Source: Serratia inhibens
GTDB lineage: Bacteria > Pseudomonadota > Gammaproteobacteria > Enterobacterales > Enterobacteriaceae
Assembly: GCF_003591175.1 (NCBI RefSeq)
Contig: NZ_QYYG01000001.1
Location: 1-64,000 of the forward strand
Direction: 5' to 3'
DNA length: 64,000 nucleotides
The translations under genes were made by a program, and so were the position numbers. Positions 1 through 64,000 of this stretch are shown piece after piece. The notes under the pieces were generated by a model that did no database searches, was not told where the DNA came from, and saw only the letters and a program-made list of their open reading frames with translations. Numbering within the stretch: the first letter of the stretch is position 1; each line of letters starts with the position of its first letter.

Positions 1-51
1 GTGGAAGCTGTGTTTACCAAGGTCGATACCAATCAGCGTAACGTTTTGCAT
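1..51 (-). CDS. IS110/IS1111-family transposase, N-terminal end only (runs off the window)
   Basis: Only the first 17 codons lie in the window; the gene continues leftwards beyond base 1. The reading MQNVTLIGIDLGKHSFH is the typical N-terminus of IS110/IS1111 DEDD transposases, and the Asp of IGIDLGK would be the first acidic residue of the RuvC-like catalytic site. These enzymes move an element without ordinary terminal inverted repeats, guided by a bridge RNA. The short non-coding stretch before the start codon, hemmed in by znuB at 167, fits the IS1111 branch, whose long non-coding segment lies beyond the transposase. Completeness and activity cannot be judged. Confidence 0.75.
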   Translation of the reverse strand, partial: MQNVTLIGIDLGKHSFH

Positions 52-65
52 GATGATCCCCTTCA

Positions 66-104
66 GAAAGAAAAACACCCTGTCAGCGTACGCCTCACAG
101 GGTG
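66..104 (-). terminator. Terminator-like hairpin between znuB and the IS transposase
   Basis: CACCCTGT at 76-83 pairs with ACAGGGTG at 97-104. Read on the minus strand the stem is followed by a TTTTTCTTTC tract, so it could stop transcripts running from znuB into the IS. A second stem, AGGGCCGC/GCGGCCCT at 122-141, lies closer to the znuB stop but has no T-run. The first hairpin could instead be a subterminal structure of the IS; the IS boundary is not visible. Confidence 0.6.
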
Positions 105-166
105 GGGGTGACCATCTCATTAGGGCCGCTGTTGCGGCCCTTGTCACATCTGCAGACAGCCTGGAA

Positions 167-952
167 TCAGGCCTGCTGCTTCCTGAATAAACTCAGCACA
201 AACAGCACCGCAGCGCTCAGCACCACAGATGGGCCGGCCGGGGTATCGTAAAATGCCGAGAAGGCCAGCCCGCCAGTGACGGCAAGCATGCCTGTCAGCA
301 CCGCATAACCGGCCATTTGCTCAGGCGTACGGGCGAAACGACGAGCCGTCGCCGCCGGAATAATCAGCAAAGAAGTGATGATCAGCGCGCCGACGAACTT
401 CATCGCCAGACCAATGGTCAGAGCGGTGACCAGCATCAGCACGGTGCGCGCCCGTACCAGATTAACGCCGTCTACATGCGCCAGCTCAGGGCTGATGGTC
501 ATCGACAGCAGGTTGCGCCACTGCCACCACAGGATCAGCAGCACGACGCTGACGCCGATACCAATCATCCAGATATCGCTAAAGGTGACAGACAACAGAT
601 CGCCAAACAGGTAAGCCATCAGATCGACCCGCACGTTGGACATTAGCGCCACCACCACCAAACCCAGCGACAGCGCGCTATGCGCCATAATGCCGAGCAG
701 GGTATCAACGGAAAGTTGCGGCCGGCGCTCCAGCCACACCAGCACCAGAGCCAGCACCAGCGTTACGGCAATCACCGCATAAAAAGGATTCACATCCAAC
801 AGCAGGCCGAAGGCCACACCAAGCAGCGAGGCGTGCGCCAAGGTATCGCCAAAGTAGGACATTCGGCGCCAGACAACAAATGAGCCTAGCGGGCCGGCGG
901 CCCCAGCCAGCAGCACCCCGGCCAGCCAGCCGGGTAATAACAGTTCGATCAT
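167..952 (-). CDS. znuB: Zinc ABC transporter permease ZnuB
   Basis: Inner-membrane permease of the high-affinity zinc importer ZnuABC. The 261-residue protein, the usual length, is a chain of hydrophobic segments with the ABC-3 family signature ([18 protein letters not shown] near the N-terminus and [20 protein letters not shown] near residue 185). Its start codon overlaps the end of znuC by 4 bp, so the two are translationally coupled and form a znuCB unit read leftwards from the shared znuA/znuC control region. It should move Zn2+ released by ZnuA into the cytoplasm using ZnuC ATPase activity. Confidence 0.97.
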
Positions 953-1707
953 GCCTCACGGCCCCCGGTTTTCTTCAACACGATTCGTCCTTGCAGGTCG
1001 TGACGGTGGTTATGGTGGTGGCGATAAACCGCCAGCTGCTCCGCTCCCCGATTACCAAACATGGCGATAAATTCAGGGTGCATGGAGACCACTTCCGGCG
1101 CGCCGGAACAGCAGATGTGTTGGTTGAGACACAGCACTTCATCGGTTTTTGCCATCACCAGATGCAGGTCATGGGAAACCATCAATACCGCACAGCCCAA
1201 CTCTTTACGCAGTTGATCGATCAGATCGTACAGCGCCAGTTGGCCGTTGACGTCGACCCCCTGCGTCGGTTCATCCAGCACCAGCAACTGCGGTTTATTC
1301 AACAGCGCACGTGCCAGCAGAACCCGCTGGTTTTCGCCGCCGGAGAGCTTTTGCATCGGTTGATCGAGCAGATGAGCCGCCTGCACGCGTTTCAGCGCAG
1401 GCAGGATATCAGCTTTTTTTACACCGGGTTTCAGGCGCATAAAACGGCTGACGGTGAGTGGCAGGGTGGCGTCGAGGTGCAGTTTTTGCGGCACATAACC
1501 GATGCGCAGGCCCGGCTCGCGCACAATGGTGCCTTCGGTTGGCGCAATTAGCCCCAGCACCACCCGTACCAGCGTAGATTTACCCGCGCCGTTAGGGCCG
1601 AGCAGCGTCAGAATACGGCCCGGCTGGAGGTTGAGCGAAATATTCGACAGAACCTTGCGGCTACCAAAGGTGACGGTGATATTTTTTAGCGTTGTCAGTG
1701 TAGACAT
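949..1707 (-). CDS. znuC: Zinc ABC transporter ATPase ZnuC
   Basis: ATPase subunit of the zinc importer, 252 residues. Visible motifs are Walker [10 protein letters not shown] (about residues 38-46), the ABC signature LSGGENQRV, Walker B LLVLDEP and the switch His in VSHD. The C-terminus is His-rich (YRHHHNHRH), a metal-binding tail typical of enterobacterial ZnuC. The gene is divergent from znuA with 54 bp between the start codons, and the Zur-box in that gap should repress both transcripts when zinc is sufficient. It overlaps znuB by 4 bp. Confidence 0.97.
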
Positions 1708-1735
1708 CTCGTGATTACATTTTGCAGAACTAACC

Positions 1736-1757
1736 GAATGTTATAATATCACGCCTC
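1736..1757. promoter_or_regulatory. Zur operator in the znuA/znuC divergent promoter
   Basis: GAATGTTATAATATCACGCC closely matches the E. coli znuA/znuC Zur site, which has the core ATGTTATAATATCAC. It includes a TATAAT that can act as a -10 element. Zinc-loaded Zur bound here would block both znuA and znuCB. Confidence 0.85.
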
Positions 1758-1761
1758 GCTG

Positions 1762-2742
1762 ATGAAAACGACGGGATTACTGAGAATGGCACAGAAAAAT
1801 AAATGGCTGCAACGTACGCTGCTGGCCAGCGCATTGATGATGGTCGGGCCGCTGAACGGCGCTTATGCCGCGGTAGTGACTTCCATTCGTCCTCTGGGGT
1901 TTATCGCTTCTGCGATAGCCGATGGCGTGACACCCACCGAGGTGCTGTTGCCGGATGGTGCTTCGCCGCATGATTTTGCTCTGCGGCCTTCCGATATCCA
2001 ACGCCTGCGTGCCGCCGATCTGGTGGTGTGGGTGGGGCCGGACATGGAAGCTTTTCTGACCAAGTCGTTAACTCCGGTTTCGGCCAATCGGCAGTTGGCT
2101 ATCAGCGAACTTAACGGGATCAAACCCTTGTTGATGAAGGGCGACGATGATCACGATCATGGCAATGATCATGCAGCCGATGCGCATAATCATGCGGATC
2201 ATGAAGAAGAGGACGGCCATCATCACGGCGAATATAATATGCACGTTTGGTTGTCCCCGGAAGTGGCAAAAGTGACCGCGATCGCGATTCACGACAGGTT
2301 ATTGGAACTTATGCCGCAAAATAAGGACAAATTAGACGCAAACCTGCGCCAGTTCGAGAATCTGCTGACGCAAACTGACAAAAATGTTGGTAACATGCTT
2401 AGGCCTGTGCAAGGTAAGGGATATTTTGTTTTTCATGACGCTTACGGCTACTTTGAAAAACACTTCGGCTTGAGCCCACTGGGCCATTTTACCGTTAATC
2501 CCGAAATACAGCCTGGAGCACAGCGCTTACACCAAATTCGAACACAGTTGGTTGAGCAGAAAGCAGTCTGCGTTTTTGCTGAGCCACAATTCAGACCGGC
2601 CGTAATCAATGCCGTTGCCAAGGGGACCAAAGTGCGTTCTGGAACGCTGGACCCGCTGGGCACCGGCATCGCACTGGGGAAAGACAGCTACGGGAACTTC
2701 CTGACTCAGCTGTCAAGCCAGTACGTGAGCTGCCTGAAGTAA
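1762..2742 (+). CDS. znuA: Periplasmic zinc-binding protein ZnuA
   Basis: Cluster 9 (A-1) solute-binding protein that captures Zn2+ in the periplasm and delivers it to ZnuBC. The N-terminus carries a Sec signal peptide ending near GAYA-AVV. The mature part has the metal ligand His in [12 protein letters not shown], the flexible His/Asp/Glu-rich loop typical of zinc-specific members (about residues 129-157, with HDHGNDH and DGHHHGE), and the conserved ends FVFHDAYGY and [13 protein letters not shown]. The start at 1762 lies almost on the promoter; the in-frame ATG at 1786 (MAQKNKW) is an equally plausible start and gives a cleaner signal peptide. Confidence 0.96.
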
Positions 2743-2763
2743 AGATTATGAGGATAATATCGA

Positions 2764-4086
2764 GTGCAGCAGATAGTCCGAACTATCGCTCTGGCGTATA
2801 ACAATCTGCCACGGCCCCATCGCGTCATGCTGGGGTCGCTGACAGTGGTCACACTGGCCGTTGCCGTTTGGCGGCCTTTTGTTTATCACCCAGATCATAA
2901 CCCTATCGTTAAGAATATCGAGTTAGAATCCAGCCAGTTACGGTCCTTACTGCCAGAAGCCAGTGAGCCGATCGACCTTGACCAAGCCACTCCCGATGAT
3001 GACATCCCACAGGATGAGCTGGACCAGAAGGTCGCCGGCGAAGATGGCGTGCATGAATATGTAGTTTCTACCGGCGATACGCTGGGCAGCATTCTGACCC
3101 AGTACGGCATAGATATGTCAGACGTATCTCTGCTCGCATCGCAAAATCGCGACCTGCGTAATCTGAAGATCGGTCAGCAACTGTCGTGGACGGTAAACGA
3201 TGCCGGCGATCTGCAACGTTTGACCTGGGAAATTTCTCGGCGTGAAACCCGTACCTACGATCGCGTAGGCAACAGTTTCAAGGAAACTCAGGAAGCCCAA
3301 CAGGGCGAGTGGCGTAATAACGTGATCAGCGGCCGCCTCAATGGCAGTTTCGTCAGCAGCGCCAGTGATGCCGGCCTGAGCCGCGCCGAAATCAATGCGG
3401 TGATCAAAGCGCTGCAGTGGCAGTTGGATTTCCGCAAACTGCGCAAAGGCGACCAATTCTCGGTATTGATGTCCCGCGAACACTTTGACGGCAAGAGCTC
3501 GCAAAGCCAGTTGCTGGGCGTGCGCATGCGTTCCGGCGGCAAGGATTATTACGCCATCCGCGCCGAAGACGGCAAATTCTATGATCGTCAAGGCTCCGGC
3601 CTGGCGCGCGGCTTTATGCGCTTCCCAACCATGAAGCAGTTCCGCATTTCTTCAAACTTCAATCCGCGCCGGGTGAATCCGGTAACCGGGCGCATTGCGC
3701 CGCACAAAGGCGTCGATTTTGCGATGCCGGTTGGTACTCCGGTGCTGGCGGTGGGGGACGGTGAAGTATTGATCGCCAAACGCAGCGGTGCCGCAGGCAA
3801 TTATGTGGCGATTCGCCATGGTCGCCAGTACACCACACGTTATATGCACCTGAAAAAACTGCTGGTTAAGCCAGGGCAGAAGGTGAAACGTGGCGACCGT
3901 ATCGCGTTATCGGGCAACACCGGTCGTTCTACCGGGCCGCACCTGCATTTCGAAATGTGGACCAACCAACAGGCAGTCAACCCATTGACGGCGAAACTGC
4001 CGCGCTCTGAAGGGCTGAGCGGTAAAGATCGCAGCGATTATCTGGCGCAGGTGAAGGAAGTGGTTCCTCAACTTCAGCTGGATTGA
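2764..4086 (+). CDS. mepM: Murein DD-endopeptidase MepM
   Basis: Periplasmic, membrane-anchored peptidoglycan hydrolase that cuts D-Ala-mDAP cross-links so that the wall can expand. The 440 residues comprise an N-terminal membrane anchor (VMLGSLTVVTLAVAVW, about 21-36), a LysM-type binding domain (EYVVSTGDTLGSIL onward, near 97), a long spacer, and a C-terminal M23 metallopeptidase domain with zinc ligands in HKGVDFAMPVG and GPHLHFEM. The GTG start at 2764 is 21 bp after the znuA stop, so read-through from znuA is likely; in E. coli it also sits between znuA and lpxM. Confidence 0.95.
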   Translation: MQQIVRTIALAYNNLPRPHRVMLGSLTVVTLAVAVWRPFVYHPDHNPIVKNIELESSQLRSLLPEASEPIDLDQATPDDDIPQDELDQKVAGEDGVHEYVVSTGDTLGSILTQYGIDMSDVSLLASQNRDLRNLKIGQQLSWTVNDAGDLQRLTWEISRRETRTYDRVGNSFKETQEAQQGEWRNNVISGRLNGSFVSSASDAGLSRAEINAVIKALQWQLDFRKLRKGDQFSVLMSREHFDGKSSQSQLLGVRMRSGGKDYYAIRAEDGKFYDRQGSGLARGFMRFPTMKQFRISSNFNPRRVNPVTGRIAPHKGVDFAMPVGTPVLAVGDGEVLIAKRSGAAGNYVAIRHGRQYTTRYMHLKKLLVKPGQKVKRGDRIALSGNTGRSTGPHLHFEMWTNQQAVNPLTAKLPRSEGLSGKDRSDYLAQVKEVVPQLQLD

Positions 4087-4235
4087 TCCTTCTGTTCGGG
4101 CGCGTTGCCGCGCCAGTGATCCCATCGGCCTGATTGCGGGCCGATGCTGTTTTATATTGGCGATTCGTGGTTGTTAATTGCAAAATCATTCTTTGCAATT
4201 ATGATTAGCCGAACCGCTAAGTTAAGAGCTTGTGC

Positions 4236-5204
4236 ATGCAAAACGAGAAAAAATCGAACCTGGAGTTCATCCCGCAATTTCAAAAAGCCTTTTACCATCC
4301 GCGCTACTGGGGCGTTTGGCTGGGAACCGGGTTGATGGCCGGTATTTCACTGATCCCTGCTCGCTTGCGCGACCCGGTGCTCGGAGCCGTGGGCAAGTTG
4401 GCCGGCAAAGTGGCCAAAAGCGCGCGCCGCCGTGCGCGTATCAACTTGCTGTATTGCCTGCCGGAAGTACCGGAGAACGAACGCGAGCATATTATTGACG
4501 AGATGTTCGCCACCGCACCGCAATCGATGATTCTGATGGCGGAACTGGCCTGCACCAAACCGGAGAAAGTGCTGAAGCGCGTGCGTTGGCATGGTGAAGA
4601 GGTGCTGGATAAGATCCGCGAGGAAGGCCGAAACGTGATTTTCCTGGTGCCGCATGGTTGGGCGGTGGATGTGCCCGCAATGCTGATGGCGGCGCGTGGC
4701 CAGCCGATGGCGGCGATGTTCCACAACCAAAGCAATCCCCTGGTGGATTATCTGTGGAATGCGGTGCGCCGTAAGTTCGGTGGCCGGATGCATGCGCGCA
4801 ATGACGGCATCAAGCCATTTATCAGTTCAGTGCGTCAGGGGTATTGGGGCTATTATCTGCCCGATCAGGATCACGGTGCCGAACACAGCGAGTTCGTCGA
4901 CTTTTTCGCTACCTATAAAGCGACGTTGCCGGCGGTAGGCCGTTTGATGAAGGTGTGCCGTGCGGCAATCGTGCCTTTGTTCCCGGTGTATGACGGCAAA
5001 ACCAGCATGTTGGATATCTATATTCGCCCGCCGATGGATGATTTGGCCGTGGCTGACGATCCCTATATTGCGCGCCGCATGAATGAAGAAGTTGAGAATT
5101 TGGTGGGGCCGAATCCAGAGCAGTACACCTGGATCCTCAAACTGCTGAAAACGCGTAAAGAAGGGGAAACCGAGCCCTATTCGCGCGACGATTTGTATCG
5201 CTAA
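4236..5204 (+). CDS. lpxM: Lipid A myristoyltransferase LpxM (late acyltransferase)
   Basis: Inner-membrane acyltransferase that adds the last secondary acyl chain to Kdo2-lipid A. The 322-residue protein has an N-terminal membrane segment (WGVWLGTGLMAGISLIPA) and the HX4D-type catalytic motif in VPHGWAVDVPA. The C-terminal half (YYLPDQDHG, FFATYKATLPAVGRL) is standard for the LpxL/LpxM/LpxP family. The chosen ATG at 4236 has AAGAG 7 bp upstream; an in-frame TTG at 4230 is too close to that site. The neighbour mepM upstream matches the E. coli msbB context, which favours LpxM over LpxL. Confidence 0.95.
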   Translation: MQNEKKSNLEFIPQFQKAFYHPRYWGVWLGTGLMAGISLIPARLRDPVLGAVGKLAGKVAKSARRRARINLLYCLPEVPENEREHIIDEMFATAPQSMILMAELACTKPEKVLKRVRWHGEEVLDKIREEGRNVIFLVPHGWAVDVPAMLMAARGQPMAAMFHNQSNPLVDYLWNAVRRKFGGRMHARNDGIKPFISSVRQGYWGYYLPDQDHGAEHSEFVDFFATYKATLPAVGRLMKVCRAAIVPLFPVYDGKTSMLDIYIRPPMDDLAVADDPYIARRMNEEVENLVGPNPEQYTWILKLLKTRKEGETEPYSRDDLYR

Positions 5205-5226
5205 GCGACATCGTCGCTCAGGCCTG

Positions 5227-5265
5227 AAGGGCCAGTCATCGAAAGGTGTCTGGCCCTTTGTTTTT
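5227..5265 (+). terminator. lpxM terminator
   Basis: AAGGGCCAG (5227-5235) pairs with CTGGCCCTT (5250-5258), followed by TTGTTTTT. It separates lpxM from the convergent LRR gene. Confidence 0.85.
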
Positions 5266-5272
5266 GCTGCGC

Positions 5273-6157
5273 TTATATATGTACCAGGCAGCCCTGCGCA
5301 ATCAACGGCTCCAGCACCGCCGGCATCTGGGCGAAGTTGTTCCAGCGCAAATCCAATCGCCGCAGGCGAGTCAATGCCGCCATGCTGTCCGGCAGCTCAC
5401 ACAAGCGGTTGGCACGCAGATCAAGCGTGGTGAGCGTGGTTAGTTGACCAAAGCCGTCTGGAAGCTGCCGTAGCCGATTAGAGCGCAGATTGAGGTCGGT
5501 CAGGTTGGCCAGGTGGCAGAGTGCCGCAGGCAGCTTGCTGATGGCGTTATTTTCCACGTCCAGTACCGCCAGTTCAGGGCATTGCGAGATTTCTTCAGGC
5601 AGCGTTTCCAGGCGATTGTTCATCAGATGCAGTTCCCGCAGCGCGGTCAACTGGCCGATGGTAGCCGGCAGCGCGGTAATCTGGTTGTTATATAGCCTCA
5701 ATTCCTGCAAACCACTCAATTGAACAATGGCAGCAGGCAGTTCGCTTAGTTGGTTATCGGTCACGTTCAGATAACGCAATTTATGCAAGCAGCCCAGCTC
5801 GCTGGGCAGCGTGCTGAAAGCGTTGTCGCTCAGATAAAGATAAGTCAGTTCGCTGAGTTGGCCGATGCCGGCGGGCACCCGGTCGGCTTTGTTGTGGCCG
5901 CAATCCAGCATCGCCAGCTTTTGCAATTGACCTAGTTCTTCCGGCAGTTCACTGAGTTGGTTGCAAGAGATATTCAGTACCTGCAGGTCGCGATGCTGAA
6001 AAATTTGCGCCGGGAACTGGCGGAGGCGATTGCCGTACAAGCTGATTTTCAGTAATGCGCTACCCTGCAGGTGGGATCCCTCCAGGCTTTCCAGCCCCTG
6101 GCCGTCAAGATCCAGTTCAAGCGAGCTGCAGTTTTGCTGTGGGTGTTGATGAAGCAT
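5273..6157 (-). CDS. Leucine-rich repeat protein, 12 repeats of about 23 residues
   Basis: A 294-residue protein made almost wholly of leucine-rich repeats. Twelve units of about 23 residues follow the pattern LxxLxLxxNxLxxLPxxIxQL (for example LRELHLMNNRLETLPEEISQ), capped by a short polar N-terminus and the end GCLVHI. There is no signal peptide, membrane segment or attached enzyme domain, so it is probably a cytoplasmic binding scaffold. The 23-residue spacing differs from the 20-22-residue LPX repeats of YopM/IpaH effectors. The ATG at 6157 is preceded by GGAGAG; longer in-frame starts would run back into the pykA terminator. Partner and function unknown. It is not part of the E. coli lpxM-pykA region. 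Confidence 0.85.
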   Translation of the reverse strand: MLHQHPQQNCSSLELDLDGQGLESLEGSHLQGSALLKISLYGNRLRQFPAQIFQHRDLQVLNISCNQLSELPEELGQLQKLAMLDCGHNKADRVPAGIGQLSELTYLYLSDNAFSTLPSELGCLHKLRYLNVTDNQLSELPAAIVQLSGLQELRLYNNQITALPATIGQLTALRELHLMNNRLETLPEEISQCPELAVLDVENNAISKLPAALCHLANLTDLNLRSNRLRQLPDGFGQLTTLTTLDLRANRLCELPDSMAALTRLRRLDLRWNNFAQMPAVLEPLIAQGCLVHI

Positions 6158-6221
6158 CTTGGCTCTCCGTTTGCCGTCGTGGCGACTGGAGACGAGTTTA
6201 TCAGGCGGAAAGAGCGGTGCG

Positions 6222-6252
6222 GGAAAAAATGCCGGCCGCGTTAACGGCCGGC
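6222..6252 (-). terminator. pykA terminator
   Basis: GCCGGCCG (6231-6238) pairs with CGGCCGGC (6245-6252); on the minus strand the stem is followed by ATTTTTTCCC. It lies just after the pykA stop and before the LRR gene, which therefore needs its own promoter or depends on read-through. Confidence 0.85.
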
Positions 6253-6263
6253 GGCAAGCGCGA

Positions 6264-7706
6264 TTACTCGACGCGCAGGATACGGCTGGTGTTGGTGGTG
6301 CCAACGGTTTCCATCACGTCGCCCTGCGTCACGATAACCAGGTCGCCTGAAACCAGGAAGCCTTTGTCGCGCAGGCGATTCACCGCATCATTGGCCGCGA
6401 CGACGCCGTCGTTATGGCTGTCGAAGTAAACCGGGGTAACGCCGCGATAGAGCGCGGTCAGGTTCAGCGTGTGCTCATGACGTGACATGGCGAAGATCGG
6501 CAACCCGGAGCTGATGCGGGACATCATCAGCGCAGTACGGCCTGATTCTGTCATGGCGATCAGTGCAGTTACGCCTTTCAGGTGGTTGGCTGCGTACATT
6601 GAAGACATGGCAATGGCTTCTTCGATGTTGTCGAACTGCACGTCCAAGCGGTGTTTGGAAACGTTGATGCTTGGGATCTTTTCAGCGCCCAAACAAACAC
6701 GTGCCATTGCCGCTACGGTTTCGGCCGGGTACTGGCCCGCTGCGGTTTCGGCAGACAGCATGACGGCGTCGGTACCATCCAGCACGGCGTTCGCCACGTC
6801 CATGACTTCGGCGCGGGTTGGCATCGGGTTGGTGATCATCGATTCCATCATCTGGGTCGCGGTGATGACGGCGCGGTTCAGCGTGCGGGCGCGACGGATC
6901 AGTTTTTTCTGGATGCCGACCAGTTCAGGATCGCCGATTTCGACACCCAGGTCGCCACGGGCAACCATCACCACGTCGGAAGCCAGGATGATGTCGTCCA
7001 TTGCTTCGTCGCTGCACACGGCTTCGGCACGTTCAACTTTAGAAACGATCTTGGCGTTGCAACCTGCATCGCGCGCCAGACGGCGTGCGTAGTTCAGATC
7101 TTCGCCGGTACGCGGGAAGGAAACCGCCAGATAGTCGACGCCGATTTTCGCCGCGGTGATGATATCGGCTTTATCTTTCTCGGTCAGGGCTTCTGCGGAC
7201 AGGCCACCGCCCAGCTTGTTGATGCCTTTGTTGTTGGACAGCGGGCCGCCAACGGTCACTTCGGTAAACACTTTCATGCCCTGAACTTCGAGCACTTTCA
7301 GCTGTACGCGGCCGTCGTCCAGCAGCAGTACGTCGCCCGGTACCACGTCGGCTGGCAGGCCTTTATAGTCGATACCGACTTTTTCTTTATCGCCTTCACC
7401 TTTTGACATGTTGGCATCGAGCAGGAATTTGTCACCAATATTGAGGAAGATTTTGCCTTCCTTAAAGGTGGAAACGCGGATTTTCGGCCCTTGCAGGTCG
7501 CCCAGAATAGCGACGTGACGCCCCAGTTTGGCAGCGATTTCGCGCACTTTATCTGCACGAGCCTGATGATCTTCCGCGCTGCCGTGGGAAAAGTTGAGCC
7601 GAACCACGTTAGCGCCTGCGGCAATGATCTTTTCCAGATTATTGTCGCGGTCAGTAGCCGGGCCAAGGGTGGTAACAATTTTGGTTCTTCTGAGCCGTCT
7701 GGACAT
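6264..7706 (-). CDS. pykA: Pyruvate kinase II (PykA)
   Basis: Cytoplasmic enzyme that converts phosphoenolpyruvate and ADP to pyruvate and ATP. The 480 residues equal E. coli PykA and are nearly identical over long stretches. Visible motifs include the N-terminal [14 protein letters not shown], the active-site block [12 protein letters not shown] with its catalytic Lys, and the nucleotide/metal block [20 protein letters not shown]. It is the AMP-activated type II isozyme by similarity. It is transcribed leftwards from a promoter carrying a HexR box (7780-7794), next to hexR and near zwf, as in E. coli. Confidence 0.98.
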
Positions 7707-7779
7707 GTATTACTCCGTTGACTGGTGAAGCAAAGTATTGGTGTTGCGATAACGTCGGATAACGAAACCAGGAGTGAAA

Positions 7780-7794
7780 TGTAATTTTACTACA
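7780..7794. promoter_or_regulatory. HexR box upstream of pykA
   Basis: TGTAATTTTACTACA is a near-perfect inverted repeat of the TGTAA-N5-TTACA type bound by HexR. It lies 73 bp before the pykA start. HexR should act here until KDPG releases it. Confidence 0.8.
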
Positions 7795-7887
7795 CTGATG
7801 TTTCACCCGGGTTACCCGCATGAGCGTTTTACAGGTACTGCATCTAATACTGCCGTTCGAATCTTCCCGGCAGGTTTTTTACATCGG

Positions 7888-8760
7888 TTACGAGTCGAAA
7901 TTATTCGGGATAACCGCACCCTTATCAAAGCGCGATTCTTTTAACGCTTCCTTGACCCGCTTCAAGTTATCTCTGAATTTAGCCCCTCTGCGCAAGGTAA
8001 ATCCGGTGGCCAGAACGTCGATGAGCGTTAATTGCGCAATTCGGGACACCATCGGCATATAAACGTCAGTATCCTCCGGCACATCAAGCAGCAGAGACAG
8101 CGTCGCCGCATGGGCGAGAGGGGTATCGCGGGAGGTGATGGCGATCACCGTGGCGTCGTTTTCACGCGCCAGTTGCGCCATTTCAACCAGGTTTTTGGTG
8201 CGGCCGGTGTGGGAAATCAGCACCACCACGTCGCCTTCGCTGGAGTTCATGCATCCCATGCGCTGCATGACGATGTCATCGAAGTAGACCACCGGGATAT
8301 TAAAACGGAAAAATTTGTTCATCGCGTCGTGGGCGACCGCCGCCGACGCGCCTAAACCAAAGAAAGAGATCTTTTTTGCCTGCGTAAGCAGGTCAACCGC
8401 ACGATTGATTGCGGCAATATCTAAATTTGCCTTTACTGTATCCAGACAGGCCATTACCGATTCAAATATTTTACCGGTGTAGGAATCGACGCTGTCATCT
8501 TCCTCCACGTTGCGATTTACGTAAGGGGTGCCGTTGGCCAGGCTTTGCGCCAGATGCAGCTTGAAATCCGGGAAACCCTTGGTATCGAGACGGCGGCAAA
8601 AACGATTGACGGTAGGTTCGCTGACGTCCGCCATTTTGGCCAGCGTTGCGATACTGGAGTGAATGGCGGTTTGCGGGGAGGCCAGGATCACCTCGGCGAC
8701 TTTCCTTTCAGATTTGCTCAGGAGCTCCAGATGGCTCTGGATTTTTTCCAGCGTATTCAT
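7888..8760 (-). CDS. hexR: RpiR-family transcriptional regulator HexR
   Basis: KDPG-responsive regulator of central sugar metabolism. The protein has an N-terminal RpiR helix-turn-helix (about residues 1-75, with VSEPTVNRFCRRLDTKGFPD) and a C-terminal SIS sugar-phosphate domain (FFGLGASAAVAHDAMNKFF, LISHTGRTKNLVEMA). The start at 8760 (MNTLEKIQSHLE) gives 290 residues and aligns with E. coli HexR (289). Longer in-frame starts at 8778 and 8802 exist but would add residues absent from the family. It lies between its likely targets pykA and zwf, each with a HexR box, and is read away from zwf. Confidence 0.96.
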   Translation of the reverse strand: MNTLEKIQSHLELLSKSERKVAEVILASPQTAIHSSIATLAKMADVSEPTVNRFCRRLDTKGFPDFKLHLAQSLANGTPYVNRNVEEDDSVDSYTGKIFESVMACLDTVKANLDIAAINRAVDLLTQAKKISFFGLGASAAVAHDAMNKFFRFNIPVVYFDDIVMQRMGCMNSSEGDVVVLISHTGRTKNLVEMAQLARENDATVIAITSRDTPLAHAATLSLLLDVPEDTDVYMPMVSRIAQLTLIDVLATGFTLRRGAKFRDNLKRVKEALKESRFDKGAVIPNNFDS

Positions 8761-9155
8761 ATAACGAGAGTCACTCATGGTTTTATACCCGCAATCTTTC
8801 AAGTTTCCACCTGAAATCCATCGGATATGTCGATTTCAATCAAAGGAGAAATCAATGCCGGTTTAATGAAAATATACTACGTGCCGGTAACCGTTGGCAG
8901 TCTCGACAGAGGGTATGCAGACTTTTTTCATCAGAACATGACCTGTGTCTAACTTTCATAATGGTAAAAGAGCGTCAAAAAAGACAGAAAATTACAGTTT
9001 TTGGTTTCGGCGGCGGCGTTTAGGCCCGATCGCGCTTAACACTGGAGTTTCTGGGGCTTTTTTTCTGCTTTTGATCCGGGTTTACTGGCCGTAGTCAAAG
9101 AGAGTACATTAGTAATGTAAGAAAATTACAAATATCCTGCAACGAGGAGATGAAC
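8761..9155. other. hexR-zwf divergent intergenic region
   Basis: About 395 bp without a convincing gene. It holds the promoters of hexR (leftwards) and zwf (rightwards) and, at 9116-9130, a HexR box. Short in-frame openings in the left part lack a ribosome site and are not called. Confidence 0.7.
9116..9130. promoter_or_regulatory. HexR box upstream of zwf
   Basis: TGTAAGAAAATTACA has perfect TGTAA/TTACA arms with a 5-bp centre, the HexR pattern. It sits 25 bp before the zwf start codon, where bound HexR would block transcription. Confidence 0.8.
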
Positions 9156-10631
9156 ATGGCGGTAACCTCTACAGCCCAGGCGTGTGACCTGGTTATTTTC
9201 GGCGCGAAGGGCGATTTGGCGCGTCGTAAGCTGCTGCCTTCCCTGTACCAGTTAGAAAAAGCCGGCCATATCCACCCGGAAACCCGGATTATCGGCGTTG
9301 GTCGTGCCGAGTGGGATAAAGAAGCCTATATCAAGGTGGTCAAGGAAGCGCTTGGCACCTTTATGAAAGAAAAGCTGGATGACGAACTCTGGGCCACGCT
9401 GAGCGCACGCCTGGATTTCTGCAACCTGGATGTGAACGACAGCAAAAACTTTACCAAACTGGGTAAAATGCTGGACCAGAAGCATCGCACCACCATCAAC
9501 TATTTCGCCATGCCGCCAAGCACCTTCGGCGCGATCTGCAAAGGGTTGGGCGAGGCAAAGCTGAACCACGACCCGGCGCGCGTCGTGATGGAAAAACCGT
9601 TGGGCACCGATCTGGCGTCTTCCCGCGTGATCAACGATCAGGTGGCGGAATACTTCAACGAGTCCCAGGTTTACCGTATTGACCACTACCTCGGTAAAGA
9701 AACGGTGCTGAACCTGCTGGCGCTGCGTTTCGCCAACTCGCTGTTTGCCTCCAACTGGGACAACCGTACCATCGATTCCGTACAGATCACCGTGGCGGAA
9801 GAGGTGGGCATCGAAGGGCGTTGGGGTTACTTTGATCAGGCCGGCCAGATGCGCGACATGATCCAGAACCACCTGCTGCAAATTCTGACCATGATTGCCA
9901 TGTCGCCACCGGCGGATTTGACCACCGATCGCATTCGTGACGAAAAAGTGAAGGTGCTGCGCTCGCTGCGCCGCATTAATCAGAGCAATGTGCGCGAAAC
10001 CACGGTGCGCGGCCAATACACCGCCGGTTTTGTGCAGGGCAAAAAAGTGCCGGGCTATCTGGAAGAGGAAGGGGCGAACAAAAGCAGCAACACCGAAACC
10101 TTCGTCTCTATCCGCGTGGATATCGACAACTGGCAGTGGGCCGGCGTGCCGTTCTATCTGCGTACCGGCAAGCGCCTGCCGACCAAATGTTCTGAAGTAG
10201 TGGTTTACTTCAAGAACCCGCCGTTGAACCTGTTCAGCGACTCTTACCAGCAACTGCCGCAGAACAAGTTGACCATTCGTCTGCAGCCGGATGAAGGTAT
10301 CGAGATCCAGGTACTGAATAAGGTACCGGGGTTGGATCACAAGCACCGCCTGCAAACCACCAAGCTGGATCTGAGCTTCTCGGAAACCTTCAATCAGGAG
10401 CACGTGGCAGACGCCTACGAGCGCTTGCTGCTGGAGACCATGCGCGGTATTCAGGCGCTGTTCGTGCGTCGTGACGAGGTGGAAGAAGCCTGGAAATGGG
10501 TGGACTCCATCATGGACGCCTGGAAAGCGGACAACGAAGCGCCGAAGCCGTACCAGTCCGGTACCTGGGGCCCGGTAGCCTCGGTCGCGATGATCACCCG
10601 CGATGGCCGTTCCTGGAACGAGTTCGAGTAA
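9156..10631 (+). CDS. zwf: Glucose-6-phosphate 1-dehydrogenase
   Basis: First enzyme of the oxidative pentose phosphate pathway: glucose 6-phosphate plus NADP+ gives 6-phosphogluconolactone and NADPH. The 491 residues match the E. coli length. The dinucleotide-binding motif FGAKGDLARRKL is near the N-terminus and the substrate/catalytic motif YRIDHYLGKE near residue 180. The ATG at 9156 is preceded by GAGGAG with 6-bp spacing; an ATG at 9150 is too close to that site. A HexR box lies just upstream and a strong terminator just downstream. Confidence 0.98.
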   Translation: MAVTSTAQACDLVIFGAKGDLARRKLLPSLYQLEKAGHIHPETRIIGVGRAEWDKEAYIKVVKEALGTFMKEKLDDELWATLSARLDFCNLDVNDSKNFTKLGKMLDQKHRTTINYFAMPPSTFGAICKGLGEAKLNHDPARVVMEKPLGTDLASSRVINDQVAEYFNESQVYRIDHYLGKETVLNLLALRFANSLFASNWDNRTIDSVQITVAEEVGIEGRWGYFDQAGQMRDMIQNHLLQILTMIAMSPPADLTTDRIRDEKVKVLRSLRRINQSNVRETTVRGQYTAGFVQGKKVPGYLEEEGANKSSNTETFVSIRVDIDNWQWAGVPFYLRTGKRLPTKCSEVVVYFKNPPLNLFSDSYQQLPQNKLTIRLQPDEGIEIQVLNKVPGLDHKHRLQTTKLDLSFSETFNQEHVADAYERLLLETMRGIQALFVRRDEVEEAWKWVDSIMDAWKADNEAPKPYQSGTWGPVASVAMITRDGRSWNEFE

Positions 10632-10637
10632 CAGGTC

Positions 10638-10666
10638 GCCGGCAGTTTATCTGCCGGCATTTTTTT
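10638..10666 (+). terminator. zwf terminator
   Basis: GCCGGCAG (10638-10645) and CTGCCGGC (10651-10658) form a stem followed by a run of seven T. Confidence 0.9.
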
Positions 10667-10785
10667 GCCCGTTGAACGCGGGACAACAACCTCACTTAGG
10701 GTACGGCCGGACGCCCGCATTAACTTGCGGAGCCCTGTGGCAGGGGCGTGCCATTTATAAACCGTAAGTAGTGGAGAAGGTATTA

Positions 10786-11427
10786 ATGAAAAACTGGAAA
10801 ACCAGCGCAGAACAAATCCTGACGGCAGGCCCGGTGGTTCCGGTCATTGTGATCAATAAACTGGAACATGCGGTGCCGCTGGCCAGGGCGCTGGTCGCCG
10901 GTGGTGTTCGCGTGCTGGAGGTGACACTACGTACCGCCTGCGCCATGGAGGCGATCCGCACCATCGCCCAAGAAGTGCCGGAGGCGATTATCGGCGCAGG
11001 TACGGTGATTAATCCCCAGCAGTTGCAAGAAGTGACTGAGGCCGGTGCGCAATTCGCTATCAGCCCAGGCCTGACCGAGGCGCTGCTGAAAGCCGCTACC
11101 GCAGGAACCATTCCGTTAATTCCGGGCATCAGCACCGTTTCAGAGCTGATGTTGGGCATGGATCACGGGTTGCGCGAATTCAAGTTCTTCCCTGCAGAAG
11201 CCAACGGCGGCGTGAAAGCGTTGCAGGCTATCGGCGGCCCATTCCCGCAGGTGCGTTTTTGTCCGACCGGTGGCATCACGCCGAATAACTACCGAGATTA
11301 CCTGGCGCTGAAAAGCGTGCTGTGCATCGGCGGATCCTGGCTGGTGCCGGCCGATGCGTTGGAGATCGGCGACTACGAACGCATCAGCGAACTGGCGCGC
11401 AGCGCCGTCAAGGGCGCTGCGTTGTAA
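10786..11427 (+). CDS. eda: KDPG/KHG aldolase (Eda)
   Basis: Class I aldolase cleaving 2-keto-3-deoxy-6-phosphogluconate to pyruvate and glyceraldehyde 3-phosphate; it also acts on 4-hydroxy-2-oxoglutarate. The 213-residue protein equals E. coli Eda. The Schiff-base Lys is in [12 protein letters not shown], with the substrate-binding segments VLEVTLRT and [10 protein letters not shown]. The ATG at 10786 follows GGAGAAGG. In E. coli edd lies between zwf and eda; here only 154 bp separate them and no edd is present, so KDPG must come from edd elsewhere or from hexuronate breakdown. Confidence 0.97.
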
Positions 11428-11477
11428 CCCGCGCCGAGCCTGGGTTCGGCGATAGTTTGCCCATCCCTGAAATCATC

Positions 11478-11507
11478 AAGGTTCAACGGCGCGTTGAACC
11501 TTTTTTT
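11478..11507 (+). terminator. eda terminator
   Basis: AAGGTTCAAC (11478-11487) pairs with GTTGAACCTT (11493-11502), followed by a T-run. Confidence 0.9.
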
Positions 11508-11680
11508 ATTTTTAAAATGCTTAACTTTCTTATTTTTAACCCGTTTTTTTCTGTTTTCTGTGAAAAATGGCAGTTTGCTTTATTATTTTGGCTATGGTAC
11601 AAATATCGCAGTTGAAAATTTCACTTTTATGAGGATATTGGGCAAATCGCACGGTGTGCGGCTGAGAATAGAGAATAATT

Positions 11681-11779
11681 ATGATGAAACTTAATGGAAC
11701 CACCCTCAAAACCTCTACTTGCCAACTTTTCCTGTCTGCCATCCTTGCCAGTGAGCATCACTGGTGCAGCGAGCTATAG
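11681..11779 (+). CDS. Putative regulatory leader peptide of mdtJI (mdtU-like)
   Basis: A 32-codon ORF (start MMKLNGTTLK, end ASEHHWCSEL) located 200 bp before mdtJ, with a TAGAGA ribosome site 6-9 bp before its tandem ATGs. In E. coli a short upstream ORF named mdtU has been reported to make mdtJI expression respond to polyamine; I cannot compare residues from memory, so equivalence rests on position, size and context. Five bases after its stop codon lies TTTCTCCC, the exact complement of the mdtJ ribosome site (see 11784-11975), which supports a role in translational control. No other gene is visible between eda and mdtJ. Confidence 0.6.
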   Translation: MMKLNGTTLKTSTCQLFLSAILASEHHWCSEL

Positions 11780-11783
11780 CGTC

Positions 11784-11975
11784 TTTCTCCCTTAACCGGT
11801 GCTGGTGACAGGCTCAGTCCTTCGTCATTCCGCGTAGCCGGGCAAACATTTTTATTACGTTTGGGTCAGTTTATCCCCAGGGATCTCTGCGTCGTCAGCG
11901 CCTCGTTGCGCCTGTCCGACGAGATAAATCGGGATAAATATGCCTTAGCGTGCGTTATTCGCCGTTTGGGAGAAA
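11784..11975 (+). promoter_or_regulatory. Anti-Shine-Dalgarno / Shine-Dalgarno pair in the mdtJ leader
   Basis: TTTCTCCC (11784-11791), starting 5 bases after the leader ORF stop, is perfectly complementary to GGGAGAAA (11968-11975), which contains the mdtJ ribosome site. The helix can extend imperfectly, pairing AA..CGG downstream of the first element with CCG..TT upstream of the second. Ribosome occupancy of the leader stop would cover the first strand and free the mdtJ start. The C/T-rich stretch between could also serve Rho. Confidence 0.5.
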
Positions 11976-11979
11976 AATC

Positions 11980-12348
11980 ATGATTTATTGGATCTTTTTG
12001 GGTTTGGCTATCGTGGCCGAAATTATCGGTACTCTGTCAATGAAATACGCCAGTATCAGCGGTGGCATGACCGGTCATATTGTGATGTATGTGATGATCA
12101 CCGCTTCTTACGTAATGTTGTCGCTGGCGATAAAACGCGTCGCCCTTGGCGTGGCTTATGCGCTGTGGGAAGGCATCGGTATCCTGTTTATCACGCTGTT
12201 CAGCGTATTGTGGTTTGATGAGCCGATCTCTGCGTTGAAAGTGTTGGGTCTGGTGACGCTGATTGCCGGCATCATGCTGGTGAAGTCCGGTACCCGCAAG
12301 GATCGAAAACAGGTCAGCCCGCGAGGTGACAACCATGCAACAGCTTGA
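11980..12348 (+). CDS. mdtJ: Spermidine exporter subunit MdtJ (SMR family)
   Basis: Small multidrug resistance family protein that with MdtI forms a heteromeric inner-membrane exporter of spermidine. It has 122 residues and four hydrophobic segments, with the SMR membrane-embedded Glu in [15 protein letters not shown] and the conserved [18 protein letters not shown]. The ATG at 11980 has GGGAG at 7-bp spacing; a GTG at 11950 lacks a site. It overlaps mdtI by 14 bp, implying coupled translation. The leader holds a short ORF and an anti-SD element, so it is probably translationally regulated. Confidence 0.95.
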
Positions 12349-12664
12349 GTTGTACCACATCGGGTTTCTGGCACTGGCGATTGTCTTGGAAATTGTCGCC
12401 AACATCTTTCTGAAAATGTCGGACGGCTTCCGTAAAATGTGGATGGGTCTGTTGTCTCTGCTGTCGGTGTTGGGCGCGTTCAGTGCGCTGGCGCAGGCGG
12501 TGAAGGGGATTGATCTGTCGGTGGCCTATGCGCTTTGGGGCGGTTTCGGTATTGCCGCGACCATTGCTGCCGGTTGGATCCTGTTCGGCCAGCGGCTGAA
12601 TGCCAAGGGCTGGATCGGCCTGGCGCTGCTGTTGGCGGGCATGGTGATTATCAAACTGGCTTAA
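12335..12664 (+). CDS. mdtI: Spermidine exporter subunit MdtI (SMR family)
   Basis: Partner of MdtJ in the spermidine efflux pair; 109 residues, as in E. coli. It has four transmembrane segments, the SMR Glu in [16 protein letters not shown], and the highly conserved [18 protein letters not shown]. The ATG at 12335 has a GAGG site; the GTG at 12326 lies within that site. It begins inside the end of mdtJ (14-bp overlap). A bidirectional terminator follows. Confidence 0.96.
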
Positions 12665-12689
12665 TCAGCGCGCAGAATGACAAAGTAAA

Positions 12690-12719
12690 AACCGCGGGGG
12701 TCACTCCCTGCGGTTTTTT
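12690..12719. terminator. Bidirectional terminator between mdtI and yoaB
   Basis: ACCGCGGGG and CCCTGCGGT form a stem flanked by TTTTTT on the plus strand and, read on the minus strand, by TTTTTAC. It serves the two convergent genes. Confidence 0.85.
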
Positions 12720-12721
12720 GT

Positions 12722-13066
12722 TTACAGCGCGGCGATAATCTTGATTTCAACCTTGTACTTCGGGTTCATTAATTTGGCCTGCACGGTGCAGCGTACCGGC
12801 GCGCTGCCGGCGACCACCCAGGCATCCCAGGCGGCGTTCATCGCGGCGAAGTCGGCAGCGTCAGCCAGGAAAATCGTGGCATCCAGCACTCGGCTCTTGT
12901 CGGAGCCAACGCGAGCCAGCAGCACGTCAATGGCTGCCAGGGTGTTTGCCGTCTGTGCTGTGGCGTCGTCATCCAGATTTTCCGGCACGCTGGTGTAATA
13001 GACGGTGTCGTTGTGAACCACGGCTTCGGACCAGCGCTGATCGGGGTCAATGCGTTCGATATTCAT
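12722..13066 (-). CDS. yoaB: RidA-family protein YoaB
   Basis: Member of the YjgF/YER057c/UK114 (RidA) family; 114 residues, as in E. coli YoaB. The canonical RidA members deaminate reactive enamine/imine intermediates. The family Arg that binds the substrate carboxylate corresponds to the Arg in SAPVRCTVQAKL, near the C-terminus. It is divergent from yoaA, the same pairing as in E. coli. The true substrate of the YoaB branch is not known. Confidence 0.93.
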   Translation of the reverse strand: MNIERIDPDQRWSEAVVHNDTVYYTSVPENLDDDATAQTANTLAAIDVLLARVGSDKSRVLDATIFLADAADFAAMNAAWDAWVVAGSAPVRCTVQAKLMNPKYKVEIKIIAAL

Positions 13067-13142
13067 TCAGTTATCTCCATATCATCATCACCTTAAGGGT
13101 AACACAGCCAACGGTAGAAATGCGTGGCGATAAACCCGTCGT

Positions 13143-13236
13143 CTTTCAAGCTACAGTCCTGTTACCTGCACTGTGCTGTACAGGGATATGCAAATGCCGC
13201 GAGCGCGTGGATGCGCCAGAGCGACCAACTTGAAAG
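13143..13236. repeat. 94-bp element bounded by an 8-bp inverted repeat (ERIC/MITE-like)
   Basis: CTTTCAAG (13143-13150) and CTTGAAAG (13229-13236) are perfect inverted ends around about 78 bp containing internal partial dyads (for example CTGTACAG). Enterobacterial ERIC-type palindromic repeats have similar ends and size, but the interior here is not the canonical ERIC core. It lies in the yoaB-yoaA divergent region, where it may affect transcripts. Confidence 0.45.
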
Positions 13237-13314
13237 CCATCGGCTAAAAGTCGGTGGTAGCCGTGCGGCAGGATTGGCATAATCACCGCTGAATTACACT
13301 GGCAGAGAGATAGC

Positions 13315-15219
13315 GTGACGGACGATTTCGCAACAGACGGCGCACTGGCGCAGGCAATCAAGGGTTTCAAACCGCGCGAACCTCAGCGGCAGATGGCGGA
13401 AGCCGTAACCGAAGCCATTAATTTCAAACAGGAGCTGGTGGTCGAAGCGGGCACCGGCACCGGTAAAACCTTCGCCTATTTGGCGCCGGCGCTGCGTGCC
13501 GATCGCAAAGTGATTATTTCCACCGGTTCAAAGGCCCTGCAAGACCAGCTTTACGCGCGCGATCTGCCTACCGTCGCCAAAGCGCTCAAGTACAAAGGCA
13601 AGATGGCGTTGCTGAAGGGCCGCTCCAACTATCTGTGCCTGGAACGCCTGGAGCAACAATCGATGGCCGGCGGTGAGTTGGCCGGGCAGACGCTGATCGA
13701 TCTGGTTCATCTGCGTAAATGGTCGTCATTGACCAAAGAAGGCGACATCAGCAGTTGCAGCGACGTGGCGGAAGACAGCTTTATCTGGCCGCTGGTGACC
13801 AGCACCAACGACAACTGCCTGGGCAGCGACTGCCCGCTGTATAAAGATTGCTTTGTGGTCAAAGCCCGCCGTCGGGCCATGGATGCTGACGTTATCGTGG
13901 TGAACCATCATCTGTTTCTGGCGGATATGGTGGTGAAAGAGGGCGGGTTTGCCGAGTTGATTCCTGAAGCCGACGTGATGATTTTCGACGAAGCCCATCA
14001 GATCCCGGATATTGCCAGCCAGTATTTCGGCAAGCAGCTGACCAGCCGCCAACTGTTGGATCTGGCTAAAGACATTACCATTGCCTACCGTACCGAAGTC
14101 CGTGACGCCGCGCAGTTGCAAAAAAGCGCCGATCGCCTCAGCCAGAGCACCCAGGATTTCCGTTTGATGTTGGGAGAACCGGGGTTTCGCGGCAACCTGC
14201 GTGACGTGCTCAGTCAACCGAACGTGCAGCGCGCCCTGCTGCTGCTCGATGACGCGCTGGAGCTGTGCTACGACGTGGTTAAACTGTCCCTCGGCCGCTC
14301 GGCCTTGCTGGATGCCGCCTTCGAGCGCGCTACACTGTATCGTGCACGCCTCAAACGACTGAAAGAGGTCAATGAGCCGGGCTTCAGTTACTGGTATGAA
14401 TGCAATTCACGCCACTTCGTGCTGGCGCTGACGCCGCTGACAGTGGCGGATCGCTTCCGTGAGCTGCTGGATGAGAAACCGGGCAGCTGGATTTTCACCT
14501 CGGCAACGCTGTCGGTCAATGAGCAAATGGGGCACTTTACCGAACGGTTGGGCCTGACCAAAGCCAAGACCTTGCTGCTGCCTAGCCCGTTCGACTACGC
14601 CAAACAGGCGTTGCTGTGCGTACCGCGTTTTCTGCCTTCGCCCAATCAACCCGGCGGCGCCCGCCAGCTGGCGCGCATGCTGCGACCCTTGATTGAAGCT
14701 AATAACGGGCGCTGTTTCTTCCTTTGCACCTCGCACCAGATGATGCGCGAACTGGCGGAGGAGTTCCGTGCCACCATGACGCTGCCGGTACTGTTGCAGG
14801 GGGAGACCAGCAAAGGCCAACTATTGGCGCAGTTTGTCGAAGCCGGCAACGCGTTGTTGGTGGCGACCAGCAGTTTCTGGGAAGGCGTGGACGTGCGCGG
14901 TGACGCGCTGTCTTGCGTGATCATCGACAAACTGCCGTTTACCTCGCCGGACGATCCGCTGTTGAAGGCGCGAATTGAAGACTGCCGGCTGCGTGGCGGC
15001 GATCCGTTCAACGACGTGCAATTGCCGGATGCGGTCATTACCCTGAAGCAGGGCGTCGGACGCCTGATCCGCGATACGGACGATCGCGGCGTGTTGGTGA
15101 TCTGCGATAACCGCCTGGTGATGCGGCCTTATGGCGAGGTGTTCCTCAATAGTCTGCCGCCGACGCCGCGTACCCGGGATATCGCCCAGGCGATCGCCTT
15201 CCTGCAGGCTGAACGCTAG
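13315..15219 (+). CDS. yoaA: DinG-family ATP-dependent DNA helicase YoaA
   Basis: XPD/DinG-type superfamily 2 helicase of 634 residues. In E. coli YoaA works with the HolC clamp-loader subunit in repair at stalled forks. Walker A is [12 protein letters not shown] (Lys 51), the DEAH box is MIFDEAHQ, and four Fe-S ligand cysteines are visible (NYLCLE, then the trio in [14 protein letters not shown]). The C-terminal helicase motifs include [11 protein letters not shown] and QGVGRLIR. The GTG start at 13315 follows GAGAGA. It precedes tsaB as in E. coli. Confidence 0.95.
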
Positions 15220-15284
15220 CGGATAGGCGCGGACACGGGGCTGTGCTACAATGCGCGCCCTGTTTTTTCCCGCCAGAGGTTGGT

Positions 15285-15986
15285 ATGTCCACGCGAATTT
15301 TAGCGATCGATACGGCGACGGAAGCCTGTTCCGTTGCCATCTGGAATCAAGGCGAAGTCCACGCCCTGTTTGAACTGTGCCCACGTGAGCATACGCAACG
15401 CATTTTACCGATGGTACAGCAAGTGCTGGCGGAATCCGGTTTAACCCTTAATCAACTCGACGCACTGGCTTTTGGCCGTGGGCCCGGCAGTTTTACCGGC
15501 GTGCGTATCGGTATCGGCATCGCGCAAGGGCTGGCGCTGGGCGCCGGGTTACCAATGCTGGGCATTTCAACCTTGCAAACCATGGCGCAAGGTGCCTGGC
15601 GAGTTACCGGCGCCGACCGAGTGCTGGCGGCGATAGACGCGCGGATGGGGGAAGTCTACTGGGGCCAGTTTGAGCGTCTGCAAGACGGCAGTTGGCTGGA
15701 AAGCGAAGGTGAAGCGGTGCTTTCACCCCAGCAAGCGCTGGAACGTGCGCAAGGCCTGCAAGGCAACTGGGCGCATGTGGGTACCGGCTGGCAAACTTAC
15801 CCGGACTTGATTGCGGGCGCTTCTCTGGGCCTGCGCGACGGGCAAATGCTGCTGCCGCAAGCGGAAGATATGCTACCGCTTGCGCTGTTTGCCTGGCAGC
15901 AAGGATTGGCGGTGGCGGTAGAAAATGCCGAACCGACTTACTTGCGTAACGAAGTCACCTGGAAAAAACTGCCTGGGCGCGAATAA
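15285..15986 (+). CDS. tsaB: tRNA threonylcarbamoyladenosine biosynthesis protein TsaB
   Basis: Partner of TsaD and TsaE in adding threonylcarbamoyl to A37 of tRNAs that read ANN codons. The 233-residue protein has the ASKHA-type start [16 protein letters not shown] and the conserved [16 protein letters not shown]. The ATG at 15285 follows AGAGG; an earlier in-frame start at 15243 lacks a site. It lies 65 bp after yoaA and before yeaY, the E. coli order, and is essential in many bacteria. Confidence 0.96.
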
Positions 15987-16086
15987 CGGCGCCTATTGTG
16001 CTGAGGTTGAATTCGGGCTATGAATGATCTGCAACTTGCTCAGCGATTTGCTGTCAAAGTTACAGTCATTTCAGGAGATTGCGACG

Positions 16087-16677
16087 ATGTTAACCCGCAC
16101 TGTAAGTAACAACATGTCGCTGCTGGCCATGGCCTGCAGCGCGCTGGCATTGTCAGGTTGCGTAACCGTACCGGATGCGATTAAAGGCAGTACGGCAACG
16201 CCGGTGCAGCAGTTGTCTTCGGTGCAGAATGCGCCGAATCTGTTTGCCGGAGCTGAAGCCCGCTTTGGCGGCACCGTAGTGAACGTCGCTAACGAGCAGG
16301 GGCGCACGGTGCTGGAGATCGCGGCGGTGCCGCTCGATTCGGGTGCCCGGCCGATTTTGGGTGAGCCGTCGCGGGGCCGTTTGCTGGCTACGGTTAACGG
16401 TTTTCTGGAGCCGGTCGATTTCAAGGGGCAGTTGGTTACCGTTGTCGGGCCAATCACTGGGGTGAAAGAAGGCAAGATCGGCACGACGCAGTACAAGTTC
16501 GTGACGATGAACGCTACCGGTTACAAGCGCTGGCGCCTGACCCAGCAGGTGATGATGCCACCGGCGCCAATGGGGCCATGGGGCTGGCGTAGCGGTACCT
16601 GGGGCCCGGGTTGGGGGGTAGGGTACGGCTGGTACAATCCTGGTCCGGCACAGGTGCAAACCATCGTTACCGAGTAG
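16087..16677 (+). CDS. yeaY: Slp-family outer-membrane lipoprotein YeaY
   Basis: The 196-residue precursor has a lipoprotein signal with lipobox ALSGC near residues 20-24, and a Slp-family body ([33 protein letters not shown]). The C-terminus is rich in Trp, Gly and Pro ([16 protein letters not shown]), a likely surface or periplasmic low-complexity tail. Acylation and retention in the outer membrane are inferred from the family. The ATG at 16087 follows AGGAG. In E. coli yeaY lies between tsaB and fadD, and is known as an envelope-stress gene; no sigma-E promoter was verified here. Confidence 0.9.
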
Positions 16678-16707
16678 GCTTTTGCTTGAGATCAACAAAT
16701 TTTAATA

Positions 16708-16733
16708 GGGCGGCTCCGGCCGCCTTTTCTTTT
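16708..16733 (+). terminator. yeaY terminator
   Basis: GGCGGC (16709-16714) and GCCGCC (16719-16724) form a tight stem followed by TTTTCTTTT. Confidence 0.85.
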
Positions 16734-16795
16734 GGCACAGGGAAATACCGCCAATTAGTGATGTATATCGCAACCTGAATTAATGTTTAAAACCA

Positions 16796-16812
16796 AACTG
16801 GTCTGCTGAGTT
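16796..16812. promoter_or_regulatory. FadR operator upstream of fadD
   Basis: AACTGGTCTGCTGAGTT matches the FadR consensus AnCTGGTCnGAnnnGTT and resembles the E. coli fadD operator. It lies 74 bp before the fadD start. FadR, encoded at 28255-28974, should repress fadD here until long-chain acyl-CoA binds. Confidence 0.75.
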
Positions 16813-16885
16813 AAAATATTGTTATGGTTTGGCTGCATTCTTGGGGACTGCGATGATAATGAGCAATGATTTCAGGAGTAATACC

Positions 16886-18574
16886 TTGGATAAGGTCTGG
16901 TTAAAACGTTACCCGGCAGATGTTCCGGCAGAGATCGACGCCGATCGTTATTCATCTTTGGTCGAAATGTTTGAAAATGCGGTTCAGCGCTATGCCGATC
17001 AACCGGCTTTCATTAACATGGGCGAGATGATGACCTTCCGTAAGCTGGAAGAACGCAGTCGGGCCTTCGCCGCTTACCTGCAAAATGAGCTGGGCTTGCA
17101 GAAGGGCGATCGCGTTGCCCTGATGATGCCAAACCTGTTGCAGTATCCTATCGCGCTATTCGGTATTTTGCGCGCCGGCATGGTGGTGGTAAACGTTAAC
17201 CCGCTGTATACGCCGCGCGAGCTGGAACACCAACTGAATGACAGCGGCGCCAGTGCCATCGTAATCGTCTCCAACTTTGCCCACACGTTGGAAAAAGTGG
17301 TGTTCAATACCCAGGTAAAGCATGTGATCCTGACGCGTATGGGCGATCAGCTCTCCACCGCCAAAGGCACGTTGGTTAACTTCGTGGTGAAATACATTAA
17401 GCGACTGGTGCCGAAATACCACCTGCCGGCCGCGATTTCTTTCCGTAGCGCTTTGCAGCGTGGGCGCCGCTTGCAGTATGTCAAACCTGGCATCATCAAT
17501 TCCGATCTGGCGTTCCTGCAATATACCGGCGGTACCACTGGCGTGGCGAAAGGCGCGATGCTGACGCACCGCAATATGCAGGCCAATTTGGCGCAGTGCA
17601 ACGCCGCCTACGGGCCGCTGTTCCGCGATGGTCAGGAATTGATAGTCACTGCATTGCCGCTCTACCATATCTTTGCGCTGACGGTGAATTGCCTGCTGTT
17701 TCTCGAGTTGGGCGGACGTAATTTGCTGATTACCAACCCGCGCGATATTCCGGGGTTGGTGAAAGAGCTGGCCAAATACCCATTCACTGCCATCAGCGGC
17801 GTCAATACGCTGTTTAATGCGCTGCTCAATAATGAAGATTTTCACAAGCTGGATTTTTCGACTTTGCGTTTCTCGGTCGGCGGCGGGATGTCGGTACAGA
17901 AGGCGGTTGCGGACAAGTGGGAGAAGGTCACCGGCCGGCATTTGCTTGAGGGCTATGGCCTGACAGAATGTGCGCCGCTGGTCACCTGTAACCCGCACGA
18001 TCTGACGCACTACAGCGGCAGCATCGGCCTGCCGGTATCTTCCACCGATATTCGGCTGGTGGATGATAATGGGCACGATGTGCCGGTGGGGGAACCGGGC
18101 GAACTGTGGGTTAAAGGACCGCAAGTTATGTTAGGCTATTGGCAGCGGCCGGACGCCACCGATGAAGTGTTAAAAGAGGGCTGGCTCGCAACCGGCGATA
18201 TAGTTACAGTGGACGAGTCGGGCTTTGTACGCGTGGTCGACCGCAAGAAAGACATGATTCTGGTTTCCGGTTTTAACGTTTACCCGAATGAGATCGAAGA
18301 TGTGGTCAGCCAGCATCCGAAGGTGCTGGAATCCGCGGCGATTGGCGTACCGAATGACGTATCCGGTGAAACGGTCAAGATTTGCGTGGTGAAGAAAGAC
18401 GCCTCTCTGACCAAGGAAGAGCTGTTGACCCATTGCCGTCGGTACCTGACCGGGTATAAAGTGCCTAAAATTGTTGAGTTCCGCGACGAGTTGCCGAAAT
18501 CTAACGTCGGTAAAATTTTGCGGCGAGAACTGCGTGATGAGCAGAAAAAGCCGCTAGCGGCAGATGCAGCCTAG
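16886..18574 (+). CDS. fadD: Long-chain fatty acid-CoA ligase FadD
   Basis: Membrane-associated acyl-CoA synthetase that activates imported long-chain fatty acids with ATP and CoA for beta-oxidation. The 562 residues (E. coli 561) contain the AMP-binding signature [16 protein letters not shown] and the fatty-acyl-CoA signature region [20 protein letters not shown], followed by [20 protein letters not shown]. The start is TTG at 16886 with AGGAG 7 bp upstream; E. coli fadD also starts with TTG and the proteins align from this codon. A longer in-frame opening from 16829 includes the ribosome site and is rejected. Confidence 0.97.
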
Positions 18575-18597
18575 GTTATCATCCACGCCTTACAGAT

Positions 18598-18630
18598 CAA
18601 CAACGCCGGTGAATGCCGGCGTTGTTGTGT
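18598..18630 (+). terminator. fadD terminator
   Basis: CAACGCCGG (18601-18609) pairs with CCGGCGTTG (18616-18624), followed by TTGTGTTT. The T-run is imperfect, so some read-through into rnd is possible. Confidence 0.7.
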
Positions 18631-18663
18631 TTGAATCATGAAAGCGACCAAGAGAATGACGTT

Positions 18664-19785
18664 TTGAACTATCAGTTGATCACTACCGATGCCGGATTGC
18701 AGCAGGTCTGCGAGCAGGCGAGAAACCATGCCCAGATTGCGTTGGACACCGAATTTGTCAGAACGCGCACCTACTATCCGCAGTTAGGCCTGATTCAGTT
18801 ATACGACGGTGAACAACTCTCCCTGATCGATCCCTTGCCGATCAAGCAATGGCAGCCGTTTATCGATCTGCTGAGCGATACCCAAATTGTGAAATTCCTG
18901 CACGCCGGCAGTGAAGACCTCGAGGTGTTCCTGAATGCGTTCAAAACGCTGCCGACCCCGATGGTCGACACCCAGATACTGGCAGCCTTCACCGGCCGAC
19001 CTTTGTCTTGTGGTTTTGCGACCCTGGTGACGGAGTATATGCAGGTAGATCTGGATAAAAGCGAATCCCGCACCGATTGGCTGGCACGCCCGCTGACGGA
19101 AAAACAGTGCGTATACGCCGCTGCCGATGTGTTCTACCTGTTGCCGATGGCCAAGCAACTGGTGCAGGAAACCGAAGACGCCGGTTGGACTGCCGCCGCC
19201 GCCAATGAGTGTCTGCTGCTGTGTCAACGCCGCAGCGAGTCGCTGGCGCCGGAATTGGCCTACCGTGAAATCACCAACGCCTGGCAGTTGCGTCCGCGCC
19301 AACTGGGCTGTTTGCAGAAGCTGGCGGAATGGCGGCTGCGCCAGGCGCGTGAGCGTGATTTGGCGGTCAATTTTGTGGTACGCGAGGAAAATCTCTGGCA
19401 GGTGGCGCGCTATATGCCAACTTCGCTGGGGGAATTGGATTCGCTTGGCCTGAGCGGCCCGGAAATTCGTTATCACGGTAAGACGTTGCTGGCGTTGGTG
19501 GCCGAGGCCAGCGAGCTGGATGAAGCTGCACTGCCGGAGCCGTTGTCCAACCTGATCGACCAACCGGGTTATAAGAAAGTGTTCAAGGATATCAAAGCGG
19601 CGATCGTTATTGTCAGTGAACAAAGCGGGTTAAGCAGCGAATTGCTGGCATCGCGCAGGCAGATTAACCAACTGCTGAACTGGCACTGGAAATTGAAAAG
19701 CGGCGATAACCTGCCGGAATTAGTCAGCGGTTGGCGCGGTGATTTATTAGCGTCGCCACTTCAGGACATTCTGAAAAATTATTAA
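18664..19785 (+). CDS. rnd: Ribonuclease D
   Basis: DEDDy-type 3'-5' exoribonuclease that trims tRNA precursors and other small RNAs. The 373 residues contain the first acidic motif ALDTEFVRTRTYYPQLG, the second in FLHAGSEDLEVF, the third with Tyr in CVYAAADVFYLLP, then HRDC domains (NAWQLRPRQLGCLQKLAEWR). It starts with TTG at 18664 (LNYQLITTD), the same rare start used for E. coli rnd, which is thought to keep its level low. A longer in-frame ATG opening at 18613 overlaps the fadD terminator and is rejected. Confidence 0.96.
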   Translation: MNYQLITTDAGLQQVCEQARNHAQIALDTEFVRTRTYYPQLGLIQLYDGEQLSLIDPLPIKQWQPFIDLLSDTQIVKFLHAGSEDLEVFLNAFKTLPTPMVDTQILAAFTGRPLSCGFATLVTEYMQVDLDKSESRTDWLARPLTEKQCVYAAADVFYLLPMAKQLVQETEDAGWTAAAANECLLLCQRRSESLAPELAYREITNAWQLRPRQLGCLQKLAEWRLRQARERDLAVNFVVREENLWQVARYMPTSLGELDSLGLSGPEIRYHGKTLLALVAEASELDEAALPEPLSNLIDQPGYKKVFKDIKAAIVIVSEQSGLSSELLASRRQINQLLNWHWKLKSGDNLPELVSGWRGDLLASPLQDILKNY

Positions 19786-20021
19786 TCGGTAGGTAGAAAA
19801 ATCGGGGCAGGGTAAGGAAACGCTGCTCTGGTTATTCGTGAAAAATAATCGAAGAAAATATTTTTCGGCAGGATTTACTTTAAACAAGTGCGGCGCAACA
19901 TTAATTGAGATTAATCCCAAAGGCGAAAAAACGATTAATGGGCGTTTTTTATCTCAATAACTGGATGTGCATACAGTTACCCCCTGCAAAAAATATACAG
20001 GGGGTAATTAATGCGTCGCAA
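19786..20021. other. rnd-minE convergent intergenic region with terminator-like palindrome
   Basis: No gene seen. TTACCCCCTG and CAGGGGGTAA (about 19977-20010) form a strong hairpin with an 11-base A/T-rich loop just after the minE stop; it could end minCDE transcripts, although its T-run is short. Confidence 0.6.
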
Positions 20022-20291
20022 TCATTTAGCTGCTTCTTCCGATTCCGGTAATGTCACGTTGAGTTCAAGTACCGAAATATCATCCCCTTTCTGCTCAAAC
20101 TGCACGTGCAGCATTTCAGGGTCGATTTGAATGTATTTGCAAATTACCGCCAGAATATCGCGCTTTAAATCAGGCAGATAGTGGGGCTCGCTGTCCCCAC
20201 GACGACGCTCTGCGACGATAATTTGCAGCCGTTCCTTGGCTATATTGGCTGTCGGTTTTTTGCGGGACAGAAAGAAGTCTAGTAATGCCAT
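20022..20291 (-). CDS. minE: Cell division topological specificity factor MinE
   Basis: The 89-residue protein drives MinD off the membrane by stimulating its ATPase, producing the pole-to-pole oscillation that places the Z-ring at midcell. The N-terminal membrane/MinD-contact segment [20 protein letters not shown] and the dimerising beta domain ([16 protein letters not shown]) are intact. It starts 3 bp after the minD stop, completing a minC-minD-minE operon. Confidence 0.98.
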
Positions 20292-20294
20292 GGT

Positions 20295-21107
20295 TTATCC
20301 CCCAAAAAGGCGTTTCAGGAAGCCCTTCTTCTCTTCTTCAATGAAGCGGAAGGGGCGTTCTTCTCCTAACAAGCGGCTAACGGTATCGTCATAGGCCTTA
20401 CCGGCATCTGACTCGATATCAAGAATAACTGGCTCACCCTGGTTAGAGGCGCGCAGCACGGACTGGTCTTCCGGGATAACGCCGACCAATGGAATACGCA
20501 GAATTTCCAGCACGTCCTCCATGCTTAGCATATCACCACGGCTGACACGGCCCGGGTTGTAACGGGTCAACAACAGGTGCTCCTTGATAGGAGCTTCGCC
20601 TTTCTCAGCGCGACGGGATTTGGAAGACAGAATGCCCAGGATACGGTCAGAGTCACGTACCGAGGAGACTTCCGGGTTAGTGGTGATCACCGCTTCATCG
20701 GCGAAATACAACGCCATCAGCGCACCGGTTTCGATACCGGCAGGGGAGTCGCAGACCACGAAATCAAAATTCATCTCGCCCAGATCGTTGAGGATTTTCT
20801 CAACGCCTTCACGAGTCAGTGCGTCTTTGTCGCGGGTTTGCGAAGCCGGCAGGATATAAAGGTTATCAGTGCGTTTGTCTTTGATTAACGCCTGATTCAG
20901 CGTGGCGTCACCCTGAATCACGTTGACGAAATCGTATACCACCCGGCGTTCACAGCCCATGATCAGATCAAGGTTCCGCAGACCGATATCGAAATCGATC
21001 ACGACGGTTTTCTTGCCTTTTTGGGCTAAGCCGGTAGCGATGGCCGCGCTTGAAGTGGTCTTGCCAACGCCCCCTTTACCCGATGTAACAACAATAATGC
21101 GTGCCAT
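20295..21107 (-). CDS. minD: Septum site-determining ATPase MinD
   Basis: Membrane-cycling ATPase of the ParA/MinD family, 270 residues. It has the deviant Walker A SGKGGVGKTTSSAAIA (signature Lys in GKGG), the Walker B-like VVCDSPAGIETGA, and the C-terminal amphipathic membrane-targeting helix (EEKKGFLKRLFGG). It recruits MinC to the membrane and is displaced by MinE. It lies between minC (25 bp upstream) and minE. Confidence 0.98.
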   Translation of the reverse strand: MARIIVVTSGKGGVGKTTSSAAIATGLAQKGKKTVVIDFDIGLRNLDLIMGCERRVVYDFVNVIQGDATLNQALIKDKRTDNLYILPASQTRDKDALTREGVEKILNDLGEMNFDFVVCDSPAGIETGALMALYFADEAVITTNPEVSSVRDSDRILGILSSKSRRAEKGEAPIKEHLLLTRYNPGRVSRGDMLSMEDVLEILRIPLVGVIPEDQSVLRASNQGEPVILDIESDAGKAYDDTVSRLLGEERPFRFIEEEKKGFLKRLFGG

Positions 21108-21132
21108 GAAATGGATTCCTTGTCAAAAGGGC

Positions 21133-21834
21133 TTAATTTAAAGGTTGTATGGTTAAAGCGTTATCCAACAGGCTGAGCCGTGCTGCCTGCCCGAGATAAT
21201 CGGACGGGATTTGGTCGCTCAACCAGTATTGCCCTGCGATAGAGACTAGCTCAGCACCCAGGTGCGTGCAAAAAATCTGGCACTGCGTATCACCTGAAGC
21301 GCCGGCCAGCGCACGACCGCGCATCATGCCGTAAATGTGAATATTGCCGTCGGCAATTAATTCGGCCCCGGCACTGACGCTGCTGGTCACGATCAGATCG
21401 CAGTTGCGTGCATAAATTTGTTGGCCAGAACGAACAGGGGCGCTGATGATTCGCGTCTTGGCAGGGGCGTTGATATCCACCACCGGGACTGGCGCAGGGG
21501 CCGGTTCCGGGGCGGCCATTTTCTGGCCTTTGCCTTCGTTCAGTAACGGCAGCCCGGCACGGGTTATAGCGCGTTTCTGACGCTCATCTCTGCAACCGCT
21601 GATGCCAACAACGCGCAGACCCGCAGCCGTGACAGCCTGTTGAAGTTCTTTCCAGTTTGCATCGCCGTTCAGCGTTGCAACGTTGATAACAACAGGGGCG
21701 TTTTTCAAAAAAGCGGGCGCTTGCTCCACTTTTTCCAGTAACGCCTGACGAATTACCTCGGGTTCCGAATTATGCAAATGAACAACCGATAGGGTAAAAC
21801 TGCTGCCTTTTAGCTCAATTGGCGATTGTGACAT
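21133..21834 (-). CDS. minC: Septum site-determining inhibitor MinC
   Basis: FtsZ polymerisation inhibitor, 233 residues. The N-terminal domain (about 1-105) blocks FtsZ assembly; a Pro/Ala linker ([11 protein letters not shown]) leads to the C-terminal beta-helix ([34 protein letters not shown]) that dimerises and binds MinD. It is the first gene of minCDE. The promoter lies in the 136 bp shared with the divergent ycgL. Confidence 0.97.
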
Positions 21835-21970
21835 CTATCCTGACTCAGTCTCAGCAACTTTAAATCCCCGGAATACCAATCGGGGTGCGATATTCCGATG
21901 TACTATAAGCATGTTATAGTCAGAGTTATATCCAGGCAAGACGCTGCCCCAATTAAATAGAGTTAAAAAA

Positions 21971-22243
21971 ATGCTTTGTGTGATCTATAGAAGCCCAAAA
22001 CGGGATCAAACTTATCTTTATGTCGAAAAAAAAGACGATTTCTCCCGAGTGCCGGAAGATCTGATGAAAAGTTTCGGCACGCCGCAATTGGCGATGGTAC
22101 TTTCCCTCGAAGGACGGGAAAAGTTAGCCTCGGCGGATATTGAGAAAGTGAAGGAAGCCTTGAAAGAAGAAGGGTTTTATCTGCAATTCCCGCCGCCAGT
22201 AGAAAATTTATTAAACCGACATTTGTCAGAGGATAAAAAATAA
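21971..22243 (+). CDS. ycgL: YcgL-domain protein
   Basis: The 90-residue protein is a clear YcgL family member (start [20 protein letters not shown], then [10 protein letters not shown] and [13 protein letters not shown]). The family has a small alpha/beta fold and no established biochemical role. It is divergent from minC as in E. coli, and is followed 62 bp later by a lytic transglycosylase gene with its own ribosome site. Confidence 0.93.
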
Positions 22244-22305
22244 TCACCGCTGGCGCGCAGGGGGCAGGCTAAGTCAGCCCCGTGAAACGGCTAAGGAGCC
22301 CTGTG

Positions 22306-23358
22306 ATGAAATTGTCGGCGATAGTAGTGGCATCAACCCTGCTGGCGCTGGGATGCGGCGTCTGTCAACAGACGGCGGCTCAGGTCGCTCCGTCGGGCGT
22401 GCCTGCGCCGACAACTGCTGCTGCGGGCACATTGGCCGAAACCGGCCGCGATCCGGCGCAATTTCCGGCCTATGTCGAGCAGTTGAAAGGCCAGGCGCTG
22501 GCACAGGGGATTAGTCAGAAAACCATCGACAACGCCTTTGCCAACGCACATTTTGTTGACCGCGTAATCAAGGCCGATCGCAATCAACCGGAAAAGAAAA
22601 TCACGCTGGACGATTACCTTAAACGTGTGCTGCCACCCGCCAAAATCGAGCAGGGCCGAACGCTGTCCCTGCAATATCGGCCGCAACTGATGCGCGTCAC
22701 CGCTCAGTACGGTGTCCCCGGGCGTTATATCGTGGCGTTGTGGGGAATGGAAAGCGCCTTCGGCAAGATTCAGGGCCATGAAGACGTCATTTCGGCTCTG
22801 GCCACGCTGGCGTTTGAAGGCCGGCGTGAAGCCTTCTTTACCCAACAGTTGATGGCGGCGCTGCAGATCGTGGAGCAGGGTCATGCCAGCAGTACCCAAC
22901 TAAAAGGATCCTGGGCCGGTGCGATGGGCCAATGTCAGTTTATGCCGACTTCGTTCCTGAACTATGCGGCGGACGGCGACGGCGATGGCCGCATTGATAT
23001 CTGGAACAATCCTGATGACGTGTTCGCTTCCACCGCCAACTATTTGGCGAGCGAGGGTTGGCAACGGGGCATCGGCTGGGGTAGGGAAGTGACGTTGCCG
23101 GCCGGCTTCGGCGCCGATAGCCTGGGGTTGAAAGACAGTCAGGCGCGCAGCGTAAACGAATGGCAAAAACAGGGCGTGCGGCGGCCTGACGGTTCAGCGC
23201 TTCCTCACTCCACTCTGCGAAGCTGGGTTATCACACCGGATGACATGCAGGGCCGCGCGTTTCTGGTTTATGATAATTTCCGAACCATCATGCACTGGAA
23301 TCGCTCTTACTATTTTGCGATTGCTGTGGGTATGATGGCTGACGGTATCGGGCAATAG
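22306..23358 (+). CDS. Lytic murein transglycosylase, MltB family
   Basis: A 350-residue exported peptidoglycan lytic transglycosylase that cleaves MurNAc-GlcNAc bonds to 1,6-anhydro ends. It has an N-terminal export signal (KLSAIVVASTLLALGCGVC) whose ALGC could be a weak lipobox, an Ala/Pro-rich linker, then the SLT_2/GH103 catalytic domain with Glu in IVALWGMESAFGKIQG and SWAGAMGQCQFMPTSFLNYA, followed by Asp-rich DGDGDGRIDIWN. The ATG at 22306 has AAGGAG at 8 bp; an upstream GTG at 22282 precedes that site. It is distinct from the 361-residue E. coli MltB by locus. Confidence 0.9.
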   Translation: MKLSAIVVASTLLALGCGVCQQTAAQVAPSGVPAPTTAAAGTLAETGRDPAQFPAYVEQLKGQALAQGISQKTIDNAFANAHFVDRVIKADRNQPEKKITLDDYLKRVLPPAKIEQGRTLSLQYRPQLMRVTAQYGVPGRYIVALWGMESAFGKIQGHEDVISALATLAFEGRREAFFTQQLMAALQIVEQGHASSTQLKGSWAGAMGQCQFMPTSFLNYAADGDGDGRIDIWNNPDDVFASTANYLASEGWQRGIGWGREVTLPAGFGADSLGLKDSQARSVNEWQKQGVRRPDGSALPHSTLRSWVITPDDMQGRAFLVYDNFRTIMHWNRSYYFAIAVGMMADGIGQ

Positions 23359-23441
23359 ATTAGCGCTACGGTACCCCCACCAGAGCGTGGAATAACGGGC
23401 TTAGCATGCTAAGCCCCTACATGATTGTAGGGAGAGGCGGT

Positions 23442-24098
23442 ATGTATCAACATAGAGACTGGCAGGGTTCACTACTTGATTTCCCGGTTAATAAGGTGGT
23501 CTGCGTCGGCAGTAACTACGCCGATCATATTAAGGAAATGGGCAGTGCGGCCTCGGCAGAGCCGGTAGTGTTTATCAAGCCTGAAACAGCGCTGTGCGAC
23601 ATTCGCCAGCCGGTGGCGATCCCCAAAGAGTTTGGGTCGGTGCACCATGAGGTGGAGCTGGCGGTGCTTATCGGTACGCCGTTAAAGCAGGCGAATGAAG
23701 ATCGCGTAGCTCGTGCTATCGCCGGTTATGGTGTGGCGCTCGATCTGACGCTGCGCGAATTGCAGGCAGGTTTCAAGAAGGCTGGGCAACCCTGGGAAAA
23801 AGCCAAGGGTTTTGACGGCTCTTGCCCGATCTCCGGTTTTATTCCGGTGGCGGAGTTTGGCGACCCGCAAAATGCCGAGCTGTCGCTGACGGTAAATGAC
23901 CAACTGCGTCAGCAGGGCAACACTCGCGATATGATTACCCCAATCTTGCCGCTGATCAGCTATATGAGCCGTTTCTTCACGCTGCGCGCGGGCGACATTA
24001 TTCTTACCGGCACGCCGCAGGGCGTCGGCCCGATGAGTTCTGGCGACATGTTGAAAATTACGCTTAACGGCAAATCACTGAGCACTCGCGTGATTTAA
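23442..24098 (+). CDS. ycgM: Fumarylacetoacetate hydrolase-family protein YcgM
   Basis: The 218-residue FAH-fold protein matches E. coli YcgM (219). Metal-binding acidic residues are seen in HHEVELAVLIG and in GYGVALDLTLRELQ, and the C-terminal motif LTGTPQGVGPM is typical. Relatives act as acylpyruvases or oxaloacetate tautomerases/decarboxylases; the substrate of this one is inferred only. The ATG at 23442 follows GGGAG; an in-frame start at 23406 is unlikely. Confidence 0.93.
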   Translation: MYQHRDWQGSLLDFPVNKVVCVGSNYADHIKEMGSAASAEPVVFIKPETALCDIRQPVAIPKEFGSVHHEVELAVLIGTPLKQANEDRVARAIAGYGVALDLTLRELQAGFKKAGQPWEKAKGFDGSCPISGFIPVAEFGDPQNAELSLTVNDQLRQQGNTRDMITPILPLISYMSRFFTLRAGDIILTGTPQGVGPMSSGDMLKITLNGKSLSTRVI

Positions 24099-24118
24099 AA
24101 TCGTGACCAAAGAAAACT

Positions 24119-24145
24119 AAAAAGGCCCTTGAAGGGCCTTTTGTT
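24119..24145. terminator. Terminator between ycgM and the convergent CsbD/YqjD-like gene
   Basis: AAAAGGCCCTT and AAGGGCCTTTT form a compact stem followed by TTTTGTTTG on the plus strand and by T-rich sequence on the minus strand, so it can work in both directions. Confidence 0.85.
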
Positions 24146-24172
24146 TGTCCGCATTTCGGATCGGTAACCTGA

Positions 24173-24421
24173 TTACTTACGGCCCAACAAGAAGCCGAAA
24201 ACGATACCGACAGCGGCGGCGATGGCGACGCCGGCGAGTGGGTTGGACTCAACCTGGGTCCGCACGGTGTCTGCCGCGTCGCGAGCCGCATAGCTGGCCT
24301 GAGAGGCGTACTTGCGGGCTGCGCCTTTGACCTGATGTTCCGGCGAATCTGTCGCCTCACCGAAGGCTTCCTGAACAGCGCCGGCAGCTTCATTGACCTT
24401 GTCTTCTGCTTTTCCAAACAT
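24173..24421 (-). CDS. Small membrane-anchored protein, CsbD-like start with YqjD/ElaB-like tail
   Basis: An 82-residue protein. The first half (KAEDKVNEAAGAVQEAFGEA, repeated Ala/Glu/Lys heptads) resembles CsbD/YjbJ stress proteins; the second half (NPLAGVAIAAAVGIVFGFLL then GRK) is the C-terminal membrane anchor of the DUF883 ElaB/YqjD/YgaM family, which in E. coli tethers ribosomes to the membrane in stationary phase. The ATG is preceded by AAGGAGC. The combined architecture suggests a stationary-phase membrane protein; the function is not established. Confidence 0.8.
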   Translation of the reverse strand: MFGKAEDKVNEAAGAVQEAFGEATDSPEHQVKGAARKYASQASYAARDAADTVRTQVESNPLAGVAIAAAVGIVFGFLLGRK

Positions 24422-24824
24422 GTTTAGCTCCTTATCTCTGTTCTAAAGGCGAACATTAACCATAGCAGCATTATCGCGGGGCGGGCGGCATAACCTGCTT
24501 TATGAGAAGAATCCGAGCATTACCGCAGGGGAGACTGAAGGTATCAGACGGCAGAAACCAAAAAGGTGAGGGCAGGTAATTTGTACTTATAATTGAGGGA
24601 AGGGGGCGGTTTCCCCGCCAGATAAAACCGGCAACGCTTTGATATTCCGGTTGCCCAAAGTTGGACGTCATTGTTTTAAATAGCGTTTTTTTTAAGCGCA
24701 CCTTGCGTTATCATTATGATTGTACTGTGTTTTTAGTCTTTTCATTCGGCTGGAATATCTATATAGTGCACCCTCAAAACCTGTGCGCAGGTTATCTATT
24801 CATTTACCTATACCGGACGCGAAT
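24422..24824. other. Intergenic region before ycgN; no gene seen
   Basis: About 400 bp, increasingly AT-rich toward ycgN. Minus-strand openings within it lack a ribosome site and resemble nothing known. It must hold the divergent promoters of the CsbD/YqjD-like gene and ycgN. Confidence 0.55.
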
Positions 24825-25271
24825 ATGTCACAAACCCCTTTTTGGCAACAAAAAACGCTGGCGGAAATGTCAGAACAAGAGTGGGAATCGCTGTGCGACG
24901 GTTGTGGGCAATGCTGTCTGAATAAGCTGATCGACGAAGATACCGACGAGATTTATTTCACCAACGTAGCCTGCAATCAGTTGAATATTAAGTCGTGTCA
25001 GTGCCGCAACTATGAGCGCCGCTTCGAACTGGAAGAAGATTGCATCAAACTGACGCGCGAAAACCTGACTACCTTTGACTGGCTGCCGCCTACCTGTGCG
25101 TATCGCCTGATTGGCGAAGGCAAACCGCTGTTTTCATGGCATCCGCTGGTAAGCGGTTCCAAGGCGGCTATGCACGGTGAACGTATTACGGTGCGGCACA
25201 TTGCGGTGCGTGAGAGTGAAGTGGTGGACTGGCAGGATCACATCTTGAACAAGCCGAGCTGGGCGAGATAA
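24825..25271 (+). CDS. ycgN: YcgN-family protein with CxxCxxCC metal-binding motif (UPF0260)
   Basis: The 148-residue protein is a close match to E. coli YcgN (start [20 protein letters not shown]). It has the cysteine motif CDGCGQCC, further cysteines in [16 protein letters not shown], and the CxxCxxCC-family end [15 protein letters not shown]. The Cys pattern suggests a bound metal or Fe-S cluster; the reaction is unknown. The ATG at 24825 is chosen because similarity starts there; the opening extends upstream without a site. Confidence 0.93.
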
Positions 25272-25626
25272 GGAAAAAAGCCCCTGCAAAGAGAGAGGGG
25301 CAAGACACACAACAACACCAGGGAAATCGGTAATACAACATGCGGTTACTATAAGGATTTTTTGGCTGAAGTTCATCAGAATATTGATGCAATAATGCAT
25401 CACTATGATGAGTTTTTTTGTATGAACTTGATGAGTACAAAAACATCACCCTTTATGTCTTGCTGCCAGGCAGCGATCGGGTAATGCATTGCCTCTGCGA
25501 TTAACGCGTTATGCCCTTCAAACTTAATGTTATGTAAATTACCCGCCCAATCCCGTCTGAATGCTTCTTTATCGTTGTGATATTAAGTAGTTTGACCACT
25601 CTCCCGCAGGTTCCGAGAGTACAATA
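25272..25626. other. Structured intergenic region after ycgN
   Basis: A GCCCCT/AGGGGC hairpin lies at 25280-25301. Farther on, AAGTTCAT (25369-25376) and ATGAACTT (25422-25429) enclose a second palindrome GATGCA/TGCATC (25386-25401) and a small stem CATCA/TGATG followed by TTTTTTT (25398-25419), which looks like an intrinsic terminator on the plus strand. No protein gene is supported. Confidence 0.4.
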
Positions 25627-25716
25627 ATGAAAATGATACGACTGTTTGCCGTAGCTGGGGCATTGATAGTGCTCGTTTATTACCTTACGCATACTTGACG
25701 TCGGGTTACCTCTGAA
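25627..25716 (+). CDS. Possible 29-residue membrane peptide
   Basis: A short ORF (start MKMIRLFAVAGALIVLVYL, end YLTSGYL) with a basic start and one strongly hydrophobic segment of about 16 residues, typical of small bacterial membrane proteins. The ribosome site is weak (GAGAG, about 9 bp upstream) and no homologue is recognised. It lies between ycgN and dsbB, just before a terminator. It could be chance. Confidence 0.35.
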
Positions 25717-25736
25717 AATCACAAGCAATCCCATGC

Positions 25737-25763
25737 AAAACGGCGCCCAGAGGCGCCGTTTTC
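25737..25763. terminator. dsbB terminator
   Basis: CGGCGCC (25741-25747) and GGCGCCG (25752-25758), flanked by AAAA and TTTT, form a bidirectional terminator after the dsbB stop. Confidence 0.85.
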
Positions 25764-25784
25764 ATTAATACCGCAATGCCGCAT

Positions 25785-26315
25785 TTAGCGGCTGAACAGG
25801 TCACGGCGACGCGGCCGGACAAACTGCGCGATCAGCACGACGATGGCGATGAGCAGGTAGGCCGCGAAGATACCCACCAGCCACTGCGGCATTTCCAGCG
25901 ACAGGAACTGCCATTGGCGCACCGAACAGTCACCGGAAGCGTGAAACACCGCCGGTAGCCATTTATCCAGCGGCAGCCAGGATGGGAAGCTGACGAAGAA
26001 ATCACAGGTATTGAACGGCGAAGGGTGCAGTTGGATCATGGTGTGTTTCCATGCCAGCTGTACACCTTCCCAGGCGCTGTAAATCCACAACAGGATCGCG
26101 ACGTAGCGCAGCGGCGTTTTCGGCGCGATGGCACCGACCAATGAGGCGCCGAGAATGCCAAACAGCGCGCAGCGTTCATAAATGCACATCACACAGGGTT
26201 GCAGCAGCATTACGTGCTGAAAGTAGAGCGCAACTAATTCCAGCACCAGCGCAGTCAGGGCCATTAGCAGCCAAGCACCGCGCCCCTGCGAGCAACGGTT
26301 AAAGAATTGCAACAT
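25785..26315 (-). CDS. dsbB: Disulfide bond formation protein DsbB
   Basis: Inner-membrane quinone reductase that reoxidises periplasmic DsbA. The 176 residues, four transmembrane segments and both periplasmic cysteine pairs are present: Cys41-Cys44 in [11 protein letters not shown] and the second pair in NTCDFF and ASGDCSV. The quinone-contacting Arg lies in IYERC. The start at 26315 ([15 protein letters not shown]) matches E. coli; the opening runs 18 codons further upstream without support. It is downstream of nhaB and in the same direction, as in E. coli. Confidence 0.97.
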
Positions 26316-26439
26316 ATATTTATTCTTCCATGCAGTAAGCAATTGAACCGGCAGTGTAAACCAATTCAACCCCGCTGCCAGCCACCTGGGCTGGATTCAG
26401 CACAAAAATAGTCGCTGGCAACCGAGTGGGCAGGCACTG

Positions 26440-28023
26440 TTAATGAGAAGCCGCTTCGATCGAAGGCAATGTCAGCCAATGCCACTGGGTTAGCAGGTCG
26501 GTCATTGGCGCCAGAGTAAACTGTACGCACAGCAGCCCAACGAGGGTCAGTACCACAGTATAGGGCAAAGCCATCCACACCATTCGCCCATAGGACAAAC
26601 GCACCAGCGGCGCCAATGCAGACGTCAGCAGGAACAAAAATGCCGCCTGGCCATTCGGCGTGGCGACCGAGGGCAGGTTGGTTCCGGTGTTAATGGCGAC
26701 TGCCAGCATCTCGAATTGCTTTAGGGAGATTGCTCCGCTGTTGAACGCGGCGCGCGCCTCATTGATGTAAACCGTGCCGACGAACACGTTATCGGAGACC
26801 GACGACAGCAGGCCGTTAAACAGATAAAACAGCGCCAACTGCGAAGAGGGTTCCGCCTGCAGGACAAACTGGATGATGGGGCTGAACAGGTGCTGCTCGA
26901 TGATCACCGCGACCACGGTGAAAAATACCGTCAGCAGGGCAGTAAAGGGCAGCGCTTCCTGAAATGCCTTGCCGATAGCGTGCTCGTCGGTTACGCCGCA
27001 CAGGGAGGTGGCGAGAATGATCACCGACAGGCCTATCAGGCCAACCTCCGCCAGATGAAAGGCCAGCGCCATGACCAGCCAAATGCCGATAAGCGCCTGC
27101 ACCGCCAGCTTGACCTGTTCTTGTTTGCTGCGTCCTGCGGTGGCCTGACGGTCAAACTCTTTCAGTACCTCACGTACGCGTTCCGGCAGTTTGGCGCCAT
27201 AGCCGAAAATGCCAAAGCGTTCGAGCAGCAGGCAGAGCATCAGGCCGCACACTATTACCGGCAGGGTAACCGGCGCCATCCGCAGGAAGAACTCGGCAAA
27301 TCCCCAGCCGGCGCTTTTGGCGATAATCAGGTTCTGCGGCTCACCCACCATGGTCATTACGCCGCCCAGCGCGGTGCCGACGCCGGCGTGCATCAGCAAG
27401 CTGCGCAAGAAGGCGCGGAACTGCTCCAGCGTTTGCTTGTGATCCTCACTTGCCAGTTCGCTGTCGTCACCGACATCGCTATGACCCTCTGCCCGATTAG
27501 AGGCCACGTTGTGATAGATCGAGTAAAAACCTGTGGCGACGCTGATCACCACAGCGACCACCGTCAGCGCATCCAGGAAGGCGGACAGCAGCGCCGCAGC
27601 CAGGCAGAACGCCAGTGAAAGCAGCATTTTCGAGCGGATATTAAGTAGCAGCTTGGTAAACACGAACAGCAGCAACTGCTTCATAAAGTAGATGCCGGCC
27701 ACCATAAAGATCAGCAGCAACAACACATCCAGATTATGGGCAATTTCTTCGCCCACGCGAGCGGGGCTGGTCATGCCAATCAGCACCGCTTCAATCGCCA
27801 GCAGGCCGCCCGGCAACAGCGGATAACACTTCAGTGCCATTGCCAGGGTAAAGATAAACTCGATCACCAACAGCCAACCGGCGATAAAGGGATCGACCAG
27901 GAAGAAAACCAGCGGGTTGACCAATAAGAAAACGATGATGGCCAATTTATAGCTGTCAGGTGAATGCCCGAGAAAGTTTTTCACCAGAGCACTGCGTAAG
28001 GTTGTTTCCATTTTGCGTGACAT
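26440..28023 (-). CDS. nhaB: Na+/H+ antiporter NhaB
   Basis: Electrogenic sodium/proton antiporter of the inner membrane. The 527 residues carry about a dozen hydrophobic segments, with strongly conserved blocks [39 protein letters not shown] and [18 protein letters not shown]. The second in-frame ATG at 28011 is an alternative start nearer the E. coli N-terminus; AGGA lies between the two possibilities. It is divergent from fadR (231 bp apart) and upstream of dsbB. Confidence 0.96.
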
Positions 28024-28254
28024 GTCCTGAAAATAAGTTGTTGCATATTACCCTAACAATGCCGCCGGGGCGGAGGCAATAGGGCCTTGCTTTATGAAGA
28101 GCAATTTCTCCGAAGTGGTGTTTTTGCACAATTTTTGCCACTTTATGCACACTTTCGTTTAATGTTTTTCGCTCACGCTATGTCATGCTGGAGCGATCTG
28201 GTATGATCAGCCGATTACTATTACTGATTATCGTCGCAACGGAACGTCAAAAAC

Positions 28255-28974
28255 ATGGTCATAAAGGCGCAGAGTCCTGCCGGTTTCGCGGAAGAATACA
28301 TTATCGAGAGTATCTGGAATAATCGCTTCCCCCCTGGCTCTATTTTGCCCGCGGAGCGTGAGCTTTCAGAACTGATTGGTGTCACGCGCACCACGTTACG
28401 TGAAGTTTTACAACGCCTGGCCCGCGATGGCTGGCTGACCATTCAGCATGGCAAACCGACCAAAGTAAACAATTTCTGGGAAACATCCGGCCTCAATATT
28501 CTCGAGACTCTGGCGCGCCTCGATCATAAAAGCGTCCCGCAACTGATCGACAATCTGTTGTCCGTGCGCACCAATATCGCCTCAATCTTTATTCGCGCCG
28601 CGGTGCGTAATCATCCTGAGCAGGCTCAGGAAGTGCTGGCGAAAGCCAGCCAAGTGGAAGATCAGGCGGATGCCTTCAACCTGCTGGATTACGAGATTTT
28701 CCGCGGTCTGGCGTTCGCTTCCGGCAACCCGATTTACGGTTTGATCTTCAACGGCCTGAAAGGCTTGTATACGCGCGTTGGTCGTTACTACTTCTCCAAC
28801 CCGGAATCACGCAAGCTGGCGTTGGCCTTCTACAGCAAGCTGTCGACTCTGTGCCATGAGAAATCGCACGATCAGGTTATGGACTGCGTGCGTAACTACG
28901 GTAAAGACAGCGGTGCCATTTGGCACAGCATGCAAGGCACCATGCCGAGCGATCTGACCGAAGCCCGCCGTTAA
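28255..28974 (+). CDS. fadR: Fatty acid metabolism regulator FadR
   Basis: GntR-family regulator, 239 residues, that represses fad genes and activates unsaturated fatty acid synthesis genes; long-chain acyl-CoA releases it from DNA. The N-terminal winged helix ([32 protein letters not shown]) retains the DNA-contacting Arg and His residues, and the C-terminal acyl-CoA domain includes [16 protein letters not shown] matching operator lies before fadD in this window. It converges on spoVR with a shared terminator. Confidence 0.98.
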
Positions 28975-28998
28975 TTCATCACGTTTTCTGCATGAAGC

Positions 28999-29032
28999 AA
29001 AAGGGGCGCCACTTGAAAGTGGCGCCCCTTTG
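28999..29032. terminator. Bidirectional terminator between fadR and spoVR
   Basis: AAAGGGGCGCCACTT and AAGTGGCGCCCCTTT pair almost perfectly, giving a long stem with A and T flanks for two convergent genes. Confidence 0.9.
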
Positions 29033-29061
29033 TTATTATGGAAACGAGTTATTAAGCGAAC

Positions 29062-30597
29062 TTAGAGCGGTGTCGGGCGTGGCGGGCAACGATCCAACAA
29101 TTCGACGCTACCGTCTTCGTTCTGTTGTTCAAGTATAATGTCGAAGCCCCACAGGCGATGCAGATGTTTCATCACCTCGCGACGGCTCTTGTCGAGCGGT
29201 GCGCGATCTTGCGGGATGTAGCGCAGCGTCAAGGAACGATCGCCGCGTAAATCCACATTCCAAATCTGAATGTTCGGCTCATGGTTGCTCAGATTATATT
29301 GCGCCGACAGCTCTTGGCGAATCGCCCGGTAACCGGCTTCATCATGAATAGCCGCAATTTCCAGATAGTTATTGCGATCGTCGTCCAGCACGGTGAACAG
29401 CCGAAAATCACGCATGATCTTGGGTGACAGGAACTGGCTGATAAAGCTTTCATCCTTGAAGTCGCGCATGGCGAAATGCAAGGTTTCCAGCCAGTCTTTA
29501 CCGGCGATATCCGGGAACCAGTAACGATCTTCTTCCGTCGGCGATTGGCAAATGCGCTTGATGTCCTGGAACATGGCAAAGCCCAGTGCATACGGGTTGA
29601 TACCGTTGTAATACGGGCTGTTGTACGGCGGCTGGTACACCACGTTAGTGTGACTGTGCAAGAATTCCAGCATGAAACGCTCGGTGACCCGGCCTTCGTC
29701 GTACAGGTGATTGAGGATGGTATAGTGCCAGAATGTCGCCCAACCTTCGTTCATCACCTGCGTTTGTTTCTGCGGATAAAAATACTGGCTCACTTTGCGC
29801 ACTATGCGCAGAACCTCACGTTGCCAGGGCTCAAGCAGTGGCGCATTTTTTTCCATAAAATAGAGAATGTTTTCCTGAGGTTCGCTCGGATAGCGACGGG
29901 CCTGTTCAGGTGCTTCTTCGCGTTCGACCCGTGGCAGGGTTTTCCACAGCGTATTGACCTGACTTTGCAGGTACTCCTCACGGCTTTTCTGTCGCGCTTT
30001 TTCTTCGACCAGAGAAATTTTCTGCGGCCGTTTGTAGCGGTCCACGCCGTAGCTCATCAGCGCATGGCAGGAGTCGAGCAGCTTTTCTACTTCCTCAACG
30101 CCATAACGCTCTTCGCACTGGCTGATGTAATGGCGGGCGAACAACAGGTAGTCGACGATCGAACTGGCGTCGGTCCAACTGCGGAACAGGTAATTATTTT
30201 TGAAGAAGGAGTTGTGCCCATAGCAGGCGTGCGCCATCACCAGGGCCTGCATGGTGATGGTATTTTCTTCCATCAGATAGGCGATACAGGGGTTGGAGTT
30301 GATAACGATCTCATAAGCCAGGCCCTGTTGCCCATGCTTGTAACGCTGCTCGGTTTCAATGAACTTTTTGCCGAATGACCAATGGGTATAGTTAATCGGC
30401 ATGCCGACGCTCGAATAGGCGTCCATCATCTGCTCTGAGGTGATGACCTCGATCTGATGTGGGTAGGTGTCGAGCTTGTAATGTTTGGCTACGCGATCGA
30501 TGTGCTCCAGATACACCTGCAGCAGCTCGAACGTCCAGTCCGGTCCATCGCTCAGACGCTTATCTTCCTTGACCTTATCATGTGTTGAAGTAGTCAT
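29062..30597 (-). CDS. ycgB: SpoVR-family protein (YcgB)
   Basis: The 511-residue protein matches E. coli YcgB (510) and the Bacillus SpoVR family. Recognisable blocks are DGPDWTFELLQVYLEHID at the start, MAHACYGHNSFFKNNYLF, TQVMNEGWATFWHYTILNHL and the LNPYA-like INPYALGFAMFQDI. His and Glu residues in these blocks suggest metal binding, but the activity is unknown. In many bacteria spoVR adjoins prkA and yeaH; here, as in E. coli, prkA/yeaG and yeaH are elsewhere (50.3-53.6 kb). Confidence 0.95.
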   Translation of the reverse strand: MTTSTHDKVKEDKRLSDGPDWTFELLQVYLEHIDRVAKHYKLDTYPHQIEVITSEQMMDAYSSVGMPINYTHWSFGKKFIETEQRYKHGQQGLAYEIVINSNPCIAYLMEENTITMQALVMAHACYGHNSFFKNNYLFRSWTDASSIVDYLLFARHYISQCEERYGVEEVEKLLDSCHALMSYGVDRYKRPQKISLVEEKARQKSREEYLQSQVNTLWKTLPRVEREEAPEQARRYPSEPQENILYFMEKNAPLLEPWQREVLRIVRKVSQYFYPQKQTQVMNEGWATFWHYTILNHLYDEGRVTERFMLEFLHSHTNVVYQPPYNSPYYNGINPYALGFAMFQDIKRICQSPTEEDRYWFPDIAGKDWLETLHFAMRDFKDESFISQFLSPKIMRDFRLFTVLDDDRNNYLEIAAIHDEAGYRAIRQELSAQYNLSNHEPNIQIWNVDLRGDRSLTLRYIPQDRAPLDKSRREVMKHLHRLWGFDIILEQQNEDGSVELLDRCPPRPTPL

Positions 30598-31134
30598 CAG
30601 CGCACCCTCGTTATTACGGACCTTGCTCGAACGGCAGACCCTGTATCAATCGTAGCTCAAACTGCGCATAGGGAATAATGATATAAAGCGTAAAAATTCA
30701 ACGATCTGCCCGCAACCTCTTCACGAAGGGGAGCCGAGGGGGTTTTGCCCTGAGTTTTTTCTGCTATGGCAGACCCGACTATCGGTAAAAGGTTATAGTG
30801 ATAAAAGGATGTTTTATTGGTTTTTTATTCTGACTAATGACGCTTATTTTGCTTTTATATTCTGTTAAAAGCTTGTTGCGCGCTGTGGCTTTTTTTGATG
30901 ACATCAATGCTGTCATTGACATCATATCAGCGGTTGTTGCCCTCTAAAAGCGGCCTTCTACGACATCTTATCGCTATTTATAGGTAGGTATTGCAAAAGG
31001 CGTGGCCATGAACGATAAATTAATTGTGAATGTGGTCACGTTTGATGACGAAGATGTTGGACGGATTTTTCCACTGAGTTAATTTCCTGTGAGCAGAAGA
31101 TTATGCTTTGTGAAGCCTTGAGCTGGAGTCAGCG
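30598..31134. other. spoVR-dadA divergent intergenic region
   Basis: About 540 AT-rich bp with no convincing gene. It contains a direct repeat TGACATCA (30899-30906, 30917-30924) and a CRP-type site at 31025-31040. A 24-codon opening at 31008-31082 overlaps the CRP site and is not called. Confidence 0.6.
31025..31040. promoter_or_regulatory. Candidate CRP site upstream of dadA
   Basis: TGTGAATGTGGTCACG matches TGTGA-N6-TCACA in 9 of 10 arm positions. It lies 95 bp before dadA. E. coli dadAX is controlled by CRP and Lrp, which supports a functional site. Confidence 0.6.
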
Positions 31135-32439
31135 ATGCGAGTGGTAATTTTAGGTAGTGGGGTGGTGGGCGTTGCCAGTGCCTGGTATTTGGCGAAAGCC
31201 GGGCATGAGGTGACGGTAATCGATCGCCAACCTGGCCCGGCAATGGAAACCAGCGCGGCGAACGCAGGCCAGATATCGCCGGGCTATGCGGCTCCGTGGG
31301 CTGCGCCTGGCGTGCCGCTGAAAGCCATTAAATGGATGTTCCAGCGCCATGCACCGCTGGCGGTGCGTCTGGATGGCAGCAGCTTCCAGTTGAGCTGGAT
31401 GTGGCAAATGCTGAAAAACTGCGACACCTCGCACTACATGACCAATAAAGGGCGCATGGTGCGGCTGGCGGAGTATAGCCGTGACTGCATCAAGGCGCTG
31501 CGCCAGGAAACCGGCATTCAGTACGAAGGGCGTCAGGGCGGCACGCTGCAGCTGTTTCGCACCCAGCAGCAGTTTGAAAACGCGTCGAAAGACATTGCCG
31601 TGCTGGAAGATGCAGGCGTGCCGTATAAACTGCTGGAAGCCCACCAACTGGCAACGGTTGAACCTGCGCTGGCGCAGGTAGCGCACAAGCTGACCGGCGG
31701 TCTGCAATTGCCGAATGATGAAACCGGTGACTGCCAGCTGTTTACTCAGCAGCTGGCCAAGCTGGCGCAGCAGGCGGGCGTCACCTTCTTGTATAACCGC
31801 AGTGTTGATCGTCTGCTGGTGGACGGCGATCAAATCAGCGGCGTGCAGTGCGGCACAGAAGTGTTCAAGGCCGACAGCTACGTAGTGGCCTTCGGCTCTT
31901 ACTCCACTGCGCTGTTGCGCGATCTGGTCTCGATCCCCGTTTACCCGCTAAAAGGATATTCACTGACCATTCCTATTGCGGATGAAGCTGCGGCGCCGTT
32001 CTCGACCGTTCTGGATGAAACCTACAAAATCGCCATTACCCGTTTCGACCAACGTATTCGTGTCGGCGGCATGGCGGAAATTGTCGGCTTTAATACCCAG
32101 TTGGAGCAGAAACGTCGGGAAACGTTGGAAATGGTGGTACGGGATCTCTACCCCAACGGCGGACGGGTTGAAGAGGCGACTTTCTGGACCGGTCTGCGTC
32201 CTATGACGCCGGACGGCACACCGATCGTTGGCAAGACCTCGCTGAAAAACCTGTTCCTCAATACCGGGCACGGAACTTTGGGCTGGACCATGGCGTGCGG
32301 CTCCGGGCAATTGCTTTCCGATCTGATTTCCGGCACCACGCCGGCTATCCCTTCAGACGATCTGGCGGTGGCGCGATACAGTGCCGGCTTTCGCAACGAG
32401 CACCCCACACCCTTGAACGATGTGCATCCAGCGCGTTAA
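31135..32439 (+). CDS. dadA: D-amino acid dehydrogenase, small subunit DadA
   Basis: FAD-dependent membrane-associated dehydrogenase that oxidises D-alanine to pyruvate and ammonia, feeding electrons to the respiratory chain. The 434 residues (E. coli 432) begin with the FAD-binding dinucleotide motif [16 protein letters not shown] and include [20 protein letters not shown]-type DAO signature sequence and a C-terminal [16 protein letters not shown]. It is the first gene of dadAX, 72 bp before dadX. Confidence 0.97.
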
Positions 32440-32511
32440 TCCTCTTAATTTATAATGCTGTAGTCACGGGCGCCGGCCCGTGACCTCAACCGCCAGTCCG
32501 CAGGAGAATCC

Positions 32512-33585
32512 ATGCCTCGCCCGATTACCGCCACGCTGCATCTTTCCGCTTTTGAAAATAATCTGCAGGTGGTTCGCCGTTTTGCCCCCAGCGCTAAAAT
32601 TTGGTCGGTAGTAAAAGCCAATGCTTATGGCCACGGAATCAAGCATGTCTGGCGTAGCCTGGCGAAGACCGACGGTTTCGCCTTGCTGGATCTCGCCGAA
32701 GCCATTTTATTGCGCGAGTCCGGCTGGCAAGGGCCGATTTTGCTGTTGGAAGGTTTTTTCAAGCCGCAGGATTTGGCCCTGCTCGATCGTTATCGTTTAA
32801 CCACCTCGGTGCACAGCGACTGGCAACTGGCGGCGATCGCCGAGGCCAAGTTGTCCGCACCGCTGGATATTTATCTTAAAGTGAACAGCGGGATGAATCG
32901 CCTGGGCTTTGCCCCTGATCGTTTGCATAGCCTTTGGCTGCAAGCGCGGGAGATGGGTAATATCGCCAGCCTGACGCTGATGAGCCACTTTGCCACCGCC
33001 GACGGCCCGCAAGGCGTGGCAGAGCAGATGACGACCATTGAGGGCGCGGCGGCGGGAATACCACTGCCGCGCTGTCTGGCGAACTCGGCCGCCACGTTGT
33101 GGCATCCGCAGACCCACGGCAACTGGGTGCGGCCAGGCATTGTATTGTATGGTGCATCGCCAAGCGGCCAGTGGCGCGATATCGCCGACAGCGGCCTGCG
33201 GCCAGCCATGACGCTGAGCAGTGAAATCATTGGTATTCAGGCGCTGAAAAGCGGTGACCGCGTGGGCTACGGCTGGCGCTACAGCGCCAATACCGCGCAG
33301 CGTATCGGTGTGGTGGCCTGCGGTTATGCGGATGGTTATCCTCGCCATGCGCCGAGCGGCACGCCGGTCTGGGTGGATGGTGTGTTGACGCGTACTGTAG
33401 GCACGGTCTCGATGGATATGCTGGCAGTCGATCTGACGCCCTGTCCACGCGCTGACATTGGCACGGAAGTAGAACTGTGGGGACGGCACCTGCCGGTTGA
33501 CGATGTCGCCGCTGCGGCAGGCACGCTGGGTTATGAGTTGCTGACGGCGCTGGCAGCGAGAGTGCCAGTCACCGTCGAGGCGTAA
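32512..33585 (+). CDS. dadX: Catabolic alanine racemase DadX
   Basis: PLP-dependent racemase that turns L-alanine into D-alanine for DadA and can supply D-alanine for the wall. The 357 residues have the PLP Lys35 in [11 protein letters not shown] and the catalytic Tyr in [16 protein letters not shown], with conserved [16 protein letters not shown]. The ATG follows CAGGAGAATCC. It ends only 3 bp before the stop of the convergent MFS gene, with no terminator between. Confidence 0.97.
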
Positions 33586-33588
33586 GCC

Positions 33589-34782
33589 TCAGGCAATTGT
33601 CTTCAACTGACCTTTAATTTGCTTGCTGCGCTGCCGTGCGTGCAGCGCCAGCAGGCAACCCGCCAGCATTACCAACGCCAGCGACAATTTCGGCTGCAAC
33701 GGCATCGCCATTGCCAACAGGCCCAATGCTGCGCCGCCGGCCATCTGCACGAAGCCCACCAACGCCGAAGCGACGCCGGCTTCATTGGAGTATGGCTCCA
33801 GCGCATAACTGGTTGCCGGGCCCATCACAAACGCCAGGCCCGCACAGGCGAAGGCGACCGGCAGCATATACGCCAGCCAATGAGTTTGCGCCGCGCCGGA
33901 AAGCAGGTTAACGCCCAGTAACAGCCCAATACAGCCGATTCCCATCAATACCCCGCCGGTCGCCAGGCAAATCGGCCGGCCGACTTTGTGAATAATGCGG
34001 TTGGCGAAAAAACTGACCAGCATGATCCAAAAGCCGTTGGCGCCGAATACCAGCGAGAACTGCAGCGGCGTCAATCCGGCGGTGCCCATCAGCACGTTCG
34101 GCGCCAGCGAAACATAGGTTAACGCCATCCCCATCGCCCCGGAGTTCACTACTGCGAAGGACAGGAAATTGCGATCGCTGAGGATGCGCGCATATTGCCG
34201 CATCGGCAATCCTTTGACCCGAAGGGTATCCGCCGGCCGGGTTTCCGGCAGGCGCAGGGCGATCAGCACCAGCACGGCGAGGGCATAGCAAACCAGGAAC
34301 CAGAATGGGGCGCGCCAGCCGAAAGCTTCCGCCAGCAGCCCGCCGAGCAGCGGCGCCAGCGCAGGAATAATATTCAGCGTGCCGTTGAGAAAACCGTAGG
34401 CACGTGCGGCGTCGTCGCCATTCAGGCGGTCACGTACGCCGCTGAACGCCACTACCGCCGTACAGCACACCGCCACGCCCTGCAGCAGGCGTGAGGCAAC
34501 AAACACCGTTGGCGTGGTCGCCAGTGCCGCCATTGCCGCGCCGATCATGTAGATAACAATACCGGCCAGCGCGACCGGCTTGCGGCCGTAGTTATCCACC
34601 AGCGGGCCGGCGATAACCTGCCCAAGACCCAATACCAGAATGAACAGTGAAATGGTGGACTGAATCAGCGCTTCACTGCTGTTAAGGCCAAGAGCGATCG
34701 CGGGAATGGTCGGCAGATAGAGATCGATGCCCAGCGGGCCGAGCAGCACCAGGCTAAGAAGCAGAAACAGAAATTTTTGCAT
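33589..34782 (-). CDS. Bcr/CflA-family MFS drug efflux transporter
   Basis: A 397-residue, 12-segment major facilitator of the DHA1 (Bcr/CflA) group, probably a proton-driven exporter of hydrophobic drugs. It shows the family N-terminus LLGPLGIDLYLPTIPAIA, motif A in GPLVDNYGRKPVALAG, and motif C-like PALAPLLGGLLAEAFGWR. The start at 34782 (MQKFLFLLLS) gives a normal-length protein; the opening extends 65 codons upstream without a site. It is not identical to E. coli Bcr, EmrD or MdtL, so no symbol is given. Substrate unknown. Confidence 0.88.
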   Translation of the reverse strand: MQKFLFLLLSLVLLGPLGIDLYLPTIPAIALGLNSSEALIQSTISLFILVLGLGQVIAGPLVDNYGRKPVALAGIVIYMIGAAMAALATTPTVFVASRLLQGVAVCCTAVVAFSGVRDRLNGDDAARAYGFLNGTLNIIPALAPLLGGLLAEAFGWRAPFWFLVCYALAVLVLIALRLPETRPADTLRVKGLPMRQYARILSDRNFLSFAVVNSGAMGMALTYVSLAPNVLMGTAGLTPLQFSLVFGANGFWIMLVSFFANRIIHKVGRPICLATGGVLMGIGCIGLLLGVNLLSGAAQTHWLAYMLPVAFACAGLAFVMGPATSYALEPYSNEAGVASALVGFVQMAGGAALGLLAMAMPLQPKLSLALVMLAGCLLALHARQRSKQIKGQLKTIA

Positions 34783-34891
34783 AACAAAAACAGCACGTCC
34801 TAGTGACAAAGAGGGGTAGAGTAGAGATTCTGGCGTCAAATGGAAAGAGGCAAGGCACAAGCGTTCGCCAGGTGAATTTTGCCGGCCTGAA

Positions 34892-35452
34892 TTACACGGC
34901 GGAGGCCTGGCGATAATAAAGTGCAGAAACCGTATCCGCCACATAGCGGGCCTGGTGTTTGGCGTCGTCCAGCGCACGATGCGGTGTACCTTCGAAGGGC
35001 CGTTCCTTCTTCGGGTTGAAGCCGTGCAGTTCGGCCAGGGTGATCACCGTACGCACGTCCTGCGTGTCCCAAAACTTCCAGGGACAGGGCATTTCAAACT
35101 GCTGGAAAGCATGTTCGAGGATCGTACAGTCGAACTCCTTGCCGTTCCCCCAGACTTTCACCCTGTCAGTGCTGTTCATATGGATAAAACGGCTCAGGCT
35201 AGTCAGTACCCGCTTCAGGCTTTCGGTTCCGCCAAAGGCCAGCTTGCGTGCTTCATCAGACTGTTTTGCCCACCAGGCCACGGTATCCAGACTGATGGTT
35301 CTACCAGGCTGATCTTTTTGGCTGCTGACGGCGTTTTCGAATTCCGCGCCTAGCTGGCCGGTCTTGGGATCAAAAAATACGGCGGCAACCACCAGGATCA
35401 CCGCACTGGGTTTTATGTCCAGAGTTTCAATGTCTAGCATCAGATGGTGCAT
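34892..35452 (-). CDS. DEDDh-type 3'-5' exonuclease (phage/ExoVIII-like, Rv2179c-like)
   Basis: A 186-residue compact exonuclease. The first motif MLDIETL places Asp7 and Glu9, a second Asp lies in GNGKEFDCTILEHAF, and the last motif HRALDDAKHQARYV carries the His and Asp of the DEDDh site. Related proteins are found in phages and as Rv2179c-type exoribonucleases. The ATG at 35452 follows GGAG at 7 bp. It lies alone between the ABC importer operon and an MFS gene. Whether it degrades DNA or RNA cannot be told from sequence. Confidence 0.82.
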   Translation of the reverse strand: MHHLMLDIETLDIKPSAVILVVAAVFFDPKTGQLGAEFENAVSSQKDQPGRTISLDTVAWWAKQSDEARKLAFGGTESLKRVLTSLSRFIHMNSTDRVKVWGNGKEFDCTILEHAFQQFEMPCPWKFWDTQDVRTVITLAELHGFNPKKERPFEGTPHRALDDAKHQARYVADTVSALYYRQASAV

Positions 35453-35514
35453 TGGCGGTCTCCGCTGGCTGAATCATCGTAGTATGTTACTACAAACCGG
35501 GCGAGGATGCGCAG

Positions 35515-37239
35515 TCAGCCACGGCGCCGGCCTGCGGCATTCGCCAGAGTGACCGCCAGCACCGCCAGCAGCACCAGGGCGGCCACCGGGGTCACAACGC
35601 CCCAGGGCGCTCGTTCGATATAAGGCATGCCTTCGGCCAGCACCAATCCCCATTCTGCGCTGGGCGGTTGGGGCCCGAGCCCAAGGAAGCCCAGCGCCGC
35701 CAGCGCCAATGCAATCCCCGGCAGGCGCAGCATGGCGTGACGAAGCAACGGCCCCATTAACGCCGGCAGCAGGTAGTGCGTCAGCGTGCACAGGGGGCCT
35801 ATTCCCAATACGGGCAGCATGCGGATATAGGGCTGCGTGCGCGCCTCGGTCAATAGCGAGGCGCAGTGTGCCGCCAGCGGTGCCCAACTGATCAGCATTA
35901 CCGCGCAGGCGGCACCGTAGGCTGAGGGGCCGGTAATGGCGATCACCAACAGGCCCGCCACGACGGGCGGCGTGGCGTTGGCCAGCTCAATCACCCCGCA
36001 CATCAGGCGCGGCATCAGGCCAAACAGTATTCCGAGGAGCAGCGAAGCGAAGCTGACGCCTAGCGCCAGCAGGCTGGTATTCACCGCACCCTGTGCGACC
36101 CTCGCCAGAATGTCCCGGCCAGTGGCGTCGGCGCCAAAGGGCAGTGCCAGGCTCGGCGGTTGCAGGCGCATATGCAGGGACGAGAAAGGATCGCGTATGA
36201 CCCCGCTAAACACCAGCAGGCATAGCAATAACGCGGCGAGGGCGGCGACAAGATAACTGCCTCTGACGCTGTGTTGGGGTTGCGGCGAATTGGGCAGCGA
36301 CGCGGCGATACGGCCCAGCAGCAGATAATGCGCTCCCTGCGCCAGGAAACCGGCGCTGAAGGCGATCACCAGCAGAATCAGGATGCCGCACTGCAGCGCA
36401 GGCAGATCCTGCGCGATGGCGGCACCTAAGGTCGCCCGGCCAAGACCGGGAATGGCAAACACTTTCTCGACGGCAATGGCACCGCCGGTAAGCCCTACCA
36501 GCACCAGACCGATCTGGGGCAGCAGGGCGGGCAATGTGCGGCGCAATACCGCCAACAGACGTTGCCTCCGGGAGATACCGGCAAGGCTCCAGGTGATCAA
36601 CCAGCGTTCAGAGAAAGTTGCGGCCAGCCCGTCGCTGAACAGCAGGCCCAGCAAGCCTCCTGCCGGCAAACCCAGCGCCAGCGCAGGCAGGACGACGTGT
36701 TGCAGGCTTTGCCAGCCATAGGGCGGGAACCAGCGCAACCAGACGGCGCCGACAATCAGCAACAGCGCCGCCAGCAAAAATTCCGGCAGGGAGGTCAGCG
36801 CCACAGCCAGTACGCCGGCAGGGCGCTGGTGGTGGCCGCACAGGCCACGCCACAGGGTTGGCAGCGCCAACAGCAGCGCGACCAACAGCGCCACCGTGAG
36901 CGCACAGGCCATCAGGGCCAAAGACACTCCGGCGGCTTGCAGCATGCCTTCCAGCACCGGCCGGCCCGAGATCCAGGAGTTGCCGGCATCCCCGCGCAGC
37001 AAGCCGGCAAACCACCGGCCAAGCAGCATCAACGGCCCGTCATCCAGACCGAATCGTTGACGAATGGCGTTCAGGGCTTCCGGCGTCGCTTCTTGCTCGC
37101 TTGAGCGGGCACGCAGCAGGCTGAGCGCCGGATCGCGGCCGGAAATCCAGGGCATCAGACCAATGAGCAAAATCATCGCCAGCAGGGCAAACAAGCGTGA
37201 GAAGAGCGGCAACAACATCATTATCGAGCGCTTTTTCAC
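35515..37239 (-). CDS. Fused ABC importer permease (DppB-like plus DppC-like in one chain)
   Basis: A 574-residue inner-membrane protein that joins two peptide/nickel-type permeases. Residues 1-310 resemble DppB/NikB (VFAIPGLGRATLGAAIAQDL near its end); residues 325-574 resemble DppC/NikC (PFGADATGRDILARVAQGAV, then LANATPPVVAGLLVIAI). Normally these are separate subunits. The gene starts 3 bp after the substrate-binding gene stop. It completes a four-gene operon with two ATPases, so the fused chain can supply both membrane halves. Substrate unknown; short peptides, nickel or a metal chelate are the family options. Confidence 0.88.
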   Translation of the reverse strand: MKKRSIMMLLPLFSRLFALLAMILLIGLMPWISGRDPALSLLRARSSEQEATPEALNAIRQRFGLDDGPLMLLGRWFAGLLRGDAGNSWISGRPVLEGMLQAAGVSLALMACALTVALLVALLLALPTLWRGLCGHHQRPAGVLAVALTSLPEFLLAALLLIVGAVWLRWFPPYGWQSLQHVVLPALALGLPAGGLLGLLFSDGLAATFSERWLITWSLAGISRRQRLLAVLRRTLPALLPQIGLVLVGLTGGAIAVEKVFAIPGLGRATLGAAIAQDLPALQCGILILLVIAFSAGFLAQGAHYLLLGRIAASLPNSPQPQHSVRGSYLVAALAALLLCLLVFSGVIRDPFSSLHMRLQPPSLALPFGADATGRDILARVAQGAVNTSLLALGVSFASLLLGILFGLMPRLMCGVIELANATPPVVAGLLVIAITGPSAYGAACAVMLISWAPLAAHCASLLTEARTQPYIRMLPVLGIGPLCTLTHYLLPALMGPLLRHAMLRLPGIALALAALGFLGLGPQPPSAEWGLVLAEGMPYIERAPWGVVTPVAALVLLAVLAVTLANAAGRRRG

Positions 37240-37241
37240 TA

Positions 37242-38750
37242 TCAGGGCTGCCCGGCGGAAATAACGCTGTGCGGTGTCACCAATCGGCGTTCACGCGGGT
37301 CGCGTTCTGCGTATTGCATCGCGCCGGCTTCGCCCTGGATCACCCTTTCATGCAACAAGGGGATTGCGGCATGCGTGGCGAGAATGCGGCTTTCCGCCTC
37401 GATAATCGCCTGGCGCCGCTGCGCACCGGCCGGTATGGCTGCGGCCAGGGTTAATGCCTCGTCCACCTTGGGGTCACAGAGTTGAGCGATATTGAACGAT
37501 CCCTGACAGGCAAAATCGCTGTACATGTAGGCCACCGGATCGCCGGAATCCAACACTGTGGCGCGCGACAAAATGAATGCGTCGAATTTGCCCGCCAACG
37601 CATCGGCTTCAATGTGGGCGTATTCCCTCACTTCCTGCTTCACTATAAAGCCGGCGGCGCTGAGCTGTTGCGCCAGATAAACCGCGACTTCGGGCAGCTC
37701 TGCGCGATCGCTGAAGGTCGCCAGGGTAATGGTTTTGCCTTGCACGGCCGCCGCTTGCTTAGCCGGTTGCGGTTGCCGTAATGAGGCGGCCCAGGGCAAT
37801 GCCGGACCCAGCAGCCCGTTGGCAAGATCGGCGCGGCCTTCGTAGACGTTGTCCACCAACTGTTGGCGTTGAACCGCCGCTGCCGCTGCTGCGCGCACCG
37901 CGGGATCGCTGAAAGCGCCGAGGCGAGTGTTCAGATACAGCGTATTGGTGCGCGGCATCGGGACTTCGTGGATCAGCCCCGCTTCAATGAGCGGCAACTG
38001 CGATACCGGCAGGGCTTCAACCAGATCGGCGCTACCGGTGCGCAAGGCGGCGGCGCGGGCGTTGCTGTCCGGCACAAAACTGACGTCTATCCCCGGTGCG
38101 GCGGCTTTTTCCCCCCAGTAACCCTCAAAGCGGTTTAGCCGTGCGCTGCTGGTGCCGTTGATTTCCGTCAGCACAAAGGCCCCGGTTCCGGCCTGCAACG
38201 GATTAACCACGCCGTTGGCGGCATAGGCCCGTTCAGCGAGGATCGCCAATTGCGGGCTGGACAGCCGTTGCGGGATCAGGGGATCAGGATGAGCGGTAGT
38301 GATCACCACGGCGTTATCGCCTTCGGTGGCAACCGATAGCTCCACGCCATCAAGAATGCGCGGTTTTGGCGCAGCATTCATTGCGGCTGAAAGTGAGCGC
38401 ACTACGCTTTGTGCCGTCATTAGGCTGCCGTCATGGAAACTGACGCCCTGACGCAGCACAAAGCGCCAGCGGCGTTCATCTATTTGCTGCCATTCGGTCG
38501 CCAGCGCCGGCTCGGCATCGCCATTGGCGTTCAGCACCACCAGGGTTTCGGCGTTGCTCCAGCGCGAGAGTTTAAATGCGTCATCGCTCAACGGCGTTAA
38601 CCCGGAGCGGGGCGGTTGTAGCATGGCCAGCCGGATACGTTTTTCTTCGGTGGCACTTTTTTTCGGTTTGGCAGGTTCAAAGCAACCGCCAAGCAGCAAA
38701 CTGCCGGCAAGCAGGCAGCCGGTAGGGCCAATAAAGCGCAGGTTCAGCAT
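37242..38750 (-). CDS. ABC transporter substrate-binding lipoprotein (family 5, peptide/nickel type)
   Basis: A 502-residue SBP_bac_5 protein. It has a lipoprotein signal with lipobox LLGGC (Cys23) so is anchored in the periplasmic face of the inner membrane or the outer membrane. The body shows the family blocks LATEWQQIDERRWRFVLRQG, VSFHDGSLMTAQSVV and PLQAGTGAFVLTE. It delivers its ligand to the fused permease encoded next. The ATG follows GAGGAA. The ligand cannot be inferred; the sequence is diverged from DppA, OppA and NikA. Confidence 0.88.
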   Translation of the reverse strand: MLNLRFIGPTGCLLAGSLLLGGCFEPAKPKKSATEEKRIRLAMLQPPRSGLTPLSDDAFKLSRWSNAETLVVLNANGDAEPALATEWQQIDERRWRFVLRQGVSFHDGSLMTAQSVVRSLSAAMNAAPKPRILDGVELSVATEGDNAVVITTAHPDPLIPQRLSSPQLAILAERAYAANGVVNPLQAGTGAFVLTEINGTSSARLNRFEGYWGEKAAAPGIDVSFVPDSNARAAALRTGSADLVEALPVSQLPLIEAGLIHEVPMPRTNTLYLNTRLGAFSDPAVRAAAAAAVQRQQLVDNVYEGRADLANGLLGPALPWAASLRQPQPAKQAAAVQGKTITLATFSDRAELPEVAVYLAQQLSAAGFIVKQEVREYAHIEADALAGKFDAFILSRATVLDSGDPVAYMYSDFACQGSFNIAQLCDPKVDEALTLAAAIPAGAQRRQAIIEAESRILATHAAIPLLHERVIQGEAGAMQYAERDPRERRLVTPHSVISAGQP

Positions 38751-38768
38751 GCAAAATTCCTCGGGATC

Positions 38769-39557
38769 TCAGGGCTTAAAAGAGGACAAAGATGGGATTG
38801 CGGCGATCAAGGCGCGGGTAGCGACATGCCGGGGCGTTTGCAGCAGCTCGTGGGTTGGGCGATCTTCCACGATGGTGCCGCGATCCATCACCAGCGTGCG
38901 TTGGCATAAGGCGGCCACCAACGAAATATCATGGGAGACCAGTAACATTCCCATTCGTTGCTGACGGGCAAGACGATCGAGCAGGTTGACGATCTGCCGG
39001 CGCAAGGGCAGGTCCAGACCGCTGACCGGCTCATCGGCCAGTAAAAAACGGGGTTGCAGCGCGATGGCGCGTGCCAGGGCTACCCGCTGCGCCTGCCCGC
39101 CGGAAAGCTGGCCCGGCCTGGCGTACAGCAGGTGTTCATCCAGTTCAACCTGGCGCAGAGCGCGTTCGGCAGTGATACCCAGATCCTGCGGCAGACCGAG
39201 TTGGCGCAAGGGGGCGATAATCAGTTCGGCGACCGTATGGCGCGGATTGAGCGAGGCATGGGCGTCTTGCGGTACATACTGCACCAAACGTCGGTACCAG
39301 CGCAGCCGGCGAACGGACGCTGGGCGAATTGCTGTGCCCTGGCAGAGAATGTGGCCGAAATCCGGTGCCTCTAGCGCTAACAGCAGTTTAAGCAAGGTGG
39401 ATTTGCCTGCACCGGAACAGCCAACCAGCCCGATGCGTTCTTCGGCATGCAGATTCAGGTCAGTAGGGCCGAGACCACCAGATGCAGGCGCATATTGCCG
39501 ACAGACATTCTGCAGGCTGATAAAGGGCAGTGTGGCGTTGACCGGCGAGTGATTCAC
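38769..39557 (-). CDS. ABC importer ATPase, DppF/NikE-like
   Basis: A 262-residue ATPase of the peptide/nickel importer. Walker A is VGCSGAGKSTLLKLL, signature LSGGQAQRVALARA, Walker B FLLADEPVSGLD, and the switch His is in LLVSHDISLV. It lies 18 bp before the substrate-binding gene and 4 bp after the partner ATPase, within the same transcription unit. It lacks the long C-terminal solute-specific extension of the OppF/DppF family and ends soon after the ABC core. Confidence 0.88.
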   Translation of the reverse strand: MNHSPVNATLPFISLQNVCRQYAPASGGLGPTDLNLHAEERIGLVGCSGAGKSTLLKLLLALEAPDFGHILCQGTAIRPASVRRLRWYRRLVQYVPQDAHASLNPRHTVAELIIAPLRQLGLPQDLGITAERALRQVELDEHLLYARPGQLSGGQAQRVALARAIALQPRFLLADEPVSGLDLPLRRQIVNLLDRLARQQRMGMLLVSHDISLVAALCQRTLVMDRGTIVEDRPTHELLQTPRHVATRALIAAIPSLSSFKP

Positions 39558-39561
39558 TGGA

Positions 39562-40368
39562 TTATCCCGCCATACTCATGGCGGGATAATCACTGAATGC
39601 CGGACGCAGTGCCGTGGCAACCAACCGCTGGGTATAGGGATGTACCGGTTGGCGCAACAGCTGTGTGACAGACCCGTGCTCAGCTATCTTGCCGTTCGCC
39701 AGCACGATTGCGCGTTGGCACAGGCTGGCGGCGACGGAAAGATCGTGGGTGATAAACAGCAGCGCCGGTGCTGCGGGGCGCTCGGTATAGCGCTTGAGGA
39801 TATCGATTAACTGATACTGGCTGACCATATCAAGCGCGGTGGTGGGTTCATCCGCTATCAACAGGTTTTTCTCGCCGCTCAGCGCCAGCGCCGCACAGAC
39901 TCGCTGGCATTGGCCACCAGACAATTGTCCCGGATAGCGCTTCATCATATCCGGCGGCAAGCCCAGCGCGGCCAACAACTCGGCGGCGCAGCATTGGGCG
40001 TGTTCTTTGTTCATGCCGCTTCGGGCTCGCAGGGCCATGATCAGTTGTTTACCCACGGTGGTCAGGGGATTGAGACTGGTAAAGGGATCTTGAAAAATGG
40101 CCGCCAGCGCGAGGGGCTTGCGCTGTTGTAAACGTTGGCCGCTGATTTCCTGCCCCAGCAGCCGTATCGATCCGCTGAGTGTTGCGTCGAATGGCAACGT
40201 GCCCAAAATGGCTGCGGCGGTGAGTGACTTGCCTGAGCCGGATGCGCCAAGCAGACACAGCCGCTCGCCGACATGCAGGGTGAAGTTCAGATCGCTGATT
40301 TTGACTTCCCCGTTAATCGACAGTGTCAGATGTTCTACGGTGAGTAACGGTGGGCTTTGGGTTTCCAT
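39562..40368 (-). CDS. ABC importer ATPase, DppD/NikD-like
   Basis: A 268-residue ATPase, first gene of the four-gene importer operon. Walker A is LGASGSGKSLTAAAI, the Q-loop region AAIFQDPFTSLNPLTTVG is typical of the OppD/DppD group, signature LSGGQCQRV, Walker B LLIADEPTTALD and the switch His in FITHDLSV; it ends with the HPYTQRLV motif seen in this family. The start at 40368 (METQSPPLL) is chosen over 40413 because similarity starts there; both have weak ribosome sites. Confidence 0.88.
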   Translation of the reverse strand: METQSPPLLTVEHLTLSINGEVKISDLNFTLHVGERLCLLGASGSGKSLTAAAILGTLPFDATLSGSIRLLGQEISGQRLQQRKPLALAAIFQDPFTSLNPLTTVGKQLIMALRARSGMNKEHAQCCAAELLAALGLPPDMMKRYPGQLSGGQCQRVCAALALSGEKNLLIADEPTTALDMVSQYQLIDILKRYTERPAAPALLFITHDLSVAASLCQRAIVLANGKIAEHGSVTQLLRQPVHPYTQRLVATALRPAFSDYPAMSMAG

Positions 40369-40482
40369 TAGCGTATCTGTAAATGTTGTTTTTGATATGT
40401 AATAACATAACATTCGTTGGCGGGAAATGACCAGCAGATTTCTGAAATACTTTGAAATGATCTAAAGCAGGAAAATCAAGGT

Positions 40483-40524
40483 ATGATGCTCAAGGTATTG
40501 TTGTCAGGTTGGTTCTATCGGTGA
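40483..40524 (+). CDS. Possible 13-codon leader ORF coupled to the next small gene
   Basis: ATGATGCTC... encodes MMLKVLLSGWFYR. AGGA lies about 10 bp upstream. Its TGA stop overlaps the GTG start of the following small membrane protein (GTGA at 40521-40524), an arrangement typical of translational coupling. It is too short for any homology argument. Confidence 0.35.
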   Translation: MMLKVLLSGWFYR

Positions 40525-40676
40525 GAACGTTTATTTTTATTCTGTGCATGGCCGGCTATGTGCTGGTGCTGGGTTATCTTGGTGTTTACGTCACCGATAA
40601 GTTATGCGAGCAATCCAGTAACTACACCAAGCTGTGCCGTATGGTCGATATCTCCGAGCCGCATATTCCCAAATAA
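40521..40676 (+). CDS. Small membrane protein of 51 residues, unknown
   Basis: A GTG-started ORF with one N-terminal hydrophobic segment (FIFILCMAGYVLVLGYLGVY, about residues 4-23) followed by a soluble tail with two cysteines (DKLCEQSS, KLCRMVDISEPHIPK). A tail of this kind could face the periplasm. It has no ribosome site of its own; the overlapping short ORF before it probably provides ribosomes. It is divergent from the ABC importer operon. No homologue recognised. Confidence 0.5.
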   Translation: MRTFIFILCMAGYVLVLGYLGVYVTDKLCEQSSNYTKLCRMVDISEPHIPK

Positions 40677-40686
40677 ATGACTGCCG

Positions 40687-41169
40687 TCACCCCAGATAAT
40701 CGGTAGTAATCAATGGCGTCAGTACCCCGGACAAGCCGGTCAACGTAGCCCATTGCCGCCAGCCCAAACGTGCCAGCCAATCCTGGCGCAACGGCGGTGT
40801 CGCAAGTTGCCCCAGTGCAACCGTGCCGCTGAGCAAGACCGTCAGGATCACGAAGACCAGCCCGCGGCTCCAGGAATTAAATTCGATATGCAACACGTTG
40901 GCGTAATACAGCCGCATCAGGATAAAATAGGCGAGCATCAGCCAGGCGAAACGCGTTCGTTTTTTCAGCAACTGGTAGAGCATAAAGGCGATGAACAGGC
41001 TATGGAGCCATGAGGTCAGCGGCGATTCAATGGGGTGTCTGACACAGACGTTATACACCGCCAGGTAGATATTAAAGATCAACAGCGTATAGACGGCATA
41101 TATATACCAGCCATAGATGATTTTGAACTTTTTGGTGTTTGGCGGGATAGGGCAATAGTCCGGTATCAT
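40687..41169 (-). CDS. Hypothetical inner-membrane protein (160 aa)
   Basis: Four or so hydrophobic segments are visible: WYIYAVYTLLIFNIYLAVYN, LTSWLHSLFIAFMLYQLL, FAWLMLAYFILMRLYYANVL and GLVFVILTVLLSGTVALGQL. A strong AGGAGG site lies 5 bp before the ATG, so the gene is almost certainly translated. No family is recognised. It converges on the 51-residue small protein and is divergent from the next membrane protein gene. Confidence 0.75.
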   Translation of the reverse strand: MIPDYCPIPPNTKKFKIIYGWYIYAVYTLLIFNIYLAVYNVCVRHPIESPLTSWLHSLFIAFMLYQLLKKRTRFAWLMLAYFILMRLYYANVLHIEFNSWSRGLVFVILTVLLSGTVALGQLATPPLRQDWLARLGWRQWATLTGLSGVLTPLITTDYLG

Positions 41170-41339
41170 GAGAGCCTCCTGAGCTGAATAGCGTTATAAC
41201 ATCAGGTGGCTAAATGAAAATTAAACGCCAAACGGGCTTTATTTTACCCCAAAAGGGGAACTAATCGGCCCTTGCCGAGTCTGTTCAACCAATAACGGCC
41301 AAGGCGTTTTCAGCGAAAGAGTAATGGCAAGATAGTGAT

Positions 41340-41633
41340 ATGAAAAATTATAAAAACAGTCGTTCGACAGTATGTTTACTGGTTGCCACTGTGGGGCTTT
41401 ATTTTTTCCTGCCGCCGACGTTGATAGCTTTGTTCTGCCAATGGTTTAATTTGAATCCCTTCTTTCTTATCAGGTCCTGGCATCTTAATCCCTTTTCTGC
41501 CGCCCGGGGCATTCCGCTCTATCAAACCGCTGTGCCTATATTAATTGTGTGGGTTTTGGTCAATGTCGTGATAGCGGCCATTTTTTTGGCCATAGTGGGT
41601 TTATATCGGCGGTTTGGCGGGGCAAAGCATTGA
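41340..41633 (+). CDS. Hypothetical small membrane protein (97 aa)
   Basis: Two hydrophobic regions (VCLLVATVGLYFFLPPTLIA and VPILIVWVLVNVVIAAIFLA) separated by an aromatic loop and ending in a basic RRFGGAKH tail. The ribosome site is weak. It lies just before the ryhB promoter, which begins 32 bp after its stop. No family recognised; coding status is supported by length and a sensible membrane-protein composition. Confidence 0.6.
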   Translation: MKNYKNSRSTVCLLVATVGLYFFLPPTLIALFCQWFNLNPFFLIRSWHLNPFSAARGIPLYQTAVPILIVWVLVNVVIAAIFLAIVGLYRRFGGAKH

Positions 41634-41672
41634 TGGTTTCATGCCGTACGCGGGTAAAAGTATCTTGCAAAG

Positions 41673-41691
41673 GATAATGATAGTCGTTATC
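41673..41691. promoter_or_regulatory. Fur box overlapping the ryhB promoter
   Basis: GATAATGATAGTCGTTATC matches the 19-bp Fur consensus at 17 positions. It lies between the -35 TTGCAA (41665-41670) and -10 TATCAT (41688-41693), which have a 17-bp spacer, so iron-loaded Fur would block transcription of the sRNA. Confidence 0.9.
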
Positions 41692-41699
41692 ATTTAATG

Positions 41700-41806
41700 G
41701 TCGGTGAGGGAGAAAAAGGGTTGTCTCCTTGTGTGCCACCCAAGCCGGCAAGACATTGCTCACATTGCTTCCAGTGTTTGTTGCCAGCCTCGCGCTGGCA
41801 TTTTTT
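41700..41806 (+). ncRNA. ryhB: Iron-stress small RNA RyhB
   Basis: The core ACATTGCTCACATTGCTTCC (41753-41772) is identical to the conserved pairing region of E. coli RyhB. It is followed by a terminator stem TGCCAGC (41782-41788)/GCTGGCA (41794-41800) and six T, as in E. coli. The 5' part differs and is a little longer, giving about 107 nt from the predicted start near 41700. RyhB works with Hfq to shut down mRNAs for iron-using proteins when iron is scarce. A Fur box overlaps its promoter. It is adjacent to foxA here. Confidence 0.95.
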
Positions 41807-41914
41807 ATGTCTTTCATTTCAGATCATTAACCCCCAACCTACCCATGGATTTTCAACTGCGATGACACACGTCGCCGGTTCATAAAAAGCGCCCTCTATT
41901 TGAAATTACCTATC

Positions 41915-41933
41915 GATAAAGATAATAATTATC
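41915..41933. promoter_or_regulatory. Fur box upstream of foxA
   Basis: GATAAAGATAATAATTATC matches the Fur consensus GATAATGATAATCATTATC at 17 of 19 positions. It lies about 125 bp before the foxA start codon and explains iron repression of the receptor. Confidence 0.85.
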
Positions 41934-42057
41934 ATTAATATTCGTTTCTTGTTGCATTCGTCACACCGATAGATCCTCTAAGGACGTTGTCAGACAGTGT
42001 TGCTGGCGGAGATGCTTATTAGTGTTATTTAGGTTATTTACCAGGGGGTTACAAGAG

Positions 42058-44175
42058 ATGCCGATACCTTTTTCCGTCAAACCGTCGCGCAGGTTATGCG
42101 CGCTCGCCATGTTCCTGCCGCTGGCGTCGCTCGCTGAAGATACTTTGGTGGTCACTGCCAAACCTGCCGATACGGCGGAAACCGCAACTCGGGGCTATCA
42201 GGCTACGACCAGCCAGGGAGCGACCAAAACCGACAGACCGCTAATCTTGACGGCTCAGTCGGTCTCGGTCGTTACCCGTCAGCAGATGACCGATCAGAGT
42301 GCCCAGACGGTTAACGATGCGTTGAAATATACGCCGGGTGTTTTCACCAACTTTTCCGGTGGCGCCACCCGGTATGACACCATCGCATTGCGCGGCTTTC
42401 ATGGCGGTGACGTCAATAACACCTTCCTTGACGGCCTGCGGCTGTTGAGCGATGGCGGCACCTATAATGCATTGCAGGTCGATCCCTGGTTCCTGGAACG
42501 TGTCGACGTCATCAAAGGGCCCTCTTCGGTGATGTACGGACAAAGTATCCCGGGGGGGCTGGTGGCGTTGACGTCCAAGCGGCCTCAGTTTGCCACGGAA
42601 GGGCACGTGAACCTGATGGCGGGCAATAACGGCACCAAGGGCGGAGCTTTCGATGTGACCGGTCCGCTGTCTGAGCAGTGGGCTTACCGGCTGACCGGCA
42701 TGACGCGCAGCAGCGAAACCATGTATGACCATCAGCGTGAAGAGCGCTATGCCATCTCTCCCTCATTACTGTGGCAGCCGGATGACAATACCTCGCTATT
42801 ACTTAAAGCTTACCTGCAGAAGGATCCGTCCGGCGGTTACCACAGCGCTGTGCCGGCAGATGGCAGCCTCTATTCCCGCTCGGGCGACAAATTGGGGCGC
42901 GGATTCTTTGACGGTGAGAGCAGCCGGAATGTGTTCAAGCGCTGGGAACAGATCTACAGTTATGCTTTCTCCCACAATTTTAACGACGTCTGGACTTTCC
43001 GTCAGAATGCCAGTTACACCCACTCCAATGTTGAGTTGCAACAGGTCTATCAAATTGGCTGGAATGATGATCACCGTTTGCTGAACCGTTATTACAGCGG
43101 CTCTGCCACTTCGCTGGACGCCTTTGCCGTCGATAACCAGCTGGAAGCCGACTTTGCCACCGGAGTGCTGGATCATAAGGTCATGCTGGGCCTGGATTAC
43201 CAGCGCTTTCGCAATAATTTGTGGGAAGAGTCTGCTGCCGCATCGCAGCTTAATCCTTATACCGGTGTATCCGGCGGGGCGGCGTTAACCGGCCTGACGC
43301 ATACCGACTCCAGACGGCACTATGAGCAAAGCGGCGTTTATCTGCAGGATGAAATCAGCTTGCAGGACTGGTACCTGAACTTGTCCGGCCGCTTCGATCG
43401 CATCGAGTCTAAAAATACCACGCTCAATACTGGCACCCGCGATGCGCGCAGCGATGATAACTTCAGTGGCCGTGCCTCCTTGTTGTATCACTTTGATAAT
43501 GGTCTTTCACCTTACGCCAGCTACAGTACCGCAGTAACGCCCGAGGCGCTGCCCGATCAAAACGGACACATGCTGAAACCAAGCACCAGCGCGCAGTATG
43601 AGGTGGGGTTGAAATATCAGCCGCCAGGCAGTGCATCGATCTACAGCGTGGCATTGTACGATTTGACGCAGAAAGACGTTGCCAACCGCGTAGTGCAGCA
43701 AAGTTATTATCTGCCGGCCGGCAAAGTGCATTCGCAGGGGATTGAACTGGAAGCCCGCAGCAAGATCACCGAACGTTTCGATCTGATTGCCGGCTATAGT
43801 TACAACAAAGTGAAGTTTAAAGACGCGATCGATGGCAACAACGGCAATACGCCGTATTTGGCACCTGACCAAATGGTTTCTCTGTGGGGCAAATACGCGG
43901 CCGGGTTCGGCGTGGATCTTGGCGCGGGGGTACGCTATATCGGCAAGCAGTGGGCAGACAACGAAAATACGCTACGCATTCCTTCGGTAACGCTGGTGGA
44001 TGCTTCGATGAGAATGAATCTCGATGGTGTGAATCCGTCACTGAAAGGTGCCTACGTTCAGGTGAACGTCAATAATCTGACCGACAGGAAATACGTTGCG
44101 GCCTGTTATGGCACCGGTTATTGCTATTGGGGAGCGGAACGTTCTGTGGTGGCTACCCTGGGGTATGATTTCTGA
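42058..44175 (+). CDS. foxA: TonB-dependent ferrioxamine receptor FoxA
   Basis: Outer-membrane receptor for ferrioxamine-type siderophores, powered by TonB. The 705-residue precursor has a signal peptide ending near LASLA-EDT, a TonB box-like DTLVVTA, the plug domain (TAQSVSVVTRQQMTDQ, GFHGGDVNNTFLDGLRLLSD, VIKGPSSVMYGQSIPGG) and a 22-strand barrel ending in the terminal Phe of VVATLGYDF. Long stretches match Yersinia FoxA as I remember it, including YCYWGAERSV. The ATG at 42058 has AGGGGG upstream; an in-frame GTG at 42022 is less likely. The leader has a Fur box. Confidence 0.92.
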   Translation: MPIPFSVKPSRRLCALAMFLPLASLAEDTLVVTAKPADTAETATRGYQATTSQGATKTDRPLILTAQSVSVVTRQQMTDQSAQTVNDALKYTPGVFTNFSGGATRYDTIALRGFHGGDVNNTFLDGLRLLSDGGTYNALQVDPWFLERVDVIKGPSSVMYGQSIPGGLVALTSKRPQFATEGHVNLMAGNNGTKGGAFDVTGPLSEQWAYRLTGMTRSSETMYDHQREERYAISPSLLWQPDDNTSLLLKAYLQKDPSGGYHSAVPADGSLYSRSGDKLGRGFFDGESSRNVFKRWEQIYSYAFSHNFNDVWTFRQNASYTHSNVELQQVYQIGWNDDHRLLNRYYSGSATSLDAFAVDNQLEADFATGVLDHKVMLGLDYQRFRNNLWEESAAASQLNPYTGVSGGAALTGLTHTDSRRHYEQSGVYLQDEISLQDWYLNLSGRFDRIESKNTTLNTGTRDARSDDNFSGRASLLYHFDNGLSPYASYSTAVTPEALPDQNGHMLKPSTSAQYEVGLKYQPPGSASIYSVALYDLTQKDVANRVVQQSYYLPAGKVHSQGIELEARSKITERFDLIAGYSYNKVKFKDAIDGNNGNTPYLAPDQMVSLWGKYAAGFGVDLGAGVRYIGKQWADNENTLRIPSVTLVDASMRMNLDGVNPSLKGAYVQVNVNNLTDRKYVAACYGTGYCYWGAERSVVATLGYDF

Positions 44176-44221
44176 GGAAAGTGGCCGTATCGCCCCGTCG
44201 CTTTGCCGACGGGGTGGATCG

Positions 44222-44398
44222 CTAGAACAGGGAGAAAAGCAACACCACAGGCAGGCTTAGCGGCCAGGTCAAACCAATAGTTAACGCGCTGATAAAACGT
44301 ATTTTGATGGTGTCCCGGCTGACTAAATAGGTAAAAACCATAGAAACCAAAAGGCCAATTAAATAAAAATATTGTGTTGCAACCCACAGCGGTGACAT
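44222..44398 (-). CDS. ortT: GhoT/OrtT-family membrane toxin, orphan
   Basis: A 58-residue hydrophobic protein ending LTWPLSLPVVLLFSLF, which matches the GhoT and OrtT C-terminus (TWPMSLPVALLFSLF) at nearly every position; ISALTIG matches LSAFLVG before it. GhoT and OrtT are small inner-membrane toxins that damage the membrane and lower ATP, favouring persistence or slow growth under stress. Two hydrophobic segments flank a short polar turn (SRDTIKIR). No ghoS antitoxin gene is found next to it, so it resembles orphan OrtT. It is convergent with foxA. Confidence 0.82.
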   Translation of the reverse strand: MSPLWVATQYFYLIGLLVSMVFTYLVSRDTIKIRFISALTIGLTWPLSLPVVLLFSLF

Positions 44399-44674
44399 GA
44401 AACCTTATCCCAGTCGTATTTTTCAGCCGCGAATTCTAGGGACTTAATTCCCCATAATCAATGCTTATTGGTTGTTTATTTAGTTTATTATTTATAACCA
44501 CAATAATAGTATTGTTATGGCGTTTGGCGCGGGGAAGACTGCCCCGGTGGGCGGTAATGGCGATGTCGAAGAACATAACTCCCCGCATCTTGCGATTGCT
44601 CAAATAAGCGGATATTTGAAAATATTTAATGGATATAATATGTTGGTAGGCCATGGAGCAAATGAGGAGCGAGT

Positions 44675-44833
44675 ATGAGCTTTTGGAGAATCGTATTTAC
44701 CATTATTCTACCGCCGCTGGGTGTGTTGCTTGATAAGGGCATCGGCGGGGCTTTTATCCTCAACATTATCCTGACCCTGTTGGGCTATTTCCCAGGCCTG
44801 ATTCATGCTTTCTGGATCCAGACCAAACAGTAG
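44675..44833 (+). CDS. yqaE: YqaE/Pmp3-family small membrane protein
   Basis: A 52-residue protein whose sequence (SFWRIVFTIILPPLGVLLDK, LTLLGYFPGLIHAFW) matches E. coli YqaE along its length. The Pmp3/UPF0057 family consists of two-helix membrane proteins linked to salt and membrane-potential stress. The ATG at 44675 follows GAGGAGCG. Locus equivalence with E. coli yqaE is not shown; the symbol reflects sequence similarity. A strong terminator follows. Confidence 0.88.
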   Translation: MSFWRIVFTIILPPLGVLLDKGIGGAFILNIILTLLGYFPGLIHAFWIQTKQ

Positions 44834-44897
44834 CGGTGCCATCAACGAGCCAAGCCGTTTTGCACCGGGAATATCTTCATGTAGCCCGGACTATCAG

Positions 44898-44929
44898 CCC
44901 TGGTATGCGTGCGCATGCCGGGGTTTTTT
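44898..44929 (+). terminator. Terminator after the YqaE-family gene
   Basis: CCCTGGTATGCG and CGCATGCCGGGG form an imperfect 12-bp stem followed by TTTTTT. Confidence 0.8.
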
Positions 44930-44944
44930 ATGCCCATCGGCCGT

Positions 44945-45034
44945 CTAATAGATGTTGAGGCCGTAGACAAACAACCATGAAAAAAGCATCGCCAACAGAC
45001 TTACGATGCAAAGGATGGAGATCATTTCCTTCAC
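44945..45034 (-). CDS. Possible 29-residue membrane peptide
   Basis: A GTG-started ORF (KEMISILCIVSLLAMLFSW, ending VYGLNIY) with a single hydrophobic helix of about 20 residues. AAGGGA lies 8 bp before the GTG; the internal ATG at codon 4 directly abuts another GAAGGAA and is an alternative. No homologue recognised. It lies between the YqaE-like gene and an acetyltransferase in a region rich in small membrane proteins. Confidence 0.45.
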   Translation of the reverse strand: MKEMISILCIVSLLAMLFSWLFVYGLNIY

Positions 45035-45183
45035 GTGACAATTCCCTTTTGATGTTAATGATATTACTTGTTGTTGTTTTCAAATGGGATTTTAGAACGT
45101 AATGGGTAAAAATCCTAGTTTTAATGTGGCTTTGATGCTGATTTGAAACTGACTTTGGACCTGGGTTATTGGAGGTGTTTGCC

Positions 45184-45735
45184 TTGGCGATCCCCGTTTT
45201 AACCAGCAGCAGGCTGGTGTTGCGCCCGCTGGAACCTGATGACGCCGCAGATATTCAGTATTTATTTCCATGCTGGGAAATTGTGCGTTATCTGACGAAG
45301 CAAATCCCCTGGCCCTATCCGGCGGGGGCCGCACTTGATTTTATAAACCATGTTGCGCTGTCGGCGATGGAAAGAGGAACCGGATGGTTTTGGTCCATCC
45401 GCCGCAAGGAGGATGAGCGGCACCTGATCGGTGTGATAAACCTTAGCCTGGGTGGCGACAGCAACCGTGGCTTTTGGTTAGCGCCGAAATGGCAGCATCA
45501 GGGGGTGATGAGCGAAGCCTGCCACAGCGTCACGGAGTTCTGGTTTAATGTGCTGGGGCAGGAGGTGCTGAGAGTGACCAAGGCAAAAGATAACCAGGCA
45601 TCGCGGCGTATTTCAGAGCGTAATGGCATGCGAGTCGTCGCCACCAAAGAAACAGATTATATCGGTGGCCGCATGCCATCAGAAATCTGGGAAATGACCC
45701 GGAGCGAATGGAACGCTAAGACGAAGGCCGGTTAA
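45184..45735 (+). CDS. GNAT-family N-acetyltransferase (RimJ/RimL-like)
   Basis: A 183-residue Acetyltransf_3-type protein. It shows the N-terminal LTSSRLVLRPLEPDDAADI, the beta4 segment GFWLAPKWQHQGVMSEA, where the acetyl-CoA pyrophosphate loop normally lies, and the end block DNQASRRISERNGMRVVAT. The substrate is unknown; relatives act on ribosomal proteins, small amines or antibiotics. A GGAGG site at 45171-45175 favours the TTG at 45184 as start, since an upstream TTG at 45169 overlaps that site. Confidence 0.82.
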   Translation: MAIPVLTSSRLVLRPLEPDDAADIQYLFPCWEIVRYLTKQIPWPYPAGAALDFINHVALSAMERGTGWFWSIRRKEDERHLIGVINLSLGGDSNRGFWLAPKWQHQGVMSEACHSVTEFWFNVLGQEVLRVTKAKDNQASRRISERNGMRVVATKETDYIGGRMPSEIWEMTRSEWNAKTKAG

Positions 45736-45813
45736 CGGCGTTAACGCTACGTCGCTATATTGGCTCCGCCGAATGCTAAAAAGATTATACGTGAAGCCAA
45801 CTATGCATTGTTG

Positions 45814-46386
45814 TTAAAGCGGCTTGCTGTGTTCGGCCGCGTGCATGGACAAATAGGCTTTAAGATTCTCGTCATTAAAACCAAGTGCCCCCAGGATCTC
45901 AGCCATAAAACTGACGGGCGCGGTGCCTGGTGCAGTAACTACGCGTTGGTCTGCAACGGCATAGGGCACATCCTGATAGTACGCGGCGCCTGCATAGTCC
46001 AGCTGCGACAGGTTTTCAGCCGAATTTGAGGTATGGCGGAGGTTATCGAGCACGCCCGACTGCGCCAATACGCGGGTTCCGTCGCAAATCCCGGCGACGA
46101 CGATGTTCTTTCTGTGAGCCTCGGCGACCAACGCCGTGATATCTGGCGGCTGCCCACTTTGCCAGGCCGTGCCGCCGCAGACGATCAACAGGTCAATATC
46201 GTCAAGTTCGATGGCTTCGATCGATAACTGTGGGGTAACCAGCAGGCCCCCGGAGGACATAACCGAGGCGCCTTTGGGCGAAGCAAAACGGGTATCGAAA
46301 CCGTAATAGCCGCGACAAGTGGAATTGATCAGCGCGGTTTCCCAATCGGAAAAGTTATCGGTAAGAACAGTGATGGCACATGTCAT
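45814..46386 (-). CDS. DJ-1/PfpI-family protein
   Basis: A 190-residue protein of the class I glutamine amidotransferase-like superfamily. The nucleophile elbow is VVAGICDGTRVLAQSG, with Cys near residue 100, preceded by DLLIVCGGTAWQSG. Members include proteases, chaperones, glyoxalases and isonitrile hydratases; nothing here selects between them. It stands alone on the minus strand between two acetyltransferase genes. Confidence 0.82.
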   Translation of the reverse strand: MTCAITVLTDNFSDWETALINSTCRGYYGFDTRFASPKGASVMSSGGLLVTPQLSIEAIELDDIDLLIVCGGTAWQSGQPPDITALVAEAHRKNIVVAGICDGTRVLAQSGVLDNLRHTSNSAENLSQLDYAGAAYYQDVPYAVADQRVVTAPGTAPVSFMAEILGALGFNDENLKAYLSMHAAEHSKPL

Positions 46387-46497
46387 TGGCAGGTTTTCCC
46401 TAATGATACTGAAAATAGCCCACGGAATTGTTCACCCGCAGGATCCCAAATTTAGCGGGCGTCACTGTCAATTTCTGGCAGTAGTGATTTTTCTGGC

Positions 46498-46527
46498 GTT
46501 AAAAAGATCCCGCGCGACGGCGGGATT
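46498..46527 (-). terminator. Minus-strand terminator
   Basis: GATCCCGC (46506-46513) pairs with GCGGGATT (46520-46527), and the minus strand then reads CTTTTTAAC. It lies downstream of the small ORF at 46739-46858 and would end its transcript; the region between holds no other gene I can support. Confidence 0.75.
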
Positions 46528-46738
46528 AAGGGATGATAGCTAGCTATTGGATCTTATTCTGGTTACAAGCGAGGTGGTGTGAACCTTCGGAAGGTGACAG
46601 TAACCCACGTAAACTTTATGGACAAGTGAAAGATTCAAGGCGCCGTATGTATCAGAATATCCTCAAACAGGGACTTACGCGGTAGTTGGGCAGGCTGAGA
46701 AGCGTTACTGTGGGACCACCTCCTTGTGGATAGTCGTC

Positions 46739-46858
46739 CTAACGTCGTTTCCGCTTGGTGTTGAAAGTACTTGTTTTTCTTTGCCGCCAATAGAGGACAA
46801 AGGAAAATACGACAACTGCCATCAAAACGACGATGATTGCGATTGGAAGTAGTTCCAT
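46739..46858 (-). CDS. Possible 39-residue membrane peptide with basic tail
   Basis: The ORF starts MELLPIAIIVVLMAVVVF, continues VLYWRQRKTSTF and ends in the basic NTKRKRR. One N-terminal transmembrane helix followed by a strongly positive cytoplasmic tail is a standard small bitopic membrane protein. TTAGGTGAG lies about 7 bp before the ATG. A clear terminator downstream at 46498-46527 supports a real transcription unit. No homologue recognised. Confidence 0.55.
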   Translation of the reverse strand: MELLPIAIIVVLMAVVVFSFVLYWRQRKTSTFNTKRKRR

Positions 46859-47003
46859 AGCACTCACCTAAGATTGCAATTTGGCAACCCATTAAATAGG
46901 AATATTCCTAACTTGTGCAATGAGCAGCGAGTAAAGAAAACGTAATTAGGAATTCCCTTAGCGGTGGACTGCGCTAATGGAAAGAACGAAGGGGACAGGA
47001 ACA

Positions 47004-47435
47004 ATGATTTTTCGCCTTGCAACAATGCAGGATATTAATGTGCTGATCGGTTTTGATACCCTTGCATCGCATGATTTGCACCGTCATACCGAGATCCGTG
47101 AGTGGTGCGAGGCCGGTGCCTGCCATGTTGTAGATCTTGCTGGTGAAATAGTGGCTTATGGCGTGCTGCACTATCACTTTTACGGTTATGGATTTATCGA
47201 AATTCTTATGGTCGATGAGCGGTTCCGACGCAGAGGAGTGGGGCGAAAGTTACTCGAACACTTAAAATCGCTTTGCGAACGCCCCAAGCTTTTTACCTCA
47301 ACTAACGTTTCGAATTTACCCATGAAGAAGCTGCTGCTGGAAACCGGCTTTACTGAGAGCGGTTGTATTGAAAACCTGGATGAAAACGATCCTGAGAGGC
47401 TGTTCTTTTTTCCTGTAAAAGGAACAGCCAGCTAA
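47004..47435 (+). CDS. GNAT-family N-acetyltransferase
   Basis: A 143-residue acetyltransferase. The acetyl-CoA loop is clear: IEILMVDERFRRRGVGRKLL (RRxGxG type), followed by the C-terminal TSTNVSNLPMKKLLLETGF that closes the fold. The ATG at 47004 follows CAGGAAC; an upstream in-frame ATG at 46977 precedes that site. The substrate is unknown. It ends in a strong terminator and marks the left border of the AT-rich prophage scar. Confidence 0.87.
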   Translation: MIFRLATMQDINVLIGFDTLASHDLHRHTEIREWCEAGACHVVDLAGEIVAYGVLHYHFYGYGFIEILMVDERFRRRGVGRKLLEHLKSLCERPKLFTSTNVSNLPMKKLLLETGFTESGCIENLDENDPERLFFFPVKGTAS

Positions 47436-47456
47436 CAAGATTAGCTGGCTGTTTTA
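47424..47456 (+). terminator. Acetyltransferase gene terminator
   Basis: ACAGCCAGCTAA and TTAGCTGGCTGT pair around a short loop, followed by TTTAATAAA. The stem overlaps the last codons of the gene. Confidence 0.85.
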
Positions 47457-47607
47457 ATAAATATTATGCCGTTTGCTTATGGAACACAAAGTGAAAGCAT
47501 AACTATCTGATATCTATTATTTTAAATTTCACTCCAAAATCTCCCCAAAAACAGATTTGAAAATTGAGAGAGAAGCTCAGGGATTGCTCTGCAGATTTTA
47601 CACAGAG

Positions 47608-47928
47608 CTATACCACTAACGTGGTCCAGTCCGCGCCTATATCATCATGGTATCTATCAGTCATTTCCTGTGTTTTATGTCCAAGCAATGTTTGGGTATC
47701 AATCTCCTGAGCACTATACAAACGCTCTGCTAACGATCGCTGTTCATGGAAACTAGGGGCTGTACCATTTTTAGGTGGGTTAACACCTGCTGCCTGCCGA
47801 GTTTCTAGAAATGACCTACTTAACGAACTAGTATCAACGCTCTGGCCAGGCTTTATCATTGCATGTGCGCGGACATGGTGAAATAGGTAAGGGCTAACAG
47901 TACGATCACGGCAACGGGCTATAGCCAA
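47608..47928 (-). pseudogene. Truncated lambda-type phage integrase (C-terminal fragment)
   Basis: About 106 residues corresponding to the C-terminal third of a lambdoid tyrosine recombinase. The second catalytic Arg (FHEQRSLAERLY, motif HxxR), the His (LLGHK) and the nucleophile Tyr (MTDRYHDD) are present, but the arm-binding and core-binding domains and the first catalytic Arg are absent, and an in-frame stop lies four codons before the TTG opening. It cannot recombine alone. With the tailspike-like gene and the SRAP fragment it marks a decayed prophage. Confidence 0.85.
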
Positions 47929-48169
47929 GGAACGGGGTTAATGTTCAGGCCCAACTCGTTTTTTTATAACAACTCAGTGGTAAACGCCGATGGCACCATT
48001 TAAATTTTAGGAATATTAGCATTTATCAGCTAATCAATTGAATAACATTGTTTTTTTTGAGATTAATGCATCTGCGATGCTGTCAGGTATGTGGTATAAC
48101 TATAAACTAAAAAATCTAGAATGAATTTTACTGCTAAGCTGATTTTGCCAATAAAAAACTGGAGGAGTT

Positions 48170-49750
48170 ATGGCTGAAGTCATAAGCGAATATACCACCC
48201 CTGAATTTTTCGGAGCGAAAGGGGATGGAATTACAGATGATACCAATGCATGGCAAGCGGCTTTAGATACTGAGTTAAATGTGCATGGTACCAGCGGGAA
48301 AAAATACTTGATAACAAATACGTTGTTATTTAAGTATGGCTCTAAACCGCAAACTATAAATGGTAATGGATGTTCATTTGACTGGAAAAAGAAAGAGGTG
48401 GGGATGTGGGGGCAAAGAACTCCCAATGCTACTGTGATTACATACACATCTGGAAAGAATTATGAGAATTTTACCGTAAAAGGGCCTGTGGCTTTAGATG
48501 AAGTTTGGGAAAAGGTTGAGAATTGTCATGCCATTGAGTTTTCAAATGGTTATGCTAGAAACCTTACTATATCTGGGTTCGCTAATGCTTTCAAAACGTT
48601 TGGGAATACATTTACTTCGGAAATCAATACCGACAACTTAAGAAATACTATTTGGTCAGAAAGGAATAATAATAATCACATCAGTAATGTAAAGTGTGGT
48701 ACTTGTGCTGGTGATGCAATTGTTATCTACAGCAAGTTTGTTTCATGTCATAATATTAATGTTGAATATGCCGGGGTGTTGCCTGCAGGTCAATTGGCAA
48801 CGACACCACGAGGATGTTTGATCAGTACCGGACAGGACACATATAAAGATGAGTGTAAGTATGTAAATATATCAGATGTCCAATGTAGGTATCATGGTGC
48901 TGCTGGGTTGGTGCTCGTTGGTGAGCATATTAATGTATCTGGTGTTATTAATATCGGTAGTCTATTTGAAGGCTCATTTGTTAAAGATGAGAAAAAAGTA
49001 TATAAAGGGATTTGGATAAAAGGGAATAATATCTCAATTGGTGATACTACTATGGAATCCGTTTATTCTGGCGTGCAAATAGAGCGGGGGTCTTCAGATA
49101 TATCTATAGGTAATGTTTACATTAGAGGCTCATTTATAGCCTCTTCTGAAGTAATCCTTTCCGCTGACGACTCGGCAGATCCAACGCAAAAAATAGAAAG
49201 AGTTCATATTTCGTCAATCATTTGTGATGCATACGTAAGCGTAGGTCGAGCTGTGCTTATCAGAACTGATGGCGTAGAAATTGGAAGGATTTATATTCGT
49301 GGTATTGATAACAAATCATTAGATAGTGCGATTTATATTAACGGTAAAAGTAAGTTTGGCAGCATAGAAGTGTATAACCCAGCGAATGCTATATCTGAAC
49401 AGACTCTAATAGAAATAATTGGTTCCCCGACAATAAAAGATGTTTTAGTAGACGGTTTATATGGCACTGCAATATTTGTCACTTCGGGAGCTTTGCCGAA
49501 CTTTGGTAGAATTATGCTTTTTAATATGAAAAACACACTCAAGCCTCCTATCAAGATCGATGGTGATGGTAGTGCTTTTATGTCATGGGGACCTGTAGTT
49601 GTTTCGGGTAGTTTTACTGCAAAACCAACTCTAATAGGAACCTTATCTTTAGCATCATGGCGTAGCCCACAAACGTGGCAAGCAGGGGACCCCGCGAAAA
49701 AGGCTGTCGTCAAATATCCTCAAGAAGCAACAATTACTTTGCAAGCTTAA
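48170..49750 (+). CDS. Pectate-lyase-superfamily beta-helix protein, tailspike-like
   Basis: A 526-residue protein that opens with the Pectate_lyase_3 signature FFGAKGDGITDDTNAWQAAL (residues 14-33) and continues as a long right-handed beta-helix of short repeated V/I-rich rungs (for example NISDVQCRYHGAAGLVLVG, ISIGNVYIRGSF). Such proteins are phage tailspikes or capsule/O-antigen depolymerases. There is no phage particle-binding domain before the helix and no signal peptide. The base composition is much more AT-rich than its neighbours, pointing to phage-borne transfer. GGAGGAG lies just before the ATG. Substrate unknown. Confidence 0.8.
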   Translation: MAEVISEYTTPEFFGAKGDGITDDTNAWQAALDTELNVHGTSGKKYLITNTLLFKYGSKPQTINGNGCSFDWKKKEVGMWGQRTPNATVITYTSGKNYENFTVKGPVALDEVWEKVENCHAIEFSNGYARNLTISGFANAFKTFGNTFTSEINTDNLRNTIWSERNNNNHISNVKCGTCAGDAIVIYSKFVSCHNINVEYAGVLPAGQLATTPRGCLISTGQDTYKDECKYVNISDVQCRYHGAAGLVLVGEHINVSGVINIGSLFEGSFVKDEKKVYKGIWIKGNNISIGDTTMESVYSGVQIERGSSDISIGNVYIRGSFIASSEVILSADDSADPTQKIERVHISSIICDAYVSVGRAVLIRTDGVEIGRIYIRGIDNKSLDSAIYINGKSKFGSIEVYNPANAISEQTLIEIIGSPTIKDVLVDGLYGTAIFVTSGALPNFGRIMLFNMKNTLKPPIKIDGDGSAFMSWGPVVVSGSFTAKPTLIGTLSLASWRSPQTWQAGDPAKKAVVKYPQEATITLQA

Positions 49751-49847
49751 CGTTTATTATAAGAGAAGTTAAACTTAAATTTTTAATAACACTCGGATGG
49801 GCCCCGGCAACTTTGAAATCTCGAATACTGGCCCTCTCTAAAATCTG

Positions 49848-50237
49848 TTAGGTCACAATCACAAAGCCGTCATCATCTGGAGGATCTTTATCATCGGGGT
49901 GATGGCGGCTTATCGCAGCGAAAAATATCGGCGATTTCGATTCGTGATAGATGAAGTAAGGCTGCTTTACTTTTGCGTCGTGTTTGTCTTTCTTCCACTC
50001 ATACCAGCCATCAGTCATCACCAGCGCGCGGCCATGATTCCATAATGGTTTAAACATTCTGCTGGTGGCTGCAGTTTCAACGCGAGCATTGATAACCGGC
50101 TGGCGTTTCATTTCTCTCCACCATTCCGGGCCATACCCCCACTCAATAGGATCGAGGTGCAGCTTTTCTTCGCGCTGATTAAGTACTAGCACGCGGGTTC
50201 CTGGTGCCACGTTGTAGCGCTCTAGGGGAACAATCAC
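49848..50237 (-). pseudogene. SRAP (YedK/HMCES-like) fragment
   Basis: The 129 residues match the middle of SOS response-associated YedK-type proteins (RYNVAPGTRVLVLNQREEKL, INARVETAATSRMFKPLW, GWYEWKK). The N-terminal MCGR segment, whose Cys2 forms the DNA-protein cross-link at abasic sites, is missing, and the chain stops after GFVIVT, before the catalytic His. Both ends are thus cut. It abuts the yeaH terminator. It is probably a remnant of a phage-borne copy. Confidence 0.8.
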
Positions 50238-50247
50238 TAAAGGAAGT

Positions 50248-50280
50248 AAAAAAAAAGCCGGAAAAAATAGTTAACCGGCT
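50248..50280 (-). terminator. yeaH terminator
   Basis: AGCCGG (50256-50261) pairs with CCGGCT (50275-50280); the minus strand then has a run of eight or more T. It closes yeaG-yeaH and marks the right edge of the prophage scar. Confidence 0.85.
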
Positions 50281-50304
50281 GATTATATAGGAATTAGTTG
50301 CTAG

Positions 50305-51573
50305 TTAGACGGTCTGCTTATGGAAAAGCTCGCGGAATACCGGGTAAATATCGTCCGGCTCACGGATATGCTGCATGGCGAAGTTATCGAATTTCACCTG
50401 CAGGTCTTCATATTCACGCCACAGCGTTTGATGGGCGCGGCGCGTGATTTCGATGTAGCTGTAATAACGCACCATCGGCAGTAGTTTCTTCGCCAACAGT
50501 TCGTGACACAAGGGTGAGTCATCGGCCCAGTTGTCGCCATCCGAGGCCTGAGCGGCATAGATGTTCCATTGCGCCGGGTCGTAACGCTCTTCAACCACTT
50601 CATTCATCAGTTTCAGCGCGCTGGAAACGATGGTGCCGCCGGTTTCCTGCGAGTAGAAGAATTCCTGCTCATCCACTTCCTTCGCCTGAGTGTGGTGGCG
50701 GATATACACCACGTCGACGTTTTTATAGGTTCTGCTCAGAAACAGATAGAGCAGAATATAGAAACGTTTTGCCATGTCCTTGGTGGCCTGATCCATGGAA
50801 CCGGAAACGTCCATCAGGCAGAACATTACCGCCTGGCTGGAAGGTTCCGGACGACGTTCATAGTTCTTGTAACGCAAATCAAAAGTATCGATAAAGGGTA
50901 CGCTTTCGATTTTTTTGCGCAGTTCGGCAATTTCTTTGCGCAGCCGCTCTTCTTCCAGCAGCTGCATCGGCTCGGTGTTTTCCAACTGGGTGAGCTCGTC
51001 TTCCAGCTCATGCAAGGCTCGCCGTTTTCCGGCGGTCATGGCGGTACGTCGCGCCAGAGAGTTTTGCAGCGAACGTACCACGCTGATATTGGCCGGCACG
51101 CCGTTGGCGGTGTAACCGGCCCGATGAGTTTTGTACTCGGTAAGCTGCTTATACTGATTCTTTTTCAGGTTCGGCAGCGCCAAATCCTCAAACAGCAGAT
51201 CAAGGTATTCGTCTTTGGATATCTGAAAAACGAATTCATCCTCGCCTTCGCCGTCCTGGCTGGCGTTCCCCTGACCGCCGCCACCGCCGCCGCCACCCTG
51301 AGGGCGCTCGACACGGTCATTCTGCACAAAGTGATCGTTACCTGGATGAACGCGGTGGCGTGTGCCACCGCGGCCTTGATGAAACATCGGCTCGTTGATA
51401 TCGCCATTGGGGATCGAAACCGACTCCCCGCTGTCCACGTCGGTGACCGAACGCTTGTTGATGGCTTCGGCAATCGACTGTTTGATTTGCGACTTGTAGC
51501 GGCGCAAGAAGCGCTGGCGGTTAACCATGCTCTTGTTTTTGCCGTTAAGACGTCGGTCAATAAAATACGCCAT
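50305..51573 (-). CDS. yeaH: YeaH family protein (UPF0229), VWA-like
   Basis: A 422-residue protein starting [20 protein letters not shown], with a Gly-rich linker ([11 protein letters not shown], about residue 92) and a von Willebrand A-like domain whose metal site is MDVSGSMDQ. Family members are cytoplasmic partners of the kinase YeaG and, in other bacteria, are encoded with spoVR. It is 64 bp downstream of yeaG on the same strand. The start at 51573 matches E. coli; an in-frame start 8 codons upstream is less likely. Confidence 0.94.
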
Positions 51574-51637
51574 ACTTCCCCCAAACGACGTTGCCAACTT
51601 TCTACGCCATCTCCATGACGCTAATTCTCATTAGCCG

Positions 51638-53572
51638 TTATGAAGACTTTCTGACCCGCAGATACCATTCACACAGCAGGCGAACCTGTTTGCGGGTGTA
51701 GCCTTTTTCCATCATGCGGTCGACGAAGTCGTCGTGTTTCTTCTGCTCATCCGTTGAGGTTTTAGCGTTAAACGAAATCACCGGCAGCAACTCTTCGGTG
51801 TTCGAGAACATTTTCTTCTCGATCACGGTACGCAGCTTCTCATAGCTGGTCCAGTTAGGGTTACGACCACTATTATTAGCCCGGGCGCGCAGCACGAAGT
51901 TGACTATTTCGTTGCGGAAATCTTTCGGATTGCTGATGCCGGCCGGTTTCTCGATTTTCTCCAGTTCAGCGTTCAGGGATTCGCGATCGAACAGCTGGCC
52001 GGTATCCGGATCACGGTACTCTTGATCCTGGATCCAGAAGTCTGCATAGGTCACGTAGCGGTCAAAAATGTTTTGACCGTATTCCGAATAGGATTCCAGA
52101 TAGGCAGTCTGTATCTCTTTACCGATAAATTCGGCGTATTTCGGGATCAGATAGCCTTTCAGGTGCTCCAGATATTTCTCCGACTGATCCTGAGGGAATT
52201 GCTCACGCTCGATCTGCTGTTCCAGTACGTAGAACAGGTGTACCGGGTTAGCGGCAACCTCGGCGTGATCGAAGTTGAATACCCGCGACAGGATTTTGAA
52301 AGCGAAACGGGTGGACAGGCCATTCATGCCTTCATCGACCCCAGCGTAGTCGCGGTATTCCTGATACGACTTGGCTTTTGGATCGGTGTCCTTCAGACTT
52401 TCACCGTCATAAACGCGCATCTTCGAGTAAATGCTCGAGTTTTCCGGTTCTTTCAGGCGCGAGAGCACGGTAAAGCGTGCCAGCGTTTCCAGCGTGCCAG
52501 GAGCGCAAGGCGCATGGGTTAACTCGCTGTGATCCAGCAGTTTGTCGTAGATTTTCATCTCTTCCGACACCCGCAGGCAGTACGGTACCTTGACGATATA
52601 AACGCGATCGAGGAAGGCCTCGTTGTTTTTGTTGTTGCGGAAGGTGACCCATTCGGATTCGTTGGAGTGAGCCAGAATAATCCCGCTGAACGGCAGGGCG
52701 GAGATGCCTTCGGTACCGTTATAGTTGCCTTCCTGGGTGGCGGTCAGCAGAGGATGCAGCACCTTAATCGGCGCTTTGAACATCTCTACGAACTCCATGA
52801 TCCCCTGGTTGGCACGGCACAGGGCACCGGAATAGCCGTAGGCGTCCGGATCGTTCTGGGCGTGGTTCTCCAGTTTACGGATGTCCACTTTCCCCACCAG
52901 CGCAGAGATATCCTGGTTATTCTCATCCCCGGGTTCCGTCTTGGCGATGGCGATCTGTTCCAGAATCGAAGGGCGCACTTTCACTACTTTGAATTTGGTG
53001 ATGTCGCCGCCAAATTCATGCAGGCGCTTCGCGGCCCACGGCGACATGATAGTGCCGAGGTAGCGGTTCGGGATGTTGTATTCTTTTTCCAGAATATTGG
53101 CATCTTCCTGCGGATTGAACAGGCACAGCGGATGGTCGTTGACCGGGCTGCGTTCTCCGTTGGCGCTCAGCGTGTAAATCGGCACGCGTTGCATCAGCGC
53201 TTTCAGGCGTTCCGCCAGCGATGATTTCCCGCCGCCCACCGGGCCCAACAGGTAAAGGATTTGTTTCTTCTCTTCGAGCCCTTGTGCGGCGTGTCTCAGG
53301 TAAGAAACTATCTGTTCAATAGCTTCTTCCATGCCGTAGAACTCTTCGAATGCCGGATAGCGTGCGATCACCCGGTTGGAGAACAGGCGAGACATGCGTG
53401 ACTCAAGCGCGGTGTCGACCATAACGGGTTCGCCGATAGCCATCAGCAGACGTTCGGCCGCATTGGCATACGCACTGCGATCTTGCCGGCAAATGGTAAG
53501 AAATTCCTGCAGTGTGAACTCTTCGTCCTTGGCAGCTTCATAGCGCTGGCGATAGTGGTCAAATATGTTCAT
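51638..53572 (-). CDS. yeaG: PrkA-family serine protein kinase YeaG
   Basis: The 644 residues equal E. coli YeaG. The N-terminal PrkA AAA domain has Walker A YLLGPVGGGKSSLAERL (near residue 100), and a C-terminal kinase-like region follows. E. coli YeaG is made under nitrogen starvation and in stationary phase and affects survival and RpoS levels. The start at 53572 (MNIFDHYRQRYEAA) gives the family length. It is the first gene of yeaG-yeaH and divergent from mipA. Confidence 0.96.
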   Translation of the reverse strand: MNIFDHYRQRYEAAKDEEFTLQEFLTICRQDRSAYANAAERLLMAIGEPVMVDTALESRMSRLFSNRVIARYPAFEEFYGMEEAIEQIVSYLRHAAQGLEEKKQILYLLGPVGGGKSSLAERLKALMQRVPIYTLSANGERSPVNDHPLCLFNPQEDANILEKEYNIPNRYLGTIMSPWAAKRLHEFGGDITKFKVVKVRPSILEQIAIAKTEPGDENNQDISALVGKVDIRKLENHAQNDPDAYGYSGALCRANQGIMEFVEMFKAPIKVLHPLLTATQEGNYNGTEGISALPFSGIILAHSNESEWVTFRNNKNNEAFLDRVYIVKVPYCLRVSEEMKIYDKLLDHSELTHAPCAPGTLETLARFTVLSRLKEPENSSIYSKMRVYDGESLKDTDPKAKSYQEYRDYAGVDEGMNGLSTRFAFKILSRVFNFDHAEVAANPVHLFYVLEQQIEREQFPQDQSEKYLEHLKGYLIPKYAEFIGKEIQTAYLESYSEYGQNIFDRYVTYADFWIQDQEYRDPDTGQLFDRESLNAELEKIEKPAGISNPKDFRNEIVNFVLRARANNSGRNPNWTSYEKLRTVIEKKMFSNTEELLPVISFNAKTSTDEQKKHDDFVDRMMEKGYTRKQVRLLCEWYLRVRKSS

Positions 53573-54015
53573 GATGCCCGTCCTTTTCGTTATTAGCACA
53601 GGTTAAAGGGAGCTGGTGATAGTGTTTTGGCTCCCGAAAGCAGAAGTTATTACCTGAGTACAGCAACCCGTATGCCAACTTGGTGCGCTTATTATCGCGA
53701 GTTGCGCTGTATTGCCACTGGGCCCAGGATAAATTCACCTTCTGATTAAGCTTAGTTGGCATCCCGGAAAATTTCCTGCGCCATAAAAAGCTTTTTTTAA
53801 GTCATATCAATGACTCAGTTGTGACAGGGATGGCCAAACGCCTTGTCTGGCGCGGGTTGCGGCAAAAAACGTCATTGTTCTGCCATGATTAATTCATATT
53901 TCCGATCTAAGTTATTCGATCTTGGTCGTTTTCTATTGTAAAGATTAGGCGTGTTACGGTGTTTTCACATAAACTAAGTCGGCTATTAACCCTGTTATTT
54001 ATGGAAAAAGAACCA
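53573..54015. other. yeaG-mipA divergent intergenic region; no gene seen
   Basis: About 440 bp. The openings within it are short, lack ribosome sites and show no similarity. It must hold both promoters. Confidence 0.6.
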
Positions 54016-54765
54016 GTGAAGATATTTCAACTCAAAACGCTAGCAATTATCGCTTCCGCAATGGTTTGCGCACAAAGTGCTCAGGCAGGGACCTGGTCGC
54101 TCGGTGCCGCAGCGCTGGTTAGTCCTGACGCGTATCGTGGTTATGATACTCGCGTCTACCCGGTGCCAGTCATTAACTATGAAGGCGACGACTTCTACTT
54201 CCGCACGCTGACTGCCGGGTATTACCTGTGGAAAGATCAGGAAAACCAACTGAGCGTCATGGGCTATTACTCGCCGTTTGGCTACCGTCCTGGCGACAGT
54301 GACGACGATCGCATGAAGCGCCTGGATAAACGTCGCGGCACGCTGATGGCTGGCCTGGCTTATACCCATAATGCCGAGTGGGGCTCGATCCGCAGCACCT
54401 TTACCGGTGATATGCTGGACAACAGCAACGGTCTGGTGGGGGATGTCGCTTACCTCTACAAATTCGATTTAGACGCTTTGACTCTGGTTCCTGGTGTGGG
54501 TGTGATGTGGAACAGCAAAAACCAGAACAAATACTACTATGGCATCAGCGATCACGAATCTCGCCGCAGTGGTCTGAACAGCTACACGCCAGGCGACAGT
54601 TGGGCGCCTTACGTTGAGCTGAGCGCCAACTATCAGATCAACAAGGATTGGAATGCTTTCTTCACCGGGCGTTACATCCAACTGTCTGATGAAGTCAAAG
54701 ACAGCCCAATGGTCGATAAATCTTACACCGGGTTGTTGATGACGGGTGTGAGCTACAGCTTCTAA
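54016..54765 (+). CDS. mipA: MltA-interacting outer-membrane protein MipA
   Basis: Outer-membrane barrel protein that scaffolds the lytic transglycosylase MltA and PBP1B in E. coli. The 249-residue precursor has a signal peptide ending SAQA-GTW and the family blocks YRGYDTRVYPVPVINYEGDD, GTLMAGLAYTH, and the terminal aromatic VSYSF. GTG at 54016 gives a normal signal peptide (KIFQLKTLAIIASAM); an ATG at 54001 would add an acidic EKEP start and is less likely. It matches the E. coli yeaG-mipA order. Confidence 0.92.
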   Translation: MKIFQLKTLAIIASAMVCAQSAQAGTWSLGAAALVSPDAYRGYDTRVYPVPVINYEGDDFYFRTLTAGYYLWKDQENQLSVMGYYSPFGYRPGDSDDDRMKRLDKRRGTLMAGLAYTHNAEWGSIRSTFTGDMLDNSNGLVGDVAYLYKFDLDALTLVPGVGVMWNSKNQNKYYYGISDHESRRSGLNSYTPGDSWAPYVELSANYQINKDWNAFFTGRYIQLSDEVKDSPMVDKSYTGLLMTGVSYSF

Positions 54766-54803
54766 AATCAAATTGCACAAATATTGTGCAACCAATGCAT
54801 TAT

Positions 54804-54827
54804 AAAGGGGCGTTCGCGCCCCTTTTG
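54804..54827 (+). terminator. mipA terminator
   Basis: AAAGGGGCG and CGCCCCTTT form a stem with a 4-base loop followed by TTTT. Confidence 0.9.
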
Positions 54828-54941
54828 CATATCTGTAGTGCATTAAATGCTGCTGATATCGTGCAGGGAGCGTGGGATAGGTCGTTTGAGTGGCTGGAGA
54901 GGGGGATTAAGCAGGGCGAGCGGTTTGTCGCCCTGAAAGCA

Positions 54942-55817
54942 TCAGGCGTTTTTACGGCTGCGGAAGGTTACCGCCAGCCGTGCAGGTTGTTCGCCTGCGG
55001 CCACCAGTGGTTTACTGACGCGGCCGGTTTCCACGCAAACCATGGTTTTATAACCGTCATTCGCCATATCCGCCATGCTGCAGGACAGTTCCACCCCCGG
55101 GTTCCAGGCAATGACATCGCTCATATGATGGTGATGAACCTCAATGGTGCGTTGTAGCGCTGGATCTTTGATCAGGCTGAAAGCGTCGGGCTTGGTGTAG
55201 ACCCGATCGGTTTGGCCAATAAACGCCAAATCCCCAGTCTGGTGAGCTTCTGCTCCACCGGCCACTTTGTCGAGATAAGGTTCGCCGAGGCCTGCAACTT
55301 TAACTTGTTCAATATCACCGATCTGGAAGTAAGTATGCAGCGCAGCGGTAGCCTGGTAGTCGCCGTGGGACTCCAGCTCGATCTCGCATTCTTCGCCCAG
55401 CTTGAAACGGGCAATCAGCGTAAAGGCATGTGGCCACAGCTTGCGGGTTTGCTCATTGTCTTTCAGCGTAAAGGTCAGAATGACGCCGCTGTCGTCTTCA
55501 TCATGCGCGGTCAGGTTCCAGGGTTGATTGCGGGCGAAGCCGTGCGAGGGTTGTGCTACCGGACCAAACCAGGGCCAGCAAATAGGTACGCCGCCGCGAA
55601 TGGCACTCCCTTTTTTGAATGGCGTGTTATTGCTCAGCCAGATAACCGGTTTGTCGCCGGCAGGTTGCCAGGCCAGCAGATGCGCGCCCTGTAGCGCGAC
55701 AGCAGCGCGAACTTTCGGGTGGGAAACGACCACCACCGGCAGTTCATCGAGTTGACGTTGGCTGATGTAAGGTGAAATTTGTTCGGTAACGGGCAGGGTG
55801 AAAATTTTTTCGTTCAT
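54942..55817 (-). CDS. yeaD: Glucose-6-phosphate 1-epimerase YeaD
   Basis: Aldose 1-epimerase superfamily enzyme that interconverts alpha- and beta-glucose 6-phosphate. The 291 residues include the active-site His region HGFARNQPWNL, the sugar-binding RGGVPICWPWFGP, and a C-terminal ETGRVSKPLVAAGE. The start at 55817 (MNEKIFTLPV) is preceded by AGGCTAC. It lies downstream of gapA on the same strand beyond a terminator, as in E. coli. Confidence 0.95.
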   Translation of the reverse strand: MNEKIFTLPVTEQISPYISQRQLDELPVVVVSHPKVRAAVALQGAHLLAWQPAGDKPVIWLSNNTPFKKGSAIRGGVPICWPWFGPVAQPSHGFARNQPWNLTAHDEDDSGVILTFTLKDNEQTRKLWPHAFTLIARFKLGEECEIELESHGDYQATAALHTYFQIGDIEQVKVAGLGEPYLDKVAGGAEAHQTGDLAFIGQTDRVYTKPDAFSLIKDPALQRTIEVHHHHMSDVIAWNPGVELSCSMADMANDGYKTMVCVETGRVSKPLVAAGEQPARLAVTFRSRKNA

Positions 55818-55843
55818 TATGTAGCCTTTTGTTCGCCGTAGAA

Positions 55844-55872
55844 ACAAAAAAGGGCGACAAAAATGTCGCCCT
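55844..55872 (-). terminator. gapA terminator
   Basis: AGGGCGACA (55851-55859) and TGTCGCCCT (55864-55872) form a stem followed on the minus strand by TTTTTTG. Confidence 0.9.
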
Positions 55873-55896
55873 CATTATCAGCTTTACATCATTCCA

Positions 55897-56904
<1,008 letters not shown>

Positions 56905-56928
56905 CTATTTGTTAGTGAATAAAAGGTT

Positions 56929-56943
56929 GGTTGTAAAATTACA
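56929..56943. promoter_or_regulatory. Candidate HexR box upstream of gapA
   Basis: Read on the gapA strand, TGTAATTTTACAACC differs from the pykA HexR box in this window (7780-7794) at two of 15 positions. It lies 37 bp before the gapA start. HexR control of gapA is known in enterobacteria; this site is a prediction. Confidence 0.55.
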
Positions 56944-57100
56944 AAAACCTTACCAAGCGTCAAGCGGAATCGTGTCAATTCTTGCTGCAAATCAAATCAC
57001 GGAGCTTGATCTGCGTGCTTATTGCACATTCCGTTTGCGTTCGGCCTCATCCGTTATATGGGGTCAAACCGCTAAGTATAAAGTCACGCTGCTTCATATA

Positions 57101-57116
57101 TGTGATCGGTATCACA
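57101..57116. promoter_or_regulatory. CRP site between gapA and msrB
   Basis: TGTGATCGGTATCACA is a perfect TGTGA-N6-TCACA site, extended by flanking TATA dyads. It is 209 bp before gapA, which has a CRP-dependent promoter in E. coli, and 125 bp before the divergent msrB. Confidence 0.8.
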
Positions 57117-57240
57117 TAATGTCGCGACGTGACCTTTATGCGCTACAGTTTAGGCCAAAAAGCACTGCAATGTTGTTAATTTTTTGTTATTATTACTCAT
57201 TGTTTTCGTTGACATTATCCACATTCAGAGAATCACGCAA

Positions 57241-57654
57241 ATGGCTAAAGAGACAACCCCTGACCATCCGGCCACGGAACTGAATGAAATCCAACGTTAT
57301 GTGACCCAACAACGTGGTACCGAAGCGCCGTATTCCGGTAAATTGCTGCACAACAAGCGCGAGGGTGTATACCATTGCCTGTGTTGCAATCATCCGCTGT
57401 TCTATTCCGACAGCAAGTACGACTCCGGCTGTGGCTGGCCAAGCTTCTATGAGCCGGTATCCGACGATGCGATTCGTTATCTTGATGATAATTCGCACAA
57501 TATGCATCGAGTCGAGATTCGCTGCGGTCAGTGTGACGCTCATCTGGGGCACGTATTCCCCGATGGCCCGCAGCCTACCGGTGAGCGTTTCTGCGTTAAC
57601 TCGGCTTCACTGAGCTTTACCGACGGTGAGAACGGCGAAAAAACCGCCGGCTGA
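57241..57654 (+). CDS. msrB: Peptide methionine-(R)-sulfoxide reductase MsrB
   Basis: Repairs the R-epimer of methionine sulfoxide in proteins. The 137 residues equal E. coli MsrB. The structural zinc cysteines are in [11 protein letters not shown] and [14 protein letters not shown], and the catalytic Cys is in [13 protein letters not shown]. The ATG at 57241 matches the E. coli start; the opening runs 19 codons upstream without a site. It is divergent from gapA and 63 bp before yeaC, as in E. coli. Confidence 0.97.
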
Positions 57655-57717
57655 GGATTATTCAGCCAGAAAAATCGATTCAGCTAATTATTCTTCCACG
57701 AGTGAGGAAATGCTCTG

Positions 57718-57990
57718 ATGGACGTGAAAGACCTGATTGCCGCAATGACCCCGGAAATCTATCAGCGCCTGGTGCAGGCCGTAGAATTGGGCAAATGGCC
57801 GGACGGCGTTGCGCTGACGCCGGAACAGAAAGAAAACAGTCTGCAGGCGGTGATGCTGTGGCAGTCGTTGAACAATGCCGATCCGCAACATATGACTATT
57901 GGCACTGACGGCCAGATTGTGATGAAGAGCAAGCAGGAGCTGAAACAGCAGTTCGTTGCCGAACCGCTGGTCAAGTTGAAGCCGCAATAA
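57718..57990 (+). CDS. yeaC: YeaC family protein (DUF1315)
   Basis: A 90-residue cytoplasmic protein nearly identical to E. coli YeaC in its centre (VELGKWPDGVALTPEQKENS, QHMTIGTDGQIVMKSKQELK). No function is established for the family. It is downstream of msrB in the same direction and probably cotranscribed. A GC-rich hairpin lies 11 bp after the stop. Confidence 0.95.
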   Translation: MDVKDLIAAMTPEIYQRLVQAVELGKWPDGVALTPEQKENSLQAVMLWQSLNNADPQHMTIGTDGQIVMKSKQELKQQFVAEPLVKLKPQ

Positions 57991-58000
57991 ATCGAACAGC

Positions 58001-58022
58001 AGGGCGATGCAGGCATCGCCCT
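58001..58022. terminator. Hairpin between yeaC and chiD
   Basis: AGGGCGATGC and GCATCGCCCT form a perfect 10-bp stem with a 2-base loop. The flanking T-runs are poor, so it may act as a weak bidirectional terminator. Confidence 0.55.
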
Positions 58023-58027
58023 CTGGT

Positions 58028-59308
58028 TTAGCCTTTCCCGCCGTTTATCCCCAGTGATTCCGCCAACTGGCGTGCCAGCCGATTGTTGTCGTCTGCGCCA
58101 TACTCCCAGAACATGGCACCGCCCAGCCCCTTGCTTTTGATGTAGTCAGCCTTGATCGCGACCGAACGCGGATTCTCATACGAAATAGCAAACAACGGTT
58201 TGCCCTCGGTGGATTGCAGGGTCAGGTAGGGGACCTGGGCGTCACTGTCCCAATGGGCGCTGAAGCGGCGCTGCGGATCGTTCAGCAGCTTGCTGATGAT
58301 ATCGTTGTACTTGAAATAGCTGTCCCTGGTCAGATCCAACCCCAGTGACTTGAACACGGCGGTTTCACGCGCGGTAAAATAGGGCTGGGTGACCGGGTTT
58401 TTGGCCGCATCCGGTTTATCCCAATCGACGCCCGGCTCCGTAGCCCGTTTGGGCACCCGGCCGTAAAAGCCGATGCCCAGGTTCAACTGTGCGGGCTTCA
58501 GCCCGGCAGCCAGATAGTTATCCACCACAAAATTGGCGCTGTAACGATCGGCGGCGGCGACGGTTGGCCACTGCTTGGAGTCATACAGATTGGAATTGAA
58601 ATACTGGGTGCCGTACGCCATGTCGTAGGTCATCAGATTGATGTAATCGAGATAGGGCGCAATACCTTTCACATCTGCCCATTCCTGCGGACTTTTGACA
58701 TTGGCACCGACGGCGATGGTCAGCAATTTCCCTTTATCCAGCGCCTTATGCAGTTCCCCCAGAAGTAGGGTGAAGTTGGCTCGATCCGCAGGTTGGCTTT
58801 CGACCAGGCCCCAGGCGCCGTTGACCGGGTATTCCCAGTCGAGATCGATGCCGTCGAGTTGATAGTGTTTAATCACCTCTTGTACCGAGCGGATAAAGAT
58901 AGCCCGGTTTTCCGGTGTGGCAGCGACACCGGAAAAACCGCGCGCTCCCCAACCGCCAACGGAAAGCAGTACCTTCAACGCCGGGTTTTGTTTGCGCAAT
59001 ACCGGCAACAGCTTCAGATCGGCTTCAACCTTCGGCGATAAATAGATCTGATGCAGACGCGTCGGGTCTTTCAGCGCCGGATTGGTTTCCTCTTTCTCGT
59101 TGTTGTAAATCAGGCCGAAAGAGTAGTTGAGGTGGGTGATTTGGGTAACATCCAGCTTGTTGATATCGCCACCGGGGCCGGCAGTGACGTCACCGCCACC
59201 GTTAAAATAACCGACGGACAGGTAAGAGGCCGCGTGAGCCATGCCGGCTCCGGCCATACCTAACTGCACCGCTACCAGCAAAGGCAGCAGTTTACGGGGT
59301 AATGCCAT
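58028..59308 (-). CDS. chiD: GH18 chitinase, ChiD-like
   Basis: Exported chitinase, 426 residues with signal peptide (PLLVAVQLGMAGAGMAHA then ASYLSVGYF). The GH18 motifs are SVGGWGARGFSG and DGIDLDWEYP, the Glu being the catalytic acid, with YINLMTYDMAYG and GGAMFWEYGADDNN completing the barrel. No chitin-binding or FnIII domain is attached. It resembles Serratia ChiD, a chitinase noted for transglycosylation. AAAGGAG precedes the ATG at 59308. It interrupts the yeaC-pncA order of E. coli, so was inserted in the Serratia line. Confidence 0.9.
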   Translation of the reverse strand: MALPRKLLPLLVAVQLGMAGAGMAHAASYLSVGYFNGGGDVTAGPGGDINKLDVTQITHLNYSFGLIYNNEKEETNPALKDPTRLHQIYLSPKVEADLKLLPVLRKQNPALKVLLSVGGWGARGFSGVAATPENRAIFIRSVQEVIKHYQLDGIDLDWEYPVNGAWGLVESQPADRANFTLLLGELHKALDKGKLLTIAVGANVKSPQEWADVKGIAPYLDYINLMTYDMAYGTQYFNSNLYDSKQWPTVAAADRYSANFVVDNYLAAGLKPAQLNLGIGFYGRVPKRATEPGVDWDKPDAAKNPVTQPYFTARETAVFKSLGLDLTRDSYFKYNDIISKLLNDPQRRFSAHWDSDAQVPYLTLQSTEGKPLFAISYENPRSVAIKADYIKSKGLGGAMFWEYGADDNNRLARQLAESLGINGGKG

Positions 59309-59540
59309 GTTATCTCCTTTGGTCGACAAGGCCGACCGAAACCGCCTCAGGCGGTAACATAAAGCCGGGCTCAAAAGGGCCCCGGATGCGTATAACTCAT
59401 TGATGCCAAGGCATCAGCGGTCATAACAGCAAAAGCAACGCGCAGGAACAAGATGTAATCACAGGAGAATGGTTGGAATGTGAGCGATGTCGAGGTTTGC
59501 GAGGGGGAGAAGATGCGGGCGCGCGGGGCGCCCGATGGAA

Positions 59541-60173
59541 TTAATGAGCGATAAATTGTGACAGGGTAACGAGCCGTGCACCGGCCTGTTCCATCGTCTG
59601 GAACGCTTTCTGGCTATCGCCTGGTTGCAAATCGACACCACGGCAGCCGTCGGTAATGACTATGGTCTCATACCCAAGCTCCAGCGCATCCAGAACGCTG
59701 AACTTCACGCAGTAATCGGTCGCCAGCCCCATGATGGCCAAATGGGTGACGCCCTGAGCCCTCAACCAGCCGTCCAGCGCGGTTTGCGCGCGGTGGCCGT
59801 TGTCAAAGAATGCGCTGTAGCTGTCGATATCCGGATTTTGGCCCTTTTGAAATACGGCTGCAATCGCCTGTTGGTGCAACTGCGGATGCAATTGCGCCCC
59901 TGGGCTTTCCTGCACACAGTGCGCTGGCCACCACACCTGCGGCAATCCTTCCAGCTCACCCAGCGTGTTGACCTTTTCCCCTGAATTTACCGCAAAGCTG
60001 CGGTGATTGGCCGGGTGCCAGTCCTGGCAAGCGACCACCGGTTCACCGCGTGCCACGCAGGCGGCTATCGCCTGATTGGCGGCGATAACGGTGGCATCGC
60101 CGTCAGTCACCGCCAACGCGCCGCCGGGGCAAAAATCATTTTGCAAATCGATCAACAACAGGGCTGTTTTCAT
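59541..60173 (-). CDS. pncA: Nicotinamidase PncA
   Basis: Hydrolyses nicotinamide to nicotinate for NAD recycling. The 210 residues show the catalytic triad: Asp9 in LLIDLQNDFCPGG, a Lys in VFQKGQNPDIDSYS and the Cys of MGLATDYCVKFS; the metal ligands include ACQDWHPANHRSF. It starts 24 bp after ansA stops, on the same strand, forming ansA-pncA as in E. coli. Confidence 0.96.
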   Translation of the reverse strand: MKTALLLIDLQNDFCPGGALAVTDGDATVIAANQAIAACVARGEPVVACQDWHPANHRSFAVNSGEKVNTLGELEGLPQVWWPAHCVQESPGAQLHPQLHQQAIAAVFQKGQNPDIDSYSAFFDNGHRAQTALDGWLRAQGVTHLAIMGLATDYCVKFSVLDALELGYETIVITDGCRGVDLQPGDSQKAFQTMEQAGARLVTLSQFIAH

Positions 60174-60197
60174 CTCGGCTCCGTAATCTGGGCAGGG

Positions 60198-61214
60198 TTA
60201 GCCGGTAATGCTCAGCTCGCCGCGCAGGTTTTGTTGCATTTGACTGCGGATTTGTTCCGGCGTCAGCGGTTGGCTCAGCAAATAATGCAATTTAGTCAAC
60301 GCCGCTTCGACGGTCATGTCAAAGCCGCTGATGACGCCTGCATGGGCCAATGCATTACCGGTAGCATAGCCTTCCATGTTCACCCGGCCGGAGATGCACT
60401 GCGTCAGGTTCACCACCACGATGCCGCGTTCAGATGCGTCACGTAATTCATCGACCAGCTCCGCTTTTTGCGGTGCATTGCCTACGCCATAAGAGCGCAA
60501 AATCAGCGCTTTCACCGGTTGCAGGAGGAAGTTGCGTACCACCGCACCGGAAATCCCCGGATAAATCGTCACCACGCCGATCGGTTGCGGCGTAATGTTG
60601 TGGACCCGCAATTCACCGTTACAAACAGGGCTGTCGATACCGTTCTGGCGGCGGATGTGAATCCCGGCTTCCAGCAGCGGCGGCAGGTTGGGCGAAGCAA
60701 AGGCGTCAAAACCGTCTGCATGCGCTTTGGTGGTGCGATTGCCCCGGAACAGCTTGTTGTTGAAGAACAGGCTGACTTCATTTACCGGATGATTGGCGGC
60801 CAGATAGAGCGAGTTCAGCAGGTTGGTTTGGCCGTCTGAGCGCAGTTCCGCCAGCGGGATTTGCGAGCCGGTCACGATCACCGGTTTGTCCAGATTTTCC
60901 AGCATGAACGACAACGCTGAAGCGGTGAAGGCCATGGTGTCGGTACCGTGCAGAATGACGAAGCCGTCATAGCGATCGTAATTCTGTTTGATGTCGTCGG
61001 CGATGTGCTGCCAATCTTCCGGTGTCATGTCTGAAGAGTCGATCAGCGGCGCGTATTCATGAATGGTGAAGTCCGGCATTTCCGGCCGGTGGAACTCGGG
61101 CATCAGTGCCAGTTGGCGTTGCAGATGGCCGGAAACCGGAATGTAGCCCTGTTCCGAGCGTTGCATACCGATGGTACCGCCGGTGTAGGCGACGTAAATG
61201 GATTTTTTTTGCAT
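60198..61214 (-). CDS. ansA: Cytoplasmic L-asparaginase I (AnsA)
   Basis: Low-affinity cytoplasmic enzyme hydrolysing L-asparagine to aspartate and ammonia. The 338 residues have the first catalytic Thr in VAYTGGTIGMQR (Thr14 region) and the second in FVILHGTDTMAFTASAL, and no signal peptide, which separates it from the periplasmic AnsB. It is upstream of pncA and downstream of sppA on the same strand. Confidence 0.96.
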   Translation of the reverse strand: MQKKSIYVAYTGGTIGMQRSEQGYIPVSGHLQRQLALMPEFHRPEMPDFTIHEYAPLIDSSDMTPEDWQHIADDIKQNYDRYDGFVILHGTDTMAFTASALSFMLENLDKPVIVTGSQIPLAELRSDGQTNLLNSLYLAANHPVNEVSLFFNNKLFRGNRTTKAHADGFDAFASPNLPPLLEAGIHIRRQNGIDSPVCNGELRVHNITPQPIGVVTIYPGISGAVVRNFLLQPVKALILRSYGVGNAPQKAELVDELRDASERGIVVVNLTQCISGRVNMEGYATGNALAHAGVISGFDMTVEAALTKLHYLLSQPLTPEQIRSQMQQNLRGELSITG

Positions 61215-61267
61215 AGTAATTGTTTTGACAGAAATAAGATGGGCTGAATTATAGGGGGATAACGGCA

Positions 61268-61293
61268 GAAAAAAAGCCCGGCGTGTGCCGGGC
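61268..61293 (-). terminator. sppA terminator
   Basis: GCCCGGC (61276-61282) and GCCGGGC (61287-61293) form a stem followed on the minus strand by TTTTTTTC. Confidence 0.9.
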
Positions 61294-61307
61294 GCAGGAA
61301 TATTTTG

Positions 61308-63164
61308 TTAGCGGACTTCTCCGCAGGTCAAACAGATGGCATAGCGGTTTTGCGGATCGTTCAGATTATTGAACAATCCCGGTTGCTCCTTCACCGCCAT
61401 GGCGACCGATGCCAGCGGAGCCGGCAGCATCGACTGAATGGCCGCCGGCAACATGGCGTGAATAGAGACGCCAAACTGACTGAGCACCATGTCGGTCAGG
61501 CTTGGGGTATCGACAAACCAGTTAAGCTGCCACTGTTTCAGTTTCGCCAACTCGGCGGCTTTCTTCACCGCATCGTCGAAATCGCCCAATTGATCGACCA
61601 GACCATTGGCTTTGGCGTCACTGCCGAGCCACACGTGGCCCTGAGCGATCTGATCGACCTGTGGTGGCGTCATTTTGCGCGACTTGGCAACCAGATCGAT
61701 AAAGTTTTTATACCCGTTCTCGATATTCAACTGCATCATTTGCGAGAACTCCGGCGGCAGCGCCTTGGTCACGGCGAGATCCGCCAGCGGCGAGGTTGCG
61801 ACACCGTCGGTATGCACGCCGATGCTGTCCAGCGTTTGTTCGTAGGTATTGATCACCCCAAAGATGCCAATGGAGCCGGTGAGGGTACTCGGGCTGGCGA
61901 TAATGTAGTCCGCCGGCGTAGAAACCCAATAGCCGCCAGAAGCCGCCATGCCGCCCATCGACACCACCACAGGTTTGCCTGCGGCACGCACTGCAGCCAG
62001 TTCCGAACGGATCACTTCGGAAGCGCTGACGCTACCCCCCGGGCTGTTCACGCGGAACACCACCGCTTTGATTGCCGGGTCAAGACGCGCCTGGCGCAGC
62101 TGTGCAGCTGTGGTATCCCCCCCAACGGTGCCCGGTGTTTGCGGGCCGTCCATGATGGCGCCATTGGCAAACACCACGGCGATTTTGCCGCCCTGATCCG
62201 GCGTTGGTTTTGGCTGATAATCGTAAATGCTGGTGGCGTTGAAGTCGTTAGCCTGCTTGTCCCAACCGAAGGTTTTTATCAGTTGGTTCTCGATGACGGT
62301 GCGTGACGCCAGCTCATCCACCAATTTGCTGTCCAGCGCAAACTTGGCGGTATCCCCGCCAGCGGCCTGCAAGCCGGTCAGCACGCCTGCCGCGCCCGGG
62401 AACAGCTGCTGCGCCGTGATCTGACGGTTGGCCGCCACGGTCGTCAGATAATTCTGCCACAGCCCGCCGATCCAGCGGCTGTCAGCCTCACGCGCTGCCG
62501 GTGACATATCGTCACGGATCAGCGGTTCCACGGCCGACTTGTAGGTGCCGACGCGGAAAATGTTGGTGGTCACCTTGAGTTTTTCCAACAGCGATTTGTA
62601 GTAAAGGTTGTTGGTGGCAAAACCGTGCAGATCGACCGCGCCCTGTGGCGACAGATAAACCTTGTTGGCGTAGCTGGCCAGATAATATTGCGTCTGGTTA
62701 TAGCTGTCGCCGATGGCGAAGATCGGTTTGCCGCTGTCGCGGAATTCGCGCAGCGCTTTGCCGATGTACTGCAGCGAAGGCTGATCGGCACCGGCAAAGT
62801 CATTCAACTGCAATACCATGCCGGTAATGTTTTTGTCGTCTTTGGCCTTGCGGATGCTGTCAACCACATCGAACAGCGAATTTTCCTGCAGACGGTTGCT
62901 GGAAGCACCCAACAGCTCACGGCCCCACTGGCGGACTTTGTTGTTCATTGACGGTTGGTCAACCACCACGCCGCTCAGATCAACCAGCAGCGCACCGCTC
63001 TTCGGGACGGCAGGGGTAGTGGAGCTTTGGAATGAAAGATAAATACCGACCCCAACCAGGATCAGCAACACCAAGAACAGATTAAGGATCAGTTCCCTGA
63101 TAAAGTTCAGCAGACGCCATGTCCACCTGAAAACGCCGGCAATGATTTGCCACAATGTGCGCAT
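61308..63164 (-). CDS. sppA: Signal peptide peptidase SppA (protease IV)
   Basis: Membrane-bound serine protease that degrades cleaved signal peptides. The 618 residues have one N-terminal transmembrane helix ([20 protein letters not shown]) and two tandem S49 domains. The catalytic Lys lies in the N-terminal half ([18 protein letters not shown]) and the nucleophile Ser in the C-terminal half ([15 protein letters not shown]). The protein forms a tetrameric dome on the periplasmic face. Divergent from ydjA. Confidence 0.97.
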
Positions 63165-63324
63165 GTGCTCTCCAACAAGAGTCGAGAATGTTCCGCTATC
63201 CTAATGAGCGGACGAAGAAAAGTCAGCTTTAAATCGAGGGTCACTGAGGCTATTGCCGAGGCTGTAACTCGTCGTTGAGCTATGTTAACGTGATCTTAAT
63301 GAAAATTGTTATCAGGAGTTTACA

Positions 63325-63876
63325 ATGGATGCACTGGATCTTTTACTGAATCGCCGTTCTGCATCGCGCCTCGCGGCTCCAGCGCCAACGGGGGATATTC
63401 GTCAGAATATCATCAATGCGGGCCTGCGTGCGCCCGATCACGGCGCGCTGCAGCCGTGGCGTTTTGTGATGATCGAGAATCAGGGTCTGGAGCGTTTCAG
63501 TCAATTGTTACAAACTGCTGCGAAACAGGATCAGATGGATGATGCTGCGATAGAAAAGGCAACAAAGGCACCGTTCCGTGCCCCGTTGATCATCACTGTA
63601 GTGGCGCATTGCAACGAAGAAACCAAGGTGCCGCGCTGGGAGCAGGTGGTTTCTGCCGGTTGTGCGGTGCAGGCGATGCAGATGGCCGCCCTAGCGCAGG
63701 GTTTCAACGGGATCTGGCGCACGGGCGCATGGACCGAGCACCTACTGGTTCGCGAAGCCTTCGGTTGCCGCGAGCAGGACGAAATCGTCGGTTTCCTCTA
63801 TCTGGGCACCCCGCAGTTGAAAGCCTCTACTAAAGTTGTCGCTCCCGACAGCACGCCGTTCGTCAGTTACTTCTGA
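63325..63876 (+). CDS. ydjA: Nitroreductase-family protein YdjA
   Basis: A 183-residue FMN-dependent oxidoreductase, minimal nitroreductase fold, same length as E. coli YdjA. FMN-contacting segments are [31 protein letters not shown] and [13 protein letters not shown]. The physiological substrate is uncertain. The ATG follows AGGAG. It is followed by the likely promoter of the next gene. Confidence 0.96.
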
Positions 63877-64000
63877 ATCCTGCCGCGGGATTGGGCGAAA
63901 ATGCGCCGAATCCCGCAATTCCGCCTTGTTTCTGAGCAGGCTGTACGGTTATCGGCAGCCCGCTCTTATCAATCCCGTCGGCAAGCGCTACCCTATGATA
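63877..64000. other. Region after ydjA: hairpin and window end
   Basis: GCGGGATT and AATCCCGC (about 63883-63918) can form a terminator-like hairpin. No coding sequence is visible in the remaining bases. In E. coli selD follows ydjA, and the last bases may hold its promoter. Confidence 0.5.

Follow-up and report, generated by a model that had tools for sequence, protein, structure and literature searches.

The 32-codon open reading frame upstream of mdtJ in Serratia inhibens is, as judged by sequence comparison, an ortholog of Escherichia coli mdtU (ydgV), the leader of the mdtJI operon. The comparative analysis of mdtJ-anchored leaders outlined a conserved C-terminal end in the encoded peptide, a UAG stop codon in all the leaders read and, at a fitting distance past this stop, a tract that co-varies with the mdtJ ribosome site. 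These features point to a mechanism, to which we assign a probability of roughly two in three, in which arrest of the MdtU-translating ribosome at UAG under high polyamine covers the anti-Shine-Dalgarno (anti-SD) tract and frees mdtJ for translation.

The mdtUJI leader in Serratia inhibens and Escherichia coli

In the window, the whole stretch of 64,000 nucleotides of S. inhibens DNA analysed here, the leader and its operon present the following features:

11681..11779, + strand: mdtU (ydgV) leader ORF, 32 codons from the ATG at 11681, encoding the 32-aa peptide MMKLNGTTLKTSTCQLFLSAILASEHHWCSEL; ortholog of NC_000913 mdtU b4777
11750..11776, + strand: C-terminal motif S-E-H-H-W-C-S-E-L (Trp codon 11762-11764, final Leu codon 11774-11776)
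11777..11779, + strand: mdtU stop TAG (UAG), identical in all leaders read
11784..11791, + strand: anti-Shine-Dalgarno tract TTTCTCCC, +5 to +12 past the mdtU stop; predicted duplex with 11968-11975, with covariation across genera
11794..11801, + strand: candidate extension of the pairing (AA, CGGTG) with 11960-11966, from duplexfold
11869..11877, + strand: 5' arm GTTTATCCC of an inner helix in the Serratia spacer, pairing with 11931-11939 in 14/14 aligned Serratia
11931..11939, + strand: 3' arm GGGATAAAT of the inner helix, partner of 11869-11877
11968..11975, + strand: mdtJ ribosome site GGGAGAAA, which can pair with 11784-11791
11980..12348, + strand: mdtJ (ATG 11980), spermidine/multidrug efflux SMR subunit (NCBIfam NF007767, 178.6 bits, cut-off 122)
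12335..12664, + strand: mdtI, partner subunit (NCBIfam NF007934, 186.7 bits, cut-off 103)

Both MdtJ and MdtI score above their NCBIfam equivalog cut-offs. The 32-aa MdtU peptide did not return any match in NCBIfam, and no Rfam family was detected at the mdtU leader when the window was scanned with gathering thresholds. Elsewhere in the window, a KDPG-aldolase RNA motif (Rfam RF03115, 71.7 bits) was located at 10700-10777, directly upstream of a 218-aa ORF (10771-11427) that we take to be eda, and a RyhB sRNA (Rfam RF00057, 60.9 bits) at 41744-41807.

A first-pass annotation of this DNA had described a 32-codon ORF ending at 11779, which is correct to the base (11681-11779, stop TAG), followed by an exact complement of the mdtJ ribosome site 177 bp upstream of it. 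Four bases separate the mdtU stop from TTTCTCCC, which is indeed the exact complement of GGGAGAAA (11784-11791 against 11968-11975), with 177 positions from the last base of the former to the first base of the latter. The suggestion that this pairing can extend also holds, the 8 bp being joined by AA/TT and CGGTG/CGCCG in a duplex of -18.5 kcal/mol; in the full fold, CCGG pairs locally instead of extending the anti-SD duplex.

The same annotation had mentioned a reported leader ORF for E. coli mdtJI. This ORF is ydgV, renamed mdtU upon demonstration of its translation (Adams 2021, eLife, PMC7815308). As reported there for E. coli, the mdtU start codon is required for spermidine induction of both mdtJI RNA and MdtJ protein, Rho terminates within the mdtJI leader, a Rho mutation lowers spermidine induction, and the MdtU C-terminus is kept in at least 17 genera. 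The Discussion of that work predicts that the mdtJ ribosome site base-pairs with the mdtU region, and its authors call for further study of mdtU mechanisms; the words UAG, RF1, release factor and anti-SD are absent from its main text. Other reports indicate that mild acid stress raises mdtU (PMC10746267), that inhibition of Rho by Rof leads to a fast rise of mdtJI mRNA (PMC9765468), that AcrR binds the mdtUJI promoter (PMC9769551) and, from PIRT-Seq in E. coli, that translation in the mdtU frame may start further upstream (PMC12350097).

With the E. coli mdtUJI system and the pairing idea in print, both the system and the core hypothesis were already known, and the anti-SD arrangement is not the new concrete mechanism that the first-pass annotation took it to be (Adams 2021). 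The present comparison adds, at the sequence level, the family-wide covariation of the tract with the mdtJ ribosome site and the use of UAG in every leader read. The Serratia and E. coli leaders share the same downstream genes, an orthologous uORF with an HWxxxL end and a UAG stop, and a predicted interaction of the mdtJ ribosome site with the mdtU region. They differ in the length of the spacer (106 nt in E. coli versus 200 nt in Serratia), in the extra conserved helix found in the Serratia spacer and in the N-terminal half of the peptide, which shows little resemblance between the two.

Peptide end and stop codon across mdtJ loci

Leaders were collected using mdtJ, rather than the leader itself, as the anchor, and were hence not selected for the features they display. 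The resulting 224 mdtJ-anchored loci comprise 143 loci including the window, E. coli MG1655 and 80 named records overlapping the first set; they yielded 177 distinct leaders, and the 144 loci formed by the 143 and E. coli MG1655 were grouped into 59 genus groups. Peptide ends were searched with a pattern consisting of Trp or Ser, three codons, Leu, Phe or Arg, and any of the three stops, so that no stop codon was preferred. The residues flanking the Trp and the last residue (Leu or Arg) were additionally filtered, with criteria chosen after inspecting the leaders, and at least 19 open-frame residues were required.

An MdtU-like peptide end was identified upstream of mdtJ in 224/224 loci, not all of them with intact ORFs: 222 were found by the pattern, making up the 177 distinct leaders, and two by eye. 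Of the latter, L055 ends in NWSAER followed by TAG, and L193 presents the usual end and TAG, but with an in-frame stop just ahead of its last 18 codons. Besides L193, the usual end is also found in the broken leader L050, in which no in-frame ATG was read and which probably belongs to the same genome as L189; intact relatives of these leaders exist.

Among the distinct leaders, the W-x-x-x-L end is present in 175/177; taken singly, the final Leu and the Trp at the fifth position from the end are each conserved in 176/177. The exceptions are L122, with a final Arg, and L049, a locus of a Sodalis endosymbiont without the Trp; in the leader of this endosymbiont (L049 and L188; SEQYSCGGL) TAG is kept in spite of the lost Trp. 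Leu is encoded by six different codons across the leaders, and His and Glu by two each, and this synonymous variation indicates that it is the peptide, not the RNA, that is conserved. Conservation of the peptide frame in relatives, a check that the first-pass annotation had proposed, is thus borne out.

The mdtU stop is TAG in 177/177 distinct leaders and in the two loci missed by the pattern, bearing in mind that these counts, like those of the peptide end, were made without a tree on leaders that are related and hence not independent. In 81 of these loci, mdtI ends in TAA (56), TGA (21) or TAG (4) and mdtJ in TGA (66) or TAA (15). TAG closes 4/46 long ORFs of the window and 5/60 CDS, mdtU included, of a 50-kb stretch of E. 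coli. UAA and UAG are both read by RF1, and UAG by RF1 only. Leaders using UAG exclusively are the pattern that would be expected from RF1-specific arrest, since RF2 would be able to release the ribosome at UAA or UGA and the leader would thereby be locked to UAG. Whether MdtU is an arrest peptide working only against RF1 is, on this pattern, an evenly balanced proposition. Peptide-level conservation of the C-terminus and a constrained stop codon, two of the features used here to recognize metabolite-dependent arrest peptides, are both found in MdtU. A full-text literature search returned no paper linking mdtU with RF1, and none combining mdtJI with 'arrest peptide'.

SpeFL, the leader peptide of speF, has been reported to inhibit RF1 (PMC8429421). 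The 43 SpeFL leaders read (L236-L265 and L268-L280) stop at TAG (24) or TAA (19) and never at TGA, in agreement with the reported target; two of them (L259 and L271) continue beyond the usual end. The stop of Salmonella orf34 is printed as UGA in a figure legend of Ben-Zvi 2019 (PMC6386406).

Other origins for the conserved end and stop were considered. Amino-acid attenuation by a codon run was rejected, given that the peptide contains a single Trp and no run. As for a conserved overlapping frame imposing UAG, the +2 frame over the last 26 codons contains a stop in 48/61 representatives; the +1 frame contains one in only 16/61, so that this count spares a +1 overlap, but the free third codon positions speak against it. 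An MdtU paralog elsewhere in the same genome was also rejected (best other match E 1.62). A search for MdtU in other families of the class, spanning 369 genomes, produced seven matches with E <= 0.01, namely the window itself and six partial, unconvincing ones (E 0.0025 to 0.0098). L138, an mdtJ locus found via mdtJ in a genome of another family, keeps SEHHWRNAL-TAG; its post-stop region presents no convincing anti-SD (-4.9 kcal/mol). L195, labelled Serratia marcescens, encodes an MdtJ with only 69% identity and is listed beside Symbiopectobacterium records, and its species label may be wrong.

Predicted pairing of the post-stop tract with the mdtJ ribosome site

Pairing was evaluated between the 22 bases immediately past the stop and a 25-base segment whose 3' end is the mdtJ start codon. 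A tract within the ribosome footprint that pairs and co-varies with the ribosome site, as would be expected of a leader-controlled anti-SD switch, is indicated in most leaders, with duplex energies of -10 or better in 168/177. Eight of the nine distinct leaders with weaker pairing (L049, L091, L095, L112, L117, L138, L222, L224 and L232) retain the Trp, the Leu and UAG, suggesting that the pairing may be dispensable.

Using one leader for each of the 59 genus groups, cognate segments showed a mean energy of -14.98 versus -11.55 for permuted ones, with 0/20000 permutations as good, and across 29 disjoint nearest genus pairs the cognate combination was favoured in 26 and not in two, with one tie (26/28 informative pairs); the pairs were picked by sequence distance, not on a tree, and the permutation tests ignore relatedness. 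The same trend was observed with 61 representatives (cognate mean -15.26, permuted -12.02, 0/20000 as good), for which shuffled tracts yielded -9.16. We rely on the 29 genus-level pairs rather than on an earlier set of 88 disjoint pairs (55 for, 18 against), which repeats contrasts such as Serratia-Yersinia. Matched changes are exemplified by L101, where the unusual tract CTTCACAAAAC is found with GTTTTGTGAGG, by L098 (CCTTCTAGAT with ATCTAGAGGG) and by L122 (TTTCTCCGT with ACGGAGAAA). The proposed check that the paired segments compensate in relatives was run and did not refute the pairing.

The pairing is not equally distinctive everywhere. For 17/59 genus groups, over 5% of the shuffled tracts equal the natural tract in pairing with the ribosome site. 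The best-pairing window starts between -8 and +6 of the stop in 43/61 representatives and elsewhere in 18/61, and the tract has its own ribosome site as best partner in only 5/61 (median rank 9 from best). When the 181-nt spacer of the window was dinucleotide-shuffled 20000 times, the octamer appeared anywhere in 204 shuffles and at one of the first 12 start positions in 16. Furthermore, the octamer is not fixed in Serratia: two of 14 aligned sequences present a C-A mismatch, and the ribosome site is changed in AKBS12. RNAalifold on these 14 Serratia detected changes on both sides in 4/76 pairs, none of them in the anti-SD helix, where the changes affect one side only and some rows are mismatched. 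Serratia alone hence does not prove the pairing, and the support from covariation comes from other genera.

The bases pairing with positions -14 to -7 of mdtJ peak at +7 to +13 past the stop, with 69% falling within +11 and 89% within +13. A ribosome with a stop codon in its A site covers approximately 10-12 bases beyond the stop, and one halted on the mdtU stop would cover most of the tract. The effect of such covering was modelled by excluding from pairing the 18 bases preceding the stop codon, the codon itself and the bases as far as +11, with control masks more than 20 nt away. With this stop mask, the mdtJ ribosome site became more accessible: its unpaired probability, averaged over the 61 representatives, went from 0.156 to 0.276 (0.175 for masks elsewhere), and that of the window went from 0.19 to 0.44. 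It raised openness in 48/61 representatives and was the single best mask in 12/61; in the window, 5/36 other masks did as well. As modelled, the folding test weakly favours masking.

In the window, the mdtJ ribosome site has a modelled probability of 0.77 of pairing with the post-stop region. As a whole, 11681-12020 folds with ordinary stability (z -0.47), while the segment between the stop and mdtJ that the anti-SD/SD helix closes is unusually stable (z -2.63, with 1/200 shuffles as stable). The 9-bp inner helix (11869-11877/11931-11939) is conserved in 14/14 aligned Serratia and, being almost invariant, is without covariation support. The distance from the mdtU stop to mdtJ ranges from 89 to 484 across leaders. 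Several Yersinia-type leaders (L037, L038, L178, L179 and L182) harbour extra sequence between mdtU and mdtJ, with the stop 290 to 484 bases upstream, and keep the peptide end, UAG and the post-stop tract.

Proposed mechanism and alternative explanations

In the mechanism that we propose, the ribosome would by default translate mdtU, terminate at UAG and depart; the CU-rich tract past the stop would then pair with the mdtJ ribosome site, leaving mdtJ untranslated, and Rho would end transcription. Under high polyamine, the C-terminus of nascent MdtU (W-x-x-x-L) would block RF1-mediated release, and the arrested ribosome would stay on UAG, covering about the first ten bases past the stop. With the tract covered, pairing would be prevented, the mdtJ ribosome site would be free and the pump would be made; the covered anti-SD tract may, in addition, load Rho. 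The requirement for mdtU translation in spermidine induction and the action of Rho in the leader have been shown in E. coli (Adams 2021, PMC7815308), and we infer the arrest, RF1 as its target, polyamine as its ligand and masking as the switch. The first-pass annotation had likewise suggested that ribosomes at the leader stop free mdtJ. The peptide end, the covariation and the position of the tract fit this suggestion; on the other side, the pairing was not new, the octamer is variable and Rho, which acts in the E. coli mdtJI leader, had been omitted.

Two known leaders provide points of comparison. Like the MdtU leader, the speFL/orf34 leader of speF encodes a leader peptide of the polyamine pathway and carries a CU-rich tract facing the ribosome site of the downstream gene; in Salmonella this tract has been proposed to serve as Rho site and anti-SD together (PMC6386406). 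Ribosome pausing at the stop and Rho would also be shared, for MdtU as proposed here. The systems differ in that SpeFL is another peptide, with ornithine as its ligand, in the use of TAG or TAA by the 43 SpeFL leaders versus TAG only in MdtU, and in the position of the tract, which lies before the stop in speF and after it in MdtU. For speF, Ben-Zvi 2019 (PMC6386406) disputes direct covering and argues that the stop-paused ribosome alters the progress of RNA polymerase, the speF site then being inaccessible. In that account the paused ribosome leads to a closed speF site, and this argument calls for caution on the covering step proposed here. The TnaC leader of tnaAB shares with MdtU, as proposed, a ligand-dependent termination arrest with Rho acting downstream; in contrast, TnaC stops at UGA, blocks RF2 and masks a rut site past its stop rather than an anti-SD (PMC8429421).

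The main rival to the proposed mechanism takes TnaC as its precedent (PMC8429421): the stalled ribosome would only cover a Rho-loading site, with the CU-rich tract kept for Rho and its pairing a by-product of a purine-rich partner. In E. coli, where Rho acts in the leader, spermidine induction is lowered by Rho mutation (Adams 2021, PMC7815308), mdtJI mRNA rises quickly when Rof inhibits Rho (PMC9765468), the speF tract has been assigned both roles (PMC6386406), and there are leaders with weak pairing and an intact peptide end. Nonetheless, the observed covariation exceeds what CU-richness would generate, with cognate segments favoured in 26/28 informative genus pairs and L101 combining the unusual CTTCACAAAAC with GTTTTGTGAGG, and we regard this rival as unlikely, if a serious contender.

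Two further explanations bear on the sensor and on the pairing itself. Spermidine could bind and reshape the leader RNA, translation of mdtU merely clearing structure; it has been reported to alter RNA structure, for instance in oppA (cited in Adams 2021, PMC7815308), and the inner helix is conserved in the Serratia spacer. Sensing by RNA alone is, however, improbable: the peptide is conserved despite synonymous codon changes, the stop codon is kept as well, and the spacer ranges in length from 89 to 484. Chance complementarity, whereby any CU tract near an SD resembles an anti-SD, would accommodate the 204/20000 shuffled spacers containing the octamer somewhere and the 17/59 genus groups that are unexceptional against shuffles. 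We deem it very improbable: only 16/20000 shuffles place the octamer at this position, most genus groups show such pairing close to the stop, accompanied by compensating changes, and both the permutation and the pair contrasts disfavour chance.

In E. coli, the control of spermidine export by mdtU is known. For the way in which the leader senses and switches, the constant UAG and the co-varying tract provide two sharp tests, one on the stop codon and one on the matched paired segments. If MdtU indeed acts only against RF1, polyamine export and, via SpeFL, polyamine synthesis would both be gated by a block of RF1 at a leader stop; with RF1 as the target, two polyamine genes would share one type of gate, operated by different ligands and peptides.
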